DNA of 64,000 nucleotides from an uncultured Pelagibacteraceae bacterium (lineage in GTDB: Bacteria > Pseudomonadota > Alphaproteobacteria > Pelagibacterales > Pelagibacteraceae), in the NCBI GenBank assembly GCA_902578255.1, contig CACHCH010000001.1, positions 1 through 64,000 on the forward strand, in the 5' to 3' direction. The notes under the pieces are model-generated. The model was not told the DNA's origin and did not search any database. It saw only the letters and a program-made list of their open reading frames with translations. The translations under genes were made by a program, and so were the position numbers. Of this stretch, positions 1-64,000 are shown piece after piece; within the stretch, counting starts at the first letter, position 1; every line of letters starts with the position of its first letter.

Positions 1-716
1 GTTTGACTTTTTCTAAAGAAAGAGTTGTTCCTGAAATGTCAAATTTAAAACTTTTCTTTACAGAAATTAAAGATAATGAAGCCTTCATGCACGGTAGAGT
101 TTGGTGGGCAATGCTCGAAACTATAGTTATGGCTGTGCTAGGAACAATGTTTGCTACAGTGATGGCTCTACCCTTGTCCTTTCTTGCGGCGTACAACGTT
201 ACACCCATTAAAGCTCTAAGATTTACTTTGAGGAGATTATTTGACACTTTAAGAGGAATAGATTTTTTAATTTGGAGTTTAATATTTTTAAGAGCTTTTG
301 GTCCAGGACCCTTTACTGGAATTTTTGCAATTGGTTTTACTGATACAGGTACTTTAGGTAAATTGTATTCTGAAGCAATTGAAAATACTGAGAAGAAACA
401 ACAAGAAGGAGTTCAATCAACGGGGGCTAGTAAATTTCTACAACATAGATTTGGTATAATTCCTCAAATACTTCCTATTTTTGTATCACAATCCTTGTAC
501 TATTTAGAGTCAAATACTAGAGGTGCTGTAATTATTGGAGCAATGGGTGCTGGAGGAATTGGGTTACAATTTTTAGGTGCACTAGCTACTGGAAATGATT
601 TTGAAAATGTTGCCTACATGGCAATATTAGTTTTAGCAGTTGTAATATTTATGGATAGATTATCTGCTTGGCTTAGAAGAATATTAATTGGATCAGATCA
701 ATTAATTGTAAGATAA
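1..716 (+). CDS. phnE: Phosphonate ABC transporter permease PhnE (5' partial)
   Basis: Inner-membrane permease of a phosphonate importer that works with PhnD (binding protein) and PhnC (ATPase). The visible part has a hydrophobic segment with the family's ETIVMAVLGT stretch, then ALPLSFLAAYN, an EAA-type loop (EGVQSTGASKF) that contacts the ATPase, and a C-terminal end RLSAWLRRILI typical of PhnE. The reading frame is open to base 1 with no stop, so the true start and a short N-terminal part lie outside the window; phnC and phnD are probably there too. Some SAR11 strains carry two PhnE subunits and I cannot tell which one this is. Phosphonate genes downstream (phnZ, phnX) fit the call. Confidence 0.88.
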   Translation, partial: LTFSKERVVPEMSNLKLFFTEIKDNEAFMHGRVWWAMLETIVMAVLGTMFATVMALPLSFLAAYNVTPIKALRFTLRRLFDTLRGIDFLIWSLIFLRAFGPGPFTGIFAIGFTDTGTLGKLYSEAIENTEKKQQEGVQSTGASKFLQHRFGIIPQILPIFVSQSLYYLESNTRGAVIIGAMGAGGIGLQFLGALATGNDFENVAYMAILVLAVVIFMDRLSAWLRRILIGSDQLIVR

Positions 717-788
717 ATAAAAAAAAATCTTTATCAAATATTTTTCTAAAAATTTTAATTTAAGAATTTAAAAAGATAAAAATCTATT

Positions 789-1214
789 TTACCAGAATTT
801 CCACCAAGGTTTTTCTTCCTTTGGTGTCTCATTATTGTCAGCAACAACTTTAGTTACAGATGGATCTTCTCCATCTACTAATCCTGCTCTAGCAGTTGTC
901 TTAGCGTCTTCTAATTTTAGTTTTGCCTCAAAAACTCTATTTTCATTACACAATTTCATGCCTTCTTTCATTAATGCTTCTGCCTCTGTTGCATTTTCGA
1001 GACTAGATCTTGAAATATCATTTTTAACAGTGGCTCTTAACATAAGTACCCCAGGGTCTTCACAATTCCCTATTTCATTTTTAAATGTGTCCTCAGTATT
1101 TTGTGAATAGCTACTACCAGCTTGTTGTTCTGTTATTTTAACGTGGTTGTCAGCTTGAGCAACTGAAGCTGTGGATAAGACCAATATAAATGAGATAAAA
1201 ATTTTATTCATCAT
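789..1214 (-). CDS. Small exported protein of unknown function
   Basis: 141 residues. Residues 1-21 form a typical signal peptide (hydrophobic core FISFILVLST, cleavage after AQA), so the product is probably periplasmic. The mature part is acidic and has two Cys (in IGNCEDPG and MKLCNENR) that could form a disulfide. Around the second Cys is a helical stretch (EAEALMKEGMKLCNENRVFE). The C-terminus is the aromatic tail KPWWKFW. No enzyme family is recognised. It lies on the opposite strand between phnE and the MFS gene and is separated from the MFS start by about 50 bases, so the two are divergently transcribed. Function unknown. Confidence 0.75.
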   Translation of the reverse strand: MMNKIFISFILVLSTASVAQADNHVKITEQQAGSSYSQNTEDTFKNEIGNCEDPGVLMLRATVKNDISRSSLENATEAEALMKEGMKLCNENRVFEAKLKLEDAKTTARAGLVDGEDPSVTKVVADNNETPKEEKPWWKFW

Positions 1215-1265
1215 AATTTTTTAACTGAGTTTTGTTAAAAAAATGTTAAAGAAATAAAAAATTTT

Positions 1266-2438
1266 ATGAAATATTTACCAGCATTTCTAATAGGTATATC
1301 GGTTACCTTTTGTTATAGCAGTTGTATGTACCTGTTCTCAGCGTTGTTGCTAACTTGGGAAAATGAACTTGCTATTTCAAGAAACAACTTAACTTTTATT
1401 TATTCTCTAGGCTTAGTTGTACATAGTTTACTTTTACCTTTTCTTGGTAAGATTGTAGATAGAAATCTAAGTTTTCCAATGATGTGGACCAGTCCTATAC
1501 TGTTAGGATTAAGTGTAATTTATCTTTCATTGGTGGATACATATGGTGGATTTTTACTTGCTTGGATACTTGTTAGTGCAACCTCTGGTGGCTGTCTTTA
1601 TACTATGCTTTTTAGCGTCATTACTATCAATTTAAAATCAAAGGCTAAGACATCAATTGCAATTATTACTTTGTTTGCTGGATTTGCTAGCACATATACA
1701 TTTCCTACTGCAACATATTTAACAGAACAGTATGACTGGAGGTTTACTGTGTTTATTTTCGGAATATTAAACATACTGATTAGTTCACCAGCTAATTATT
1801 TTGGTTTTAAAAATATAATTCGAAAAGAATTCAAAAAAATTAAAAAACAAAACAATCAAAATTCAAAGCTTAAAATAATACTTAAAGACTATAGGTTTTG
1901 GTTATTTAGTTTTTCATTGTTTGTAATTGGATTTAATATTGGTGCTATTACAACTCATGTAATTCCAATGTTACAAGAAAAAGGAATGAGTCTGTCCCTA
2001 GCTGTACTGACGGCATCAATGTTTGGACCTGGTCAAGTAATTGGAAGAATTTTGGTAATGATATTTGGAGGAAATAAATCAAATCTAAAATTATTTGTTA
2101 TTTGTTTTTACTCGATGGTGGTTGGAATGATATTTTTATACTTTATAAATATTAATCATTATTTAGCTTTTTTGTTTGTTTTATTTAACAGCTCAGCATA
2201 TGGAAGTATGGCGATTTTAAAACCTTTAGTTCAAAATGATGCTTTTGGTCAAAAAAACTTTGGTAATCTTCATGGTATTTTAGCTTTGCAATATATGATT
2301 GGTAGTATTTTAGGTCCTTGGATTGGTTCATTAGTTTGGAATATCGGAGGATACGACTTACTTATATTGGTATTTTTGATTTTAGCAATTATTGGGAACG
2401 TAACAGCTATTTTTCTAAACAAAAAAAAGTTTATTTAA
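1266..2438 (+). CDS. Major facilitator superfamily transporter
   Basis: 390 residues with about 12 hydrophobic segments in two halves, separated by a basic cytoplasmic loop near residues 185-205 (KKIKKQNNQNSKLK). This is the usual MFS architecture. The sequence resembles the oxalate/formate and monocarboxylate type of MFS carriers, but the substrate cannot be read from sequence. The start at 1266 follows an AT-rich leader and gives an N-terminus that enters the first membrane helix directly. Its 3' end overlaps the convergent phnZ gene by 8 bases. Location beside phosphonate genes hints at, but does not prove, a link to that pathway. Confidence 0.8.
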   Translation: MKYLPAFLIGISVTFCYSSCMYLFSALLLTWENELAISRNNLTFIYSLGLVVHSLLLPFLGKIVDRNLSFPMMWTSPILLGLSVIYLSLVDTYGGFLLAWILVSATSGGCLYTMLFSVITINLKSKAKTSIAIITLFAGFASTYTFPTATYLTEQYDWRFTVFIFGILNILISSPANYFGFKNIIRKEFKKIKKQNNQNSKLKIILKDYRFWLFSFSLFVIGFNIGAITTHVIPMLQEKGMSLSLAVLTASMFGPGQVIGRILVMIFGGNKSNLKLFVICFYSMVVGMIFLYFININHYLAFLFVLFNSSAYGSMAILKPLVQNDAFGQKNFGNLHGILALQYMIGSILGPWIGSLVWNIGGYDLLILVFLILAIIGNVTAIFLNKKKFI

Positions 2439-2982
2439 AACTTCTTTCTACATATTTATAAAAATAATGTATGTTTGGAATTTCCAAATTTTTGACTTTA
2501 GCAAGGTCATCGTATTTTCTTAATCTAACTGCATCTTGCATAAAAGGTTGTTTTATAAAATCATTTGCTTCATCTGCAGAAAAACTTCCACCTTGAACAT
2601 CTAAACTCTGTTTTGAAGCAATAGATAAAGTATCATAATAACCTTTTTCACTATAAACCAAATATCTTTTTGCGGGAACATGTCCTTTAATTAATATTGT
2701 AACATCCTCAGGGAAAAATTTAGAAAGAAAAAGAGATCCTGAGTTTTCATGCTTTTTATCTATTCCCTTTTTTATAGCCTCTTTATCATTGTTTATTAAG
2801 TGACCAATATCATGAAATAGAGCTGCGGTGATGAAAAAATGGTTCTCATTATTTTTTTTTGCCAATAAAGCACATTGAATTGCGTGTTCGAATTGTGAAA
2901 CTTTTTCATTTCCATATTGTTTGTCCGACCCAATATCTTCTATAATTTTAAATAAATTGATAATATTTGATTTAATATCCAT
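2431..2982 (-). CDS. phnZ: PhnZ-type HD-domain mixed-valent diiron oxygenase (phosphonate catabolism)
   Basis: 183 residues, the usual PhnZ length. PhnZ cleaves the C-P bond of (1-hydroxy-2-aminoethyl)phosphonate, made by the 2-oxoglutarate oxygenase PhnY, releasing phosphate and glycine; relatives act on hydroxymethylphosphonate. As I recall the PhnZ residues, the iron ligands and gate residues all have counterparts here: Y23 and E26 (YGNE), H33, H57-D58 (FHDIGH), H78, H101 with K105 (GHVPAK), and R155/D158 (RLRKYDD). A QGG motif is at 130-132. A Pho-box-like repeat ends about 18 bases upstream of the start. No phnY partner is in the window. A close HD-oxygenase paralogue with another phosphonate substrate is the main alternative. 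Confidence 0.8.
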   Translation of the reverse strand: MDIKSNIINLFKIIEDIGSDKQYGNEKVSQFEHAIQCALLAKKNNENHFFITAALFHDIGHLINNDKEAIKKGIDKKHENSGSLFLSKFFPEDVTILIKGHVPAKRYLVYSEKGYYDTLSIASKQSLDVQGGSFSADEANDFIKQPFMQDAVRLRKYDDLAKVKNLEIPNIHYFYKYVERSFK

Positions 2983-2994
2983 TTTATTCTTTTA

Positions 2995-3022
2995 AATTAC
3001 AAATGTTTCAGTTTTGTTACAA
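2995..3022 (-). promoter_or_regulatory. Pho-box-like repeat upstream of phnZ
   Basis: Read on the minus strand, half-sites TTGTAAC (3022-3016) and CTGAAAC (3011-3005) lie exactly 11 bases apart, the spacing of PhoB half-sites (consensus CTGTCAT). A weaker GTAAT follows at 3000. Ten bases downstream of the second unit is AGAATA, a possible -10, which would place transcription initiation almost at the phnZ ATG. The site also lies 59 bases upstream of arsC on the plus strand, where TATAAT occurs at 3061-3066, so either gene could respond. Orientation favours phnZ. Confidence 0.5.
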
Positions 3023-3080
3023 TTTAGATTTAGTGTTCATTAAGTCTAGCAAAAATGATTTATAATAATAAAAGTTAATA

Positions 3081-3536
3081 ATGAAAAAACTTTTATTTGT
3101 TTGTACTGGAAATTCTCATAGAAGTATATTAGCTGAAAGTGTGGTTAACAAATATCACAAGGATAGATTTATTGGTTATAGTGCAGGAAGCAAACCATCA
3201 GGTATAATTAATAAATATGTCATTAAGTATCTAAATGAAAATAATTTTGATACAAAAAATCTGTCATCAAAAAACTTTAACAAATTCTTGAATGAGAAAA
3301 CATCATTTGATCAGGTGTTTACTGTATGTAACAATGCTAGCAATGAAGTTTGTCCAGTCTGGCCATCGCCTGAAAAGATAGTACATTGGGATATTGAAGA
3401 TCCTGTTCATATCATTAATGAGTTAGAAAATAGTGATAAACCAAATAAAGAGGAATTGATTTCAACAGAAATACATAAAACTTATTCCAATTTAGAAACC
3501 AGAATAAATGATTGGATTAAAAACTATGAAAAATAG
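3081..3536 (+). CDS. arsC: Low-molecular-weight phosphatase-type arsenate reductase ArsC
   Basis: 151 residues with the LMW-PTP fold. The phosphate/arsenate-binding loop CX5R is at residues 8-14 (CTGNSHR). A resolving pair C83 and C91 (VCNNASNEVCPVWP) matches the redox Cys pair of thioredoxin-coupled ArsC enzymes, although the spacing is one residue longer than the usual CX6C. The general-acid Asp is in DIEDP (D107). It would reduce arsenate to arsenite in the cytoplasm. The next gene is an aquaporin, the arsC-aqpS pairing known from Sinorhizobium meliloti. No arsR or arsenite pump is visible. A plain protein-tyrosine phosphatase is less likely because of the extra Cys pair. Confidence 0.85.
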   Translation: MKKLLFVCTGNSHRSILAESVVNKYHKDRFIGYSAGSKPSGIINKYVIKYLNENNFDTKNLSSKNFNKFLNEKTSFDQVFTVCNNASNEVCPVWPSPEKIVHWDIEDPVHIINELENSDKPNKEELISTEIHKTYSNLETRINDWIKNYEK

Positions 3537-4185
3537 TAAAAAAAAAATAATTTATAGTGAATTCATAGGAAGTTGCTTCTTAGTAATGATAGTTGTTGGT
3601 TCAGGTATCATGGCTCAAAATCTTACCAACGATACTGCTGTTATGTTATTAGCAAATACAATTGCAACAGGAGCTGGTTTATTTGTTCTGATAACTGTAT
3701 TTTCAGATATATCAGGAGCACATTTTAATCCATTTGTAACATTAAGTATGTTTTTTACAGGAAGATTAAAATCAAAATTAATTCATATTTATATCTTTTC
3801 ACAAATATTAGGTTGCCTAGCAGGTGTAGGTTTAGCAAATTTTTTTTTTGAATTACCTATTTATGAGTTATCATCTAAAACAAGAGATGGAGTTTATATA
3901 TTTGTTGCTGAAGTAGTAGCAACTTTTGGATTAATTTTAATTATATTTGGATCAATGAAAAGTGGAAAAGTTGTAACCGCTGCATGTGTCGGTTTTTACA
4001 TTACAGCTGGATATTGGTTCACTTCATCAACTTCATTTGCAAATCCTGCTGTTGCAATAGCTAGAACTTTTACAGATACATTCACCGGAATAAATTATTT
4101 AAATACACCTTTCTTTATAATTGCAGAGCTATTAGGAGCACTGCTAGCAATATTTGTAATAAAAAAAATGCTTTTTACGAAATAA
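3526..4185 (+). CDS. aqpS: Aquaporin-family channel, likely arsenite exit channel AqpS
   Basis: 219 residues from the ATG at 3526. An earlier ATG at 3508 would add six residues; both starts overlap the end of arsC, which indicates coupled translation. About six membrane segments are present with two half-helix motifs: NPF (HFNPFVT) in place of the first NPA, and a canonical NPA (FANPAVAIAR). The opening EFIGSCFLVMIVVGSGIMAQ resembles AqpS/GlpF-type channels next to arsenic genes. It would let arsenite made by ArsC leave the cell down its gradient, replacing an ArsB/Acr3 pump. The gene converges with phnX and overlaps its 3' end by 11 bases. Substrate specificity is inferred from context. Confidence 0.78.
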   Translation: MKNSKKKIIYSEFIGSCFLVMIVVGSGIMAQNLTNDTAVMLLANTIATGAGLFVLITVFSDISGAHFNPFVTLSMFFTGRLKSKLIHIYIFSQILGCLAGVGLANFFFELPIYELSSKTRDGVYIFVAEVVATFGLILIIFGSMKSGKVVTAACVGFYITAGYWFTSSTSFANPAVAIARTFTDTFTGINYLNTPFFIIAELLGALLAIFVIKKMLFTK

Positions 4186-4972
4186 TTTTATTTTCAATCT
4201 TTTCAATTATTTTCGGTAAATCCTTAATTGTATCAATTACGTAATGTGCGCCTATTTTCTTAAACTTATGAGAGATTTTTTTTCTAATTTTTAATTTTTC
4301 TTTGTCGGTTAATTTATTAAATTCATATTCATTTTTGCCAAATTCATTTCCAGAAAATATTACTCCTATTACCCACATTCCAGCATTTAATCCTTCTTGT
4401 AAACCAGGAATAGTATCATCTACTTTAATACAATTTGATCCCTTGGTTATATTTAAATCAGAAAAAATCCTATAAATTATTTCTGCAGAAGGTCTTCCAA
4501 TTTTGGTGTAAGAAGAACTATATGATACATCAGGTATAAATCTTTGTTTTTTTAATTCCGGCAATATAACTTTTAGAATTTCTTCTGAATATCCAGTATT
4601 GACTCCTATTTTTATTTTTTTTTTTTTTATAAAATCTATAGTATTTTTACTTCCTGATATAAATTTTGAATGTTTCTTAATTATTTTTTTTAATTCTGGA
4701 TTAAAAAGTTTAAACAATTTATCAATATCTTTATCTGTTGGTTTTGATTTAAATTTTTTTTTCCACTGTAAATTAATTATTCTTGTTGTTAGTAATGCTT
4801 TTATATGAGCTCGTTTTTCGATACCCATTGGTCCTATGGCTTGTTTTCGAGAAATTTTAATTCCAAACCTGTTAAATATTTCAATAAGAACTTGAGATGG
4901 TGCAAGGCTTCCAAAATCTATTAATGTACCTGCTAAATCAAATATTATTGCCTCTACTTTGGAATTTTTCAT
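4175..4972 (-). CDS. phnX: Phosphonoacetaldehyde hydrolase (phosphonatase) PhnX
   Basis: 265 residues, HAD superfamily, typical PhnX length. It hydrolyses phosphonoacetaldehyde to acetaldehyde and phosphate. The nucleophile motif FDLAGTLID has D12 and A14, and the Schiff-base lysine is K53 in GPMGIEKRAHI with M49 and H56. These fall at the positions known from Bacillus cereus phosphonatase. Downstream are NTGYSEEIL, GRPSAEIIY and VDDTIPGLQEGLNAGMW; the usual GDT is DDT here. The usual partner, 2-aminoethylphosphonate transaminase PhnW, is not in the window. A triple Pho-box-like repeat lies about 110-140 bases upstream in the correct orientation. Confidence 0.92.
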   Translation of the reverse strand: MKNSKVEAIIFDLAGTLIDFGSLAPSQVLIEIFNRFGIKISRKQAIGPMGIEKRAHIKALLTTRIINLQWKKKFKSKPTDKDIDKLFKLFNPELKKIIKKHSKFISGSKNTIDFIKKKKIKIGVNTGYSEEILKVILPELKKQRFIPDVSYSSSYTKIGRPSAEIIYRIFSDLNITKGSNCIKVDDTIPGLQEGLNAGMWVIGVIFSGNEFGKNEYEFNKLTDKEKLKIRKKISHKFKKIGAHYVIDTIKDLPKIIEKIENKIIS

Positions 4973-5065
4973 ATGTTTTTTCGAATCTTTGATTTGAATT
5001 TAATAATTAAACTTAATTATAACTTTAATTGAGTAAAAACACTGATTTTATTGCAATTTTTTTAG

Positions 5066-5115
5066 ATTTTAACTTTTTTTATTAATGTTACAAAAATATT
5101 ACAAATTTATTACAG
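5066..5115 (-). promoter_or_regulatory. Triple Pho-box-like repeat and -10 for phnX
   Basis: Minus-strand half-sites CTGTAAT (5115-5109), TTGTAAT (5104-5098) and TTGTAAC (5093-5087) are spaced exactly 11 bases apart, the cleanest PhoB-type array in the window. About ten bases after the third 11-base unit is TAAAAT (5071-5066), where a PhoB-activated -10 is expected. This points to phnX, whose start is at 4972. The array directly abuts the ATG of the divergent TPR gene at 5116. Confidence 0.68.
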
Positions 5116-5667
5116 ATGAAAAAAATACTTAATTTCTTATTGATAATTGCAACAGTATGTTTGAGTTCAGCGGCAAAAACAGATGAGTTAAACTTAAACA
5201 AACTTTTAAGTAAGTTAAAAGATTGTAATTCACAAAGTGAAGCAAAAATTTTAGAAAAAAGCATATGGAATTTGTGGGAAACACATCCATCTAATTTTCA
5301 ATTAACTATTGATTTAAAAGAAGGCTCAAGACTGGTTCAAAATGGAAATTATATAAAAGCATATGGGATTTTTAGTAAAATTATAGAAAAAGATCCTAAT
5401 TGGGCTGAAGCTTGGAATAGACGTGCAACATCTTTATATTTTATGGGTAAGTATAAAAATTCACTTAACGATATTGATATGGTCTTAAAACTTGAAAGCA
5501 GACATTTTGGAGCTCTAATTGGAAAAGGACAAGTATACATGGAAATGAAAGAGTACGAAAAAGCCTATAATAGTTATTTAGAATCTTCATATATAAACCC
5601 AATGAATACTGACACAATATATCAAATAAACAAAGTTTCTAAATTAATTAAAGAAAAAACAATATAA
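5116..5667 (+). CDS. Exported TPR-repeat protein
   Basis: 183 residues. Residues 1-20 form a signal peptide (LNFLLIIATVCLSSAA), so the protein is periplasmic. From about residue 70 there are at least three TPR-like helix pairs: EGSRLVQNGNYIKAYGIF, AWNRRATSLYFMGKYKN, then GALIGKGQVYMEMKEYEKA. Similar exported TPR proteins are common in alphaproteobacteria. TPRs mediate protein-protein contacts; the partner is unknown. The gene is divergent from phnX, and its start codon abuts the Pho-box-like array. It thus has almost no room for its own standard promoter between that array and the ATG, and may be leaderless or read from within the array. Confidence 0.8.
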   Translation: MKKILNFLLIIATVCLSSAAKTDELNLNKLLSKLKDCNSQSEAKILEKSIWNLWETHPSNFQLTIDLKEGSRLVQNGNYIKAYGIFSKIIEKDPNWAEAWNRRATSLYFMGKYKNSLNDIDMVLKLESRHFGALIGKGQVYMEMKEYEKAYNSYLESSYINPMNTDTIYQINKVSKLIKEKTI

Positions 5668-5715
5668 TAATTTTATCTGTAAAATATCTTTAATATTATT
5701 AAAATATAATAAGCT

Positions 5716-6216
5716 ATGAATTTTTTAAAAAATATTAAGCTTACAAATAATATAACTTTAATTAATAAGCCCTTCAAAAAAAAAGAGTATTATCATTTCT
5801 TAAAAACATCTGATTTATCTTTGATGGTTGCGGAAATTAAGAAGAACGTTTTTATTGTAGTTAGTCAAAAAAGAATTCCAGTAAAAAAAATTACATATGA
5901 ATTTCCATCTGGTATAATTGATAAAAGTGAAAAATCTATCGATGCTGCATGCCGAGAATTTTATGAAGAAACTGGTTACAAAATATTAGATAAACCAAGA
6001 AAAATATTCACTATAAACTGCGAACCAGGAAGATTAACAACCAAAATTCACTGCTATTATACAAAAAAAATAACTAAATTAAAAAAATCAGAGAAAGGCA
6101 TAAAGACTTATTTAGTTTCTAAAGACAAAATAAATAAATTAATTTTTCAAAAAAAGTTTTGTAATGCATCTCATATCGCATCATTTTTAAAAGTTATTGA
6201 GGTGCCTACAAAGTAA
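5716..6216 (+). CDS. NUDIX hydrolase
   Basis: 166 residues with a complete NUDIX box (G-X5-E-X7-REUXEEXGU) at about residues 74-96: GIIDKSEKS followed by REFYEETGY. It sits in an ADP-ribose-pyrophosphatase-like context, with EFPSG just before the box. Such enzymes hydrolyse nucleoside diphosphates linked to another moiety (ADP-sugars, NDP-sugars); the substrate is not determinable here. It follows the TPR gene by about 50 bases on the same strand and may be co-transcribed. A 9-base-pair stem brackets its stop codon. Confidence 0.88.
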   Translation: MNFLKNIKLTNNITLINKPFKKKEYYHFLKTSDLSLMVAEIKKNVFIVVSQKRIPVKKITYEFPSGIIDKSEKSIDAACREFYEETGYKILDKPRKIFTINCEPGRLTTKIHCYYTKKITKLKKSEKGIKTYLVSKDKINKLIFQKKFCNASHIASFLKVIEVPTK

Positions 6217-6225
6217 GCACCTCAA
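6197..6225. terminator. Hairpin around the NUDIX stop codon, possible terminator
   Basis: TTGAGGTGC (6197-6205) and GCACCTCAA (6217-6225) form a perfect 9-base-pair stem with an 11-base loop that contains the stop codon. A run of A follows on the plus strand and a poor T tract follows on the minus strand. It may end the NUDIX transcript or the convergent ppx transcript. Termination is an inference. Confidence 0.4.
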
Positions 6226-6318
6226 AAAGAGAGAAATAAAAAACTATAAATTAAATTAATAGCTAAATATTGTCTTTTAGTAATGAAAATATTAAATCTA
6301 AATTAAATAAATATTAAA

Positions 6319-7827
6319 TTAATTTGAATAAATAACTCGAGGCTCTAAAAATAATTCTCTCGCTAGTGCCTTGAATTTTTTAGTAACTTGCTTGGAGATA
6401 ATTTCTTGATGTTGGGATGGAATTTTTAAAAAAACAGAATTTCCTCTTCGGTATAGTTTAAATTCTTCAAGGAATATTGTAGAGATAGAAGTTAAAGAAT
6501 GGGCAAATCTTAATGCAGAACCTACCTGTTTACTTGAGAAGATTTCGTTGTTATTTAAAAAACTTAAATATTCAATTTTAGGATTATATTTAATACTGCA
6601 ATACCTCCAATAGCAAGATAAAGCTATTTGTATTCTTTCTTTGTGGGACAGTCTTAATAAAGGTGTGTTTAATGTTTCTTGGAAAACTAATTCTGCTTTT
6701 TGAAAAGCACCTAAACCCCAATCCATATGGCTTAACACACAGGCTAGATTAAGTAATTTTTCATTGAAATGTTCATTTCCATCAAAAACTGGTTTTATAA
6801 AATCATAATACTTTTTAAAAGTTAATCCTAAATCTCCTCGTTTCTTAGAAATAAACTCTAATGATTTTTCAAAAACCTGAGTATCATCAACATTTTTAAA
6901 GTGATCTTTTGCTAACGACCCCTCTCTAATACCGCTGATAGAACATATTACATTTTTGGGATTTGTTACATTCATGATTTCACCTAAAATTATTGAACTG
7001 TAAGGCAAATATGGTGTTCTTGATTTAGATATATATTCAACTGTTTTAAGTTTTGCTTTATTAAAAGAAGAAATTTTTTCTACAAATTTTGATATCGTTT
7101 CGTAATTAACAGAATACTGATGAATAATATGAACCGGATGTTCATTTTGAAATAAATGTAATTTAAAAAGTGCTCTCCAAGTTCCACCAACTAAATACAA
7201 GTTTTCAAATTTCTTTTTTGACAACCATTTTTCATCTCTTAATAATTTTTTAATATACTTAGAAAGATTTCTTTTCTTTACAATAGGGTTATTAAGCAAT
7301 CTTAAAACACCTAGAGGTAAAGAGGTTTTATTTGTAATATCTCCATTTTCTACTCTAGCTAATTCTAAACTACCACCACCTAAATCTGCTACTAATCCAT
7401 CTACATTGTCAAATCCAATTTTAACTCCTTCAGCTGAACATAAGGCTTCTTCTTCACCACTTAAAATTTCAATTTTTTTTTTAAATAATCTTTCTATATT
7501 TTCAACAAAAGGTTGAGCATCAGTAACTTCCCTTAATGCAGCTGTAGCAATAATTTTTACATTGGAAATTTTTGAAACGTTTAATATTTCAGAAAATCTT
7601 TTTAAAATACGATAAGCATATTCAACACCAGATTTGTGGAGCTTACGTGATTTATCTAAATTTTTTCCTAATTCACAGACCGCTTTTTCATTAAAAAAAG
7701 GCACTCTTGATGAACTAAAATCATCATAAATTAGCATTCTTATTGAATTAGAACCAATATCAATTACAGCCAGTTTAGCTTGTTTTAATTTTAAATTCTG
7801 CTTGTTTTTAAATACTTTTATTTCCAC
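6319..7827 (-). CDS. ppx: Exopolyphosphatase / guanosine pentaphosphatase (Ppx/GppA family)
   Basis: 502 residues. The N-terminal ASKHA-fold phosphatase domain starts with LAVIDIGSNSIRMLIYD (phosphate-1 loop), then a sensor motif region ATAALREVTDA, a catalytic Glu in LSGEEEAL, and the second phosphate loop LVADLGGGSLEL. The C-terminal half (about 310-500) is the HD-like helical domain of long Ppx proteins. It would release Pi from polyphosphate and possibly hydrolyse pppGpp. Its start overlaps the 3' end of ppk by 20 bases, so the two are co-transcribed and presumably co-regulated in polyphosphate turnover. Confidence 0.93.
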   Translation of the reverse strand: MEIKVFKNKQNLKLKQAKLAVIDIGSNSIRMLIYDDFSSSRVPFFNEKAVCELGKNLDKSRKLHKSGVEYAYRILKRFSEILNVSKISNVKIIATAALREVTDAQPFVENIERLFKKKIEILSGEEEALCSAEGVKIGFDNVDGLVADLGGGSLELARVENGDITNKTSLPLGVLRLLNNPIVKKRNLSKYIKKLLRDEKWLSKKKFENLYLVGGTWRALFKLHLFQNEHPVHIIHQYSVNYETISKFVEKISSFNKAKLKTVEYISKSRTPYLPYSSIILGEIMNVTNPKNVICSISGIREGSLAKDHFKNVDDTQVFEKSLEFISKKRGDLGLTFKKYYDFIKPVFDGNEHFNEKLLNLACVLSHMDWGLGAFQKAELVFQETLNTPLLRLSHKERIQIALSCYWRYCSIKYNPKIEYLSFLNNNEIFSSKQVGSALRFAHSLTSISTIFLEEFKLYRRGNSVFLKIPSQHQEIISKQVTKKFKALARELFLEPRVIYSN

Positions 7828-9967
7828 TTTTAATTAATCTCAAATTTAATTTTTTTGGTTTTAAATTTAATTTAGCCTTTCCTCTTCCAGATAAACTAGG
7901 ATTATTCATAAAATAATCATGAGCTGAAAAAGAATCATTTCCACTATATTTAATTTTTTTATAATTTCCATTCATATCAAGCATCCAGCTTTGACTCTGA
8001 TCTAAATAATTAGCTAGCATAATTTGATCAAGAACTTGTTCATGAACAGTTTGATTTTCAATTGGAACTAGAAGTTCAACTCTTCGGTTTAAATTTCTTG
8101 GCATTAGGTCAGCTGATGAAATATAAACTTTAGCTTCTCTGCTTGGCATAGAATTTCCATTTGCAAAGCAATAAATTCTTGAGTGCTCCAAAAATCTTCC
8201 AATAATACTTTTGACAATTATATTTTCTGATCTGTTTTTAATTCCAGGCCTCAAACAACAAACTCCTCTAACAAATAAAAATATTTTTACACCGGCGTTT
8301 GAGGCTTCATAGAATTTATCAATTATATTTGGATCAACTAAAGAATTCATTTTGGCCCATATTTCAGCATCTTTACCTTTTTTAGCGTTAGAAATCTCGT
8401 GCTCAATACAATTGTTTAAGGTATCTCTAAGATTAACAGGTGATATAGATATTTTATTAAGATTTCGAGGTTTCGCATATCCAGTTACATAATTAAAAAA
8501 TTTTTCAACATCAGAAGCTAATTTTTTATCTGAACTAAACAATGACAAATCGGTATAAATTTTTGCATTAACAGGGTGATAATTCCCTGTTCCTAAATGA
8601 ATATAAGTTTGAATTTTACCATGTTCCCTTCTTAAGATTAAAGATGATTTTGCATGTGTTTTATATTTTGCAAATCCATAGACAATTTGGACACCTGCTT
8701 TTTCTAAACTTCTTGAAAGCTGTATGTTTGCTTCCTCATCAAATCTTGCTTTAATTTCTATTAAAGCGGTTACAGTTTTTCCATTTTCAGCTGCTGATAT
8801 TAAAGCTTTAACAATTGGAGAATCTAAGGTGGTTCTATACAAAGTCTGTTTTATAGCGATTACTTTATTATCATGAGCAGCCTGATTCAAAAACTCGATT
8901 ACGGCATCAAAAGTCTCAAATGGATGGTGAACAATTAAATCTTTTTTTTTAATAGTATCAAAAAAATTATTATTAAATTCTTTTAATCTTTCAACTTCTC
9001 TTGGATTAAAATGTTTAAATCTTAATTTTGGATTTTTAATTTTGCAAATTTGATCAATATCTTGAATTCCTACAAGTCCTTCTACTTCATATATGTAATC
9101 AGAATTAACAAGTAGTTTGTTTGTAATAAAGTTAACTAATTCTTTATTACTGTTTCTTAATATTTCCAACCGAACAATATCACCTGTTCTTCTTCTTTTA
9201 AGTGCTAATTCAAAAGATCTTACCAAATCTTCAGCTTCTTCTTGAATTTCAACATCACTATCCCTAATAACTCTAAATAACATTTTCATTTCCAAATCAT
9301 GATCAGGGAATATTTCTGATGCAAAAAAATTTATGACATCATCAATAATGACAAATTTTTTAAAATTTTTACCAGTATCAATTTCAATAAATCTAGGTAA
9401 AGCTTTAGGGATAACGATTATAGAATTTAAAACTCTTTTTTTATTCTTCTTTTTTAATTTCATGACAAGGGCTCTCCCTTGATTTACAATAAAAGGAAAT
9501 GGATGAGCAGGATCTATTGCGGATGGTGTTAGTAATGGGTATATCTCTTCATTAAAAATTTGTAACAGTTTCTTTTGATCTGCTTTTTTAAGATTTTCAG
9601 GTCTTGTCAAACGTATATTTACTTTTTGTAATTGAGATATTAGATTTTTATAAATTTTGTTTTGCTTATTAAGTAAAGTTTTAGTTTCTATCACAACTTC
9701 ATTCATTTGCTCATCTGGAGTTAAACCATCAGAGCTTAGAGATTCTACTTCTTGTTTTATTTGGCTATATAGTCCTGCAACACGAACCATGAAAAATTCG
9801 TCTAAATTTGAACCAGCTATTGATAAAAATTTTACTCTTTCATAAAGAGGGTTTTCTATGTTTTGGGCCTCTAAAAGCACTCTTTCATTAAATTTAAGCC
9901 AAGATAGTTCTCTGTTAATATATTTAGATTTTAGCTCTTCTTTGTCTTGTTTTTTTAATGCAGTCAT
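7808..9967 (-). CDS. ppk1: Polyphosphate kinase 1
   Basis: About 719 residues, full length for PPK1. It reversibly transfers the gamma-phosphate of ATP to polyphosphate. The N domain opens with YINRELSWLKFNERVL and SNLDEFFMVRVAGL. The phospho-accepting His lies in KTHAKSSLILRR, and RNLNRRVELLVP is the C-terminal catalytic motif. I chose the ATG at 9967 over the one at 10000: the longer form would overlap the divergent sixA start at 9981, and family members begin shortly before YINRELSW. It leads an operon with ppx. It lies between phosphonate and pst genes, consistent with Pi storage. Confidence 0.95.
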   Translation of the reverse strand: MTALKKQDKEELKSKYINRELSWLKFNERVLLEAQNIENPLYERVKFLSIAGSNLDEFFMVRVAGLYSQIKQEVESLSSDGLTPDEQMNEVVIETKTLLNKQNKIYKNLISQLQKVNIRLTRPENLKKADQKKLLQIFNEEIYPLLTPSAIDPAHPFPFIVNQGRALVMKLKKKNKKRVLNSIIVIPKALPRFIEIDTGKNFKKFVIIDDVINFFASEIFPDHDLEMKMLFRVIRDSDVEIQEEAEDLVRSFELALKRRRTGDIVRLEILRNSNKELVNFITNKLLVNSDYIYEVEGLVGIQDIDQICKIKNPKLRFKHFNPREVERLKEFNNNFFDTIKKKDLIVHHPFETFDAVIEFLNQAAHDNKVIAIKQTLYRTTLDSPIVKALISAAENGKTVTALIEIKARFDEEANIQLSRSLEKAGVQIVYGFAKYKTHAKSSLILRREHGKIQTYIHLGTGNYHPVNAKIYTDLSLFSSDKKLASDVEKFFNYVTGYAKPRNLNKISISPVNLRDTLNNCIEHEISNAKKGKDAEIWAKMNSLVDPNIIDKFYEASNAGVKIFLFVRGVCCLRPGIKNRSENIIVKSIIGRFLEHSRIYCFANGNSMPSREAKVYISSADLMPRNLNRRVELLVPIENQTVHEQVLDQIMLANYLDQSQSWMLDMNGNYKKIKYSGNDSFSAHDYFMNNPSLSGRGKAKLNLKPKKLNLRLIKSGNKSI

Positions 9968-9980
9968 ATATTTACGCCTT

Positions 9981-10505
9981 ATGCTCGAATTATACGTCAT
10001 GCGACATGCAAAATCTAGTTGGGAAGATATAAATTTAGAAGACTACAAGCGACCTTTAAATGAGCGTGGAAAGAAAAATGCTAAAATGATTTGTGAATTT
10101 TTTGTTAAAAAAAAATATTATTTTGACTACATACTGGTTTCATCATCAAAAAGAACAGTGAAAACATTAAAAATCTTGTTAAAAAAAATTGATAAACCTA
10201 AAAAAATTATTTCAACAAAAAAACTGTATCTAACAAGTGAAGATAAAATTATCAATATTATAAAAAAAATACCTAAAAAATTTAAATCAGTTCTGTTAAT
10301 AAACCACGAGCCTACTGTAAGAAATCTTGTCAGGCTTGTAAGTAAAAATCAAAACAGTAATCATTTTAAATTATTGAATTATAAATTTCCTACTGCTGCA
10401 TTTGCAAAAATTAATTTTAATTTTAATAGTTGGAATCACATAGATAAAAAAGGATTGATTAAAGAGTTTATCAGACCCAAAGACCTTCAAAATTCTAAAG
10501 AATAA
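9981..10505 (+). CDS. sixA: SixA-like histidine phosphatase (phosphoglycerate-mutase superfamily)
   Basis: 174 residues from the ATG at 9981 (MLELYVMRHAKSSW); an open frame continues upstream inside ppk but that part is the antisense of ppk. The catalytic RHG-type motif is MRHAKSSW, and the second His is in LINHEPTVRNL; both are typical of SixA. SixA removes phosphate from histidine-phosphorylated proteins (HPt domains or PTS components). Only 13 bases separate its start from that of ppk, and its 3' end overlaps phoB by 19 bases (convergent). The target is unknown; the neighbouring Pho two-component system is one candidate, by proximity only. Confidence 0.8.
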   Translation: MLELYVMRHAKSSWEDINLEDYKRPLNERGKKNAKMICEFFVKKKYYFDYILVSSSKRTVKTLKILLKKIDKPKKIISTKKLYLTSEDKIINIIKKIPKKFKSVLLINHEPTVRNLVRLVSKNQNSNHFKLLNYKFPTAAFAKINFNFNSWNHIDKKGLIKEFIRPKDLQNSKE

Positions 10506-11170
10506 CCAGCTGATCTAACTGTTCTAATTAATGGCTTAGTATTTTCAATATTTATTGCTTGTCTAAGTCTTCTTATATGAACATCAACAGTTCTTGACTC
10601 TACATAAATATTTTCTCCCCAAACATTATTCAGGAGCTGCTCACGCGAATAAACTCTTTTTGGATTTTTAATAAAAAAATCAAGTAGTTTAAATTCTGTA
10701 GGTCCTAATGAAATTTCAGTATTATTTCTGTATACACGTTTAGTAATTCTATCTATTTTTAAATCTGTAAACTCAACAACATCAACTGAAGACTGTGGTT
10801 TTGATCTTCTAAGAAGTGATTTTATTCTTGCGTTCAATTCTTTTTGACTAAATGGTTTGGTTACATAATCATCCGCACCTGTATCGAATGCTTTTAATTT
10901 ATCTTCCTCTTCACCTTTTGCTGTAAGCATTATTATTGGGATGTCATTAAACTTTTTATCTTTTTTTAAATTTTTACAGATATCAACACCTGATAAGTCT
11001 GGAAGCATCCAGTCCATTAAAATTAGATCAGGTTGCTTGTCTTTAATTTTTTTGAGCGCTTCCTCTCCATTTTCACAGAAGCTAACTTTATGACCTTCTT
11101 TCTCTAAGTTATATTTTAAAAGAGTAACTATAGAGGTTTCATCTTCAGCTATAAAAACATGAGCTGACAT
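10487..11170 (-). CDS. phoB: Phosphate regulon response regulator PhoB
   Basis: 227 residues, OmpR/PhoB family. The receiver domain (1-120) has the acidic pocket (AEDE), the phospho-acceptor Asp in LILMDWMLPDLSG and the conserved Lys in VTKPFSQ. The winged-helix DNA-binding domain (about 130-227) has LGPTEFKLLDFF and RTVDVHIRRLRQAI. It binds Pho boxes, and several candidates are in this window. It is the last gene of the pst operon, 3 bases after phoU, and far from its kinase PhoR, which lies upstream of pstS. Confidence 0.96.
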   Translation of the reverse strand: MSAHVFIAEDETSIVTLLKYNLEKEGHKVSFCENGEEALKKIKDKQPDLILMDWMLPDLSGVDICKNLKKDKKFNDIPIIMLTAKGEEEDKLKAFDTGADDYVTKPFSQKELNARIKSLLRRSKPQSSVDVVEFTDLKIDRITKRVYRNNTEISLGPTEFKLLDFFIKNPKRVYSREQLLNNVWGENIYVESRTVDVHIRRLRQAINIENTKPLIRTVRSAGYSLEF

Positions 11171-11173
11171 TTA

Positions 11174-11881
11174 TTACTTTTCTCCTGTTACTATTGGCTC
11201 TGTTCCTTTTGGACGATCGCCTTCTAAATATTCACCAGTAACTAAAAAATAAACTTGTTCTGCAACATTGGTAGTATGATCACCAATTCTTTCAATATTT
11301 TTAGTTACAAAAAGTAAATGGGTGCCGTCTTCTAAATTTTTTTCGTTATCTTTTAAATAACTAATTACTTCATTCATACATAAGTTAGTTAGATCATCAA
11401 TTTGCTCATCACTTTCCCAAACTTTTATTGCTACAGCAGATGATCTTTCTAAATATGCATCTAGAACTGCTTTTAGTTGTTTTTGAACATTTGTTGATAC
11501 TCTAATAAGCGCATCAACTAGATTTTTTGGCAAATTTTCATTTAATAAAAGAGTTCTCTTAGAAATATTTTTTGCTAGGTCTCCTATCCTCTCAAGGTCA
11601 GAAGAAATTTTTAAGGCCGTAACTGATTCACGAAGGTCTATCGCCATTGGTTGTCTTAAGGCGATTAGATTTACTACTTGTTGCTCTATCATTGTTTCAA
11701 TTTTATCAATTTTTTCATCCTCTTGAATAACACTCTCGGCATTATCACTATTTCTTGTAGTAATAGCTTGAATAGCTTTACCTAGAGCCTCTTCACAAAA
11801 TCCACCCATTTTAATTATATTGCTGTTTAAATTTTTAAGCTCTTCTTCGTAAGACTTAACTGTGTGCGGTGCTTCAGTCAT
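11174..11881 (-). CDS. phoU: Phosphate signalling protein PhoU
   Basis: 235 residues made of two similar three-helix bundles, each with the metal-binding E/DXXXD-type signature: SDLERIGDLAKNI near residue 90 and KNIERIGDHTTNVAE near residue 190. PhoU links the Pst transporter to PhoR and holds the Pho response off when Pi is plentiful. The start overlaps the last base of pstB, and phoB follows 3 bases downstream, a classic pstB-phoU-phoB arrangement. Confidence 0.96.
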   Translation of the reverse strand: MTEAPHTVKSYEEELKNLNSNIIKMGGFCEEALGKAIQAITTRNSDNAESVIQEDEKIDKIETMIEQQVVNLIALRQPMAIDLRESVTALKISSDLERIGDLAKNISKRTLLLNENLPKNLVDALIRVSTNVQKQLKAVLDAYLERSSAVAIKVWESDEQIDDLTNLCMNEVISYLKDNEKNLEDGTHLLFVTKNIERIGDHTTNVAEQVYFLVTGEYLEGDRPKGTEPIVTGEK

Positions 11882-12636
11882 TATCCAAACCTCCCTGTTA
11901 TATAATCCTGAGTTTGTAGTTGGTCAGGATTCTTAAATATCTTATCAGTAGAACCAACCTCAATCAATTTACCCAAGTGAAAAAACCCTGTTTGTTGTGA
12001 TACACGTGCCGCTTGTGACATTGAGTGAGTTACAATAACAATGGTATGTTCTTTTTTCAGTTCATCAATTAATTCCTCTATTTGTGCTGTTGCAATAGGG
12101 TCTAATGCTGAACATGGTTCATCCATTAAAATTACCTCAGGTTTTACTGAAATAGCTCTAGCTATACATAGTCTTTGTTGCTGACCACCTGATAAACCTG
12201 TTCCAGGTTCATTAAGTCGATCTTTAACTTCGTTCCAAAGAGCTGCCTTTTTTAAACTATCTTCTACGATTTGATCAAGCTCATCCTTTGACTGAGCCAT
12301 ACCATGGATTTCAGGTCCATAAGAAATATTTTCATATAAAGTTTTAGGAAATGGATTAGGTTTTTGAAAAACCATTCCAATTTTTTCTCTCAATCTAACA
12401 ACATCAGTACCTTTTTGATTAATATTGTAATCGTTTATTTTGATTTCTCCTTCAACTTTGCAGATATCAATAACATCGTTCATTCTATTTAAGCATCTTA
12501 AAAAAGTAGATTTACCGCAACCAGATGGACCAATTAAAGCTGTCACTTGTTTTTCTTGAATATCCATATTGATATCAAAGAGAGCTTGTTTTTCTCCATA
12601 AAAAACATTTACATTTTTTGCTTCTATTTTATTCAT
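11881..12636 (-). CDS. pstB: Phosphate ABC transporter ATP-binding protein PstB
   Basis: 251 residues. Walker A is GPSGCGKS (about 36-43), the Q loop is in [10 protein letters not shown], a PstB hallmark, the signature motif is LSGGQQQR, Walker B is [13 protein letters not shown], and the H loop is VIVTHSM. It powers Pi import through PstCA. It follows pstA with a 3-base gap in an operon also containing phoU and phoB. Confidence 0.97.
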
Positions 12637-12639
12637 ATT

Positions 12640-13935
12640 TTAGTTCCATTTCTTTTCAAATTTATGTCGTATCATTTGTGCTGCTAAGTTCATTAATACT
12701 AAAAATATCAACAAGACCATTATACAAGCTGATACTTTTTCAACAAAACCTCTTTCAGCACTTTCAGCCCAAATATAAATTTGAACTGGTAAAGAGGCAG
12801 CTGGATCCATGGGAGAACCTGGAATAGTATTAACAAATGCAACCATTCCAATTAAAATCAAAGGTGCAGTTTCACCTAAAGCTTGAGCAAGACCAATTAT
12901 TGTTCCAGATAATGTGCCTGGTAAAGATAATGGAACTGTATGGTGAAGAGTTGTTTGCATTCGACTAGCTCCCATTGCAAGGGCGGCTTCTCTTATACTT
13001 GGTGGTACAGCTTTCAAAGATGCTCTAGCCGCTATAATGATCGTAGGTAAGGTCATTAAGGACAACGTTATTCCACCAACCAAAGGAGTAGATCTAGGTA
13101 AACCAAACACCGCAAGTAACACACCAAGACCCAATAATCCAAATACTATTGATGGTACTGCTGCTAAATTATTAATATTAACCTCAATAAAATCTGTAAG
13201 TCGATTTTTTGGTGCAAATTCCTCTAAATAAATTGCAGCTAGTAATGCAACTGGGAATGATACAGCTAAACAAACTAATATACTAAACAATGAACCCATG
13301 AATGAACTTGCAATACCAGCCAATTCCGCTTCTCTTGAGTCTGCGTTGGTAAAAAAGCTAAAATTAAAATTACTTTCAACTTTTCCTTCAGCATTTAATT
13401 TATCAAAAATTTTTAACTGATAATCAGTAACTCGTCTTCGTTCCTCTGGTAATTCCCTTGGATAATTTCCCTTAAAGACCTGATCCAGATCATCAGATGC
13501 TGTCAACTTAACTTCAACAATTTTTCCAAAATCATCTGGATTTGAAAGAATGTGATATTTTATTTCTTCTTCAAATATAAAAGCAAACATTCTTTTGATA
13601 TCTGTAATTTGATCTTCGTTAGCGTTTTGATCTAATGCAGCAAAACTTTCAATACCGACATCAAAGTACTCAGAATCTTCAAGATCTTGAATTGAGGGTT
13701 TTTGATCTGCATCTAAATACATGAATTCAGGATCGTAATTTATAGGAATTGTTATCCAAGTTTTTTGAAATGCTGTATAGCCAGTAGAAAAAATTTTAAA
13801 CAAAAATACAGCTAAAAACAATAAAGCTAAAACTATTGCTGATTTACCGTAAAATTGAAAACGCTTTTCTGATTTGTATCTTTTGTTTAGAAATTCTTCT
13901 CTATTAATCATATTTTTCTCTATATTTTTTAACAA
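12640..13935 (-). CDS. pstA: Phosphate ABC transporter permease PstA
   Basis: 431 residues, longer than enterobacterial PstA because of a roughly 180-residue soluble insert after the first membrane helix, as is usual in alphaproteobacteria. The C-terminal half carries the permease domain with LLGLGVLLAVFGLPRSTPLV and the EAA loop REAALAMGASRMQTTLHHTVP. The start at 13935 overlaps pstC by 32 bases; the internal ATG at 13911 (MINREEFLN) would cut the overlap to 8 bases and is equally plausible. Confidence 0.95.
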   Translation of the reverse strand: MLKNIEKNMINREEFLNKRYKSEKRFQFYGKSAIVLALLFLAVFLFKIFSTGYTAFQKTWITIPINYDPEFMYLDADQKPSIQDLEDSEYFDVGIESFAALDQNANEDQITDIKRMFAFIFEEEIKYHILSNPDDFGKIVEVKLTASDDLDQVFKGNYPRELPEERRRVTDYQLKIFDKLNAEGKVESNFNFSFFTNADSREAELAGIASSFMGSLFSILVCLAVSFPVALLAAIYLEEFAPKNRLTDFIEVNINNLAAVPSIVFGLLGLGVLLAVFGLPRSTPLVGGITLSLMTLPTIIIAARASLKAVPPSIREAALAMGASRMQTTLHHTVPLSLPGTLSGTIIGLAQALGETAPLILIGMVAFVNTIPGSPMDPAASLPVQIYIWAESAERGFVEKVSACIMVLLIFLVLMNLAAQMIRHKFEKKWN

Positions 13936-15289
13936 CTGATAAAGCTATTACGTTTAAAATTAATGTAACAACGAATAATGTAAGTCCTAATGCAAAAGCT
14001 GCTTGTGTTTTAGGATCTTCAAATTGTTGATCTCCAATTAGTATAACTACAATTTGTGCGGTTATAGTTGATGTAGATTCTAAAGGGTTTAAAGTTAAGT
14101 TTGCAGCTAAACCTGATGCCATAACAACAATCATGGTTTCACCAATGGCTCTTGATACTGCTAAAAGAATAGCGCCAACTATACCCGGTAATGCTGCAGG
14201 AAAAATTACTCTTTTGATAGTTTCAGATTTTGTTGCACCCATCGCATAACTACCATCTCTTAAACTTTGAGGTACACTATTTATTACATCGTCACTCAGA
14301 CTTGATACAAATGGTATAATCATCACTCCCATAACTGCTCCTGCTGCAAGAGCGCTTTCTGCAGAGACATCTAAGCCAACGGCATTACCAATATCTTTTA
14401 AAAAAGGACCAACTGTTAAAGCTGCAAAGAAACCATAAACTACCGTCGGTATACCTGCTAATATTTCAATAATTGGTTTTGCAAATTGTCTAAATTTTTT
14501 TGACGCATACTCAGCAAGATAAATTCCACTTAACAATCCTATAGGAATTGCAACACACATAGCAATAAATGCTATAAAAAAAGTACCAGCAAAAACTGGT
14601 ACTGCACCAAATGTATTGCTATACATTGATGGATCTAAAGCTTCACTAGCGTCTCTAACAAAAGCTTTTGCTGGATACCAATGCATTCCAAACAAATAAT
14701 CAAAAAATGGAATAATTTTAAAAAATTCAATTGTCTGAAATAAAAGTGAAAAAACAATTCCAACAGTAGTTAAAATTGCGCCTAATGATGCAAAGAAAAA
14801 TAACCATTGTAAAAAAATTTCTACAGGTTCTCTTGTTCGTGAATTTTTTGATAGTCTATTATAAGCATATGCAATCGAAGCAATCAGCAAACATAACACA
14901 ATAACTGCTTTAGAGGCTGAAGCTGTACTTCTAAGTGATGCATATTTATTTGCCGCTCCTTGTAGTGCTGTAGTGACCTCTCCACTAAATTGTCCTCTTG
15001 AAAGTGACTTAGCTTTTTCAAATATAAGATTTAGTTCTCCTTCTAATAATCCTTGATCACTAAAATATTGTAAAACTATATATTTTACTACGGTTGGTTC
15101 AAAAACAGACCATAATGAAAAAATAATAAATGCAGGAGCTGCGCACCATATTGCTAAATAATAACCATAAAATCTCGGTAACGCTGTAAGTCTTGTATTT
15201 GTGGATCTTATGGCTAATGCTTTTTTACGGCCGAAAAAATAACTCGATAACGCTAGTAGGACGATGGTTAAGAATATTATCGAGTTCAT
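13904..15289 (-). CDS. pstC: Phosphate ABC transporter permease PstC
   Basis: 461 residues, with an N-terminal extension containing extra membrane segments before the canonical permease domain, as in alphaproteobacterial PstC. Motifs include GIPTVVYGFFA (PstC family) and the EAA loop SLRDGSYAMGATKSETIK. It pairs with PstA to form the inner-membrane channel. A strong hairpin separates it from pstS upstream, so it is probably expressed by partial read-through. Confidence 0.96.
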   Translation of the reverse strand: MNSIIFLTIVLLALSSYFFGRKKALAIRSTNTRLTALPRFYGYYLAIWCAAPAFIIFSLWSVFEPTVVKYIVLQYFSDQGLLEGELNLIFEKAKSLSRGQFSGEVTTALQGAANKYASLRSTASASKAVIVLCLLIASIAYAYNRLSKNSRTREPVEIFLQWLFFFASLGAILTTVGIVFSLLFQTIEFFKIIPFFDYLFGMHWYPAKAFVRDASEALDPSMYSNTFGAVPVFAGTFFIAFIAMCVAIPIGLLSGIYLAEYASKKFRQFAKPIIEILAGIPTVVYGFFAALTVGPFLKDIGNAVGLDVSAESALAAGAVMGVMIIPFVSSLSDDVINSVPQSLRDGSYAMGATKSETIKRVIFPAALPGIVGAILLAVSRAIGETMIVVMASGLAANLTLNPLESTSTITAQIVVILIGDQQFEDPKTQAAFALGLTLFVVTLILNVIALSVVKKYREKYD

Positions 15290-15311
15290 TATGTAGATTT
15301 AATCTTGTATT

Positions 15312-15342
15312 AAAAAAAAGGCCCTAATGAAAGGGCCTTTTT
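15312..15342 (-). terminator. Hairpin between pstS and pstC (attenuating terminator)
   Basis: GGCCCT (15320-15325) and AGGGCC (15332-15337) form a GC-rich stem extended by A-T pairs, followed on the minus strand by a T run (opposite 15319-15312). It lies between the end of pstS and the start of pstC. Such elements are common after binding-protein genes and keep pstS mRNA more abundant than the permease mRNA. Confidence 0.75.
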
Positions 15343-15363
15343 AAATTTGTTAACAAATCAAAA

Positions 15364-16398
15364 TTACTCGCTCATTGCTACAAGATCTATAGCGTTATCT
15401 CTTGTAGTTCTGTACATTGCTTTATCCAATGGTACTAAACCAATGTCAGCTAAGTAACCTCTTTTTCCAATTGTTCCAGTTTTTGTAAATTCTTTTACAA
15501 ATTCATGTAAACCTGGAATTACACCTACGTGAGCTTTTTTCACATAGAAGAATAAAGGTCTTGCAACTGCATAGCTATAATCTTGAATAGACTCTAATGA
15601 AGGTTGTCCTCCATCAATACTTGCTGCTTGTAATTTATCTTTAGCTGCTAAGTAATAACTAAAACCGAAGAAACCAAACATATCTTTATCTTCAACTAGT
15701 TTTTGAATGATTAAGCTATCGTTTTCTCCAACTTCAATTGCTAATCCATCTTCTCTGTAAAGTTTTTGAGGTTTTTTGTATTTTTTATTTCCAGCTTCAA
15801 AACCAGCTTTATAAAGAGCTTTAGCCTCTTTAGTCATACCTTTTTTCATTACTAAAGAATTCCAAGCATCTCTTGTTCCAGAAGTTCCTGGAGGAATCAT
15901 TACTTTAATTGGCTTATTTGGTAAGCTTGAATCGATCTCATTCCAGTTTTTGTAAATGTTATCAACTAATTTACCATCAACTACTGTGTGTGCTGCTAAT
16001 GCTAAGTATAATTGTTCTTTTGTAAAGTTAACTGGCTCTGCATCTAAACTGTAAGCTAATGTTATACCGTCATTACCAATAATAATTTCTACAATATCAG
16101 TAATACCATTTTTTGCACAAAGAGCTTTTTCTTTATCTTTCATAGCTCTTGAAGCGTTGGTGATATCTGGATGAGCTTCACCTACACCTGCACAAAATAA
16201 TTTAGCTCCACCACCTGTTCCAGTTGACTCGATGATAGGGGTTTTAAATCCTTTTTTACCGAATCTTTCAGCAACTACTGTTGCATATGGGAATACAGTT
16301 GAAGAACCAACGATTGTAATTTGATCTCTCGCTTGCGATGTAACAGTGCTTAAAGTTAGCACTAAAAACGAAGCAAGGATAATAGTTAGTTTTTTCAT
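15364..16398 (-). CDS. pstS: Periplasmic phosphate-binding protein PstS
   Basis: 344 residues. Signal peptide 1-23 (IILASFLVLTLSTVTSQA). Pi-binding loops are VGSSTVFPYATVVAERF, STGTGGGAKLFCAG and PPGTSGTRDAWNS, typical of PstS. It captures Pi in the periplasm and passes it to PstCA. A Pho-box-like repeat lies 64-85 bases upstream of the start. It is followed by a hairpin and then pstCAB-phoU-phoB. SAR11 PstS is among the most abundant proteins reported from low-phosphate ocean water. Confidence 0.97.
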   Translation of the reverse strand: MKKLTIILASFLVLTLSTVTSQARDQITIVGSSTVFPYATVVAERFGKKGFKTPIIESTGTGGGAKLFCAGVGEAHPDITNASRAMKDKEKALCAKNGITDIVEIIIGNDGITLAYSLDAEPVNFTKEQLYLALAAHTVVDGKLVDNIYKNWNEIDSSLPNKPIKVMIPPGTSGTRDAWNSLVMKKGMTKEAKALYKAGFEAGNKKYKKPQKLYREDGLAIEVGENDSLIIQKLVEDKDMFGFFGFSYYLAAKDKLQAASIDGGQPSLESIQDYSYAVARPLFFYVKKAHVGVIPGLHEFVKEFTKTGTIGKRGYLADIGLVPLDKAMYRTTRDNAIDLVAMSE

Positions 16399-16461
16399 TG
16401 ATATTTCCTTTCGTAATTAAATTTAATCAACGGATCAGTTATTAGGTTTGAATGTGGATAT

Positions 16462-16494
16462 TAATATTACAAATATGTTACAGTTTTGTTAAAA
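16462..16494 (-). promoter_or_regulatory. Pho-box-like repeat upstream of pstS
   Basis: On the minus strand CTGTAAC (16483-16477) and TTGTAAT (16472-16466) lie 11 bases apart. A weaker TTTTAAC-like unit occurs 11 bases further upstream (16494-16488). This matches PhoB half-site spacing and is placed and oriented for pstS. I do not see a convincing -10 at the ideal distance. Confidence 0.65.
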
Positions 16495-16504
16495 ACCTAA
16501 CTTT

Positions 16505-17122
16505 TTAGTTGAAATTTTTAGTGACAACAATGGCGTCAAATTCGTCAGCTAAACTACCTTTACAGTGTATCGGGCTAACGCCTTCTCTAAAGGCGTGTTC
16601 GTTAGATGGTCTTAAAGTAACTTCTAGTTGTATCATGGAAACTAATTCTTTGATTTTTTTTTGTTCATATTTCCAAGAAGGCCAACTTGTTGGTGTAGAA
16701 AATGTTGAAACTACATATGACGAGGCTCTTGAAAAATTATAATTACTCTCGTTTTGATTTCTTAACAGATGATCTCTTACAGAAAAAAAAATATTCTTAC
16801 ATCTGTACATATCTGAAAAATAGTTAGTTTTTGTTAATGTTTCGCTCATTGGTACAGACACAATTAAATCAATTGTATTTCTCCAAAGTGATGAAACTAC
16901 ATCAGTATAAACATCAGAAATTTCAATTTCTTTATCAGGAAAATGCTTTTGAACTTGTGGTATCACTGATTTCATATCCTCTTGTAATCTAAAAATACCA
17001 ATATCGAATACAGTTAATTGCTGATTTCTTAAAATTGTAGAAATATCTGATGATATACTTTTAGTAATCATCGACATCAAAACAAATATAATAATTAAAA
17101 TACCATTTAATACTTTAACCAT
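16505..17122 (-). CDS. Exported protein of unknown function between phoR and pstS
   Basis: 205 residues. A hydrophobic N-terminus (about 7-25, LIIIFVLMSMITKSISS) indicates a signal peptide or membrane anchor. The rest is soluble, with two Cys far apart (MYRCKN and PIHCKGS), consistent with a periplasmic disulfide. An LTVFDIGIFRLQEDM stretch and a C-terminal EFDAIVVTKNF look like beta-alpha elements of a binding-protein-like fold, but I do not recognise the family. It is on the same strand as phoR (95 bases after it) and pstS (starting 106 bases downstream), so it sits inside the Pho regulon. A role in phosphate sensing or uptake is inferred from place only. Confidence 0.7.
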   Translation of the reverse strand: MVKVLNGILIIIFVLMSMITKSISSDISTILRNQQLTVFDIGIFRLQEDMKSVIPQVQKHFPDKEIEISDVYTDVVSSLWRNTIDLIVSVPMSETLTKTNYFSDMYRCKNIFFSVRDHLLRNQNESNYNFSRASSYVVSTFSTPTSWPSWKYEQKKIKELVSMIQLEVTLRPSNEHAFREGVSPIHCKGSLADEFDAIVVTKNFN

Positions 17123-17216
17123 ATTAAAATTTTAATTTAACCAGGATGCAAATCAATAAAAGATTTGTTAAATATTTAGTCAATAAAGGTTAATTTTAAA
17201 CAATTTTTTTAATTAG

Positions 17217-18365
17217 TTAATTTGTTGGAAGATAAATTTTAATTTCAGTACCATCATTAATTTTACTTAGAATCTCATAATCTCCCCTATGTTGAGCAAT
17301 TATGTGTTTCATTATAGCTAAACCTAATCCTGTACCACCAACTTTTTTACTTTTTTCTGTGTCAACCCTAAAAAATCTTTCTGTTATTCTTGGAATTAAA
17401 TCTTGAGGAATACCTATGCCTTCGTCTTTAATACAAATTAACATATTTTTACCAATTAATTTACCCTCACTATTTTGACTTTTGACATAAATATTTTTTT
17501 CATCATTAGAGTATTTAATTGCATTATCAATTAAATTTGAAAATACAGTTAACAATTTATCATTATCACCAAAAACTAAAGTTGGTTCAATAAGCTCAAT
17601 ATGTAAATTAATTTTCTTTTTTTTAAGAATTAATTCAAAGTTACTTTTAATATTTGTAAAAATATCATTTAAGTTCACAATTTTGTTTGGCTTAATATGT
17701 TCTTCTAATTCTATTCTACTTAAAATCAATAAATCATTAATAAGGTTTTCCATTCTAAAAACCTGATCAGACATAATCTTCATAAACTTTTTTTGTGCAA
17801 CTTTATCATCTGAAGCTGGTCCAAGAATAGTTTCTAAAGAACCTTTAATTGAAACCAAAGGAGTTCTTAGCTCGTGACTAACATTAGCAACAAAGTCAGT
17901 TTTTAATTTTTGTGCTTTAGTTATTTCTGTAAAATCTTTAAGAAATAAAACAACAGAATCTGTCTCTGGAAATAAATGAGTAGGACCAGGAATAATATAA
18001 ATTTTATACAATTGATATGATGGTAAATTAATTTCAACATTCACATATTTTGTTACCTGATCTTTAATAGCTTCATCAATTGTTTCTAATAATTTTGTAT
18101 CTCTTATTACACTTGATATATTTTTATCAATTAAATTTTCGCCAAACCGTTGTTTTGCACTTTTGTTTAAATATTTAATTAAATTATATTTATCTAAAGC
18201 AAAAAATTGATCTTCCAATTCCTCAATTATTACACGTTTACCTAAATCGTCTTTGTTTGTTTTATTGATAGTGGGAGCAGTATTTATTGGTTTAATATTT
18301 TTTTTAATTAAGAGGTAAAATAGTACGATTATTATAATTAACAGAAAATAAATAATAAAATCCAT
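17217..18365 (-). CDS. phoR: Phosphate regulon sensor histidine kinase PhoR
   Basis: 382 residues. One N-terminal membrane helix (FIIYFLLIIIIVLFYLLI), a PAS-like domain (about 45-150), the HisKA dimerisation domain with the phospho-His in FVANVSHELRTPLVSI, and a HATPase_c domain with N box (NLIDNAIKYS), G1 box (IKDEGIGIP) and G2 box (GGTGLGLAIMK). It has no periplasmic sensor domain, as is normal for PhoR, which reads PstSCAB activity through PhoU. It is the most upstream gene of the minus-strand pho-pst set, divergent from olsB. Confidence 0.93.
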   Translation of the reverse strand: MDFIIYFLLIIIIVLFYLLIKKNIKPINTAPTINKTNKDDLGKRVIIEELEDQFFALDKYNLIKYLNKSAKQRFGENLIDKNISSVIRDTKLLETIDEAIKDQVTKYVNVEINLPSYQLYKIYIIPGPTHLFPETDSVVLFLKDFTEITKAQKLKTDFVANVSHELRTPLVSIKGSLETILGPASDDKVAQKKFMKIMSDQVFRMENLINDLLILSRIELEEHIKPNKIVNLNDIFTNIKSNFELILKKKKINLHIELIEPTLVFGDNDKLLTVFSNLIDNAIKYSNDEKNIYVKSQNSEGKLIGKNMLICIKDEGIGIPQDLIPRITERFFRVDTEKSKKVGGTGLGLAIMKHIIAQHRGDYEILSKINDGTEIKIYLPTN

Positions 18366-18374
18366 ACTATTTTA

Positions 18375-18410
18375 ATGTAACAAATTTGAAATAATTTTTT
18401 AACTTTAAAT
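18375..18410 (+). promoter_or_regulatory. Pho-box-like repeat and -10 upstream of olsB
   Basis: Plus-strand half-sites ATGTAAC (18375-18381), TTGAAAT (18386-18392) and TTTTAAC (18397-18403) lie 11 bases apart. TTAAAT at 18405-18410 may be a -10 about 8 bases after the second 11-base unit. It is oriented toward olsB, whose start is at 18437, and abuts the divergent phoR start. Confidence 0.5.
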
Positions 18411-18436
18411 ACATGTGAATCTTTTATCAAAGTTTC

Positions 18437-19264
18437 ATGACAATAAACAATATATTAAGAAAAAATAATATTACTAAAAAATTTAATATTAATACTCATG
18501 ATTTTTTTAAACCTGTTTTTGATGTTAAGCTAGCTGAAAGCAGAAGTGAGATCAAACTTGCTCAAAAACTCAGATACAAAGTTTTTTTTTCAGAAAGGAT
18601 ACACAGTCCTATATTAAATATTGGAAATTTTAGGAGGGATTCTGATAAATTTGATAATTATGCAGACCATATAATTGTTAAATTTAGAAAAAATAAATTT
18701 TCAAAAACTAGAGTAATTGGCACCTATCGTTTACTTAAACAATCTGTAGCAGAAAAAAAATCAGGTTTTTATAGTTGCGATGAATTTAATCTAGACAATC
18801 TATTGAATTCAAAAATTTATAACAACATGCTTGAATTAAGTCGGTCATGTATATCTCAAAAATTTAGAAATAAAAATGTACTAAAATTAATGTGGAATGA
18901 AATATATCGTTATATTAATAAAAATAATATAGATGCTTTATTTGGCACAGCTAGTTTTTTAGACACTAATATTAATAAGATTGAGGATCAGTTAATTTAT
19001 CTAAATAATAACCACAAAATGTCAGATAATATTAAAGTTAATGCATTAGCAAATTATAAAGTCAAAGTTGATTATGAAAAACCAATTGACATAAATCTTA
19101 AATTGGTTTCAAAGCTGCCAACCTTAATTAAAGCTTACTTAAAATTTAATGCATCAATTGGGGAAGGCGCAGTAGTAGACAACAGGTTTAAAACAACCGA
19201 TGTTTTTATTTTTTTACCTATTGAAGAAATAAACAAAGATTATGTTAATAAAATTATAGATTGA
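18437..19264 (+). CDS. olsB: Ornithine N-acyltransferase OlsB
   Basis: 275 residues, GNAT-fold acyltransferase of the OlsB/hemolysin-like family. It makes lyso-ornithine lipid from ornithine and a 3-hydroxyacyl-ACP, the first step of ornithine lipid synthesis. Family motifs: KLAQKLRYKVFF, VIGTYRLL, GFYSCDEFNL, LELSRSCI, LFGTASFLDTN. The next gene is an O-acyltransferase overlapping by one base (TGATG), forming olsB-olsA. A Pho-box-like repeat precedes it. Ornithine lipids contain no phosphorus and replace phospholipids in Pi-starved Pelagibacter HTCC7211. Confidence 0.92.
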   Translation: MTINNILRKNNITKKFNINTHDFFKPVFDVKLAESRSEIKLAQKLRYKVFFSERIHSPILNIGNFRRDSDKFDNYADHIIVKFRKNKFSKTRVIGTYRLLKQSVAEKKSGFYSCDEFNLDNLLNSKIYNNMLELSRSCISQKFRNKNVLKLMWNEIYRYINKNNIDALFGTASFLDTNINKIEDQLIYLNNNHKMSDNIKVNALANYKVKVDYEKPIDINLKLVSKLPTLIKAYLKFNASIGEGAVVDNRFKTTDVFIFLPIEEINKDYVNKIID

Positions 19265-20001
19265 TGGAAAAAATTTTTAATAAAATATCTAAAGTTGATG
19301 AAATAAAATCTTTGTATAAAATTAATTATGAAGATTTAAAAGAGTCATCAAATTTTTGGAAAAAAACATTAGATATTTTAAATATCGATTACTACGCAGA
19401 AAATATAACCAATATTCCAAAAACAGGTTCGGCTATAGTTGTTGCTAATCATCCTTTTGGATTATTAGATGGATTAATAATTTGTTCTATAATTTGTGAT
19501 ATCAGAAAAGATTATAAAATTTTAATTAATGAAGAAGTGTCACAAATTGATCAAATAAGAGAATATTTGTTACCAATAAAATTTTCTAGTGTTACAGCAG
19601 ATATTAAAAAAAACATAATTACTAAAAAAAAAGCAATTGAACATTTAAATTCAAATGGAATTTTAATTACTTTTCCCTCGGGAGAAGTTGCTACTTCTTC
19701 ATTAATTTTTAATGAAGCTAATGAAAGAGAATGGAAGCCTTTAATAGGCTCTATAATTAATAAAACAAAAGCAGATATTGTTCCTGTTCGTTTTTTTGGG
19801 AAGAATAGTTTATTTTTTCACACAATAGGCTTTATAAACAATAGATTAAGAAGAGTTTTATTCATTAGAGAGCTTTTTAATAAAAAAAATAAAAAATTTA
19901 ACCTAAGTATTGGAAAAAGAATTACTTTGCTTCAAAAAGAAAAACTAAGTAACAGGCAAATAGTTGAGAAACTTAGATCAATTGTATTAAATATTAATTA
20001 G
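19264..20001 (+). CDS. olsA: Lyso-ornithine lipid O-acyltransferase (OlsA function, OlsF-like motif)
   Basis: 245 residues from the ATG at 19264; a TTG one codon earlier is less likely. PlsC-like acyltransferase with catalytic motif NHPFGLLDG (His-X5-Asp) and a second motif LITFPSGEVA. It would add the second acyl chain to lyso-ornithine lipid at the inner membrane. The HX5D spacing is that of hemolysin-type acyltransferases such as the N-terminal half of the bifunctional OlsF, not the HX4D of classical PlsC. Translationally coupled to olsB. Convergent with agt, ending 8 bases inside its 3' end. Confidence 0.88.
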   Translation: MEKIFNKISKVDEIKSLYKINYEDLKESSNFWKKTLDILNIDYYAENITNIPKTGSAIVVANHPFGLLDGLIICSIICDIRKDYKILINEEVSQIDQIREYLLPIKFSSVTADIKKNIITKKKAIEHLNSNGILITFPSGEVATSSLIFNEANEREWKPLIGSIINKTKADIVPVRFFGKNSLFFHTIGFINNRLRRVLFIRELFNKKNKKFNLSIGKRITLLQKEKLSNRQIVEKLRSIVLNIN

Positions 20002-20998
20002 GTGATATATTATTATAAAATATCCTTGCTGTTTCTTCCCAACTATATTTTTTAGCAAATTCTAGACAATCTTCTCGATTTACTTTTAGTGCCTTAAGTG
20101 CAGAGGTTTTAAGGTCCTGATCTAATGCATCTATTTTTGACCCACCTAATATATCCTTAGGACCAGGAACTGGATATGCAGCCACAGGTGTTCCACAATT
20201 TAAAGACTCCAAAACCACAATACCAAAAGTATCGGTTTTGCTAGGGAATACAAAAACGTCTGATGATGCAAAATGGGATGCCAATTCTCCATTGGTTTTT
20301 TCACCTAAAAAAATGTCATTTGGAAATTTTTTTTTCAAATTGTTTAGGTCTGGACCTTTTCCAATAATAACCTTAGTACCTTCAAGATCTAAATCTAAAA
20401 ATGCTTTTATATTTTTTTCAACTGCAACCCTACCAACATATATCCATATTGGTCTTTTATAAGGTAAGTCTCTCTTAATAGGGTTTTTAAACGCGCCATG
20501 ATTACCACCCCTAGTCCATGTAACCATTTTATTATTATCAACACCTAATGCAATTAACTCTTCACGCATGGATTCTGTTGTCACTAAAATTCTTTCAGCT
20601 TTATTATGAAAATTACATAAAAATTTTTCTGACCATTTAGCTGGAATGATAGGCATATAAAGTTTCATATATTTATCAAATCTTGTATGAAAACTTGTTG
20701 TAAACTTTAAACCTTTTTTAATACAATGTCTTCTTGCCATAAAACCAAGAGGCCCTTCTGTTGCAATGTGTATTGCATCTGGTTTAATTGAATTAATTAA
20801 ATTACTTACACGAGGCCAAACATTTAATGACAATCTAATTTCATTATATTTGGGCATCGGTACAGTAAAAAATTGTTGAGGAGTAATATATTCAATTGTG
20901 TGACCTTGAGATTTTAATATTTCTCCAGTTTCATGCAAAGTTCTAACTACACCATTCACTTGTGGATAATATGCATCTGTTACGATTAGAATTTTCAC
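19994..20998 (-). CDS. agt: Diacylglycerol glycosyltransferase Agt (GT4)
   Basis: 334 residues, GT-B fold, GT4 family. The opening TDAYYPQVNGVVRTLHE is the nucleotide-sugar glycosyltransferase start, with a mid-protein IWIYVGRVAVEKN and the donor-binding SKTDTFGIVVLESLNCG (EX7E-like). Next to plcP this is Agt, which transfers glucose or glucuronate to diacylglycerol to make phosphorus-free glycolipids. plcP ends 3 bases upstream of its start, so the two form a tight operon. Homologous lipid-renovation clusters were reported as Pi-starvation induced in HTCC7211. Confidence 0.92.
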   Translation of the reverse strand: MKILIVTDAYYPQVNGVVRTLHETGEILKSQGHTIEYITPQQFFTVPMPKYNEIRLSLNVWPRVSNLINSIKPDAIHIATEGPLGFMARRHCIKKGLKFTTSFHTRFDKYMKLYMPIIPAKWSEKFLCNFHNKAERILVTTESMREELIALGVDNNKMVTWTRGGNHGAFKNPIKRDLPYKRPIWIYVGRVAVEKNIKAFLDLDLEGTKVIIGKGPDLNNLKKKFPNDIFLGEKTNGELASHFASSDVFVFPSKTDTFGIVVLESLNCGTPVAAYPVPGPKDILGGSKIDALDQDLKTSALKALKVNREDCLEFAKKYSWEETARIFYNNISPN

Positions 20999-21000
20999 GC

Positions 21001-21840
21001 TTATGAAGCTCGCTTTAAATCTTCTACGTTATCTTTATCTTTTTTATCTATTTCTTTTTTCTCTTTGTCCTCTGTTACGAATTCTTTCCTAACATTATCC
21101 CAATAAATAATTTCAAATGTTCCATCATATTTCTCTGCTAAAGCAGTACAGGATTCTACCCAGTCCCCACAGTTTAAATAATTAATTCCATCAAAATTTT
21201 GATCTTCAGCATGATGAATATGTCCACAAATTATACCATCATATTTTTTTCTTTTTGCATACTCTGAAACTGTTCTTTCATATTCACCTATATATTTAAC
21301 TGCATTTTTAACTTTATATTTTAAAAATTTTGCTAGAGACCAGTAACTTTTTCCTCTTAATTTTCTGAAGAAATTTATCACAATATTTAATCTAAGTAAT
21401 GCTCCATATGCAATTGATCCCAACTTAGATAACCATTTTGCATATTTCATTACACCGTCCCAAGCATCGCCATGGACTACAAGATATTTTTTTCCAAGCT
21501 GAGTTTCGTGAATAACCCTGTTAACAATATTGATATCTCCAAAATGCATTGGTATAAATTTTCTAAAAACCTCGTCGTGATTTCCAATTATATAAAATAC
21601 TTTAGTACCGTGCCTTGCTTTTCTTAAAATTTTTTGGATTACGTCATTGTGTTGTTGAGGCCAATAAAACGTTTTCTGCATAGCCCACACATCAATTATG
21701 TCTCCTACAAGATATAAATTTTCAGACCTTGAAAATTTAAAAAATTCTAACAATTTATTAGCTTGACACCCTTTAGTACCTAAATGGACATCAGATATAA
21801 ATAAGCTTTTGTAAGTTATTAAGGATTTTTTTAATTCCAT
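21001..21840 (-). CDS. plcP: Metallophosphoesterase phospholipase C PlcP
   Basis: 279 residues, calcineurin-like metallophosphoesterase related to LpxH. Metal-binding motifs in order: ISDVHLGTKG, VGDIIDVW, IGNHDEVF, VHGDAWDGV, CGHIHHAE. The family includes LpxH, but this window also encodes LpxI, which does the LpxH reaction. Together with the adjacent agt this argues for PlcP, which cleaves phospholipid head groups to give diacylglycerol for Agt. The C-terminus is a charged Lys/Glu/Asp tail (about 255-279). A weak Pho-like element is upstream. Confidence 0.92.
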   Translation of the reverse strand: MELKKSLITYKSLFISDVHLGTKGCQANKLLEFFKFSRSENLYLVGDIIDVWAMQKTFYWPQQHNDVIQKILRKARHGTKVFYIIGNHDEVFRKFIPMHFGDINIVNRVIHETQLGKKYLVVHGDAWDGVMKYAKWLSKLGSIAYGALLRLNIVINFFRKLRGKSYWSLAKFLKYKVKNAVKYIGEYERTVSEYAKRKKYDGIICGHIHHAEDQNFDGINYLNCGDWVESCTALAEKYDGTFEIIYWDNVRKEFVTEDKEKKEIDKKDKDNVEDLKRAS

Positions 21841-21901
21841 ATTTTCTTGTTTAAATTATTGATTCTATTATAACTAGAATCATTTTCTTAATACTGCATT
21901 T

Positions 21902-21923
21902 TTATGTTACAATTTTATTAAAT
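21902..21923 (-). promoter_or_regulatory. Weak Pho-like element upstream of plcP
   Basis: Minus-strand TTGTAAC (21912-21906) with a poor partner ATTTAAT 11 bases upstream (21923-21917). TATTAA (21893-21888) and TATAAT (21872-21867) are possible -10 elements toward plcP. Only one half-site is good, so this is a tentative assignment. Confidence 0.3.
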
Positions 21924-22814
21924 ATGAAATTTTGTCTAATATATAATAAGAAATCAGCAGGTGGAAGAAAGTCAAAATTTATCAAAAAAATACTTGAAGA
22001 AATATCGAATCACCACAAAGTTGATTTATTTGAAACATCGAGTGAGTCTGAAGCCTCTGAAATAATAAAAAACTTTGAGATAAACAAATACGATAGATTG
22101 TTAGTTGCAGGTGGAGATGGCTCTGTTTCTTTTGCAATTAATGAATTAATAAAAAATAATTTCAATCTCCCTAAGAATTTTGCCATTGGATATATTCCAG
22201 CTGGTACAGCTAATATTTTGCAAGCAGAATTAGGTATGACCAAAAATATAAAACATATAGCTAATACGCTTACTTCAGATAATTATGACAAAACATGTTT
22301 GGTGAAAATTAATGACAAGCATTTTATTTTAATGGCAGGCATTGGATGGGATGCCCAAATTGTAAATTCGATTGACTCTTATTTAAAGAAAATTCTAGGA
22401 AAAGTTATTTTCGGTATAAAAGGTTTCCAAAAATTTTTATCAATGAATAATAAAAAAATTAAAGTGTCGATAGATAAAGAAGATATATTTGCTGATTGGG
22501 TGCTTTGCTCAAATAGCAAATACTATGCTGGGCACCATAAAATTACCGACACACATATATTTGATAAAAAATTTACTACCTATATTTTTAAGGATCTCAA
22601 AAGATATAAATTACTTTATTATATTTATTTAATAGCTGTATATGGAAATTTGAATAAATCTAAATCTGTAATTACTGTAAATGTAGATAAAATTAAATTT
22701 GATGGTTTGGGAAATAATATACCCGTACAAATTGATGGTGATAATTTCGGTGAGCACAAAAAAATAATTATTTCGTCTTCAAAACAAGCATTTAATATTC
22801 TAAAAGCAGCTTAA
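21924..22814 (+). CDS. Diacylglycerol kinase family lipid kinase
   Basis: 296 residues with the DAGK catalytic domain: an initial IYNKKSAGGRKS, the nucleotide-binding VAGGDGSVSFAINEL, and GYIPAGTANILQAELG. The C-terminal domain has MAGIGWDAQIV and QIDGDNFGEH, typical of YegS/DgkB-like enzymes. It is divergent from plcP, only 83 bases away. It could re-phosphorylate the diacylglycerol that PlcP makes and so return it to phosphatidate when Pi is restored, or act on another lipid (sphingoid bases, phosphatidylglycerol). The link to lipid renovation is inferred from position. Confidence 0.87.
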   Translation: MKFCLIYNKKSAGGRKSKFIKKILEEISNHHKVDLFETSSESEASEIIKNFEINKYDRLLVAGGDGSVSFAINELIKNNFNLPKNFAIGYIPAGTANILQAELGMTKNIKHIANTLTSDNYDKTCLVKINDKHFILMAGIGWDAQIVNSIDSYLKKILGKVIFGIKGFQKFLSMNNKKIKVSIDKEDIFADWVLCSNSKYYAGHHKITDTHIFDKKFTTYIFKDLKRYKLLYYIYLIAVYGNLNKSKSVITVNVDKIKFDGLGNNIPVQIDGDNFGEHKKIIISSSKQAFNILKAA

Positions 22815-22883
22815 ATATTTCATTTACTTAATTTTGATAGTTTGCAATAATAAATTATTAAATTCATACAATTGGAGGTTGAG

Positions 22884-23093
22884 ATGAAAAAAAAACTTAA
22901 AAACTTTGCAAAAAAGAAACAAAAAATTAGTAAATCAATTAATAAGTTCAAAAATAAGATAAATTTAAAAGAAAAAAAGTTATCTAAAATTAATATAAAA
23001 ATTGCAAGTTTAGAAAAAAGAGCTGCTGAAAAAAGAGCAAAAAAAATAGCTAAGAAACAAGCTAGTGCAAGCTCAGCATCTGTAAATAATTAA
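22884..23093 (+). CDS. Small Lys-rich basic coiled-coil protein
   Basis: 69 residues from the ATG at 22884, which has one of the few strong ribosome-binding sites in the window (GGAGG at 22874-22878). A TTG upstream at 22872 would put that site inside the gene, so it is rejected. The sequence is very basic (runs of KKK, KKQK, KRAKKIAKK), predicted all-helical, with a short Ala/Ser tail (ASASSASVNN). This resembles histone-H1-like nucleoid or RNA-binding tails, but no domain is recognised. It follows the lipid kinase by about 70 bases and ends before a perfect hairpin. The strong initiation signal suggests high expression. Confidence 0.7.
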   Translation: MKKKLKNFAKKKQKISKSINKFKNKINLKEKKLSKINIKIASLEKRAAEKRAKKIAKKQASASSASVNN

Positions 23094-23106
23094 TAACTAA
23101 ATTCGT

Positions 23107-23140
23107 CTTTCTCTCTTCTCAATTATGAAAAGAGAGAAAG
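23107..23140 (+). terminator. Hairpin after the Lys-rich gene
   Basis: CTTTCTCTCTT (23107-23117) and AAGAGAGAAAG (23130-23140) form a perfect 11-base-pair stem with a 12-base loop, 13 bases after the stop codon. There is no clean T run, so it may act as an mRNA-stabilising stem as much as a terminator. Confidence 0.5.
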
Positions 23141-23214
23141 TTGTTAATTAACAAAATTTAAAGTGAATACGAGAAGAATAATTTATTATTTAACTATAAA
23201 TTTTGTAAGCAATC

Positions 23215-23250
23215 ATTAGATAAGTTTAATTACAAAAATATTTATCTAAT
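23215..23250 (-). terminator. Inverted repeat downstream of manC
   Basis: ATTAGATAA (23215-23223) and TTATCTAAT (23242-23250) form a 9-base-pair AT-rich stem with an 18-base loop, 17 bases after the manC stop. It has low GC and is a weak terminator candidate. The remaining 23141-23214 shows no coding capacity. Confidence 0.3.
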
Positions 23251-23267
23251 ATTACAATTCAGTTAAT

Positions 23268-24473
23268 TTAACGAACTCTTCCATAAACATCTTGATATCT
23301 AACAATATCACTTTCCTTCAAAATTGAACCGATTTGAGCTTCGACAATTTTAACAGGTTTTTTTCCTGGATTTTGAACTCTATGGATTGCTTCTAATGGA
23401 ATGAATATATGTTCACCTGCCTTTTTAATTATAATATCTTTATTAAGAGTTATTTTTGCATTTCCTTGTGTGACTAACCAATGTTCAGCTCGATGATGGT
23501 GTTTTTGTAAACTTAAAATGCCTTTTGGTTTTACGTATAACTCTTTAATTAAAAACTCTTTGCCCTCAAATAGATTGGTATACCTACCCCATGGACGGTA
23601 ATACACATTTGTTTTCTTAATATATTTATTTTTATTTTTGTCATACATCTTCAAAATTTCTTTCCAACTACCAAGATCTGACCAAGGAATATCTAGTTTG
23701 ATAGCGTTAATTTGTTTGGTTTTCTCTAGAATTGCATAATCAAATGATTTGGCGGTTGCTTTTATAAATGAAGCTTTGTTTAGATAATATGTATTAGACT
23801 TATATTTTGCTTTATTAACAGCATTTAAACAATTTCTGTAAGTTTTAGGCTGATATTTTTTAAAGTTATTAATAATGGAGTCTTTTCGAAGATAAAACAT
23901 TCCTGAATTCCAATAACCTTTATTCTTTATAATTTGTTTAGCCTTAGCTTCTTTTGGTTTTTCAATAAATCTTGTTACTTTATTAATATTACCTTTGATT
24001 TTTTTTGTTAAAAAATAACCATAATCACTCGTTGGAGATTTAGGTTTAATTCCAAAAACAAATATATTTTCTTCATTAAGATTTGATTTATTTTTATTTA
24101 TCGCCTTATTAAAAATATTCATTTTTTCAATCAAATGGTCTGCTGTAAAAAACATTAACAGTTGATTGCCTGGAATATCTTTAATTAAAGCTGTACTTAA
24201 TATCGCTGGTGCTGTGTTTCTTTTAGCTGGTTCTACAACTATTTTATATTTGCTTATTTTGTTTTTTCTTAAATGCTGTTTTACTTTGCTTAAGTATTTC
24301 TTATTGGTACTAATAATTGGAGAGTCGTAAATTGAGGCTTTTGTTCTCTCAAGTGTTTTTCCAAGCAAAGTCCAATTACCAAAATCAATAAACTGTTTTG
24401 CTTGATGATTTTTAGAATTTGGCCAAAGTCGAGTTCCAGCACCTCCACATAAAATAACTGGACGAATTTTCAT
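23268..24473 (-). CDS. manC: Mannose-1-phosphate guanylyltransferase / mannose-6-phosphate isomerase
   Basis: 401 residues, shorter than the usual 470 or so of bifunctional ManC/AlgA. The nucleotidyltransferase domain has ILCGGAGTRLWPNSK, FFTADHLIE, FIEKPKE and WSDLGSWKEI. The C-terminal cupin isomerase domain has RPWGRYTNL, LQKHHHRAEHWLV and EHIFIPLEAIHRVQNPG. It makes GDP-mannose for surface polysaccharide. Its start overlaps the last base of ilvD. Low-GC drift has filled the protein with Lys/Asn, but all catalytic motifs are present. Confidence 0.92.
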   Translation of the reverse strand: MKIRPVILCGGAGTRLWPNSKNHQAKQFIDFGNWTLLGKTLERTKASIYDSPIISTNKKYLSKVKQHLRKNKISKYKIVVEPAKRNTAPAILSTALIKDIPGNQLLMFFTADHLIEKMNIFNKAINKNKSNLNEENIFVFGIKPKSPTSDYGYFLTKKIKGNINKVTRFIEKPKEAKAKQIIKNKGYWNSGMFYLRKDSIINNFKKYQPKTYRNCLNAVNKAKYKSNTYYLNKASFIKATAKSFDYAILEKTKQINAIKLDIPWSDLGSWKEILKMYDKNKNKYIKKTNVYYRPWGRYTNLFEGKEFLIKELYVKPKGILSLQKHHHRAEHWLVTQGNAKITLNKDIIIKKAGEHIFIPLEAIHRVQNPGKKPVKIVEAQIGSILKESDIVRYQDVYGRVR

Positions 24474-26191
24474 TAAATTTCTGAATAATCCTTAACTTCT
24501 TTTTTCTTACCTGGATGTGTGGGTGCACCTAAATACGCAGGTCCAACTGTTTGTGCATATTTCCATAATGTACCAGACCCAAAATCTGATTTTCTAGCTT
24601 TCCATTTTCTTTTTCTTGCTGCCATTTCTTTTTTAGAAAGTCTTACGTTGATCGTTCCTTTTTTGGCATCGATATCAATGATATCTCCTGTACGTAAAAG
24701 GCCTATAGGACCCCCTAGAGCGGCCTCAGGGCCCACGTGACCCACACAAAAGCCTCTTGTGGCTCCAGAGAACCTTCCATCAGTGATAAGAGCTACTTTC
24801 TCTCCTTTACCTTGTCCGTAGATTGCACCTGTTGTAGATAACATTTCTCTCATGCCAGGACCACCAACTGGTCCTTCGTACCTAATTATAATTACATCAC
24901 CATCATTATACTTTTTGCTTTGAACTGCTTTCATTGCACTTTCTTCATTGTCAAAGCATCTTGCTTTTCCAGTAAATTGTAATTTTGCTAATCCTGCAAC
25001 TTTTACTATCGCACCATCTGGTGCTAAGTTTCCTTTTAATCCAACTACACCTCCTGTTGGTGATAATGGATCTTTGTAAGATCTCATAACTTTTTGTTTA
25101 GGATTAAATTTAATATTTTTTAAATTTTCTTTCATTGTTTTTCCAGTAACAGTCATACAATCACCATGAATGTAGCCACCTTCATATAAAGTTTTTAATA
25201 ACATTGGAACACCACCTGCTAACCACATATCTTTTGCAACATATTTTCCACCTGGTTTTAAATCTGCAAGATAAGGTGTTCTTTTAAAAATTTTTGCAAC
25301 ATCCATTAAATCAAATTTAATTCCTGCTTCATTTGCAATTGCTGGTAAATGTAATCCAGCATTAGTTGATCCACCTGTTGCAGCAACAACTGTTGCAGCA
25401 TTTTCTAAAGCTTTTCTTGTAACTATATCTCTTGGTTTAATTCCTTTTTTCAAAAGGTTCATAACCGTTTTACCACTAGCTTTTGCGTATTTATCTCTTT
25501 CCTCATATGGAGCTGGTGTTCCAGCTGAATAAGGAAGTGCTAATCCAATTGCCTCAGATACACAGGCCATAGTATTTGCAGTAAATTGGCCTCCACAAGC
25601 ACCTGCACTAGGACAAGCAACTAATTCTAATTTTCTTAGTTCTGCAGATGACATTTTACCTGATGAATGTTTTCCAACCGCTTCAAATACATCAACCACC
25701 GTTACATCTTTACCTTTATATCTTCCTGGAAGAATTGAACCTCCATAAATAAATACACTTGGAACATTTAATCTAACCATCGACATCATTAAGCCTGGTA
25801 AAGATTTATCACATCCTGCAATACCAACTAATGCATCATAACAGTGTCCTCTGACTGTTAACTCTGCAGAATCTGCAATAACTTCTCTTGATATTAAAGA
25901 GGATTTCATTCCTTCATGACCCATTGCAATTCCATCAGTAACAGTGATGGTACAAAATTCTCTTGGAGTACCTCCATTTGATCTAACACCTTTTTTAACA
26001 GATTGAGCTTGTCTCATTAGTGCTATGTTACAAGGAGCTGCCTCATTCCATGTTGAAACCACGCCAATAAAGGGTTTTGCTACATCTTTCTCAGTTTCAC
26101 CCATAGCATAATAAAATGATCTATGAGGAGCTCTATCTGCTCCTAACGATGTATGTCTGCTTGGAAGTTTCTTCTTGTTAAATTTTGCCAT
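24473..26191 (-). CDS. ilvD: Dihydroxy-acid dehydratase
   Basis: 572 residues, normal length for IlvD. It dehydrates dihydroxy-isovalerate and dihydroxy-methylvalerate in valine/isoleucine synthesis. Fe-S cluster Cys residues lie in [19 protein letters not shown] and [13 protein letters not shown]. The C-terminal [19 protein letters not shown] is the active-site signature. It lies between valS and manC with single-base overlaps at both ends, so the three are probably one transcript; valine synthesis beside valyl-tRNA synthetase is a sensible pairing. Confidence 0.96.
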
Positions 26192-28818
26192 TATATACCC
26201 TTTATTGTTATTGATATCTTATCAACATCGTTCTTTAAATTATTATAATTAGTTTTTTCTTGTTCAACAATCTCTTTTGGTGCCCTATCAACAAAACTTT
26301 TATTTTCTAGTCTTTGAGATATCTTATGCATCTCTTGTTCTAATCGTTCTTGTTTGCTAGTTAAATTTTCCTTTATTAATTTTAAATCAACATCTTTATC
26401 AAAATAGATCTTAAACAGGTCCCCTGATACAACCATTGTCGCAGCCGGTTTGTCTAAATCATCACTGAGAATATTGTTTATTCTGCCTAATTTTTTAAGA
26501 ATTATTTCGTTTGAGCTAATAAATTGCTTTTGATCTTTGTTTATATTGTTAATTGAAATGTCTATAAATGAACCAGGGTTCACATTTAGCTCATTTTTAA
26601 ATGATCTTAGCTCAGATATTATGTTAATTATATTCTCTACCTGATCAGTGTGTGAATCTTTAGTTGATTTTGCGGATATCCAATTTTTAAACATTAGAAA
26701 GTCATTGCCCTTATTATCAAATTTATTTTTAAGCCAAATTTCTTCAGTAACAAAGGGGATAAATGGATGTAATAAAACTAGTATTTGTTTAAATACGTAG
26801 CTTGAAACTTTTCTAACCTCTTCTTTAGCGCTTTCATCTTCTGAAAAAAGAATTGTTTTAGAAAGCTCTAAGTACCAATCACAATAAGAATGCCAAGTAA
26901 ATTGATAAGCATTTTTTGCAGCTTCATCAAATCTATAATCTTCTAAGTTTTTAACTATTTTATTAGTAGTTTCTGCTAACTCAGAATATATCCATTTATT
27001 AATATTAACTTTTAAATCTGGAATTTGATCTGTATTTTTAAAATCACATTCATTGGTAATTAAAAAATTATTAGCATTCCATAGTTTATTTAAAAAATTT
27101 CTATAACCTTTAACTCTATCCTCTGAAAGTTTAACATCAGTTCCAGGTGAAGCCATTGAAAGAAGCGTAAATCTTAAAGCGTCAGCACTATATTTTTCAA
27201 TTAAATCTAAAGGATCAATAACATTTCCTTTTGATTTAGACATTTTTTGTCCTTTTTCATCTCTAACTAAAGCATGAACATAAATATCTTTAAAAGGTTC
27301 TTTGTTTAAAAATTCAGTTCCAAACATAATCATTCTTGCAACCCAAAAGAAAATAATATCAAAGCCTGTTACTAAAACTGATGTTGGATAAAACTTCTCA
27401 ACAAATTTTTTATCATCAGGCCATCCAAGTGTTGCAAATGGCCAAAGTCCAGATGAAAACCAAGTATCTAAAACATCAGGATCTCTATTCAATTCTACAT
27501 CTTTACCATAATGTTTATTAGCTAATTGTTTTGCTTCATCTTCATTGTATGCAACAAAAATTTTTTCATCAGGTCCATACCAAGCAGGTATTTGATGTCC
27601 CCACCAAAGTTGTCTTGAAATACACCAAGGTTCTATATTGTTCATCCACTGAAAGTAAGTTTTTGACCAATTCTCAGGAAAGAAATTTGTTTTCTTTGAA
27701 TTTACAACATCTTTAGCTTTAACTGATAATTTACCTGCATCAGCAAACCATTGTTCTGTTAAAAAAGGTTCAATTATTGAATTGGATCTATCTCCGTAAG
27801 GAACTTTATTTTTAATATTCTCTTCTTTTACAAAAAATTCTTTTTCTTTAAGCTCTTTTAAAATTTGTTTTCTTGCTTCAGAGCGATCAAGACCTACGTA
27901 ATGTTTTGGAGCGTTTTCATTAATTTTACCAGCTTCAGTAAAAATATTTATTATATCAAGATTATTTCTTTGACCTACATCATAATCATTAAAATCATGA
28001 GCTGGAGTTATTTTTAAAGCACCAGTTCCTTGTTCAGGATCTGCATAATCATCTTCGATAATTTTAATTTTTCTTCCAACGATTGGGATTGTGACAGTTT
28101 TGCCAACATAAGATTTAAAACGATCATCTTTTGGATTTACAGCTATTGCCGTATCACCCAACATTGTTTCAGGTCTTGTAGTTGCAATTGTTATAAATTG
28201 ATCCGTTCCATCAATTGGATATTTAATATAATAAATTTTTGAATTTACTTCTCTTTGATCAACTTCTAAATCTGAAATGGCTGTTTTTAAAACAGTATCC
28301 CAATTTACTAATTTTTTATCCTTATAAATTAAACCTTTGTTATATAGATCAACAAAAACCTTTATTACTGATTTTGATAAATTTTCATCCATCGTGAAGG
28401 CATTTCTGGACCAATCACAGGAGCAACCAAGTTTTTTCAATTGATTGATAATTATGTCTCCATATTGATCTTTCCACTCCCAAACTTTTTTAATGAATTT
28501 TTCTCGACCAATTTCATTTTTATCAATTTTTTCAGAATTAAGTTTTTTTTCAACAAGAGCTTGCGTAGCAATTCCTGCGTGATCAGTTCCTGGTTGCCAT
28601 AAAGTTTCATAGTTATTCATACGATGATAACGAACTAATAAATCTTGAATAGAATTATTCAGGGCATGTCCCATGTGGAGACTACCAGTTACATTAGGGG
28701 GTGGAATTACTATTGAAAATTTTTTAGAATTTTTCTTAGGTTTAAAAAGACCATTTTTTTCCCAATAAGAATAAATTCTATTTTCAACATCAGAATGTAT
28801 ATATTTATCGTTACTCAT
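26191..28818 (-). CDS. valS: Valyl-tRNA synthetase
   Basis: 875 residues, class I synthetase. The HIGH-type motif is in [16 protein letters not shown] (about 38-53); KMSKS is present as [10 protein letters not shown]. The editing domain shows [12 protein letters not shown], and [17 protein letters not shown] is typical of ValS. The C-terminus (about 810-875) is the coiled-coil tRNA-binding arm. It heads the valS-ilvD-manC transcript. Confidence 0.97.
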
Positions 28819-28943
28819 GGATCTTAAAGTTTATAATTTAATAATCCAAATTAACAATAATCAATTTCTATCGTTATTTAATAGACTAATGAAAAATATT
28901 TAATATAAAAAGGCATCTGTAGCTATAAGTCAAAAAATAAGAT

Positions 28944-29017
28944 GGCAACGTGGCGGAATGGTTACGCAGAGGATTGCAAATCCTTGTATCCCGGTTCGAT
29001 TCCGGGCGTTGCCTCCA
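28944..29017 (+). tRNA. tRNA-Cys (GCA)
   Basis: Acceptor stem GGCAACG / CGTTGCC, anticodon loop TTGCAAA on a GAGGA/TCCTT stem, T-arm with GGTTCGATTCC, and an encoded CCA end (29015-29017). 74 nucleotides. It lies in a 398-base gene-free gap with tRNA-Asn, which starts 49 bases later. Confidence 0.97.
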
Positions 29018-29066
29018 AAATAGATCTTGTTTTAGTTATAAAAAAAAGTAAGTTGCTTTTTTACAT

Positions 29067-29142
29067 TCCTCGGTAGCTCAGTTGGTAGAGCAGTTGACTG
29101 TTAATCAATTGGTCGCAGGTTCGAGTCCTGCCCGAGGAGCCA
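29067..29142 (+). tRNA. tRNA-Asn (GTT)
   Basis: Acceptor stem TCCTCGG / CCGAGGA, D-arm TAGCTCAGTTGGTAGAGC, anticodon loop CTGTTAA, T-arm GGTTCGAGTCC, and encoded CCA. 76 nucleotides. Probably co-transcribed with tRNA-Cys. Confidence 0.97.
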
Positions 29143-29216
29143 AAAAAGTTTCTGATTAATTAATATAAAATTAAAGAATTATAAAATTTATTTACGGGTC
29201 TTAACTAAATTTTATT

Positions 29217-29588
29217 TTAGCCAGTCTTTGTAATTCCGACTGATGAAATCTGTAAAGATTTATTAAATTTTAATTTTTGATCAGCTGTTAACTCAGAATA
29301 TAATTTTGTTAAAAAATTATAATTCACATTCATATGACCTTCTTGAGATTTTTCTAAATTAATTAAATATTCTGAAAAATCTTCAAAAAAATAATTTATT
29401 GGAACCTTTAAGTAATTTGATAATTGTAATAATCTTATTGAACTTACTCCGTTAGTACCTTTTTCGTATTTTTGAATTTGTTGAAATGTTACGTTAATTG
29501 CTTTAGCCACCTTAGTCTGTGTCAAGCCTAAAGCTAATCTTCTTAGCTTAAGCTTGTTGCCTAAGTGTTTGTTGAAATTATCTTCCAT
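29217..29588 (-). CDS. XRE-family transcriptional regulator
   Basis: 123 residues. An N-terminal Cro/CI helix-turn-helix (about 8-66) has LGNKLKLRRLALGLTQTKVAKA and TFQQIQKYEKGTNGVSSIRL, followed by the LSNYLKVPINYFFED extension that is typical of a regulator type widespread in alphaproteobacteria. The C-terminal half is short and helical with no recognised ligand domain. Target genes are unknown. The 186 bases upstream (29589-29774) contain no gene; I see only AT-rich spacer there. Confidence 0.85.
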   Translation of the reverse strand: MEDNFNKHLGNKLKLRRLALGLTQTKVAKAINVTFQQIQKYEKGTNGVSSIRLLQLSNYLKVPINYFFEDFSEYLINLEKSQEGHMNVNYNFLTKLYSELTADQKLKFNKSLQISSVGITKTG

Positions 29589-29774
29589 TAAGACCCCTCT
29601 TAATTAAATTTTAAAGCCTCATTCAACAGAATATTTAAATCCCCTGCAACAGAAAAATTTTTATATTTCATTAGATTTTTAGATAATTTCAAATCCTGTC
29701 AAGCATAAGTTGCTAATAAAAACATATATTAAGCTTGATTTATCAGATGAAAGATTAGTCTAGTATTTATGTTT

Positions 29775-30509
29775 TTATAAAATTTGACTTAAAAATAGCT
29801 TAGTTCTCTCATTTTTAGGATTAGCAAAAAACTCCTTGGTATCGGCTTTTTCTACTATCTTTCCTTCATCCATAAAGATCATACTGTCTGCCACTTCCTT
29901 AGCAAATCCCATTTCATGTGTAACAACAATCATTGTCATACCTTGGTTTGCTAAATTTACCATAACATCTAAGACCTCTTTAATCATTTCAGGGTCTAGT
30001 GCTGATGTTGGCTCGTCAAATAACATAATCTTTGGCTCCATGCACAAAGCTCTTGCAATTGCAACACGTTGCTGTTGACCACCAGATAGTTGACCTGGAA
30101 ATTTTTGAGCTTGGTCTAATATTTGTACTCTTTCTAAATGTTTTAATGCTAATTCTTCAGCGTCTTTCTTAGGTAATTTTTTAACCCAAATAGGTGCAAG
30201 AGTGCAATTGTCTAGAATAGATAAATGTGGAAATAAATTAAATTGTTGAAAAACCATACCAACTTCTGCTCTTACTTGTTCAATATTTTTAGTATCTTCT
30301 GAAATTTCAGTACCATCAATAATAATGTTACCTTCTTGATGTTCTTCTAATCTGTTTATACATCTTATTAATGTTGATTTGCCAGATCCGGATGGTCCAC
30401 AAACTACAATTTTCTCTTTAGGCATTACTTCAAGATTAATTCCACTTAAAACTTGAAAATCTCCAAACCACTTATTTACATCTTTAATTTGTATAATTGC
30501 TTCAGACAT
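29775..30509 (-). CDS. aapP: General L-amino acid ABC transporter ATP-binding protein AapP
   Basis: 244 residues. Walker [10 protein letters not shown] (about 38-46), Q loop [11 protein letters not shown], signature [15 protein letters not shown], Walker [15 protein letters not shown] loop VTHEMGFA. It is the polar amino acid transporter type (AapP/BztD/GlnQ). Last gene of the aapJQMP operon, 3 bases after aapM. Confidence 0.93.
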
Positions 30510-30512
30510 TTA

Positions 30513-31784
30513 CTACCTATCAGTTTTATATTTGAGTTCTAAATTATAGCTATATTTACTCATAGCGTAACAAATAATCCAGAAAATTATCGCAGCAAAA
30601 ACATATCCCTCCATTGCATAACCTAACCATTTTGGATTTGTTTTAGCCATTTGCAACATTCCAGCAAGTTCTGCTAAACCTACTACAAAAATCAAAGGTG
30701 TGTCTTTCACTAATGCTAAAAATGTATTTGCCATTCCTGGTATAACTAATTTCAGTGCTTGTGGTAATATTACAAAGATGTGCATTTTCCAATAACCCAT
30801 TCCTAAAGACTTTGCTGCATCGTATTGGCCTCTTGGAAGAGCTTGTAGACCACCTCTGATAACTTCTGCAACATAAGCTGCCTCAAATAAAGAAATAGCA
30901 ATAATCACCCTTACAAGTTTATCCATGAAAAAATCTTCAGGCAAAAACATTGGAAACATTACAGATGACATAAATAAAACTGTAATTAAAGGCACACCTC
31001 TCCAAAATTCTATAAAACCAACCGATACATATTTTACTATTGGTAACTCAGTTCGTCTTCCTAAAGCAAGAGCCATTCCCAAAGGAAAGCAAAAAATTAA
31101 ACTAAAAAAAGAAACAATAAAAGTTAAAGATAAACCACCCCAAGCGCCTGTTTCAACCCATTCTAAACCAAATTCACCACCAGATATTAAATAATAAATT
31201 AATATAAAGGCAATAATTGGATATATTACAACGTAATACAATGTTAAAAGGTTTCTATACTTTTGTGGAGTAACAAAACCAACAAAAGCCAAAACGACTA
31301 AAAAAATAAATGCTAAGTTTACTCTCCAAATATGTTCGTTTGGATACATCCCATACATAAACCTTTTGAACCAAACTTTTATATAAGTCCAACAAGCACC
31401 TGATCCTGTACATGCATCTTTTGAATCACCTGAAATATTTGCATCCAAAATCATCCAGCTCATTACAGGAGGTATTGCTTTAATAATTAAAAAAATGATT
31501 AGTAAAGTTAATGCAGCATTAAAATTATTTGTATTAATATTTTTATTTAACTTATCTAGGTTTTTTATTCCTGAAAATTCAATCCTCATTAAATGAAAAC
31601 CAAACATTCCTAATAAAAAAGGTAAAACTATACTTATAATTGATGGTAAAAAAGAAGTAATGTTTAACTTTAAAAATGAATTAAGAAATACATCCAAAAT
31701 AGAAATTCCAACCAAAAAAGATCCTAAATACAAATTGCTTTGTAAATTGTCTTTTGAGGGTCTTAATAAATTTAATGTACTCAT
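30513..31784 (-). CDS. aapM: General L-amino acid ABC transporter permease AapM
   Basis: 423 residues with extra N-terminal membrane helices before the permease domain, as in AapM/BztC. The EAA loop is GQYDAAKSLGMGYWKMHIFVILPQ; FIEFWRGVPLITVLF and NTFLALVKDTPLIFVVG are family signatures. Start overlaps the last base of aapQ. It forms the inner-membrane channel with AapQ. Confidence 0.93.
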   Translation of the reverse strand: MSTLNLLRPSKDNLQSNLYLGSFLVGISILDVFLNSFLKLNITSFLPSIISIVLPFLLGMFGFHLMRIEFSGIKNLDKLNKNINTNNFNAALTLLIIFLIIKAIPPVMSWMILDANISGDSKDACTGSGACWTYIKVWFKRFMYGMYPNEHIWRVNLAFIFLVVLAFVGFVTPQKYRNLLTLYYVVIYPIIAFILIYYLISGGEFGLEWVETGAWGGLSLTFIVSFFSLIFCFPLGMALALGRRTELPIVKYVSVGFIEFWRGVPLITVLFMSSVMFPMFLPEDFFMDKLVRVIIAISLFEAAYVAEVIRGGLQALPRGQYDAAKSLGMGYWKMHIFVILPQALKLVIPGMANTFLALVKDTPLIFVVGLAELAGMLQMAKTNPKWLGYAMEGYVFAAIIFWIICYAMSKYSYNLELKYKTDR

Positions 31785-32929
31785 TATTTCTCTACAATTG
31801 CAATTTTAGCGTTATACCAATTCATGAAAAATGATATTGATAAACTTAAAGTTAAATATGTAAGCATTGTGATTGAAACAATTTCAATTGCTTTTCCAGT
31901 TTGCATCAATGCTGTACCTGCAAAAACTAAAACTAAATCAGGATATGCTATTGCAGCAGCTAAGGATGAATTTTTTGTTAAATTCAAATACTGATTTGTT
32001 GTTGGGGGAATTATTATTCTCAGTGCTTGAGGCATAATAATTAAATTTAAAACTTGTTTTCTATTTAAACCGATAGATGATGCAGCTTCTCTTTGTCCTT
32101 TTCCAACACCCTGAATACCCGCTCTTACACATTCAGCAACAAATGTTGCTGTATAAAGTGATAAAGCTATCACTAATGACAATAATTCTGGAGGTATACT
32201 TAAACCACCCTCAAACTTAAATGAGGTTTTTGCTAATTGTTTAAGCTCTGGTGTTTCATAGCCCACATTAACACCGCCAAATAAAAACGTTAAAAGCGGT
32301 AATACAAATAGAATCGCTATTGAGATGTTTAATACTGGTAAATGCTTACCAACATTTTCTCTGAGTTTTTTAGCTTGAATTCTTACAAATATAATTGCAA
32401 TTATTGCTGCAACAACTGAATAAATAAAAATATCTAAATTTTCCCAAATTAAAGATGGTGTATAAAAACCTTTTATTGTTAAGTATGAGGCGCCAAAAAT
32501 AGCTTCTGCATCTTGAGGTAATGGTAATGCTCTAAGAGCAGCATAGTACCAAAAGAAAATTTGTAAAAGAAGTGGAATGTTTCTAAAAAATTCGACATAC
32601 CAGGCAGCTGTAGTTCTAATTAAATAATTGGGAGAGAGTCTCGCTATACCAACTATAACACCAAGTATTGTACATAAGATTATTCCTAAAATAGATACTA
32701 ATAAAGTATTTAAAAGACCTACTAAGTATGCTCTTGCGTAACTATCTGAGCCACTATACTCAATTAATGAAAATTGAACATCAAATGAGGATTCTTGGGA
32801 TAAAAATCCATATCCAAAATCTATCCCCCTGTTTTCCATGTTTAATTGGGCATTCATGGTAAAAAAACCAAAGATTAATATAACAACGAGTAATGTTATT
32901 GCTTGAGGAAGAATTTTTTTAAGCTTCAT
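31784..32929 (-). CDS. aapQ: General L-amino acid ABC transporter permease AapQ
   Basis: 381 residues. The permease is split by a long insert between its membrane segments (about 145-250), typical of AapQ/BztB. Signatures: YVEFFRNIPLLLQIFFWY, the EAA loop GQREAASSIGLNRKQVLN, and NQYLNLTKNSSLAAAIAYPD. It follows aapJ after a hairpin. The general amino acid transporter is one of the main organic-nitrogen uptake systems of SAR11. Confidence 0.94.
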   Translation of the reverse strand: MKLKKILPQAITLLVVILIFGFFTMNAQLNMENRGIDFGYGFLSQESSFDVQFSLIEYSGSDSYARAYLVGLLNTLLVSILGIILCTILGVIVGIARLSPNYLIRTTAAWYVEFFRNIPLLLQIFFWYYAALRALPLPQDAEAIFGASYLTIKGFYTPSLIWENLDIFIYSVVAAIIAIIFVRIQAKKLRENVGKHLPVLNISIAILFVLPLLTFLFGGVNVGYETPELKQLAKTSFKFEGGLSIPPELLSLVIALSLYTATFVAECVRAGIQGVGKGQREAASSIGLNRKQVLNLIIMPQALRIIIPPTTNQYLNLTKNSSLAAAIAYPDLVLVFAGTALMQTGKAIEIVSITMLTYLTLSLSISFFMNWYNAKIAIVEK

Positions 32930-32951
32930 TAGGAGGAATATATTTAATATT

Positions 32952-32981
32952 AAAAAAAGGGCTAGATAAATCTAGCCCTTT
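32952..32981 (-). terminator. Hairpin between aapJ and aapQ (attenuating terminator)
   Basis: AAAGGGCTAGA (32956-32966) and TCTAGCCCTTT (32971-32981) form a perfect 11-base-pair stem with a TAAA loop, followed on the minus strand by further T residues. It has the same position and design as the pstS-pstC hairpin, limiting permease transcription below that of the binding protein. Confidence 0.78.
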
Positions 32982-33003
32982 CTAAAATTGTTTTAATTTA
33001 CAA

Positions 33004-34044
33004 TTATCTTGCAGGTGGTACGTATAAAATTCCACCTTTAGTCCATAACTCATTTGGACCTCTGTCTGGTAGGATACCAGTGTCAGCTATATTTCTTTTA
33101 TAACTCTCACCATAATTACCTACTTGTGTGATAATTCTATAGTTCCAATCATTATCAAGACCAAATGCTGCACCCATCTCACCTTCAGCACCAACCAATC
33201 TTTTAATTGCTGGGTTATCTGAAGTTTTCATCATGTCTGCATTTGAGGAAGTAATTCCATACTCCTCAGCTTCGATCATAGTATTCAAAGACCATCTTAC
33301 GATATCTTCCCATACTGAATCACCTTGTCTTACAACAGGGCCTAATGGCTCTTTTGAAATAGTTTCAGGTAATACAATGTGCTCATCTGGATTAGACATT
33401 TTAGTTCTTTGTGCAGCTAAACCTGATTTATCAGTAGTGTAAGTATCACATCTACCAGCATCATAAGCAGCTACGACCTCGTCAGCTTTTTCAAAAGCAA
33501 CTGGCTCATAAGAAATTCCTCTAGAATTAAAGAAGTCTCTCATGTTTAACTCAGTTGTTGTACCAATATTTGTACAAGCTGAGATACCATTTTTGAATTG
33601 GTCTGTCGAAGTGATACCAGAACTTTTTCTAACCATGAAACCTTGACCATCGTAGAAGTTTACTCCAACGAAAGTAAGTCCGATATCAGCATCTCTAGAA
33701 AGAGTCCAAGTTGTGTTTCTTGACAAGATATCAATCTCACCAGAAGTTAAAGCTGTAAACCTTTCTTTGGCACTTAGTGGTGTAAACTTAACTTTGCTTG
33801 CATCACCTAGCACTGCAGCAGCTACTGCTCTACATACATCAACATCTATACCAGTCCAATTTCCTGCAGCATCAGCGTTAGAAAATCCTGGAAGACCTTG
33901 AGATACTCCACATCTTACAAAACCCTTTTTTTGAGTATTTTTAAGTGTCTTAGATTTTTTAGCAGCCATAGTCTCTGTTGTAAAAGTAAACAACACTGCA
34001 ACCATAGCAACTAAAGAAGTTAATTGTTTTAAGTATTTAAACAT
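33004..34044 (-). CDS. aapJ: General L-amino acid-binding periplasmic protein AapJ
   Basis: 346 residues. Signal peptide 1-27 (TSLVAMVAVLFTFTTETMA). Type-3 solute-binding protein: VRCGVSQGLPGFSNAD, GNWTGIDVDVCRAVAAAVLG, and SREIDILSRNTTWTLSRD-like segment (SGEIDILSRNTTW here), all typical of AapJ/BztA. It binds a wide range of L-amino acids in the periplasm. First gene of aapJQMP; an 18-base palindrome lies in its leader. Confidence 0.95.
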   Translation of the reverse strand: MFKYLKQLTSLVAMVAVLFTFTTETMAAKKSKTLKNTQKKGFVRCGVSQGLPGFSNADAAGNWTGIDVDVCRAVAAAVLGDASKVKFTPLSAKERFTALTSGEIDILSRNTTWTLSRDADIGLTFVGVNFYDGQGFMVRKSSGITSTDQFKNGISACTNIGTTTELNMRDFFNSRGISYEPVAFEKADEVVAAYDAGRCDTYTTDKSGLAAQRTKMSNPDEHIVLPETISKEPLGPVVRQGDSVWEDIVRWSLNTMIEAEEYGITSSNADMMKTSDNPAIKRLVGAEGEMGAAFGLDNDWNYRIITQVGNYGESYKRNIADTGILPDRGPNELWTKGGILYVPPAR

Positions 34045-34063
34045 TATTCTTCCTTTTGTTTTT

Positions 34064-34081
34064 TATTTGTTAACAAATAAT
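34064..34081. promoter_or_regulatory. Perfect 18-base palindrome in the aapJ leader
   Basis: TTATTTGTTAACAAATAA is centred on GTTAAC and ends about 20 bases upstream of the aapJ start. It could be a regulator operator or an mRNA stem. A similar shorter sequence (ATTTGTTAACAAAT) lies just downstream of the pstS stop at about 15345-15358. Chance in AT-rich DNA is not excluded. Confidence 0.35.
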
Positions 34082-34176
34082 TCAAAAAATTACTTTTGAA
34101 TATTCATAATTTAAGCATGATAAATATTTACCATCAAGATAAATTTCTAGGCAATTATGACCTAAAATGAACAAGA

Positions 34177-34253
34177 TGGCGCGCCCTGGAGGATTCGAAC
34201 CTCCGACCCTCGGTTTAGAAAACCGATGCTCTATCCAGCTGAGCTAAGGGCGC
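34177..34253 (-). tRNA. tRNA-Arg (TCT)
   Basis: On the minus strand: acceptor stem GCGCCCT / AGGGCGC, D-arm TAGCTCAGCTGGATAGAGC, anticodon loop TTTCTAA (anticodon TCT, reads AGA), T-arm GGTTCGAATCC, and encoded CCA. 77 nucleotides. AGA is a favoured Arg codon in this AT-rich genome. Confidence 0.97.
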
Positions 34254-34284
34254 ATAACTATTATGATACTGTTATAATACTAAA

Positions 34285-35691
34285 TTAATATTTAAAAAGA
34301 AATTTTTTAGCTATCAATAACAATGATAAAAATTCAACCCTACCTATAATCATAAAAAAAATGAGAAAATATTTAGTTAAAAAATGTAAGTTATGAAAGT
34401 CAAAATCACTAATTCCATAAGCAAAAGAATTGACCGTATTCATTAAAGTTAGTACCGCCAGTTTAAATGAACTTTCAAACTCAATATTACTCAATGATAA
34501 TAAAACTGTTAATGAGAAAAGAGAAATAACAAATATTAAAACAGTTAAGAAATATTTATTAATATCAGTTGTGTCAAAATTAATTTTAGAAAAAATAAGC
34601 TTATTCATAAACACTTTATTAGGTTTACTAAAAGAAAGAATTTGATTGATTGAATATTTAGAAAGAGAATAAATTTTTAAGAACCTTAATCCTGAGCTTG
34701 TTGAGAAAAAAGAACCCCCAACTATTACTAATATTAAATAGATTAAGTTTAAGTTTTTTTGTTCTACTTCTAGAGAAATACCAATATTTGAAATACTACT
34801 TACTAAATTTAAGAAGTTGAATGAAAAATTTTTATCATAACTAAAAAATATAAAAAAAATACTTACCAATAATAAAAAATACAAAAATAAATGAATATCT
34901 TCATAAAAAAAATTAAGATTTTTCTTTCGTAAAAAAATTAAGTTATAAGTAAAAAAAATACTAAAGAAAGATATCAACATTAAAAGTGAAAAAACAATTA
35001 TTTGAGTGTTGGTCAATAATATTGTTGAAAGCTCATTATCGGGTAAAAAGCCACCAGAAGAAATTACTGTCATTGCAAGATTAAGAGAGTTAAATATTCT
35101 GATACCAAATATATTTAAAACAATAAAAATAAAAACAGTTAAGCTGGAATATAAAAGAAAAATTTTAATAGTTTGTTTTAAAATCTCAGAGCTACTGAAA
35201 GATAAAAAATTTGTTAATGATTTTTTTAAACTTTCATCATAAATATCTATAAGAAAAATTATCGAAAATAAAAAGTATAATCCACCAATCCATTGTATTG
35301 ATGATCTCCATAATATTAAGCCTTGATCGATATGTTTGATATTGTCAAAAATAGTAAAACCAGTTGAGGTAAATCCTGATACTGACTCAAAAATTGAGTT
35401 TAAAAAAGTTAAATTATAAATACTTAAATAAAATGGAATACATAATACTAAAGGTATTAATATATAACCAAGTAGTACTGTTAAAATCTTCTCAAAAATT
35501 GATGGTTTTTTTAAATTTGATTTTAAGTAATAAAAAAAAATTCCTATTAGACCTGAAATTATTAAGCTTACGTAATAAGTGTTAAGATTAAGATATAAGT
35601 TAAAATAATAAGAATAAATTATATTAAAAAAAGAAAATATAGAGACAAGTATAAAAAAAAAACTTAAATATTTAACTCTGAATAACGACAT
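34285..35691 (-). CDS. trkH: Potassium uptake membrane subunit TrkH
   Basis: 468 residues with about ten to twelve hydrophobic segments arranged as repeated M1-P-M2 pore units. Filter-type loops include SVSGFTSTGFTIFD, TVISSGGFLPD and GSFFSTSSGLRFLK. It is the K+-translocating subunit and is gated by the NAD-binding regulator TrkA, encoded immediately upstream (4-base gap). The sequence is rich in Phe/Ile/Leu/Ser with strong low-GC drift, yet the pore loops remain. Confidence 0.88.
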   Translation of the reverse strand: MSLFRVKYLSFFFILVSIFSFFNIIYSYYFNLYLNLNTYYVSLIISGLIGIFFYYLKSNLKKPSIFEKILTVLLGYILIPLVLCIPFYLSIYNLTFLNSIFESVSGFTSTGFTIFDNIKHIDQGLILWRSSIQWIGGLYFLFSIIFLIDIYDESLKKSLTNFLSFSSSEILKQTIKIFLLYSSLTVFIFIVLNIFGIRIFNSLNLAMTVISSGGFLPDNELSTILLTNTQIIVFSLLMLISFFSIFFTYNLIFLRKKNLNFFYEDIHLFLYFLLLVSIFFIFFSYDKNFSFNFLNLVSSISNIGISLEVEQKNLNLIYLILVIVGGSFFSTSSGLRFLKIYSLSKYSINQILSFSKPNKVFMNKLIFSKINFDTTDINKYFLTVLIFVISLFSLTVLLSLSNIEFESSFKLAVLTLMNTVNSFAYGISDFDFHNLHFLTKYFLIFFMIIGRVEFLSLLLIAKKFLFKY

Positions 35692-35695
35692 TTAA

Positions 35696-37087
35696 TTAGA
35701 TTGAACTAATTCTAAAAATATTCTCAACTACTGAAATAGAGTCTTTTTTTGCCAAAAATACAACTTTATCCTCTTTTAAAAAAACAAAATCAGATCGGGG
35801 AATTATTATCTTGTCTCCTCTTAAAACTGCACCAATTCTAATCTCGTCTGGTAGATTTGAATTCTTCAATTCTTTATTAATTAACTCCGATGTCTCAATA
35901 ATTTCAGCTTCAATTACTTCATACTCACCATTCATAATTGTGTATGCTGTTTCTATGGTACCTTTATGGACATGTTTTAATATACTAGAAACAGTATTCA
36001 TTCTTGGATCTATTAGATCATCAATTTTTAGAGAGTCTTGCAATAGAGAATAGTTAGGTTTATTCACTAATGCCATCGTTCTTTTATCTTCAATTTCCTT
36101 TTCATCTTTAGCGAATTTTTCAACAAGAACACTTACCATCAGATTGTCCTCATCATCATTTGTTAAAGCAAGGACCGTTTCAGCTTCCTCTAAATTTGCC
36201 TCAGCTAACACTTCTTCATCTAAACCGTTTCCATTGATTACTATGGTATTATTTAATTCTGATGCAAGGTATTCAGCTCGCTCTTTGTCTTTTTCAACAA
36301 TTTTAACTCTTGCAGCATCTAATGTTTCCTCAATATTTTTTGCAAGATTAAAACCAATGTTACCACCACCAACAATAAGAATTTTTTTAGATACCTTTTC
36401 AGTATGACCAAAAGCTTCTAAGGTTTCAGCTGTTTGGGAAGAATTAATAATTACGTAAATTTTATCATTTTTTTTAATTTCATCCTCTTTTTTTGGAATT
36501 AAAAATTTATCATCCCTAATAATTCCAATTACATTTGCATCCAAATTAGGATATTTTTTTGTTAAATCTTTAAGCTTAATATTGATTAAACTACAGCCAT
36601 CATTTATAAAAATTTCTAGCAATCGTATTTTATTCTCTGCAAAAGGTACACTATCTAAGGCTCCGGGTGCTTCTAACTTTCTTTGAATTGATTTTGCAAT
36701 TTCAAGTTCTGGCGAAATAATTACATCAATTGGTAAATTTTCTTTATTGTAAACTGTTGTAAACTTAGGATTTAAATAATCCTGCGATCTTATTCTTGCA
36801 ATTTTTTTTGGAATATTAAATATGGAAAAAGCTATTTGACATATAACCATATTAATTTCATCATTTCTGGTAACAGCGATGATCATATCTGTTTCAGCTG
36901 CATTCGCTTTTTCAAGTATAGTTGGATAAGTTGCCTTGCCAACAATTGCTTTTACATCTAAAGCGTCATCTATTTTTTGAATATCTTCACTAGATGTATC
37001 AATTACAGTTATAGAATGACCTTGTTCACTTAATTGTTTGGCAATGGTGAAACCCACTCTTCCAGCGCCACAAATAATAATGTTCAT
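35696..37087 (-). CDS. trkA: Trk potassium uptake regulator TrkA
   Basis: 463 residues with two RCK halves. Each begins with a Rossmann NAD-binding motif: IIICGAGRVGFTIAKQL at the N-terminus and ILIVGGGNIGFNLAKNI near residue 235. Each is followed by a TrkA-C domain. It binds the cytoplasmic face of TrkH. Its start overlaps the last base of ntrX, so ntrY-ntrX-trkA-trkH form one transcript, the order common in alphaproteobacteria. Confidence 0.94.
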   Translation of the reverse strand: MNIIICGAGRVGFTIAKQLSEQGHSITVIDTSSEDIQKIDDALDVKAIVGKATYPTILEKANAAETDMIIAVTRNDEINMVICQIAFSIFNIPKKIARIRSQDYLNPKFTTVYNKENLPIDVIISPELEIAKSIQRKLEAPGALDSVPFAENKIRLLEIFINDGCSLINIKLKDLTKKYPNLDANVIGIIRDDKFLIPKKEDEIKKNDKIYVIINSSQTAETLEAFGHTEKVSKKILIVGGGNIGFNLAKNIEETLDAARVKIVEKDKERAEYLASELNNTIVINGNGLDEEVLAEANLEEAETVLALTNDDEDNLMVSVLVEKFAKDEKEIEDKRTMALVNKPNYSLLQDSLKIDDLIDPRMNTVSSILKHVHKGTIETAYTIMNGEYEVIEAEIIETSELINKELKNSNLPDEIRIGAVLRGDKIIIPRSDFVFLKEDKVVFLAKKDSISVVENIFRISSI

Positions 37088-38442
37088 TAATTAAATTCTT
37101 TAATTCCTAAGCCTTTGAGTTTTCTATGTAATGCGCTTCGTTCCATACCAACAAAGTTGGCTGTTTTTGAAATATTTCCATTAAATTTTTTTAATTGGAT
37201 AGTTAAATACTCTTTTTCAAACTTTTCTCTAGCCTCTTTTAATGGCACAGATAGGCTATTTTCAGCAATTTGATCATCAAAATTATTATTTTTCAAAGAC
37301 TCCTTAATTATATTTGAAATTTTATCTTTTGTATCTGGTTGTAATATGGCAATTCTTTCAATTAAATTTCTAAGCTCTCTAACATTACCCTGCCAATTAT
37401 GATTTAAAATATAACTATTGTTCTCATCGATATTTAATTCTTTGATATTATAATTCTCAGATATTTTTTTTGAAAAATAATTTATTAAAAGTGGAATATC
37501 AGAAATTCTTTGGCTTAAAGGCTCAACATTAATTTCAAATACATTTATTCTGTGAAAAAGATCTTCTCTAAAGTTGCCAATCTCAATTTCCTTTTTTAAA
37601 TCCTTACTAGACGAACACATTAATCTTACATCGACTGTAACATCACTACTACCATTGACACGTTTAAATTTTTGATCAATTAAAACACGAAGTATTTTTG
37701 ATTGTATATCTAAAGGGATTTCAGAAACTTGATCAATTAAAAGTATACCACTGTTGGCTTTTTCCAAAGCTCCATATGAAATTGATCCATTTTCTTTTTC
37801 TTCACCAAATAATTCAAGCTCATATTTGTCAGAGTCTAACAAGGCTCCATTTAATATTACAAAAGGATTTTTATTTCTTTTTGAATTTTTATGAATTTTT
37901 CTAGCGATCAACTCTTTGCCTGATCCAGAAGGACCATTTATAAATACTCTACTTTCAGTAATTGATATTTTTTTAATCTGGTCCTTGATATTAGTTATAT
38001 TTTTACTGTTTCCTATAATCTCATAAGATGAGAAAAGTTTACTTTCATATTCTTTATTTTCTTTTTTAAGATTATAATTTTCTACAGCTCTTTTAACAAA
38101 ATTTAGTAACCTTTCACGATCAAATGGTTTTTCAATAAATTCAAAAGCACCATTGTGTAAAGATTTAATTGCCATTTCTATATTAGCATGACCAGAGATT
38201 ATAATTACAGGAATATCTTTGTTTTTTGACTTTATATGAGATAAAAGCTCTATTCCGTCATTATCTCCTTTATCTAACTTAACATCTAAAATAGCAACAT
38301 CAGGTAGTTTTTTATCTATCTCGGACAAGGCTTGGTTATAATTTGCGGCTAGTCTGGTTTTATAACCTGCGTCCAGAATAAGTTCATTAATGATATTTCT
38401 GATATCAGCATTATCATCAACAATTAGAATTTCACTACTCAT
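37087..38442 (-). CDS. ntrX: NtrX-type response regulator with degenerate AAA+ domain
   Basis: 451 residues. Receiver domain (1-120) with phospho-acceptor D53 (ILDVKLDKGDND), AAA+ domain (about 140-375), and Fis-type HTH at the C-terminus (NISKTANFVGMERSALHRKL). Walker A is intact (GPSGSGKE, 170-177). The GAFTGA loop that contacts sigma-54 is missing: after ELFGEEKE comes NGSISYGALEKA. Walker B reads LLIDQV, so the catalytic Glu is Gln (Q238, codon CAA at 37731-37729). It is therefore unlikely to activate sigma-54 by ATP hydrolysis. Paired with NtrY immediately upstream. Confidence 0.93.
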   Translation of the reverse strand: MSSEILIVDDNADIRNIINELILDAGYKTRLAANYNQALSEIDKKLPDVAILDVKLDKGDNDGIELLSHIKSKNKDIPVIIISGHANIEMAIKSLHNGAFEFIEKPFDRERLLNFVKRAVENYNLKKENKEYESKLFSSYEIIGNSKNITNIKDQIKKISITESRVFINGPSGSGKELIARKIHKNSKRNKNPFVILNGALLDSDKYELELFGEEKENGSISYGALEKANSGILLIDQVSEIPLDIQSKILRVLIDQKFKRVNGSSDVTVDVRLMCSSSKDLKKEIEIGNFREDLFHRINVFEINVEPLSQRISDIPLLINYFSKKISENYNIKELNIDENNSYILNHNWQGNVRELRNLIERIAILQPDTKDKISNIIKESLKNNNFDDQIAENSLSVPLKEAREKFEKEYLTIQLKKFNGNISKTANFVGMERSALHRKLKGLGIKEFN

Positions 38443-38443
38443 G

Positions 38444-40225
38444 TTATTTTATAAAATTAATATTAATTTGGGCTCCATCATCTTTTGGGATAAATTCAAT
38501 TTTACCATTATGATCATTTATAATTTTATTTACTATTGATAATCCTAAACCAGTACCATTTTTTTTTGTAGTAAAGTAGGGATTTAAAATATCTTTAATA
38601 TTTACAGAGAGTTTTCCAAATCCAATTCCATTATCAACAATTACTAGTTTTATGTGACCATTATTTTCATTAAGTTCAATAGTAATTTTTTTGCTGAAAT
38701 TACTGTCATTTTCAGCTTTTTGCTGAATACTTTCTATCGAATTTTTGATTAAATTTAAAAATACCCTGCTTATTTGTTCTTTATCACTATTTAAAATTAT
38801 TTTTTCTGAATTAGTGGATAAATTTATCTCAATAGAATTATCTAATTTTTTTAATAATTTAACATTCTCTTTCAGTAAAAGGACTAGGTTATTTTCTCTC
38901 AGGGTAGGCTTTGGCATTCTTGCAAAATCAGAAAATTCATTAACTAAGTTGCCAATTTGTTTTATTTGGTTATTAATTATTTTTAAATTATCTTTAAAAT
39001 TTTCTGAGTCTTTTTCCTTTAATAAATCAGAATATTTTTCTCTTAAACTATCAATTGTTAATTGAATTGGTGTAAGAGGATTTCTAATTTCATGAGCTAG
39101 TTTTCTCGCTAAACTTCCCCAAGCCTCATGCCTTTCATTTATAATAAGCTTTTCCTGCTGAGTCTTAAGCCGATCAATCATTAAATTGAAATTTTTATTC
39201 AATATCTCTAAGTCTTTATCTGTTTTTACCTCTGGAACCTTTGCATCAAAATTTCCTTCACCAATAGAGGTTGACGCATAAATTAAATTATTAATAGATC
39301 TAAAAAATCTTGATGAGAACCTGATAGCTATTGATATAGATACAAATAATAAAACACTCACAACAATAATATAAATAATTGCAAAAGATATCTTTATCCC
39401 AGTGCTTTTTTCTTCTACAGTATAATAGAAATTGATTGCCTCCTGTGACTCATTTAAATAATTTGAAATTTCCTTATCCAAATATTTAATTACATAAAGA
39501 AATCTATCATCAAAATTTTGTAGTCGCATAATTGCTGCAGAAATATTTTCTGGCGCATTGATTATTTTTAAAGGTCTGTCATCATCCAAAACTAGATTAA
39601 GAGCTTTATCAACCGGAGGCACAAAAAATTTATTATTTTTTATTGTAGAAAATAAAAGTTTTTTATTTACATCAATGATATGAATTTCATCAACATCTCT
39701 TATTATTTTTTGAGTGTTTAAAAAACGTTTATATTCTTTAATGTCATCATTTAAAAATTTTTTACTCTTATTTGTATCAAAAGCTATAAGCACTATATCA
39801 GATTGAATTTTGTTTCTGATTTCATTTACATAGCTTCTGGCTAATTCATAAGAATTATTAACTACTGTTGTAACTTTTTTGTCAAAATACTTTTCTAAAG
39901 CAAAAGAAAATAAAAATAATGAAAAAATTGAAATTAAAACTGAGGGTATTAAAGTAAATAATGCAAAATACGTAATATATTTTTTATTAGATTTTAGCCC
40001 ATCTTTATCAATATCGTTTTTAATTGCTTTTTGGATTTCTGAAAAAATAAATAAGAAAAGGGAAATTAATAAAATGATATTAAGTATTAATAAATACTGT
40101 AAATTCTGATCATTTAATTCAATAAAGCCTTTATCGATGAAAGTTAAAAAGGTTAAAAAACCTATCGATAATGTGATAATAAATAATATTATTAAGTATA
40201 TGTTTTTTTTAATAAATTCTGACAT
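38444..40225 (-). CDS. ntrY: NtrY-type sensor histidine kinase
   Basis: 593 residues. N-terminal membrane helices (about 10-110), an extracytoplasmic region (about 120-275), a further membrane helix (IIYIIVVSVLLFVSISIAI), HAMP linker, HisKA domain with phospho-His in ARKLAHEIRNPLTPIQL, and a HATPase domain with NLIKNSIESI, IVDNGIGFG and GTGLGLSIV. In alphaproteobacteria NtrYX has been tied to nitrogen, redox and envelope responses; the signal here is unknown. It is the first gene of the ntrYX-trkAH set, 1 base before ntrX, and divergent from ispDF by 24 bases. Confidence 0.92.
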   Translation of the reverse strand: MSEFIKKNIYLIILFIITLSIGFLTFLTFIDKGFIELNDQNLQYLLILNIILLISLFLFIFSEIQKAIKNDIDKDGLKSNKKYITYFALFTLIPSVLISIFSLFLFSFALEKYFDKKVTTVVNNSYELARSYVNEIRNKIQSDIVLIAFDTNKSKKFLNDDIKEYKRFLNTQKIIRDVDEIHIIDVNKKLLFSTIKNNKFFVPPVDKALNLVLDDDRPLKIINAPENISAAIMRLQNFDDRFLYVIKYLDKEISNYLNESQEAINFYYTVEEKSTGIKISFAIIYIIVVSVLLFVSISIAIRFSSRFFRSINNLIYASTSIGEGNFDAKVPEVKTDKDLEILNKNFNLMIDRLKTQQEKLIINERHEAWGSLARKLAHEIRNPLTPIQLTIDSLREKYSDLLKEKDSENFKDNLKIINNQIKQIGNLVNEFSDFARMPKPTLRENNLVLLLKENVKLLKKLDNSIEINLSTNSEKIILNSDKEQISRVFLNLIKNSIESIQQKAENDSNFSKKITIELNENNGHIKLVIVDNGIGFGKLSVNIKDILNPYFTTKKNGTGLGLSIVNKIINDHNGKIEFIPKDDGAQININFIK

Positions 40226-40249
40226 TTGAGTAAAAAATCACCACTATAA

Positions 40250-41350
40250 ATGAACAACTATTTTATAATACTAGCATCTGGACAAAGCAAAAGATTTAAT
40301 TCAAGAAAACCTAAGCAATATATTGTCTATAAAAATAAGCCTCTTTTTGAACACTCTATTGAAAAAGCCCTAACATCTAAATTATTTAAAAAAATAATCC
40401 TAGTTGTTAACAACAAAAAACAAATCAAAAAAAAAATTTTTAAAAATGTGGTTGTTGTTAAGGGAGGCAAAGAAAGATCAGATTCTTCTCTAATTGGACT
40501 TAAATATATCAAAAAATTTAAACCATCAAATGTCTTAATTCATGATGCAGCTAGACCAAATTTTTCATTACAGCTTTTAAAAAATTTAGTTAAATCACTT
40601 AAGAAAAATAAAGCAGCGATCCCGACTGTAAAAACAAAAGACTCTATTAAGTATAAAGTCAAAAAACAGTTATTTAATTTAAATCGTGATCATTCCTTTT
40701 CAACTCAGACCCCGCAAGCCTTTAGATTTAACGATCTTTACAATTTGTCAATAAAGCAAAAGGCTAAAATTCAGGATGAAGCAACTTTATTTATTGAAAA
40801 TAATTTAAAAGTAAAATTTATAAGAGGTGAAAATTCTAATAATAAAATTACTTATATAGAAGACATCAAAATTAATAAAACATTTGTTGGAATAGGTTTT
40901 GATATTCATAGATTAGTCAAAGGGAAAAAATTATATTTAGCTGGTTTAAAAATCCCGTTCCATTCAGGGTTAAAAGGTCATTCAGATGGAGATGTTATAA
41001 TTCATTCCATCATAGATGCTCTATTAGGGGCAATGAGAAAAAAAGATATAGGGACATTATTTCCAGATAATAAAAAAAAATTTAAAAATTTAAGATCTTC
41101 TAAAATGTTAAAGCCAGTGATTGAAATGATGAATAAAAATGAATTCTACATTAATAATCTTGATATTAACTTAATATGTGAACAACCTAAAGTGTCAAAA
41201 TACAGGGATAAAATAATTAAATCCTTATCAAAATTATTAAACATTGATAGTTCATTAATAAATCTAAAAGGCAAAACTGTTGAAAAATTAGGATTAATAG
41301 GAAAGGAAAAAGCAATTGCTTGCGAGGTAATTTGCTCAATTTCTAAATGA
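40250..41350 (+). CDS. ispDF: Bifunctional IspD/IspF isoprenoid enzyme
   Basis: 366 residues. The IspD half (about 1-210) has ILASGQSKRFNSRKPKQYI and VLIHDAARPNF; it makes CDP-methylerythritol. The IspF half (about 213-366) has GIGFDIHRLVKG, HSDGDVIIHSIIDALLGA and the DIGTLFPD loop; it forms the cyclodiphosphate. Both act in the non-mevalonate (MEP) pathway. Fused IspDF is typical of alphaproteobacteria. Another pathway enzyme, Dxr, is at the other end of the window. Its stop overlaps the pgpA start (ATGA). Confidence 0.95.
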   Translation: MNNYFIILASGQSKRFNSRKPKQYIVYKNKPLFEHSIEKALTSKLFKKIILVVNNKKQIKKKIFKNVVVVKGGKERSDSSLIGLKYIKKFKPSNVLIHDAARPNFSLQLLKNLVKSLKKNKAAIPTVKTKDSIKYKVKKQLFNLNRDHSFSTQTPQAFRFNDLYNLSIKQKAKIQDEATLFIENNLKVKFIRGENSNNKITYIEDIKINKTFVGIGFDIHRLVKGKKLYLAGLKIPFHSGLKGHSDGDVIIHSIIDALLGAMRKKDIGTLFPDNKKKFKNLRSSKMLKPVIEMMNKNEFYINNLDINLICEQPKVSKYRDKIIKSLSKLLNIDSSLINLKGKTVEKLGLIGKEKAIACEVICSISK

Positions 41351-41838
41351 AAAAAATTAACGTTTTAATATCTACTTTCTTTGGGTACGGTTATCTAACC
41401 AAAATGCCTGGCACTGTAGCGTCCTTGGTAACAATAATTTTTATTTATATTGCTTATGAATATCTTGGCTACACTGATTTAAAATTTTCAATTATCTTCT
41501 TTTTTATTATATTTTTTTATTCATTTTACGCTGTTAAAGATAGTGAGAGTGAATTTGTAAATAAAGATCCAAGACAAATAGTAATTGATGAAGTTTTGGG
41601 CCAATCTATGCCATTAATTCTACTATTGTATTTGAACCAAACTAATCAGATATCTATGCAGATAGAAATTTATTATATTATTTCTTTCTTTGTTTTTAGA
41701 TTTTTTGACATCTTTAAGCCATTTCCAGTAAGCTATTTTGATAAAAATTTTAAAAATTACTTTGGTATCATTATGGACGATATTATGGCTGGATTTTATA
41801 CTATGTTGGTAATTTACCTAATAAGCCTTAAATTTTAA
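41347..41838 (+). CDS. pgpA: Phosphatidylglycerophosphatase A
   Basis: 163 residues with four hydrophobic segments. Family motifs: TKMPGTVASLVT near the N-terminus and FGIIMDDIMAGFYTML near the C-terminus; VIDEVLGQSMPL gives the acidic active site. It dephosphorylates phosphatidylglycerophosphate to phosphatidylglycerol in the inner membrane. Coupled at both ends by start/stop overlaps (ispDF-pgpA-cinA). Confidence 0.92.
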   Translation: MKKINVLISTFFGYGYLTKMPGTVASLVTIIFIYIAYEYLGYTDLKFSIIFFFIIFFYSFYAVKDSESEFVNKDPRQIVIDEVLGQSMPLILLLYLNQTNQISMQIEIYYIISFFVFRFFDIFKPFPVSYFDKNFKNYFGIIMDDIMAGFYTMLVIYLISLKF

Positions 41839-42302
41839 TGAACATTAAACTTCTGCATAAAAAACTTATTCAAAAGAAATTGACTATTTCAGTTGCTGAA
41901 TCTTGTACAGGAGGGCTCTTATCTAATAATTTAACAAAATTATCAAATGCATCTAAATACTTTCAAATAGGATTAGTTACCTATTCTAACAAAGCAAAAA
42001 TGAAAATATTAAGAGTTAATAAAAAAATTATTGATAAATATGGTGCAGTAAGCCCAGAAACTTGTGAGGCAATGGTTAAAAACCTGGCAAAGTTATCTAA
42101 AAGTAAAATTAATATATCTATAACAGGTGTTGCAGGGCCTAATGGGGGAACAAAACTTAAACCAGTTGGATTAGTTTATATTGGAGTAAAAAAAAGTAAT
42201 AAAATATTAATTACTAAAAATACATTTAAAAACAAAAACAGAGTTAGCATACAAAAAGCTACAGTCAAAAGATCTTTAGATATTGTGAATTCTTTAATCT
42301 AG
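41838..42302 (+). CDS. pncC: CinA C-terminal family nicotinamide-nucleotide amidohydrolase
   Basis: 154 residues comprising only the CinA C-terminal deamidase domain. Motifs: SVAESCTGGLLSNNLT, YGAVSPETCEAM and ITGVAGPNGGTKLKPVGLVYIG. It converts NMN to nicotinate mononucleotide in the pyridine nucleotide salvage cycle. The N-terminal MoCF-like domain of full CinA is absent, which is normal for the stand-alone PncC form. Converges with the coq10-like gene, with overlapping stop codons. Confidence 0.92.
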   Translation: MNIKLLHKKLIQKKLTISVAESCTGGLLSNNLTKLSNASKYFQIGLVTYSNKAKMKILRVNKKIIDKYGAVSPETCEAMVKNLAKLSKSKINISITGVAGPNGGTKLKPVGLVYIGVKKSNKILITKNTFKNKNRVSIQKATVKRSLDIVNSLI

Positions 42303-42736
42303 AGATTTTCAGCTTTTTTTTGAAAAGCATCTGCTATTTTATTTAGACCAAATTGGAAAGATTTTTCCATAATTAAATTTAAAAACCTATTTTTAATTTC
42401 AAAATCAACATCAAATTGAACCTCCGTATAATTTTCTTTTTGAATAAATTTCCAGTTATTTTGTAGATGTTTCAAAGGACCACCAATATTGGTAACATGT
42501 ATTGAGTCGTTTTTTTTATCATAACGTACATCACTTTTATAAGTATCTACAAAAGGTTTTCTACCGATAGTTAGATCTGCAATGATTGCTATCTCATCTT
42601 TTTTATTCTCACGCTCATAAACTTTAGAGTCAATACAAAAAGGAATAAATTCGGGATACTTTTCAATGTCCAAAACAAAATCTATTAACTTTTGTTTTTC
42701 TCTTTCTATGTGCCTTGTTACTGAGGCTTTAGGCAT
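42299..42736 (-). CDS. START-domain protein, Coq10/RatA family
   Basis: 145 residues, one SRPBCC/START domain (polyketide cyclase fold). Typical features are the opening VTRHIEREKQKLIDFVLDIEKYPEFIPFC, the central HVTNIGGPLKHLQNNW and the C-terminal amphipathic helix FGLNKIADAFQKKAENL. In alphaproteobacteria it regularly follows lipA. Mitochondrial Coq10 binds ubiquinone and supports respiration; enterobacterial RatA has another proposed role. Coq10-like is the better analogy here. Confidence 0.88.
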   Translation of the reverse strand: MPKASVTRHIEREKQKLIDFVLDIEKYPEFIPFCIDSKVYERENKKDEIAIIADLTIGRKPFVDTYKSDVRYDKKNDSIHVTNIGGPLKHLQNNWKFIQKENYTEVQFDVDFEIKNRFLNLIMEKSFQFGLNKIADAFQKKAENL

Positions 42737-43665
42737 TAATTATTTTTTAATCTATTTTGTTGGAGTTTAGCAAAATCTTCGTCTGCATGATAAGACGATC
42801 TTGTAAGTGGTGATGATGACACTAGTAAAAATCCTTTTGATTTTGCAATATTTTCTAACTCTTTAAATTCATCTGGGTGATAATATCTGCTTAGTGGATG
42901 ATGTTTTGGAGAGGGTTGTAAATATTGTCCTATGGTTATAAAATCTACATCAGCAGATCTTAAGTCATCCATTACCTGAATTAATTCATCTTTATCTTCA
43001 CCAAGTCCAACCATTAAACCAGATTTAGTAAAAACTTTTTTATTAATTTTTTTAACGTTTTTTAAAAGTTCTAAGGATCCAAAATATCTTGCACCTGGTC
43101 GAACTTTTAAATAAAGACGTGGTACCGTTTCAATATTGTGATTAAACACATCTAAATCTGCCTGTAAAATTTTTTTATAAGCATCCCCTTTTCTTAAAAA
43201 ATCTGGTGTTAAAACTTCTATTGATGTTTTGGGATTTTTTTTGCGAGTTGCATTTATTACTTCATAAAAATGATTTGACCCACCATCATCTAAATCATCT
43301 CTATCAACTGATGTGATAACAACGTGTTTTAAATCTAATTTACTCACAGCATTTGAAATTTTGTAAGGTTCAAATGGATCCAATTTTTCTGGCTTACCTG
43401 TTTTTACATCACAAAATGCACAAGCTCTTGTACAAGTGTCACCCATGATCATAAATGTTGCATGTCTTTTACTCCAACATTCAGTAATATTTGGACAATT
43501 GGCCTCCTGACAAACAGTGACGAGATTATTTTGGTTAACAATTGTTTTTGTTAAAAAAAATTCTTTACTGTTGGATAGTTTGGATCTGATCCAATCGGGT
43601 TTTTTTTTGATTGGATTAACCGGTTTATTAACTTTTTCAGGATGTCTAATTTTTGTTTTCATCAT
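42736..43665 (-). CDS. lipA: Lipoyl synthase
   Basis: 309 residues, radical-SAM enzyme inserting two sulfurs into octanoyl-lipoyl domains. The auxiliary-cluster motif CX4CX5C is [12 protein letters not shown], the radical-SAM motif CX3CX2C is CTRACAFC, and the C-terminal Ser ligand is in RSSYHADE. Two ATGs are adjacent at the start (43665 and 43662), both overlapping ftsB. In other alphaproteobacteria pyruvate dehydrogenase genes lie between ftsB and lipA; here they are absent. Confidence 0.96.
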
Positions 43666-43954
43666 TTTTAATTATATAAATCGTCTCTCCTTCTTTGCCA
43701 AATAGAAATCGTTCTCTAATTAAAGTCTCAATATAGTCTAAATCTAAATTGGTACTTAATAGCGAATTTTTATGATCCATATCCTCTATTTTTCTAATTA
43801 AGGTTAATTCCTCATTTTTCAAGTTGGACAAAAGCTCCTTTTTCTCAATGTATGAAAAAAGCCCTCTTTCACCAGAAACAAGATTAAAACCAAAGTAAAG
43901 TATCAAGAACAATGATATTAATAAAAAATAATTTCTTTTTATTAACCTCAACAT
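43646..43954 (-). CDS. ftsB: Septum formation initiator family protein (FtsB-like)
   Basis: 102 residues. One N-terminal membrane helix ([20 protein letters not shown]), then [12 protein letters not shown] and a coiled coil (about 38-70), then the conserved [21 protein letters not shown]. This is the FtsB/DivIC architecture: a bitopic protein of the divisome linked with FtsL and FtsQ. The GERG motif and position directly after eno match the alphaproteobacterial eno-ftsB pair. The start overlaps the last base of eno, and it overlaps lipA by up to 20 bases. Confidence 0.88.
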
Positions 43955-45210
43955 TAATTAATTTTATTCATTCTCACTTTTTTTCCAAGTTCTTCTTCAA
44001 TACGAATTAATTGATTATATTTAGCTACTCTTTCAGATCTTGCTAATGATCCAGTTTTAATTTGATTTGAATTGGTCCCAACTGCAAGGTCTGCGATAAA
44101 AGTATCTTCGCTATCACCAGATCGGTGTGAGATTATTGTTTTGTAACCGATGGTTTGGGCAAATTTAATTACATCTAATGTCTCTGAAACTGTTCCAATT
44201 TGATTTAATTTAATCAAAATTGAATTTGAGGAAATATTTAAAAAACCTTTCTTTAGTCGTTCTAAGTTTGTCACATAAAGATCGTCCCCCACAATTTGAA
44301 CTTTGCTAACTGATCTCATTAATTTATTCCAAGAAAGCCAATCATTTTCTGCAAAAGGATCTTCGATGGATTTGATTTTATATTTTTTAATAATTTTTTG
44401 ATATTCTTTGATAGATTTTTCAACAGATATGTAAGTTTTAGAATGAATTGAATATTTATTTTTTTTAAATAATTCATTTGCAGCTACATCCAAACAAATT
44501 GAAACATCTTTACCATTTATAAAACCTGATTTATTTATAGCTGCCACGACTAAATCAAGAGCATGGTTGTTACTACTTATCATGGGTGCAAAACCACCCT
44601 CGTCTCCAACAGAAGTAGATAATCCTTTATTTTTTATTAATTTTGATAAATTTTTTATAACTATAAAGCATATTCTCATTGCTTCAGAAAAACTCTTAGC
44701 TCGATCAGGTCTGATCATAAATTCTTGTATTCTAAGACCGTTGTTTGCATGAGCTCCGCCATTAATAATATTCATTAAGGGATAAGGTAACTGGAAATTT
44801 TTCTTTATAAAAAAAGTTTTATACAAAGGTAATTTCTTGACTTTAGCTGAAAGTTTTTTAACAGCCATTGAAACTGCAAGCATTGCATTTGCACCTAGAT
44901 TAGTTTTTTGTCTTGTTCCATCTAAGTTTATTAATAGAGTATCAATCCTTTCTTGGTTATGAACACTCTGGCCCTTTAATTTTTTTGAAATTTTACTGTT
45001 AACCAAATTAACAGCATTTAAAACACTCTTGCCTAGATAACGTTTATTATTTTTATCTCTTTTCTCAAACGCTTCATACGTTCCAGTTGATGCTCCTGAT
45101 GGACAAATAGCAGTTGCACTATTATTTTTTGTATAAACCTCAGCCTCTACAGTTGGATTTCCTCTACTGTCAAATACTTGACGGGCCTTTACTTTTAAAA
45201 TTTTACTCAC
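43954..45210 (-). CDS. eno: Enolase
   Basis: 418 residues. Motifs: QVFDSRGNPTVEAEV, PSGASTGTYEA, GDEGGFAP, GDDLYVTN, ILIKLNQIGTVSET and SHRSGDSEDTFIADLAV; the Mg ligands and the catalytic Lys are within these. Converts 2-phosphoglycerate to PEP, which the neighbour KdsA uses. A Lys/Asn-rich divergent sequence, but no catalytic loss is seen. Single-base overlaps with kdsA and ftsB. Confidence 0.97.
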   Translation of the reverse strand: MSKILKVKARQVFDSRGNPTVEAEVYTKNNSATAICPSGASTGTYEAFEKRDKNNKRYLGKSVLNAVNLVNSKISKKLKGQSVHNQERIDTLLINLDGTRQKTNLGANAMLAVSMAVKKLSAKVKKLPLYKTFFIKKNFQLPYPLMNIINGGAHANNGLRIQEFMIRPDRAKSFSEAMRICFIVIKNLSKLIKNKGLSTSVGDEGGFAPMISSNNHALDLVVAAINKSGFINGKDVSICLDVAANELFKKNKYSIHSKTYISVEKSIKEYQKIIKKYKIKSIEDPFAENDWLSWNKLMRSVSKVQIVGDDLYVTNLERLKKGFLNISSNSILIKLNQIGTVSETLDVIKFAQTIGYKTIISHRSGDSEDTFIADLAVGTNSNQIKTGSLARSERVAKYNQLIRIEEELGKKVRMNKIN

Positions 45211-46034
45211 TATTTTTTTATTAATTTATCTATATCTGATAGTTGATGTAACAAATTTTCCAATTTATCCAATGGGACCATGTTAGGACCATCTGATGGT
45301 GCATTATCTGGATCTTGATGAGTTTCAATAAAAACTCCAGCAACACCCACGGCAACGGCAGCTCTAGCTAAATACTCCACAAACTCTCTTTGACCACCTG
45401 ACGACTCTCCTTGCCCTCCTGGTTGTTGCACTGAATGGGTTGCATCAAAAATTACCGGATAACCATTCTTAGCCATAATAGGCAAAGATCTCATGTCAGA
45501 AACTAAAGTATTGTAACCAAAACTTGCACCTCTTTCGGTAACTAAAATATTTGTATTTCCAGAGTCTGAAATTTTTTTAGTAACATTAACCATGTCCCAT
45601 GGTGCTAAGAACTGTCCCTTTTTTACATTAATAATTTTATTTGTCTTAGCAGCAGCTATTAAAAGATCCGTCTGCCTGCATAAGAAAGCAGGAATTTGCA
45701 ATATATCAACATGATCAGCTACTTCTGAACATTGATCAATATTATGAATGTCTGTTAAAATAGGAACGTTTAATTCTTTTTTTATTTTGTCAAAAACAGG
45801 TAAAGATGCTTCAAGTCCAGCTCCCCTTTTTCCTTTAAGGCTAGTTCGGTTAGCTTTATCAAAAGAAGTTTTGTAAATAAAGCCAAGTCCAAATTTTTTT
45901 GTAATTTCTTGAATTTTGCCAGCCATATCTATTGCATGCTGTTCGGTTTCCAGCTGACAAGGTCCAGCAATAATACAAATTTTGTTATTATTTGAGATTT
46001 CTATATTTCCGCAATTTACTTGTATACTGCTCAT
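45210..46034 (-). CDS. kdsA: 3-deoxy-D-manno-octulosonate 8-phosphate synthase
   Basis: 274 residues. Motifs: [75 protein letters not shown] and [12 protein letters not shown]. Condenses arabinose-5-phosphate and PEP to give Kdo-8-phosphate for lipopolysaccharide. It has Cys (rather than Asn) in the GPC position of the metal-type region, but I do not claim the metal dependence. It overlaps pyrG by 4 bases. Confidence 0.97.
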
Positions 46035-47647
46035 TTATGATTTTTTGCTGCCTTGATAAATGAAGAGAATAAAGGATGAGGAGATAAAGGTCTAGATTTA
46101 AATTCTGGGTGGAACTGCACCCCAATGAACCATGGGTGTCTTTTTAGTTCAATAATTTCTGGTAACTGATTATCAGGTGATAAACCTGAAAAAATCATAC
46201 CTTTTTTTTCAAATTTTTCTCTATAAGTAATATTCACTTCATATCTATGTCGGTGCCGTTCTTTAATTAATCTTGACTTATAAATTTTTCTTATCTTTGA
46301 GTTGTTTTGTAATTTAGCATCATAAGACCCTAGTCTCATAGTGCCACCAAGATCTTTATCTGTGCCCTTAATAGTTTTACCATCTTTAGACCATTCGTTT
46401 ATTAATCCAATAATGGGAATACCTTTTTTATCGAATTCACTTGAGGTTGCATTTTTTAAGTTTAGTTGATTTCGAGCAAATTCAATAATTGCCATTTGCA
46501 TACCATAACATATTCCAAGGAAAGGAATTTTGTTAATTCTGGCATATTTTATAGCTTCTATTTTTCCATCTGTACCTCTTTTACCAAATCCACCTGGTAT
46601 CAATATTCCAGAGATATTTTTTAGTTTTTTCTTAATTTCAGATATTTTTAATTTTTCTGAGTCAATCCTAACTAAATTAACTTTAATTTTATTGTCTATT
46701 CCACCATGAGTTAATGCTTCATCTAATGACTTGTAAGCATCTTTAAGCTCAACATATTTTCCAATAATTGCAATATTTACTTCTCTTTTGTTTTGTAAAA
46801 TTATTTTAGTTATTTTTTTCCATGGATTTAAATTTACCGCCTTTTTAGATTTTAATTTAAAATAATTTAAAACTTGAACATCTAATTTTTCTCTAAAAAA
46901 ACTTATTGGGGCCTCATAAATTGTTTTGACATCAACAGTTTCTATTACATTTTTGATACCAACATTACAAAACAAAGAAATCTTTTTTCTATGCTCTAAT
47001 GGTATTGGTCTTTCAGATCTACAAATGATAATATCTGGCTGAATACCTATGCTTCTTAGCTCTTTTACAGAGTGTTGAGTTGGTTTTGTTTTTATCTCAT
47101 CTGATGCTCTTAAGTAAGGAACTAATGTTAAATGAATAAACAAAGCATTTTTCTTACCAACGTCGTTTGCGAATTGTCTTATTGCTTCGACAAATGGCAA
47201 ACTTTCTATATCTCCAACTATCCCTCCAATTTCACAAATTACAAAGTCCTCTTTAGACGAGTCATTTTTAATAAATTGTTTTATGCGATCTGTAATATGT
47301 GGGATGACTTGAACAGTTTTTCCAAGATACTCACCCTTACGTTCTTTTTTAAGAACATCATTATAAATTTTTCCTGTGGTAATATTGTCTGATTTTTTTG
47401 CTGACACACCAGAAAATCTTTCATAGTGACCAAGGTCTAAATCTGTTTCAGCACCATCATCAGTTACATATACTTCACCATGCTGAAATGGACTCATTGT
47501 TCCAGGGTCTACATTTAAATATGGATCAAGTTTTCTGATCCTAACTTTAAAACCTCTTGACTGAAGTAGATATGCTAGTGAAGCTGAAGATAAACCTTTA
47601 CCTAATGAAGAAACCACGCCGCCCGTGACAAATATATATCGCGCCAT
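46031..47647 (-). CDS. pyrG: CTP synthase
   Basis: 538 residues. The N-terminal amidoligase domain has [35 protein letters not shown] and [15 protein letters not shown]. The C-terminal class I glutaminase has the nucleophile Cys in GICYGMQ and the His/Glu in [12 protein letters not shown]. It aminates UTP to CTP. It lies 44 bases downstream of secG in the conserved tpiA-secG-pyrG-kdsA-eno order. Confidence 0.97.
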
Positions 47648-47691
47648 GGAATTATCTTATAGCGAATAAAAAAGAGATTGAAAAGTATTAA

Positions 47692-47991
47692 TTAATTATT
47701 TTCAGGAATTGAAGGAGTATCTTCTGTTTTTTCTTCAACCGTATCTAAAACTGAGCTAGTTGGTGTTAGTTCTGCTCTTGAGATAATTGTAAGCGCTAAG
47801 CTGCAAATAATAAATAAAGTCGCAACAATAGCAGTAGCTTTAGTCATGAAACTACCAGCTGATCTTGATAACATAAAGTTTTCTTGTGAAACACCAATAC
47901 CCAATGCACCACCTTCAGATTTCTGTATTAAAACTAGTAATACCAAAATAACTGCAAGTATGATGTTAATTACTAATAATATAGTTTCCAT
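47692..47991 (-). CDS. secG: Protein translocase subunit SecG
   Basis: 99 residues. Two membrane helices (IILAVILVLLVLIQKS and AIVATLFIICSLALTII), the family linker GGALGIGVSQENFMLSRSAG between them, and a short acidic C-terminal tail (about 75-99). Part of the SecYEG channel. Start 6 bases after tpiA. Confidence 0.93.
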   Translation of the reverse strand: METILLVINIILAVILVLLVLIQKSEGGALGIGVSQENFMLSRSAGSFMTKATAIVATLFIICSLALTIISRAELTPTSSVLDTVEEKTEDTPSIPENN

Positions 47992-47997
47992 GGCGAT

Positions 47998-48738
47998 TTA
48001 ATTAATGGTTTTTTTAATTATATCAATAAATTTCTTTGGATCTTGAGAGGCTCCACCTATTAAAAAGCCATCAATGGTATTAATATTTTTCAATTGTTTG
48101 ATGTTGTCACTATTTACAGAGCCTCCATATAAAATTTTATAAGGTTTTTTGCCTAATTTTTTTTTAATAAATGAAATTGATTTTATCAAGTCTTTTGGTT
48201 TTGGAATTAACCCAGTACCAATTGACCAGACTGGTTCATAAGCAATTATTATATTCGATTTTTTTTGAATTGATTTTAGACCCATCTTGATTTGCTTACT
48301 TAAGACCATATTAGTTTTTTTATTTCTTTTATCTTTTAATGTTTCCCCAATACAAAAAATAATTTTCAAACCCGATTTTAATGCACTTTTAATTTTAGAA
48401 TTTATTTTTTTATTATCTTCACCTAGCTGCCTATTCTCTGAGTGGCCCAATATAACATATCGTGCTCCAACATTTTTTAACATTTTAGAATTTATCTGAC
48501 CGGTAAACGCACCATATTTATCACTCTCGTGAGAATTTTGAGCACCCACTTCAATTTTTGTTTTTTTCAATTTATTAGATAAAGAATTAATTAATATACT
48601 AGGTGGGCAATAAATTAACTTTATTTTTTTTTGTTTTACACTCTTAGAAAATTTAATTACTTTATTTATTGAATTAAGTGCTCTTAAGTCACCGTACATT
48701 TTCCAATTAGCTACAAAATACAGATATTTATTTGTCAT
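47998..48738 (-). CDS. tpiA: Triosephosphate isomerase
   Basis: 246 residues. Catalytic Lys in FVANWKMYG, His in ILGHSENR, Glu in IAYEPVWSIGTG, and the phosphate loop ILYGGSVNSDN with FLIGGASQDPKKF. Interconverts DHAP and GAP. Together with eno it shows glycolytic/gluconeogenic capacity. Divergent from the PpiD-like gene. Confidence 0.97.
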   Translation of the reverse strand: MTNKYLYFVANWKMYGDLRALNSINKVIKFSKSVKQKKIKLIYCPPSILINSLSNKLKKTKIEVGAQNSHESDKYGAFTGQINSKMLKNVGARYVILGHSENRQLGEDNKKINSKIKSALKSGLKIIFCIGETLKDKRNKKTNMVLSKQIKMGLKSIQKKSNIIIAYEPVWSIGTGLIPKPKDLIKSISFIKKKLGKKPYKILYGGSVNSDNIKQLKNINTIDGFLIGGASQDPKKFIDIIKKTIN

Positions 48739-48794
48739 AATTGAATTTTTAATCTATAGATTTGTTTTTTACAGATCAATATATTATTGGCTTT

Positions 48795-50216
48795 ATGTTA
48801 GAAACTTTGAAAAATTTTGGTGGAAAAAAATTAGGTGGTTTGATCCTAATCATAGTAATTATTATTGCATTTGGTTTTGGTGGATTTGGTGGTGGCTTCA
48901 GCACAAATAATCAAAACAATATAGCAAAAATAAATAAAACAAATGTAACCACCCAAGATTTTATGGATTATGTGAATCAAAGTGGCATATCACTTGATGC
49001 TATAAGAACCAATTTAGATAATAATATAATTGAAGAATTATTATCAGGTTTGATTTCAACTACATTAATTGATCTTGAGATAAAAGACTTTGCTCTTTCA
49101 ATAAGCGAGAGAACAATTCTTAAAACAATTAAAGATAATAAAAATTTCCAAGACGAAGAAGGTGCTTTTCAAAGAGTGAAATATGAAAAATTTTTATTAT
49201 CTAGTAATTTATCAGCACCAATGTTTGAATTGAAATTAAAAAATAGAGAATTACAAAAACACCTGTTTGATATTATAGGCGCTGGAACAATAACACCAGA
49301 TTTCTTGATTGATAAAAAATACGAAGAAAATAATAAGACATTAAGTATTGAGTACTTCAATATGGAAGGGCTTTATAAGGAGAAGAATGAGTATTCAGAT
49401 CAGGATCTTATGGTATTTATTAAAGAAAATGAAGACCAACTAAAAAGAGAATATATAGATTTTAAATATGCTGTTTTAAATCCTAAAAATTTAATTGGAA
49501 TTGAGGAATTTAATCAAGAATTTTTTGATAAGGTTGATAAAATTGAAAACCAAATCTCAGAAGGAGCAGATTTTGAAAACATTTTAGAGAATATAAATGT
49601 CGAAGTTAAAGAAATAATTGGATATGCTCCAACATCAGAAGCTCAAACTAGTGAAAGTTTAATCTATCAAAATAAGTCATTAAAATTAAACCTAATTGAA
49701 AATGGAGATAATTTCTTATTGTACAACATCAATAAAGAGTACGATAAAAATCCAAATATAAATGATGATAAAACTAAAGGTGAGCTTGTAGAGCTAATTT
49801 ATCAGAAAGGTAAATTTGATTTTAACAGAAAAATTCTAAAAGAGATTCAAAATAAAGAATTCAATAATAGTAAATTTGAAGATTTAGGAAGTAATAATAT
49901 ATTAAATGTAGAAATTAATACGATTAATGATGATTCAATGTTTGATATAAATTCAATTAAAATGCTTTATACATTGCCTGTGAATTCTTTCACTTTGATT
50001 AATGATAAGGATAATAACATTTTTTTAATTAAAATTGCAGACTCTAAGAAAAATTTTTTTAATAAATCTGATGATCAATATATTAAATTTGTAAAAAATC
50101 AAAATACAGATAACAGGAAAAGTATTTTACAATCTTATGATCAATTACTAAATAGTAAATACCAAGTTAAAGTTAACCAAAAATCTGTTGATAGAGTTAA
50201 AAATTATTTCAAATGA
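48795..50216 (+). CDS. PpiD/SurA-N-like membrane-anchored periplasmic chaperone lacking a parvulin domain
   Basis: 473 residues from the ATG at 48795; a TTG at 48762 would add 11 residues and is less likely. The N-terminus (MLETLKNFGGKKLGG) and single membrane helix (LILIIVIIIAFGFGGFGGGF) match alphaproteobacterial PpiD-type proteins, as does its place between tpiA and trpE. A SurA-N-like helical region follows (about 50-170). Where a parvulin domain would be (about 225-330), I see no typical parvulin signature such as the GGDLG-type loop; the protein is also shorter than the roughly 630 residues usual in the family. It is likely a chaperone without isomerase activity. Confidence 0.78.
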   Translation: MLETLKNFGGKKLGGLILIIVIIIAFGFGGFGGGFSTNNQNNIAKINKTNVTTQDFMDYVNQSGISLDAIRTNLDNNIIEELLSGLISTTLIDLEIKDFALSISERTILKTIKDNKNFQDEEGAFQRVKYEKFLLSSNLSAPMFELKLKNRELQKHLFDIIGAGTITPDFLIDKKYEENNKTLSIEYFNMEGLYKEKNEYSDQDLMVFIKENEDQLKREYIDFKYAVLNPKNLIGIEEFNQEFFDKVDKIENQISEGADFENILENINVEVKEIIGYAPTSEAQTSESLIYQNKSLKLNLIENGDNFLLYNINKEYDKNPNINDDKTKGELVELIYQKGKFDFNRKILKEIQNKEFNNSKFEDLGSNNILNVEINTINDDSMFDINSIKMLYTLPVNSFTLINDKDNNIFLIKIADSKKNFFNKSDDQYIKFVKNQNTDNRKSILQSYDQLLNSKYQVKVNQKSVDRVKNYFK

Positions 50217-51673
50217 TCATTAATCGAAGCTTCAAGGACTTCAAGTTTCGACATAGAAGCAAAAAAAATCAAATAATATATACGTCAAAAAAAGTTAAGA
50301 ACGACGAAGAAATATTAAATTTAATCAATAGTTTTTTAGAGGAAAAAAATAGTTTTATATTTGAGTCTGTTGAAAAAGGTAAAATCAAAGGTAGATACAC
50401 AATATTTGGGAAAAACCCTGATAAAATTTGGGAGTTTAACAATCAATGCTCTTATGTGATCAAAAACAACAAAAAGATAAAACTGAAAGATAAGCCAGAT
50501 CAATTAATAGAAAAAATAATTGAGGAGTTTAAATTTGAAACACCTAAGAATTTGCCAAAAATATGCTCATTAATATCTGGATACTTTTCATATGATTCAA
50601 TTAGATATGTTGAAAAGATACCAAATAGTTGCAAAAATGATTTAAATATACCAGATGTTAGACTTCTACGTCCTAGAACTTTAGTTATTCATGATAATTT
50701 AAAAAAAGAAATTTTTTATATAAGTAATATTTTTAAAGACGAAAAAATAAATAACTATGAAAACAAATTTAATGAAATTAAATCTGATCTTTTTAAATTA
50801 TTAATTCAATCCTCAATTAAATATTTGAATAAACCGACTACAGAAAAATTAAATAAGGTCAAAGTTAAATCCAACACATCTAAAAGTAAATTTTTAAATA
50901 TGGTTAATAAGGCAAAAAAATACATCAAAATTGGTGATATTTTTCAAGTGGTTTTAAGTCAAAGGTTTGAGGCTAAATTAACAAAAAAACCAATAGATAT
51001 TTATAAAAAATTAAGAGTGACTAACCCCTCTCCTTTCATGTTTTTCTTTAATTTTAATGACTTCCAAATAATTGGTGCTAGTCCAGAAATATTAGTGAGA
51101 TTAAGAAATAATAAAATTACTGTAAGACCAATTGCCGGAACAAGGCCAAGAGGTAAATCATTAAAAGAAGACATTTATTACGAGAAAGATTTATTAAAAG
51201 ATAAAAAAGAACTCTCTGAACATTTAATGCTTTTGGATTTAGGGAGAAATGATGCCGGCAAGGTATCAAAAGTGAATTCTGTTAAAGTAACTGAGAGCTT
51301 CATTATAGAGAGATATTCACATGTTATGCATATAGTATCTAACGTAATTGGTGTTTATAATAAAAAGTTCTCTAAGTTTAAATCTTTACTAGCGGGATTT
51401 CCTGCTGGAACTGTGTCTGGTGCTCCAAAAATAAGAGCTATGGAAATTATTGATGAATTAGAAACGACGAGAAGAAAAGTTTATGCGGGTGGCATAGGTT
51501 ATTTTTCAGCAAACGGTGAATTTGATACTTGTATTGCTTTAAGAACAGCTGTTGCCAAAAATAAAAAATTCTATGTACAAGCTGGTGCGGGAATTGTTGC
51601 TGATAGCAAACCTATAAACGAATATAAGGAGACTATTAATAAGGCTAAAGCTTTAATTAACGCGTTAAGATAA
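50213..51673 (+). CDS. trpE: Anthranilate synthase component I
   Basis: 486 residues. The chorismate-binding domain has GDIFQVVLSQRFEA, NPSPFMFFFNF, GASPEILVR, IAGTRPRG, DLGRNDAGKVS, HVMHIVSNV, FPAGTVSGAPKIRAMEII and YAGGIGYFSANGEFDTCIALRT. It makes anthranilate from chorismate with ammonia from TrpG. The start overlaps the stop of the PpiD-like gene (ATGA), and trpG begins at its stop (TAATG). No leader peptide or attenuator is seen. Confidence 0.96.
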   Translation: MIINRSFKDFKFRHRSKKNQIIYTSKKVKNDEEILNLINSFLEEKNSFIFESVEKGKIKGRYTIFGKNPDKIWEFNNQCSYVIKNNKKIKLKDKPDQLIEKIIEEFKFETPKNLPKICSLISGYFSYDSIRYVEKIPNSCKNDLNIPDVRLLRPRTLVIHDNLKKEIFYISNIFKDEKINNYENKFNEIKSDLFKLLIQSSIKYLNKPTTEKLNKVKVKSNTSKSKFLNMVNKAKKYIKIGDIFQVVLSQRFEAKLTKKPIDIYKKLRVTNPSPFMFFFNFNDFQIIGASPEILVRLRNNKITVRPIAGTRPRGKSLKEDIYYEKDLLKDKKELSEHLMLLDLGRNDAGKVSKVNSVKVTESFIIERYSHVMHIVSNVIGVYNKKFSKFKSLLAGFPAGTVSGAPKIRAMEIIDELETTRRKVYAGGIGYFSANGEFDTCIALRTAVAKNKKFYVQAGAGIVADSKPINEYKETINKAKALINALR

Positions 51674-52239
51674 TGAAAATTTTATTAATTGATAATTATG
51701 ATAGTTTTACATTTAACTTGTATCATTACATATCTTCACTTAGTGTTAAGGTAGACGTTGTTAGAAATGATAAAATCGATACTAAGGACGTTAAAAAAAA
51801 TAAATACAATAAAATTGTTATATCTCCAGGACCAGGAAATCCAAATCAATCAGGAAATTGTATAAATATTTTAAAATCTCTTCATAAAGAAATACCTTTT
51901 TTAGGAGTATGTTTGGGTCATCAAATTATTGGACAAGTATTTGGGTCAAAGATCATTCAAGCAAAAAAGCTTATGCATGGAAAAATAAGTAGAATTAAAT
52001 CAAAGAAAATTGGAATTTTAAAAAATTTACCAAAAACTTTTGAAGCCACTAGATATCACAGTCTTATAATTGATAAGAAAACTTTATCTGATAGTTTAGA
52101 AATTACAGCAGAAACTGATGATGGCTTGATTATGGGTGTGCAACATAAACTATATAATATTCACGGTGTACAATTTCATCCAGAAAGTATTAAAACTAAA
52201 TTAGGAATAAAAATATTAAAAAACTTTATAAATTATTAA
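51673..52239 (+). CDS. trpG: Anthranilate synthase glutaminase component
   Basis: 188 residues, class I glutamine amidotransferase. Nucleophile Cys in FLGVCLGHQIIG, oxyanion loop ISPGPGNP, and His/Glu in HGVQFHPESIKT. Supplies ammonia to TrpE. It could also serve para-aminobenzoate synthesis (PabA), as only one such gene is in the cluster; the trp context makes TrpG the primary call. 4 bases before trpD. Confidence 0.95.
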   Translation: MKILLIDNYDSFTFNLYHYISSLSVKVDVVRNDKIDTKDVKKNKYNKIVISPGPGNPNQSGNCINILKSLHKEIPFLGVCLGHQIIGQVFGSKIIQAKKLMHGKISRIKSKKIGILKNLPKTFEATRYHSLIIDKKTLSDSLEITAETDDGLIMGVQHKLYNIHGVQFHPESIKTKLGIKILKNFINY

Positions 52240-52243
52240 TTAA

Positions 52244-53236
52244 ATGGATCAAATTTTAGAAAAATTAAGAAAGAAGAAAGATCTTTCTTTTCAGGAAAGT
52301 AAATCCGCATTTGAATTACTTATGACTGGGCAAGCTGATGAAAGTCAAATTTATGACTTTTTAACCTTATTATCAGACAAAGGTGAAGTATCAGACGAAA
52401 TTGCGGGCGGTGTTTATGTGCTTCGGGAAAAGTCAAAAAGAGTGAAAGTTAAAGACTGTGTTGATACTTGTGGAACTGGGGGTGATGGCATGAATACTTT
52501 AAATATTTCAACAGCATCAGCTTTACATTTAGCTAGTATGGGGACTAAGGTTGCTAAACATGGTAATAAAGCAGTCTCTTCTAAGTGCGGTTCAGGGGAT
52601 GTTTTAGAGGCACTTAGAGTTAAAATAAATCTTGAACCAGGTGATATAGAAAAAGAGATCAATAATAACAACTTTGGCTTTATGTTCGCTCCTAATTATC
52701 ATAGTGCAATGAGGTTCGTTGGGCCAGTAAGAAAAAAAATAGGTAAAAGGACAATATTTAATATGATTGGCCCACTAAGTAACCCTGCTTTAGTAGATAG
52801 ACAAGTTGTCGGTGTTTTTGACAAAAAATTGCTCAAAATTTTTGCGCAAGGGCTTAAAAATTTAAATATTAAATTTGCATGGATTGTAAATAGTGAAGAT
52901 GGACTAGATGAAATTTCACCTTATGCTAAGACAAATGTAATGCAATTAAAGAATGGGAAGATATCTGAAATTGTTATCGATCCACAAGAATTGAATATTA
53001 ACGCAGAGAAGTTTGAAAATTTAATTGGTGATGATGCTAAATATAACGCAAACAAGATGATTGAAATTTTTAAAGGTAAAGATAATGATTTTTCAAAAGC
53101 AGTTTGTTTAAACGCAGCAGCAGGTTTAATTGTAAATGAAAAATATTCAAAATTTTTGGATGCTTACAATTATAGCCGAGAATTTATTTTATCAGGAAAA
53201 TCATATATTCATTTAGAAAAAATACAAAATGTCTAA
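52244..53236 (+). CDS. trpD: Anthranilate phosphoribosyltransferase
   Basis: 330 residues. PRPP-binding DTCGTGGDGMNTLNIST, the loop KHGNKAVSSKCGSGDVLEAL, and FMFAPNYHSAMRFVGPVRKKIGKRTIFNMIGPLSNPA, all highly conserved in TrpD. Third gene of trpEGDC; overlaps trpC by 8 bases. Confidence 0.97.
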   Translation: MDQILEKLRKKKDLSFQESKSAFELLMTGQADESQIYDFLTLLSDKGEVSDEIAGGVYVLREKSKRVKVKDCVDTCGTGGDGMNTLNISTASALHLASMGTKVAKHGNKAVSSKCGSGDVLEALRVKINLEPGDIEKEINNNNFGFMFAPNYHSAMRFVGPVRKKIGKRTIFNMIGPLSNPALVDRQVVGVFDKKLLKIFAQGLKNLNIKFAWIVNSEDGLDEISPYAKTNVMQLKNGKISEIVIDPQELNINAEKFENLIGDDAKYNANKMIEIFKGKDNDFSKAVCLNAAAGLIVNEKYSKFLDAYNYSREFILSGKSYIHLEKIQNV

Positions 53237-54020
53237 AAATATTCTTGAAGAAATAATAAAAAAAAAAATAGAAAAGATTGATATTTTAAAAAAATCAACA
53301 AGCTTAAATTCTCTTAAAGATGTTATTGATAAAAATATTTCTTTCTTGGATTTTAAGGAAAAAATTCAATCTAATTTACTAAATAATAAAACATCGATTA
53401 TTGCTGAAATTAAAAAAGCTAGTCCTTCTGCAGGGATAATTATTCAAAATTACAATCCATTAGAAATTGCCAATATATATAATAGTAATAATGTAACTTG
53501 CTTGTCAGTACTTACTGAGGAAGATTATTTTTTAGGAAACCTAATTCACATCAGAAAGATAAAAGAAAAAGTCAACTTACCTATTCTATGTAAAGATTTC
53601 TTTGTAGATAAATTTCAAATACCCTTAGCTAAAAGTTATGGAGCAGATGCAATTTTAATTATTTTGGCTGGTGTATCGGACTATCTAGCAAATGATTTAT
53701 ACGAAGAGGCATTAAAGTATAAAATGTCAGTGATTGTTGAAGTTCATACTGTTGAAGAGGCTAAAAAAGCATTAAATTTTAAAGAGGCTTTGATTGGAAT
53801 AAACAATAGAGATTTAAAAACTCTTAAAACAGACATAAATACAACTTATGATATCTATAATGTATTAATTAATCATGATGGACCTTTGATTTCAGAGAGT
53901 GGAATTAAAACTAAAGAAGAACTTTTGGATTTAAAAAACAAAACATCTATTAATACTTTTTTAATTGGTGAATCACTTTTGAAGAATTTGGATAAAAATT
54001 CTATTTTTTCAGTTTTATAG
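53229..54020 (+). CDS. trpC: Indole-3-glycerol phosphate synthase
   Basis: 263 residues, TIM barrel. Motifs: IIAEIKKASPSAGII, CLSVLTEEDYFLGN, ILCKDFFVDKFQI, ADAILIILAG, VEVHTVEEAKKA, IGINNRDLKTLKTD and ISESGIKTKEEL. Last gene of trpEGDC. A terminator-like hairpin follows. moaC and moeA, which follow trpC in many alphaproteobacteria, are absent. Confidence 0.97.
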   Translation: MSKNILEEIIKKKIEKIDILKKSTSLNSLKDVIDKNISFLDFKEKIQSNLLNNKTSIIAEIKKASPSAGIIIQNYNPLEIANIYNSNNVTCLSVLTEEDYFLGNLIHIRKIKEKVNLPILCKDFFVDKFQIPLAKSYGADAILIILAGVSDYLANDLYEEALKYKMSVIVEVHTVEEAKKALNFKEALIGINNRDLKTLKTDINTTYDIYNVLINHDGPLISESGIKTKEELLDLKNKTSINTFLIGESLLKNLDKNSIFSVL

Positions 54021-54026
54021 TCAATT

Positions 54027-54051
54027 AAACCACAGTTTTATTGGTTTTTTT
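54027..54051 (+). terminator. Terminator after the trp operon
   Basis: AAACCA (54027-54032) and TGGTTT (54042-54047) form a 6-base-pair stem followed by a run of seven T ending at 54050. It lies 7 bases after the trpC stop. Short stem, so moderate support. Confidence 0.5.
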
Positions 54052-54069
54052 AATGTTGTTAAATTAAAA

Positions 54070-54106
54070 GAACTTTTATAGAACACTGTTTGTACGATAT
54101 TTGTTC
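54070..54106 (+). promoter_or_regulatory. LexA (SOS) boxes upstream of lexA
   Basis: GAAC at 54070-54073 and 54081-54084 with a 7-base spacer matches the alphaproteobacterial SOS box GAAC-N7-GAAC exactly. A second near-match in the opposite polarity, GTAC-N7-GTTC, is at 54092-54106, ending 2 bases before the lexA ATG. This indicates autorepression of lexA. Confidence 0.85.
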
Positions 54107-54108
54107 TT

Positions 54109-54786
54109 ATGCTTACAAAAAAACAAAAAAACCTGCTTTTATTTATCAACAAGAAGTTGAGAAGCTCTGGTGTTTCTCCTTCCTATGAGGAGATGAAGCA
54201 ATCTCTAAATTTAAAATCTAAGTCAGGAATACACAGATTGATAAGCGCTTTGGAAGAAAGAGGTTTTATAAAGAGACTGGCTCATAAAGCTAGAGCCTTA
54301 GAGGTAATAAAACTTCCTGAAACAGCTTCTGCAAATGATATTTACAACAACTTTTCTCCAAGTGTTATAAAAGGTGGTTTAGACGAAGAGCAAGTGCCGT
54401 CTGATGAAATAGAACTACCAGTACTAGGTAAAATCGCTGCTGGAACGCCCGTTGAAGCAATTCAAAACGAAGTTGCTAGAATACCTTTGCCGAATAATTT
54501 AGAAAAAAATGGAGATTATTTTGGTTTGAAGGTCCAAGGTGATTCCATGATAGATGCTGGTATCCATGAAGGTGATACAGTAATTATCAGAAGAACAAAC
54601 ACTGCGGACAATGGAAAAATTGTTGTTGCTTTGATTGATGAACATGAAGCAATGCTTAAAAGAATTCGTAAAAAGGGTAAAGTAGTCGCTTTAGAAAGTG
54701 CAAATAGAAATTACGAAACTAAGATTTTTGGACCTGATAGAGTAAAAGTTCAGGGAGTTTTAGTATCTTTATATAGAAACTTCTAA
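54109..54786 (+). CDS. lexA: SOS response repressor LexA
   Basis: 225 residues. N-terminal winged HTH (about 1-65: GVSPSYEEMKQSLNLKSKSGIHRLISALEERGF in two parts), a linker, then the self-cleavage site Ala-Gly in LGKIAAGTPVEAI. The catalytic Ser is in VQGDSMIDAGI and the Lys in HEAMLKRIR. RecA-stimulated autocleavage releases SOS genes. Two LexA-box-like sites precede it. Location between trpC and gltX matches the alphaproteobacterial order. Confidence 0.96.
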   Translation: MLTKKQKNLLLFINKKLRSSGVSPSYEEMKQSLNLKSKSGIHRLISALEERGFIKRLAHKARALEVIKLPETASANDIYNNFSPSVIKGGLDEEQVPSDEIELPVLGKIAAGTPVEAIQNEVARIPLPNNLEKNGDYFGLKVQGDSMIDAGIHEGDTVIIRRTNTADNGKIVVALIDEHEAMLKRIRKKGKVVALESANRNYETKIFGPDRVKVQGVLVSLYRNF

Positions 54787-54808
54787 AAAAATAGTCTAAA
54801 CATCATTG

Positions 54809-56209
54809 ATGTCAAAAGTAGCAACTCGATTTGCTCCCTCACCTACTGGAGCTCTTCATATTGGAGGTGTAAGAACAGCATTATTTAATTGGCTTTACTC
54901 AAAAAGTCAAAAAGGTACATTTCATCTAAGAATAGAAGATACTGATAAAGAAAGATCTAAAGATGATTATAAAATCCAAATTGTAAATTCTTTAAAATGG
55001 ATAGGAATTGAACATGATGGAGAAGAATATATTCAATCAACTAAAGTTAACGACCATATTAAAGTTGCAAATGAATTATTAAAAAATGGAAATGCATATA
55101 AATGCTATTGTTCTAGTGAAGAAATTGAAGAACAAAAAAAAAGAGCTAGACAAAAAAAATTACCTTATATCTATAATAGAAAGTGGAGAAATGCAGATGA
55201 AAAAGATATTCCTAAAGATATTAAGCCAGTAATTAGATTTAAAAGTAAAATTGAAGGAAGTTCTGTATTAAAAGACTTGGTACAAGGTAATGTTGAAATT
55301 GAAAATAATACAATTGAGGATTTTATTATATTAAGAAATGACGGGACTCCTACATATAACCTTTCTGCAACTGTAGACGACCATCAAATGGGAATGACAC
55401 ACATTATTAGAGGCGATGATCATAAAATAAATACCTTCAAGCAAATTCAGATTTATCTGGCTATGGGTTGGGAAATGCCAAATTTTGCACATATACCTTT
55501 AATCCATACAATTGAGGGTAAAAAGCTCTCTAAAAGAGATAATGCCTCCACTTTGGACGATTACTCAAAAATTGGAATTATACCAGATGCTCTTAGAAAT
55601 TACTTGTTGAGATTGGGCTGGTCTTATCAAGATAAAGAAATATTTACTTTAGATGAGAGCATTAAATACTTTAATTTAGAGGGAATTGGAAAATCACCCT
55701 CAAAACTTGATATGAGCCGTATTTTATCAATGAACGAGCACTATATTAAAACAATTGATGAACAACAGCTTTTCAAAAACTTGATTGAATATTGTGAGAT
55801 TTACAAAGAAAAAATTAAACCTGAAAAAGAGGAAAAAATAAAAAATTCACTTTCTTTTTTAAAAAATAAGGCAAAAACATTGGAAGATATATTTAACAAC
55901 GCAAAATATATAATTCTAGATAAAATTAATTTTAATCCAGATGATCTGAAGTTAATTGATGATAAAGCAAAAAAAATAATTCAAGAATTTAAAACTGAGA
56001 TTTCTTCATTAGACAATTTAAATAGAGAAATATTGGAACCTATAGTAAATAATTTAATAAAAAAACATCAGACTAATTTTAAAGGTATAGGACAGCCTCT
56101 AAGGATAATTTTAACAGGATCTAAATTTGGACCAGGAATCTACGATATTTTAATTTCTCTAGGCAAGGAAGAAGTAAAACAAAGATTAGGAAACAAGATA
56201 ATTGGATAG
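54809..56209 (+). CDS. gltX: Glutamyl-tRNA synthetase
   Basis: 466 residues from the ATG at 54809 (a TTG one codon earlier is rejected). Class I motifs: HIGH-type in FAPSPTGALHIGGVRTAL, and KMSKS-type as KKLSKRDNAS. RIEDTDKERS and NLSATVDDHQMGMTHIIRGDDH are the GluRS catalytic core. Alphaproteobacteria often carry two GltX paralogues, one of them charging tRNA-Gln; I cannot tell which this is. Converges with lpxB, overlapping by 24 bases; gltA, which often lies between them, is absent. Confidence 0.93.
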   Translation: MSKVATRFAPSPTGALHIGGVRTALFNWLYSKSQKGTFHLRIEDTDKERSKDDYKIQIVNSLKWIGIEHDGEEYIQSTKVNDHIKVANELLKNGNAYKCYCSSEEIEEQKKRARQKKLPYIYNRKWRNADEKDIPKDIKPVIRFKSKIEGSSVLKDLVQGNVEIENNTIEDFIILRNDGTPTYNLSATVDDHQMGMTHIIRGDDHKINTFKQIQIYLAMGWEMPNFAHIPLIHTIEGKKLSKRDNASTLDDYSKIGIIPDALRNYLLRLGWSYQDKEIFTLDESIKYFNLEGIGKSPSKLDMSRILSMNEHYIKTIDEQQLFKNLIEYCEIYKEKIKPEKEEKIKNSLSFLKNKAKTLEDIFNNAKYIILDKINFNPDDLKLIDDKAKKIIQEFKTEISSLDNLNREILEPIVNNLIKKHQTNFKGIGQPLRIILTGSKFGPGIYDILISLGKEEVKQRLGNKIIG

Positions 56210-57322
56210 AACTGTTGAGGATTCATCTGATGATGAGGTCCTTGATCTGATGCCAACTAAAGTATTATTACATTCAGCTAATTGCTTATTAATAAGGGCA
56301 GGATTCTTTAAAAAATATATTACAGTTTTATAAATTTCTCGAGCATTACACTCATTTTGAAGAAGTTCAGGGATTATTTCTCGATTGTTGATAATATTAA
56401 TGATATTTGCAAATTTAACATTCACTAACATTTTAAATATCATAAAATTAATAAAGCTTAATTTATAAATAATTATTGATGGTATGTTGGCATTACAAAT
56501 TTGTAATGAAATAGTACCAGATTTTGATACAGCAAAAATAGATTTAGATAAAACCTCTGTTTTAATATTTTCTTCAGATATGACATCTATATTTTCAATA
56601 TTTTTTTGTTTAATAATATCTAAAATTGAATTTTTATTTTCCTCAGTAGCATGAAAATAAAAAAAATAGTCTTTATGTTTTTTATTCATTAACTCTATAA
56701 AGTTAATTAAAATTGGTAAAAGGACTAATGTTTCAGATTTTCTACTTCCTGGAAATAAGGATATTATTTTTTTATGATTTGGTATTAAATCCTCAATTAA
56801 AGTTTTTGGATTAATTTTAGTTTCAATTAAAGGATGTCCTACAAAAGTATTTTTTATATTTTCTTCATCAAAATATTTTTTTTCAAAATTAAATAGTAAA
56901 AGAATATGATCAATAAATTTTTTTATTTTTTTAACCCTATTTTTTCTCCAAATCCAAACCTGAGGAGCAACATAATGAACAGTTTTTATATTACTTTTAA
57001 TCTTCTTTACTTTTTCAGCTACTCTCAATGTAAAATCAGGGCTATCTACACTAAACAAAACATCTGGATTAAATTTTATTATTTCTTCAACAGTTTGATT
57101 AATTTTCTTTCTAATTTTAAAAATATTTAAAATAACACTTGTAAATCCAAGAAATGTTATTTCTTTAAGGTCATAAATAGAGTTAATACCTAACTTTTTC
57201 AAATTTGATCCACCAACAGATAAATATTTGATTTCAGGATTTTTAGTTTTAAGCTTTGCTATAACTGTTGAGGCTAGCTTGTCACCTGATGGTTCACCTG
57301 TAAGTATAAATATTTTTTTCAT
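56186..57322 (-). CDS. lpxB: Lipid-A-disaccharide synthase
   Basis: 378 residues, GT19 family. Motifs: ILTGEPSGDKLASTVI, LGFTSVILNIFKI, SVDSPDFTLRVAEK, YVAPQVWIWRKNR, FVGHPLIE and LFPGSRKSET. Joins UDP-diacylglucosamine and lipid X. Last gene of the lpx transcript; its start overlaps lpxI by 4 bases. Confidence 0.95.
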   Translation of the reverse strand: MKKIFILTGEPSGDKLASTVIAKLKTKNPEIKYLSVGGSNLKKLGINSIYDLKEITFLGFTSVILNIFKIRKKINQTVEEIIKFNPDVLFSVDSPDFTLRVAEKVKKIKSNIKTVHYVAPQVWIWRKNRVKKIKKFIDHILLLFNFEKKYFDEENIKNTFVGHPLIETKINPKTLIEDLIPNHKKIISLFPGSRKSETLVLLPILINFIELMNKKHKDYFFYFHATEENKNSILDIIKQKNIENIDVISEENIKTEVLSKSIFAVSKSGTISLQICNANIPSIIIYKLSFINFMIFKMLVNVKFANIINIINNREIIPELLQNECNAREIYKTVIYFLKNPALINKQLAECNNTLVGIRSRTSSSDESSTVLSNYLVS

Positions 57323-58104
57323 ATAACTTTAATAAATATCCTATTTTTGTTGGCAAAATGAATACATTTAGCTTTTTCTAAAATTATATTTTTTTTTGAT
57401 TTTAAAATTATTCCTTTAAGACCATATCTTTTACAATCCTTAAGCGTTTGAAGTCCAATTGTGGGCAAATCCAATCTTAAATCCTGTTTTTTTTTTGGAA
57501 ATTTTATTAACATACCCTGTGTTTTTTTCTTTAATTTAGCTAACATTTTTCTTGTGCCTTCTCTTCCTTCTTTTGCAATAATTTTACTATCATTGACAAT
57601 TAGAGCTTGCACATGGTCTAGGTCATTCAATTTATTAAAATATTTAATTCCTGTTTTAATTGACACTAAATCTTTATTATTTGGTTTTAGTTTAGTATAA
57701 TTTCCTGATTTTAAAGCTAGTTCTGGATTAAAACTAATTGAACTTATAACTTTTATTCCTTCATTGTTTAAAATTTTTATTATTGCTTTAATTATAGCTG
57801 CATCTCCTTTTTTTGCAGCTTTGATTATACCTGGCATATAATAAATGCCTTTAAAATCTAATCTTAGTGATGAAAATTTTGGTTTTGCTATTTTTCCAGC
57901 AAATAAAACTTTTTTTGATTTTTTATCTTTAATGAGATCAAGAATTTTACCAAATTTTCCAATACTTATTCGGTGAGAGTATTTATTTTTTTTAAATTTC
58001 GATTTTTTTGAAAAATCAATAATAAAATATTTTTTTTTTAATTTTTTTATTTTGTTTAATACATTCTCTGAAAAGTCTGTATCTCCTAAAAACAGTCCAA
58101 TCAT
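57319..58104 (-). CDS. lpxI: UDP-2,3-diacylglucosamine pyrophosphatase LpxI
   Basis: 261 residues, LpxI family, which does the LpxH reaction (UDP-diacylglucosamine to lipid X) by a different chemistry and fold. Motifs: VLFAGKIAKPKF, KAAKKGDAAIIKAI, VNDSKIIAKEGREGTRKML, and LRLDLPTIGLQTLKDC. Lies between lpxA and lpxB as in alphaproteobacteria. Its presence makes an LpxH role for the metallophosphoesterase at 21001-21840 unnecessary. Confidence 0.94.
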   Translation of the reverse strand: MIGLFLGDTDFSENVLNKIKKLKKKYFIIDFSKKSKFKKNKYSHRISIGKFGKILDLIKDKKSKKVLFAGKIAKPKFSSLRLDFKGIYYMPGIIKAAKKGDAAIIKAIIKILNNEGIKVISSISFNPELALKSGNYTKLKPNNKDLVSIKTGIKYFNKLNDLDHVQALIVNDSKIIAKEGREGTRKMLAKLKKKTQGMLIKFPKKKQDLRLDLPTIGLQTLKDCKRYGLKGIILKSKKNIILEKAKCIHFANKNRIFIKVI

Positions 58105-58105
58105 C

Positions 58106-58888
58106 TTATTTTGAAAATGGAGTGCATATTGGTCTTTTTTTATCTTTCTCTATAAAACCAACAATTTCGCTTACTAATTCATGTTGTCTTAATTCTTTGC
58201 TTAAATTATTTAAATTTTCTGTTAAATTTTCATTTTTAAATATTTCTTTGTACGCGTCACTTAAGATTTTTATATCTTTATTTGGAATATTTTTTCTTCT
58301 TAATCCAATTAAATTAAGTCCTTGAAGTACACTTCTATTGCCATGAGCTATTGCATAAGGAATTATATCTCTAACAACACCACACATTCCTCCGATCATT
58401 GCTGATCTACCCACTCTGGTAAACTGTTGAACTGCTGAGTTTCCCCCAATAATTACATTGTCCTCTATATGAGCATGACCACCCAATGGAACACTATTAG
58501 CTAAAATTACATTATCACCAACAGTACAGTCATGTGCAATATGAGCTGATACCATGAACAAGCAATTGTTACCTACTTTTGTTATACCACCACCACCATT
58601 AGTTCCTGGGTTAATAGTTACATACTCTCTGATTTTATTTAGATTGCCTATTTCAAGTTTAGTTTCTTCACCTTGAAACTTTAAATCTTGAGGATCGTTG
58701 CCAATAGATGCAAAGGGATAAATTTTATTATTTTTTCCTATTTTTGTATTACCAACTATACTTACATGTGATTGTATATCTGTATTTTCATCAATTTCTA
58801 CATTTGGTCCCACAATAGAATAAGGTCCAATTTTTACACTGGTATGAAGTTTGGCTTTTGGATCAATTATTGCCGTTCGATGAATCAT
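58106..58888 (-). CDS. lpxA: UDP-N-acetylglucosamine acyltransferase
   Basis: 260 residues, left-handed beta-helix of hexapeptide repeats (about 1-185; IHRTAIIDPKAKL, VKIGPYSIVGPNV) and a helical C-terminal domain. Catalytic His is in MVSAHIAHDCTVGDNV, with HAHIEDNVIIGGNSAV and GVVRDIIPYAIAHGN downstream. First step of lipid A synthesis. Overlaps lpxD by 4 bases. Confidence 0.96.
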   Translation of the reverse strand: MIHRTAIIDPKAKLHTSVKIGPYSIVGPNVEIDENTDIQSHVSIVGNTKIGKNNKIYPFASIGNDPQDLKFQGEETKLEIGNLNKIREYVTINPGTNGGGGITKVGNNCLFMVSAHIAHDCTVGDNVILANSVPLGGHAHIEDNVIIGGNSAVQQFTRVGRSAMIGGMCGVVRDIIPYAIAHGNRSVLQGLNLIGLRRKNIPNKDIKILSDAYKEIFKNENLTENLNNLSKELRQHELVSEIVGFIEKDKKRPICTPFSK

Positions 58889-59877
58889 TTGTTGTCCTTT
58901 AAAAATTGTCTTATATTTTTGGCTGGATATCCCATTACCTTTGAGTTTTCAGGAATATCTTTAATAACTCCACTGCCACCAGCTATTTCAACATTATCTC
59001 CAATCCTTAAATGACCTGAAATTCCAGCTTGTCCTCCAATTTTTACGTTTTTTCCTAAAATGGAACTGCCAGCAATACCTACTTGTCCTGCAATTATTGA
59101 ATTTTCTCCAATTTTAACATTGTGAGCTATGTGAATTTGGTTATCTAAAAAAGTATTTTTACCTATTGTGGTATGAGACATTGATCCTCTATCTATAGTT
59201 GCACCACAGCCAATTTCACAATTATCTCCAATCTCAACAATTCCTACATGTGGATATCTTATATTTTTCTTGTTATTAGGAAAAAATCCAAATCCATGTT
59301 TACCAATTGTACAATTATCAAGAATTTTTACATTATTACCAATTAATGTATTTCTGATTATTGTATTTGAACCAATAGAACAATTATTACCAATCGAAAC
59401 ATTTTTTTCAATAATTGTATTATGACCAATTAAACAATCTGAACCAATTGAAACATTTTTACCTATTAAAATATTTTTTCCAAACTTAACTTTATTTAAA
59501 TTTTCAATTTTATTAATATCAATTACAGTTTCATCAAAATTATCATTAACAGAAGTGGGGTAGAATTTGGCTGTAACTAATGATGTGGAGATTAAAACGT
59601 TTTCAACAACTATTGGAGTACAAGTACTAGGTAAATAATTTTTAAGACTTTTAGTAGTTATACAAAATGATGCTTTGGTTGATTTAGCTATTTGGATATA
59701 TTTTTTTGAATGTAAAAAAGTAATATCATTAACAGTTGCAGTATTTAAGTCACTTATATTATTAATGTTTTGACTTGAGATCCCGTCAGAACTTGCATTA
59801 ATTAACTCTAAAATTTTTATAGTATTATAAGGACCATGATTTTTAAAAAAAGGATTAACCATAATTGCTTTTATCAA
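58885..59877 (-). CDS. lpxD: UDP-3-O-acylglucosamine N-acyltransferase
   Basis: 330 residues; the internal ATG at 59862 (MVNPFFKNHG) fits the family start better than 59877. An N-terminal uridine-binding domain (about 1-110) precedes the hexapeptide beta-helix (about 115-310), with catalytic His in QIHIAHNVKIGENS. Adds the second acyl chain in lipid A synthesis. Here it follows fabZ, whereas the usual order is lpxD-fabZ-lpxA. Confidence 0.95.
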   Translation of the reverse strand: MIKAIMVNPFFKNHGPYNTIKILELINASSDGISSQNINNISDLNTATVNDITFLHSKKYIQIAKSTKASFCITTKSLKNYLPSTCTPIVVENVLISTSLVTAKFYPTSVNDNFDETVIDINKIENLNKVKFGKNILIGKNVSIGSDCLIGHNTIIEKNVSIGNNCSIGSNTIIRNTLIGNNVKILDNCTIGKHGFGFFPNNKKNIRYPHVGIVEIGDNCEIGCGATIDRGSMSHTTIGKNTFLDNQIHIAHNVKIGENSIIAGQVGIAGSSILGKNVKIGGQAGISGHLRIGDNVEIAGGSGVIKDIPENSKVMGYPAKNIRQFLKDNK

Positions 59878-59913
59878 AGCGATTTTTAATAGGTTATCAA
59901 TATTTATTGCTGT

Positions 59914-60360
59914 TTATTTCTTGTTTACAATTGTAGCTGACCAAATTGCATCCGCCATCTTTATTTCATTAACAAATGCTTCACCTTTGTATTTCCAAAC
60001 TTTACCATGTGACCTAATAGCTTCAATTTTTAAAAGAAGTTTACAATCAGGTATAACTGGATTTCTAAATCTAGCTTTTTCTACACCCATTAAAAAAACT
60101 AATTTATTTTCATAGGTTGACCGATCCAAACCGTGAGCAGTTAAAGCAGCTGCAGCTTGACCGAAAGCTTCAACAATCAAAACACCAGGCATAACAGGTT
60201 GGCCCGGAAAATGACCTTGGACAAAAAAACTTTCTTTTGTTACATTTAATACAGCTGTAGCTGATGTAAGTTTTTTAATTTCATGAAGCTCATCAATGAG
60301 TAGCATTGGCTCTCTATGAGGAAGCAATTCTAGTATTTCTTTTTTATATATAGACGTCAT
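59914..60360 (-). CDS. fabZ: 3-hydroxyacyl-ACP dehydratase FabZ
   Basis: 148 residues, hot-dog fold. Motifs: LLPHREPMLLIDEL, active-site His in GHFPGQPVMPGVL and Glu in IVEAFGQAAA, and RFRNPVIPDCKLLLK. Fatty acid elongation; it competes with LpxA/LpxD for 3-hydroxyacyl-ACP, which explains the clustering. The start overlaps the end of skp by one base. Confidence 0.96.
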   Translation of the reverse strand: MTSIYKKEILELLPHREPMLLIDELHEIKKLTSATAVLNVTKESFFVQGHFPGQPVMPGVLIVEAFGQAAAALTAHGLDRSTYENKLVFLMGVEKARFRNPVIPDCKLLLKIEAIRSHGKVWKYKGEAFVNEIKMADAIWSATIVNKK

Positions 60361-60866
60361 TATTTATAAGATTTATTTACTAACTCTAAAATTACATTAG
60401 TTATATTATATTTGTTTTTGCCCATTAAAATATCTTTTTTATTAAGTACTAAATCAATAGCATTTTTTTCAACATAATCTCCAAGTATTTGATTAACCAC
60501 ATTAACAAATTTATTAATTTCTTTCTTTTTGAGTTCGTTAAAATTATTGACTAATTTATCTTTATCTTTTTTAAATAAATCAATTTTACTTTTAAGTTTT
60601 TTAACCTCATCGTTGTAAGCATTTTCTGAAATTATATTTTTTTGTTTGATTATTTTTTTTTCTTCGTCTTTTAATATTTTTTCTTTAGACTGTAAAATTT
60701 TAAGATTTTCTTTATTTTTTTTTTCCAAATTTGAAAGTATTATTTTTCCTTGATCTGAATTTGCTAATATAAAATCAAAATCTAAATAAACAATTTTTTC
60801 GTCTGAATGAGATAAGCTTGTAAGGAAAATAAATATAACAAAAAATTTTATAAAAAAATTTCGCAT
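60360..60866 (-). CDS. skp: Periplasmic chaperone Skp/OmpH family
   Basis: 168 residues. Signal peptide 1-21 (FFVIFIFLTSLSHS). The next beta-strand IVYLDFDFILANSDQGK and long charged coiled coil (about 45-125) are the Skp tentacle architecture, closing with the strand-forming VEKNAIDLVLNKKDILMGKNKYN. It carries unfolded outer-membrane proteins to BamA, encoded 6 bases upstream. Confidence 0.9.
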   Translation of the reverse strand: MRNFFIKFFVIFIFLTSLSHSDEKIVYLDFDFILANSDQGKIILSNLEKKNKENLKILQSKEKILKDEEKKIIKQKNIISENAYNDEVKKLKSKIDLFKKDKDKLVNNFNELKKKEINKFVNVVNQILGDYVEKNAIDLVLNKKDILMGKNKYNITNVILELVNKSYK

Positions 60867-60872
60867 TAAAAT

Positions 60873-63119
60873 TTAAAATGTTGTTCCAAGATTAAACCTA
60901 AATGACTCAGTAATATCATTAGAGCTCTTTGTAATCGGATGTGCTATAGAAAAATTCATAGGTCCAGCTGGAGAAAACCAGTCTAAACCAATACCAATAG
61001 AACTTTTAATTTTATTGTCATCTAAAGCTGAATCATAATCAACACCCCAAATACTAGCTGCATCAATAAAAAAAACAAAATCTGTATTTTGTGAATTTTC
61101 TAATATTTGAGGAATTGTGGAAGTAAAGTTCATACTAGACATATAATTTCCCCCAATAAAATCATCACCATCTTTAGGTCCAACTTTTCCATACTCAAAT
61201 CCTCTTAAAGAATTTGATGGAATTCTTATTCTTTCAGATAATTTAATATCTTCATCTTTTAATGAGTGTGCACTTTTTAAGGATAGAGATATTGATGAAA
61301 TATTATTTTCAAATAATTCAGTGAAGTATTTGTATCTATATGAGTTTGTCAAAGTATAGGTGTCACTAATGATAGGTAAGTCAACAGAATATGAGCTAAA
61401 AAAACCATCACTTGTTTGAAATTTTTGATTACGTTTATCTAAAGTAGCACCAAATTGTAGAAAACTATCTATGTAATCACCTTCTTGTTTTTTTTGACGA
61501 GCAGAAGCTGTGTTATCAGTCTCAATTCTTTCATAATAGTTTGAGGTTCCTAATTTAAGAAAAAGATCATCAAAATATTCAAATCTTGTACCAATATCAA
61601 AACCAGTTTTATTAAATTTATACCCTGAGTCCTTTAACCGATCCGTTTCACTAGCATCTAAAGTTAAAAATAATGATTTATCTGAGTTTTTGTAATTACG
61701 ATTTTCAACTTTAAATGATCCTTTAATTGACTCTGTGCTTAAGTTAAGATTAGTATCCAAACTAACACCTCTTCCTAAAAAATTATTTTCTTTAACCCCA
61801 AACATAAATGTTGAGCCAGATGTACCAAATCCAGCACCAGCCATTATTTCTCCAGTAGGTTTTTCCTTAACAGTAATATTGATTATTTTTGTTTCAGGAT
61901 CAGATCCATCTAAAATTTCTTTTTTTACTTCTTTAAAAAAATTTAAACTTTTAATGTTATTTATTGATCTTGTTGTCAAGATTTCATTAAAAGGGTCGCC
62001 CTCATCTACTAACAACTGATTTCTGATAACTGTTTCTTCGGTAATATTATTTCCTAATATATTTATTTTTTCAACAAACTTTTTGTCAGTTTCAGATATA
62101 ACAAATCTTAAATTTAAATTATTTTCTATTAATTGCTCTTCTACAGAGGCATTAATAGACTCAAACTGCTCATTTAAAACAATCAAATCAATATCTTCAA
62201 GAATATCATTTATTGCATTTAAAGAGTAAACGGTACCTTTTAGTTTACTAAATAAATCTGTAATTTTTGTGAAGTTATTTAATTCATAGTCATCAGGTAA
62301 TTGAAGTTCAAGATTACCAAACTTAACTTTGTTATTAGCATCAATATTGTAAATCAATTCAAATGAATTATTGTCAAATTTTTTGGCAAACGAAGAATTT
62401 ATCGAAACATTGTAATAACCTTTATTTAAATAAAAATTTTTTAATAGTCTTTCATCAAATTTGATCATGTTCTCATTTAAGTATTTTTTTCCACTTAATA
62501 TTTTCCAAAACTTGTATTCTTCACTAACAATTACTCTTTTTAATTTTTGATCTTTGTAAATTTTATCACCAACAAATGAAATTTTTTTGATTTTAGCTTT
62601 ATCTCCTAAATCAATGTCGAAAATTAGATTCACTTTATTGTTATCTAGATCCTCTTTATAAAATTCAACTTTTGCAAAATGAAAACCTTGCTCTTTTAAT
62701 AACGATATTATTTTTTCTTGCTCCTCTATAAGTTTAATTTCATTAAAAGATGACTTTTCTCTTATTGAAAGAACTTCATTGATACCATCTTTAATACTTT
62801 TGGATTTTATACCTTCAATTTTAATATCAGAAATAATTGGATTTTCTTTTACTAATATTTTTAGAATATTATTATCCAGTTTAATTTCTAAATTTTGAAA
62901 AAAATTTGTCTCATACAAATTTTTTAATAGATTGTTTATATCATTTTCATTAACATCATCATTTATTTGTATATCACTAAGCATATTTATTGTTTCAATA
63001 GGGATACGCTCATTACCAATAATCTCTATTTTTTTTACAATTTCACTATTAACAAGTCTTGTAGTAAAAATAATTAAGAGAAAAATTATGGTCGTAAATT
63101 TAACTATGTTTTTTAACAT
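60873..63119 (-). CDS. bamA: Outer membrane assembly factor BamA
   Basis: About 748 residues from the ATG at 63119, which gives a standard signal peptide (IVKFTTIIFLLIIFTTRLVNS); an ATG at 63143 lies inside dxr and would add 8 polar residues. POTRA domains span about 25-400 (IVKKIEIIGNERIP opens the first, EKINILGNNITEETVIRNQL the last). The beta-barrel follows, with the conserved SLRGFEYGKVGPKDGDD (RGF loop) and a terminal Phe (FRFNLGTTF). It inserts outer-membrane proteins. Follows dxr by one base, with no rseP between. Confidence 0.94.
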   Translation of the reverse strand: MLKNIVKFTTIIFLLIIFTTRLVNSEIVKKIEIIGNERIPIETINMLSDIQINDDVNENDINNLLKNLYETNFFQNLEIKLDNNILKILVKENPIISDIKIEGIKSKSIKDGINEVLSIREKSSFNEIKLIEEQEKIISLLKEQGFHFAKVEFYKEDLDNNKVNLIFDIDLGDKAKIKKISFVGDKIYKDQKLKRVIVSEEYKFWKILSGKKYLNENMIKFDERLLKNFYLNKGYYNVSINSSFAKKFDNNSFELIYNIDANNKVKFGNLELQLPDDYELNNFTKITDLFSKLKGTVYSLNAINDILEDIDLIVLNEQFESINASVEEQLIENNLNLRFVISETDKKFVEKINILGNNITEETVIRNQLLVDEGDPFNEILTTRSINNIKSLNFFKEVKKEILDGSDPETKIINITVKEKPTGEIMAGAGFGTSGSTFMFGVKENNFLGRGVSLDTNLNLSTESIKGSFKVENRNYKNSDKSLFLTLDASETDRLKDSGYKFNKTGFDIGTRFEYFDDLFLKLGTSNYYERIETDNTASARQKKQEGDYIDSFLQFGATLDKRNQKFQTSDGFFSSYSVDLPIISDTYTLTNSYRYKYFTELFENNISSISLSLKSAHSLKDEDIKLSERIRIPSNSLRGFEYGKVGPKDGDDFIGGNYMSSMNFTSTIPQILENSQNTDFVFFIDAASIWGVDYDSALDDNKIKSSIGIGLDWFSPAGPMNFSIAHPITKSSNDITESFRFNLGTTF

Positions 63120-63120
63120 C

Positions 63121-64000
63121 TCAAGATTTATACACTTTTTCAAATACTTTTAAACGAACATATTTATTTAAATTTAGGATATCATTTAAATTTTGAGGAT
63201 AAATATTTTTATATTTTAAAAATTCTTTCTCTTTAATAATTTTAAATAGCTTAAGATTAATTTCAGTAAATTTAATTTTTTTTTGCAAAAATAATTCAAC
63301 TAAAACATCATTAACAGAAACAATAACTGTGTCATAAAGTGTATGGTTGTCAGTTAATAAATTAAATAATTTAATCATTGGATATCTTTTAGGATTTATT
63401 TTAATAAAATTTAAATTATTAAGAATATCCAAGTTTAAGTCGTTTGTTTTAATAGTTTTGTTAGTGTTAAAATATAAAGTATTAAATATAGGAATTTTCA
63501 TTGTTGTGTCGTGTGCTACTATTTTAATTAAACCGTTTTTAAATTTTACAATTGCATGAATGTAAGATTTAGTGTGTACTAAAATATCAATTTTTTTATA
63601 TGGTATATTAAAAATATTTTTCGCCTCAATGACTTCATATACCTTATTAATCATAGTTGCGGAATCTATTGATATCTTATTACCCATCTGCCATGTAGGG
63701 TGATTCAATGCATTATTAATTTCTATATTTTTAAATTTTTTTAATGGTAATTTAAAAAAAGGACCTCCAGAAGCAGTTAAATAAATTTTTTCTATAAGAT
63801 TTGTGTTGATATTTTTTATAGCGTACCACAATGAAAAATGCTCAGAATCAACAGGAATAAATTCTGTTTTATTTTTATTTAACTCTTTTTGTATTATACC
63901 CCAGCCACAAATTATTGATTCTTTGTTTGCAATTGCAATTTTAGCTGTATGTTTAATAATATTGATTGTTGGATATAGACCATCAACTCCTGTAATAGAG
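63121..64000 (-). CDS. dxr: 1-deoxy-D-xylulose 5-phosphate reductoisomerase (5' partial)
   Basis: The frame is open to the window edge; the first full codon is at 63999-63997, so the NADPH-binding N-terminal part lies outside. Visible motifs: ANKESIICGW, PVDSEHFSLW, LTASGGPFF, NHPTWQMGNKISIDSATMINKVYEVIEA (in two parts, with the metal-site Asn-Lys and Glu kept) and LVHTKSYIHAIV. It makes methylerythritol phosphate, the second step of the pathway that IspDF also serves. Very low-GC with many Asn/Ile/Lys, but the active site appears intact. Confidence 0.93.
   Translation of the reverse strand, partial: SITGVDGLYPTINIIKHTAKIAIANKESIICGWGIIQKELNKNKTEFIPVDSEHFSLWYAIKNINTNLIEKIYLTASGGPFFKLPLKKFKNIEINNALNHPTWQMGNKISIDSATMINKVYEVIEAKNIFNIPYKKIDILVHTKSYIHAIVKFKNGLIKIVAHDTTMKIPIFNTLYFNTNKTIKTNDLNLDILNNLNFIKINPKRYPMIKLFNLLTDNHTLYDTVIVSVNDVLVELFLQKKIKFTEINLKLFKIIKEKEFLKYKNIYPQNLNDILNLNKYVRLKVFEKVYKS

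Follow-up and report, generated by a model that had tools for sequence, protein, structure and literature searches.

Regulators of the NtrX and NtrC type that lack the GAFTGA loop have been described in Brucella, Rhodobacter and Caulobacter, and the NtrX of Brucella abortus, represented by the structures 5m7n (with ATP), 5m7p (with ADP) and 5m7o, is the one that most resembles the protein analysed here. A 2017 study in J Mol Biol reportedly found that Brucella NtrX bound ATP and had no ATPase activity, although its Walker B Glu was present. According to PMC10274813, the NtrC of Rhodobacter capsulatus is likewise without GAFTGA, activates sigma-70 promoters and depends on the binding of ATP, not on its hydrolysis. 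The same paper reports that both NtrX and NtrC of Caulobacter, a genus that has sigma-54, are devoid of GAFTGA, so that the absence of this motif from Caulobacter NtrX was already published, and that the Walker A Lys and the Walker B Asp of Caulobacter NtrC are needed in vivo. The Walker B Glu itself has been altered in laboratory mutants of two sigma-54 activators, PspF E108Q (4qnm, 4qnr, 4qos) and the NtrC1 mutant 3m0e, the replacement being Gln in PspF, and ATP-bound structures of them exist, with PspF E108Q crystallised with ATP in 4qnr. In PMC3419264, PspF E108Q is given a Vmax of 0.07 versus 39.51 per min and a Km of 100 versus 250 uM; in PspF the amide thus abolishes hydrolysis and spares the binding of ATP.

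With regard to SAR11, PMC13198564 describes four two-component systems and reports a phosphosite on NtrX of the strain HTCC1062, so that the protein is produced there; sigma-70 and sigma-32 are described as the only sigma factors of this strain. SAR11 regulators are few, so that a change of mechanism in one of them matters for ocean sensing. The window, that is, the whole stretch of 64,000 nucleotides that was analysed, contains such a regulator. The original prediction had located the gene correctly at 37087-38442 and had left its strand unstated; the plus strand is full of stop codons there, and the open reading frame of 451 amino acids lies on the minus strand. The features of the locus are as follows:

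34285-35691, minus strand: trkH-like potassium transporter (TIGR00933 E 1.6e-25, below its cut-off; Pfam TrkH just above its cut-off)
35696-37087, minus strand: trkA, overlapping the end of ntrX by 1 base (open reading frame, Pfam, NCBIfam)
37087-38442, minus strand: ntrX, receiver domain, AAA+ domain without GAFTGA and with Walker B Glu replaced by Gln, Fis-type helix-turn-helix (open reading frame; Pfam; NCBIfam NF051870, with a score below its cut-off; 5m7n as best PDB match)
37114-37230, minus strand: Fis-type helix-turn-helix, residues 405-443 (Pfam HTH_8; close match to 5m7n in the alignment)
37549-37569, minus strand: intact RxDxxxR arginine motif REDLFHR, residues 292-298 (sequence; motif defined in PMC3419264)
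37729-37746, minus strand: Walker B ILLIDQ, residues 233-238, with the Q238 codon at 37729-37731 (sequence)
37771-37815, minus strand: shortened L1 region ELFGEEKENGSISYG, residues 210-224, without GAFTGA (sequence)
37849-37851, minus strand: N198, which stands opposite the Asn of the 3dzd motif NCAS (alignment)
37912-37935, minus strand: intact Walker A GPSGSGKE, residues 170-177 (sequence)
38095-38430, minus strand: receiver domain, residues 5-116, with D9, D10, D53 and K105 (Pfam Response_reg)
38444-40225, minus strand: ntrY, sensor histidine kinase with NtrY_N, HAMP, HisKA and HATPase_c, directly upstream of ntrX (open reading frame, Pfam)

The protein is NtrX by its best NCBIfam model, though at a score below the cut-off, by its best solved structure and by its gene neighbours. 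Of 106 NCBIfam models, the NtrX equivalog NF051870 was the top one, matching over the full length with E 2.6e-163 and with 544.1 bits, under the curated cut-off of 600; among the genomes of the class, this model found matches in 253 of 289 at E 1e-100, and 199 exceeded the cut-off. The Pfam matches (Response_reg 5-116, Sigma54_activat 142-304, AAA lid 311-386, Fis-type helix-turn-helix 405-443) revealed the domain order expected of NtrX, and the fold was the expected one as well. Best among solved structures was 5m7n (E 1.3e-119). The AlphaFold2 model had a mean pLDDT of 86.6 and a pTM of 0.58, the latter making its domain arrangement unreliable, and Foldseek placed B. abortus NtrX at ranks 1-6 for it. 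In the VIA superposition on B. abortus NtrX (Z 32.8-33.9, rmsd 13.9, 424-433 residues) the domain arrangement differed, and the AAA+ part fitted AAA+ domains of PspF and NtrC1, among them those of the Walker B mutants 4qnr (PspF E108Q with ATP; Z 27.4, rmsd 3.0, 241 residues) and 3m0e (NtrC1; Z 28.7, rmsd 2.3, 241 residues). The two NtrX proteins share domain order, 42-45% identity, the lack of GAFTGA and a very similar helix-turn-helix, whereas Brucella NtrX retains the Walker B Glu (GILYLDEV).

In alphaproteobacteria, ntrY lies upstream and trkA downstream of ntrX, and the window has this arrangement, with ntrY directly upstream. Moreover, tblastn found NtrY as well as TrkA within the ntrX locus in 92 of 93 Gln/His loci, 17 of 17 Glu-type loci and 17 of 18 loci of the sister family, all of at least 2400 bases; the 93 Gln/His loci were grouped by locus number and included the window's own copy, and a further group, in which 22 loci of this genus (L228-L249) stood among those of other alphaproteobacteria, was set aside. 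NtrX was the one PF00158 protein in the window's genome (1.0 Mb, 82.24% complete).

The inspection of the ATP site bore out what had been claimed from the letters alone. Walker A is kept, the L1 region is without GAFTGA, and the minus-strand frame reads LLIDQV in Walker B, with Q238 at the position of the catalytic Glu. At the sequence level, the two hallmarks of ATP binding, Walker A GxxxxGK and the Walker B Asp, are thus both there, and those of a sigma-54 activator, the GAFTGA loop, a genomic RpoN and a Walker B DE (here DQ), were not found. N198 is presumably the equivalent of PspF N64, the residue of the 'glutamate switch'. The protein shares the altered Walker B residue with PspF E108Q and 3m0e, and it differs from them in that they are laboratory mutants and sigma-54 activators; likewise, it shares the absence of GAFTGA with the R. 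capsulatus protein, which is an NtrC and not an NtrX.

The original prediction had also tied the missing GAFTGA to a missing rpoN. As it had anticipated, no PF04552 match was obtained in the window's genome at its 82.24% completeness, and none exceeded the cut-off in any of 61 genomes of the order, including one 100%-complete genus-mate, the sole sub-threshold match (G047) reaching 19.8 bits against a cut-off of 22.8; two further genus-mates at 99% completeness also had none, and the same search matched rpoN in Caulobacter vibrioides. The proposed tie, however, did not survive the comparison with other alphaproteobacteria. NtrX-type proteins were read from 347 of 349 loci, the other two being 10-base placeholders, and the alignment held the window protein and 345 of these 347, the remaining two being the window's own copy. 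A GAFTGA-like word occurred in 1 of the 345 (L136, with 32.6% identity to the window protein); the L1 loop is not represented in one of them, the fragment L288. Outside the order there were 103 loci, 72 of them from rpoN-bearing genomes, and GAFTGA was absent in 71 of these 72, rpoN status having been assigned by hand from the list of rpoN-positive genomes, with L048 set aside for its match of only E 1.2e-4. Because the loop is missing beside an intact rpoN, its loss in NtrX does not depend on the loss of sigma-54; it is a trait of alphaproteobacterial NtrX, and the explanation of the SAR11 state as a consequence of rpoN loss is ruled out. The simplest inference from these sequences is that the loss predates the SAR11 order. 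As a control, 30 of 37 alphaproteobacterial NtrC matches were fetched from 40 hand-picked genomes, the motif pattern could be read in 26 of them, and all 26 presented GAFTGA or GSFTGA together with the Walker B Glu. Nor did the non-Glu state track rpoN loss in other alphaproteobacteria, being found in 11 of 72 loci from genomes with rpoN and 7 of 30 from genomes without it (P 0.39 by Fisher's test, uncorrected for kinship).

The distribution of the residue at position 238 was then read from two sets, an even sample of 131 genomes of the genus, on which frequencies are based, and all loci. NtrX was present in 89 of the 131 genomes, with Glu in 50, Gln in 36 and His in 3. It was absent from the other 42, and from 3 of the 20 with at least 90% completeness and at most 5% contamination; since the sampled genomes are mostly incomplete, absence is in most of them no evidence of loss. 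Counting all loci, this genus had Gln in 117, His in 4 and Glu in 55; the other genera of the family had Glu in 26 and Asn in 22, a second family of the order had Glu in 18, and other alphaproteobacteria had Glu in 85, Asn in 9, Asp in 5, His in 2 and Gln and Ser in 1 each. Some genomes stand twice (for example as L003 and L170) in these counts and in the other locus counts, namely those of site conservation, GAFTGA and rpoN, and codon changes. The fragments L286-L288 were included in the residue counts and genus frequencies and excluded from the trees, the six-position table and dN/dS, and the broken copy of G501 was left out of the NtrX set of 60 sampled genomes. The Asn rows comprised every NtrX-bearing sampled member of the genera g5, g225, g227 (one genome) and g231, Asn being found in 22 of 22.

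Glu in other SAR11 members had been foreseen in the original prediction as a sign of a strain-specific change or an error. Glu is indeed widespread, and Gln is therefore not the fixed SAR11 state; the explanation attached to it fails, since Q238 is common to 117 other loci of the genus, the nearest of which are single-cell or metagenome assemblies with 96-98% identity, and the change marks a whole clade. In a maximum-likelihood tree of 81 rows, from which columns 198 and 238 had been removed beforehand, the Gln/His rows formed a single clade (30 rows, support 100/99), within which the His rows were one nested clade (99/94), and the Asn rows formed a separate clade (96/87). Three changes at residue 238 were enough to explain the SAR11 rows of this tree, and four were needed on a FastTree of 343 rows. 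The deep branching order is less certain than these clades because of the long branches of the outgroup and sister-family rows. Taken together, the replacement of Glu by Gln looks like an old, conserved change across a sub-group.

The remainder of the site has been retained beside it. Gaps aside, the 121 Gln/His loci kept K176 and N198 in 120/120 each, R292 and R298 in 121/121 and D237 in 119/121, two loci carrying D237E; D53 was kept in all 120 loci covering that position. In the Asn clade, K176, D237, R292 and R298 were each found in 22/22 and N198 in 15/22, with Asp in the other seven. Outside the order, all six checked positions were kept in 4 of 18 non-Glu loci and 69 of 85 Glu loci. Some other reduced alphaproteobacterial genomes have lost Walker A of NtrX too, its Lys being missing in L123, L129 and L130, so that ATP binding is not required in every NtrX.

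Selection on the AAA+ domain was estimated by the Nei-Gojobori method from disjoint close pairs that were pooled, and gave a dN/dS of 0.0507 for Gln/His (60 pairs), 0.0521 for Glu (24 pairs) and 0.080 for Asn (6 pairs), those of the receiver and DNA-binding domains being lower. As the Gln/His value is at the level of the Glu value, the Gln/His clade shows no decay of this domain. On the 343-row tree, 15 changes of codon 238 are needed among Gln/His rows, one of them with an amino acid change (Gln to His), 4 among Asn rows and 9 among Glu rows of the genus, with no amino acid change in either. When a neutral codon at kappa 3 was taken as the expectation, P was 4e-8 in the case of Gln and 0.0016 in that of Asn. 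The strength of the Gln signal comes from this larger set, picked by similarity; the even genus sample alone had only 4 changes, 1 of them amino-acid-changing, and there the test is weak. Gln at position 238 is thus apparently held by selection. A preference for amides was dropped as evidence of selection, there being just two independent SAR11 events.

The reading that we consider probable is that this NtrX is a DNA-binding response regulator of the sigma-70 type, which would hold ATP as a ligand that it cannot hydrolyse. The adjacent kinase NtrY would phosphorylate it at D53, it would contact DNA by its Fis-type helix-turn-helix, and, because the search of the genome yielded no sigma-54 and the protein has no GAFTGA loop, it may work with RNA polymerase of the sigma-70 type. 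The AAA+ domain is predicted to bind ATP through Walker A, D237, N198 and the intact arginine motif, and to be unable to hydrolyse it because Gln stands in place of the catalytic Glu; ATP would then not be fuel, and would instead set conformation or oligomeric state as a bound ligand. The earlier description of an ATP-binding, non-hydrolysing regulator with a DNA-binding domain still appears the best one, supported indirectly by the kept Walker A, D237 and arginines, by the constraint on the AAA+ domain and by PspF E108Q. Also in favour of the reading are the grouping of all Gln/His rows in one clade, the conservation of the Gln codon, the crystal of Brucella NtrX with ATP and the example of R. 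capsulatus NtrC. Counted against it were the two D237E loci among 121, the weak codon test on the even sample and the four instead of three changes on the FastTree, the chance that a conserved Gln serves folding instead of ATP, the higher AAA+ dN/dS of the Asn clade (0.080) with its loss of N198 in 7 of 22, and the loss of Walker A in some other alphaproteobacteria together with the need of Caulobacter NtrC for its Walker B Asp.

A published report of this Walker B substitution in NtrX was not found in the literature searched, most subscription journals lying outside its scope. ATP-bound NtrX is already known from the Brucella crystal, and the natural Walker B Gln form is a variant on it. The Gln clade provides a natural counterpart of the standard laboratory mutation of AAA+ proteins, and its near relatives of the Glu type can serve directly as controls. 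In enhancer-binding proteins that lack the sigma-54 contact and have a complete ATP site, the ligand, and not its hydrolysis, may be what is retained, and the label 'sigma-54-dependent' is misleading for such proteins in genomes without rpoN. More speculatively, and with clearly lower confidence, two SAR11 lineages might independently have made NtrX a permanent nucleotide-sensing switch, in which an amide, Gln or Asn, would lock ATP in place and the ATP/ADP balance would be read as a ligand and joined to the NtrY signal. If this were true, a different response would be expected from the sister lineages with Glu (50 of the 89 NtrX-bearing genomes of the genus sample), which would amount to a heritable regulatory split within the genus.

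Foremost among the rival explanations is neutral drift after an older loss, which we regard as unlikely. It holds that alphaproteobacterial NtrX gave up useful hydrolysis with the loss of GAFTGA, so that the catalytic Glu became free to vary and no significance attaches to Gln, His or Asn as such. Consistent with it, a GAFTGA-like word remains in just one of the 345 loci, the catalytic residue was lost repeatedly (13 changes between Glu and non-Glu on the 343-row tree), its place outside the order being taken by Asn, Asp, His, Gln or Ser, and the 26 readable NtrC controls all keep both loop and Glu. Brucella NtrX, too, is said to be without ATPase activity despite its Glu. Furthermore, the substitution R292H was found in the arginine motif of three Glu-type genomes of the genus, which points to hydrolysis being expendable, and PspF R162H has a Vmax of 0.08 in PMC3419264. 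However, drift accounts for permission and not for the later conservation of Gln, which is held about as firmly as Glu (1 amino acid change in 15 codon changes, against 0 in 9), and the AAA+ dN/dS is not raised in the Gln/His clade. A mixed account is likely, in which hydrolysis would first have become dispensable and the non-hydrolysing, ATP-bound form would then have been kept.

It is rather improbable that the AAA+ domain is a structural scaffold for dimerisation, its ATP site being kept for the stability of the fold or for another nucleotide. Such a role would have a parallel in VpsR, which lacks GAFTGA according to PMC3162934, is reported to bind c-di-GMP and appears among the structural matches with a title that mentions this binding, and it would suit the persistence of NtrX without the Walker A Lys in L123, L129 and L130. 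On the other hand, the Gln/His clade and the Asn clade alike show no or almost no variation in the Walker A Lys, the Walker B Asp and the two arginines, as would be expected if ATP were bound across an interface between subunits, and Brucella NtrX crystals were obtained with ATP and with ADP. That hydrolysis is kept through another residue is highly improbable. The candidate is D198, which in some Asn-clade members stands opposite N238 and would shift a carboxylate across the site; it is present in 7 of the 22 rows of that clade and in 6 of the 18 remaining non-Glu rows, and none of the 184 Glu rows (one with a gap there) has it. However, this covariation comes from few events and was not significant by independent pairs, and N198 is kept in 120 of 120 rows of the window's clade, so that no carboxylate was regained there.

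Beyond the window, substitutions at the Walker B motif were also found in other SAR11 NtrX proteins. The Walker B Glu was replaced by Asn in all 22 loci (L321-L341 and L064) of a single clade spanning four other SAR11 genera, and seven of these loci carried D198 instead of N198 (window NtrX numbering, as throughout), a combination in which it is possible that the carboxylate has been swapped across the site. Two of the NtrX proteins with Gln at position 238 (L198 and L252) additionally presented the change of the Walker B Asp237 to Glu. Among the NtrX of the window's genus that keep Glu at position 238, three (L023, L266 and L292) carried His where the RxDxxxR motif normally begins with arginine (GNFHEDLFYR), which would perhaps represent a different route to the loss of hydrolysis within the same genus.

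Broken versions of ntrX were observed in two single SAR11 assemblies, one with an in-frame stop inside the gene (L336) and the other with the gene split into two pieces with stops (genome G501, at G501:C3:33751-35113); these are assembly errors or pseudogenes. Three genomes of the window's genus with listed completeness of 90-95% (G029, G351 and G368) gave no NtrX match at E 1e-60, and these absences are possibly real losses.

The window also encodes NtrY, with the following Pfam domains:

38444-40225, minus strand: NtrY, with NtrY_N, HAMP, HisKA and HATPase_c

In contrast to Brucella NtrY, described as a haem-PAS NtrY in PMC9937504, the window NtrY yielded no PAS domain when compared with Pfam at a threshold of E 0.001, and because of this its sensing part may differ from that of the Brucella protein.

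Walker A was altered in NtrX of two coded families from very small alphaproteobacterial genomes (0.7-1.1 Mb): the Lys was gone in family f46 (L123, L129 and L130), and the glycines were changed in family f88 (L114, L117 and L122). In other alphaproteobacterial NtrX (L112, L113 and L118-L121), the L1 loop region preceding the Walker B strand was almost wholly deleted, leaving four residues between aligned positions 210 and 224.
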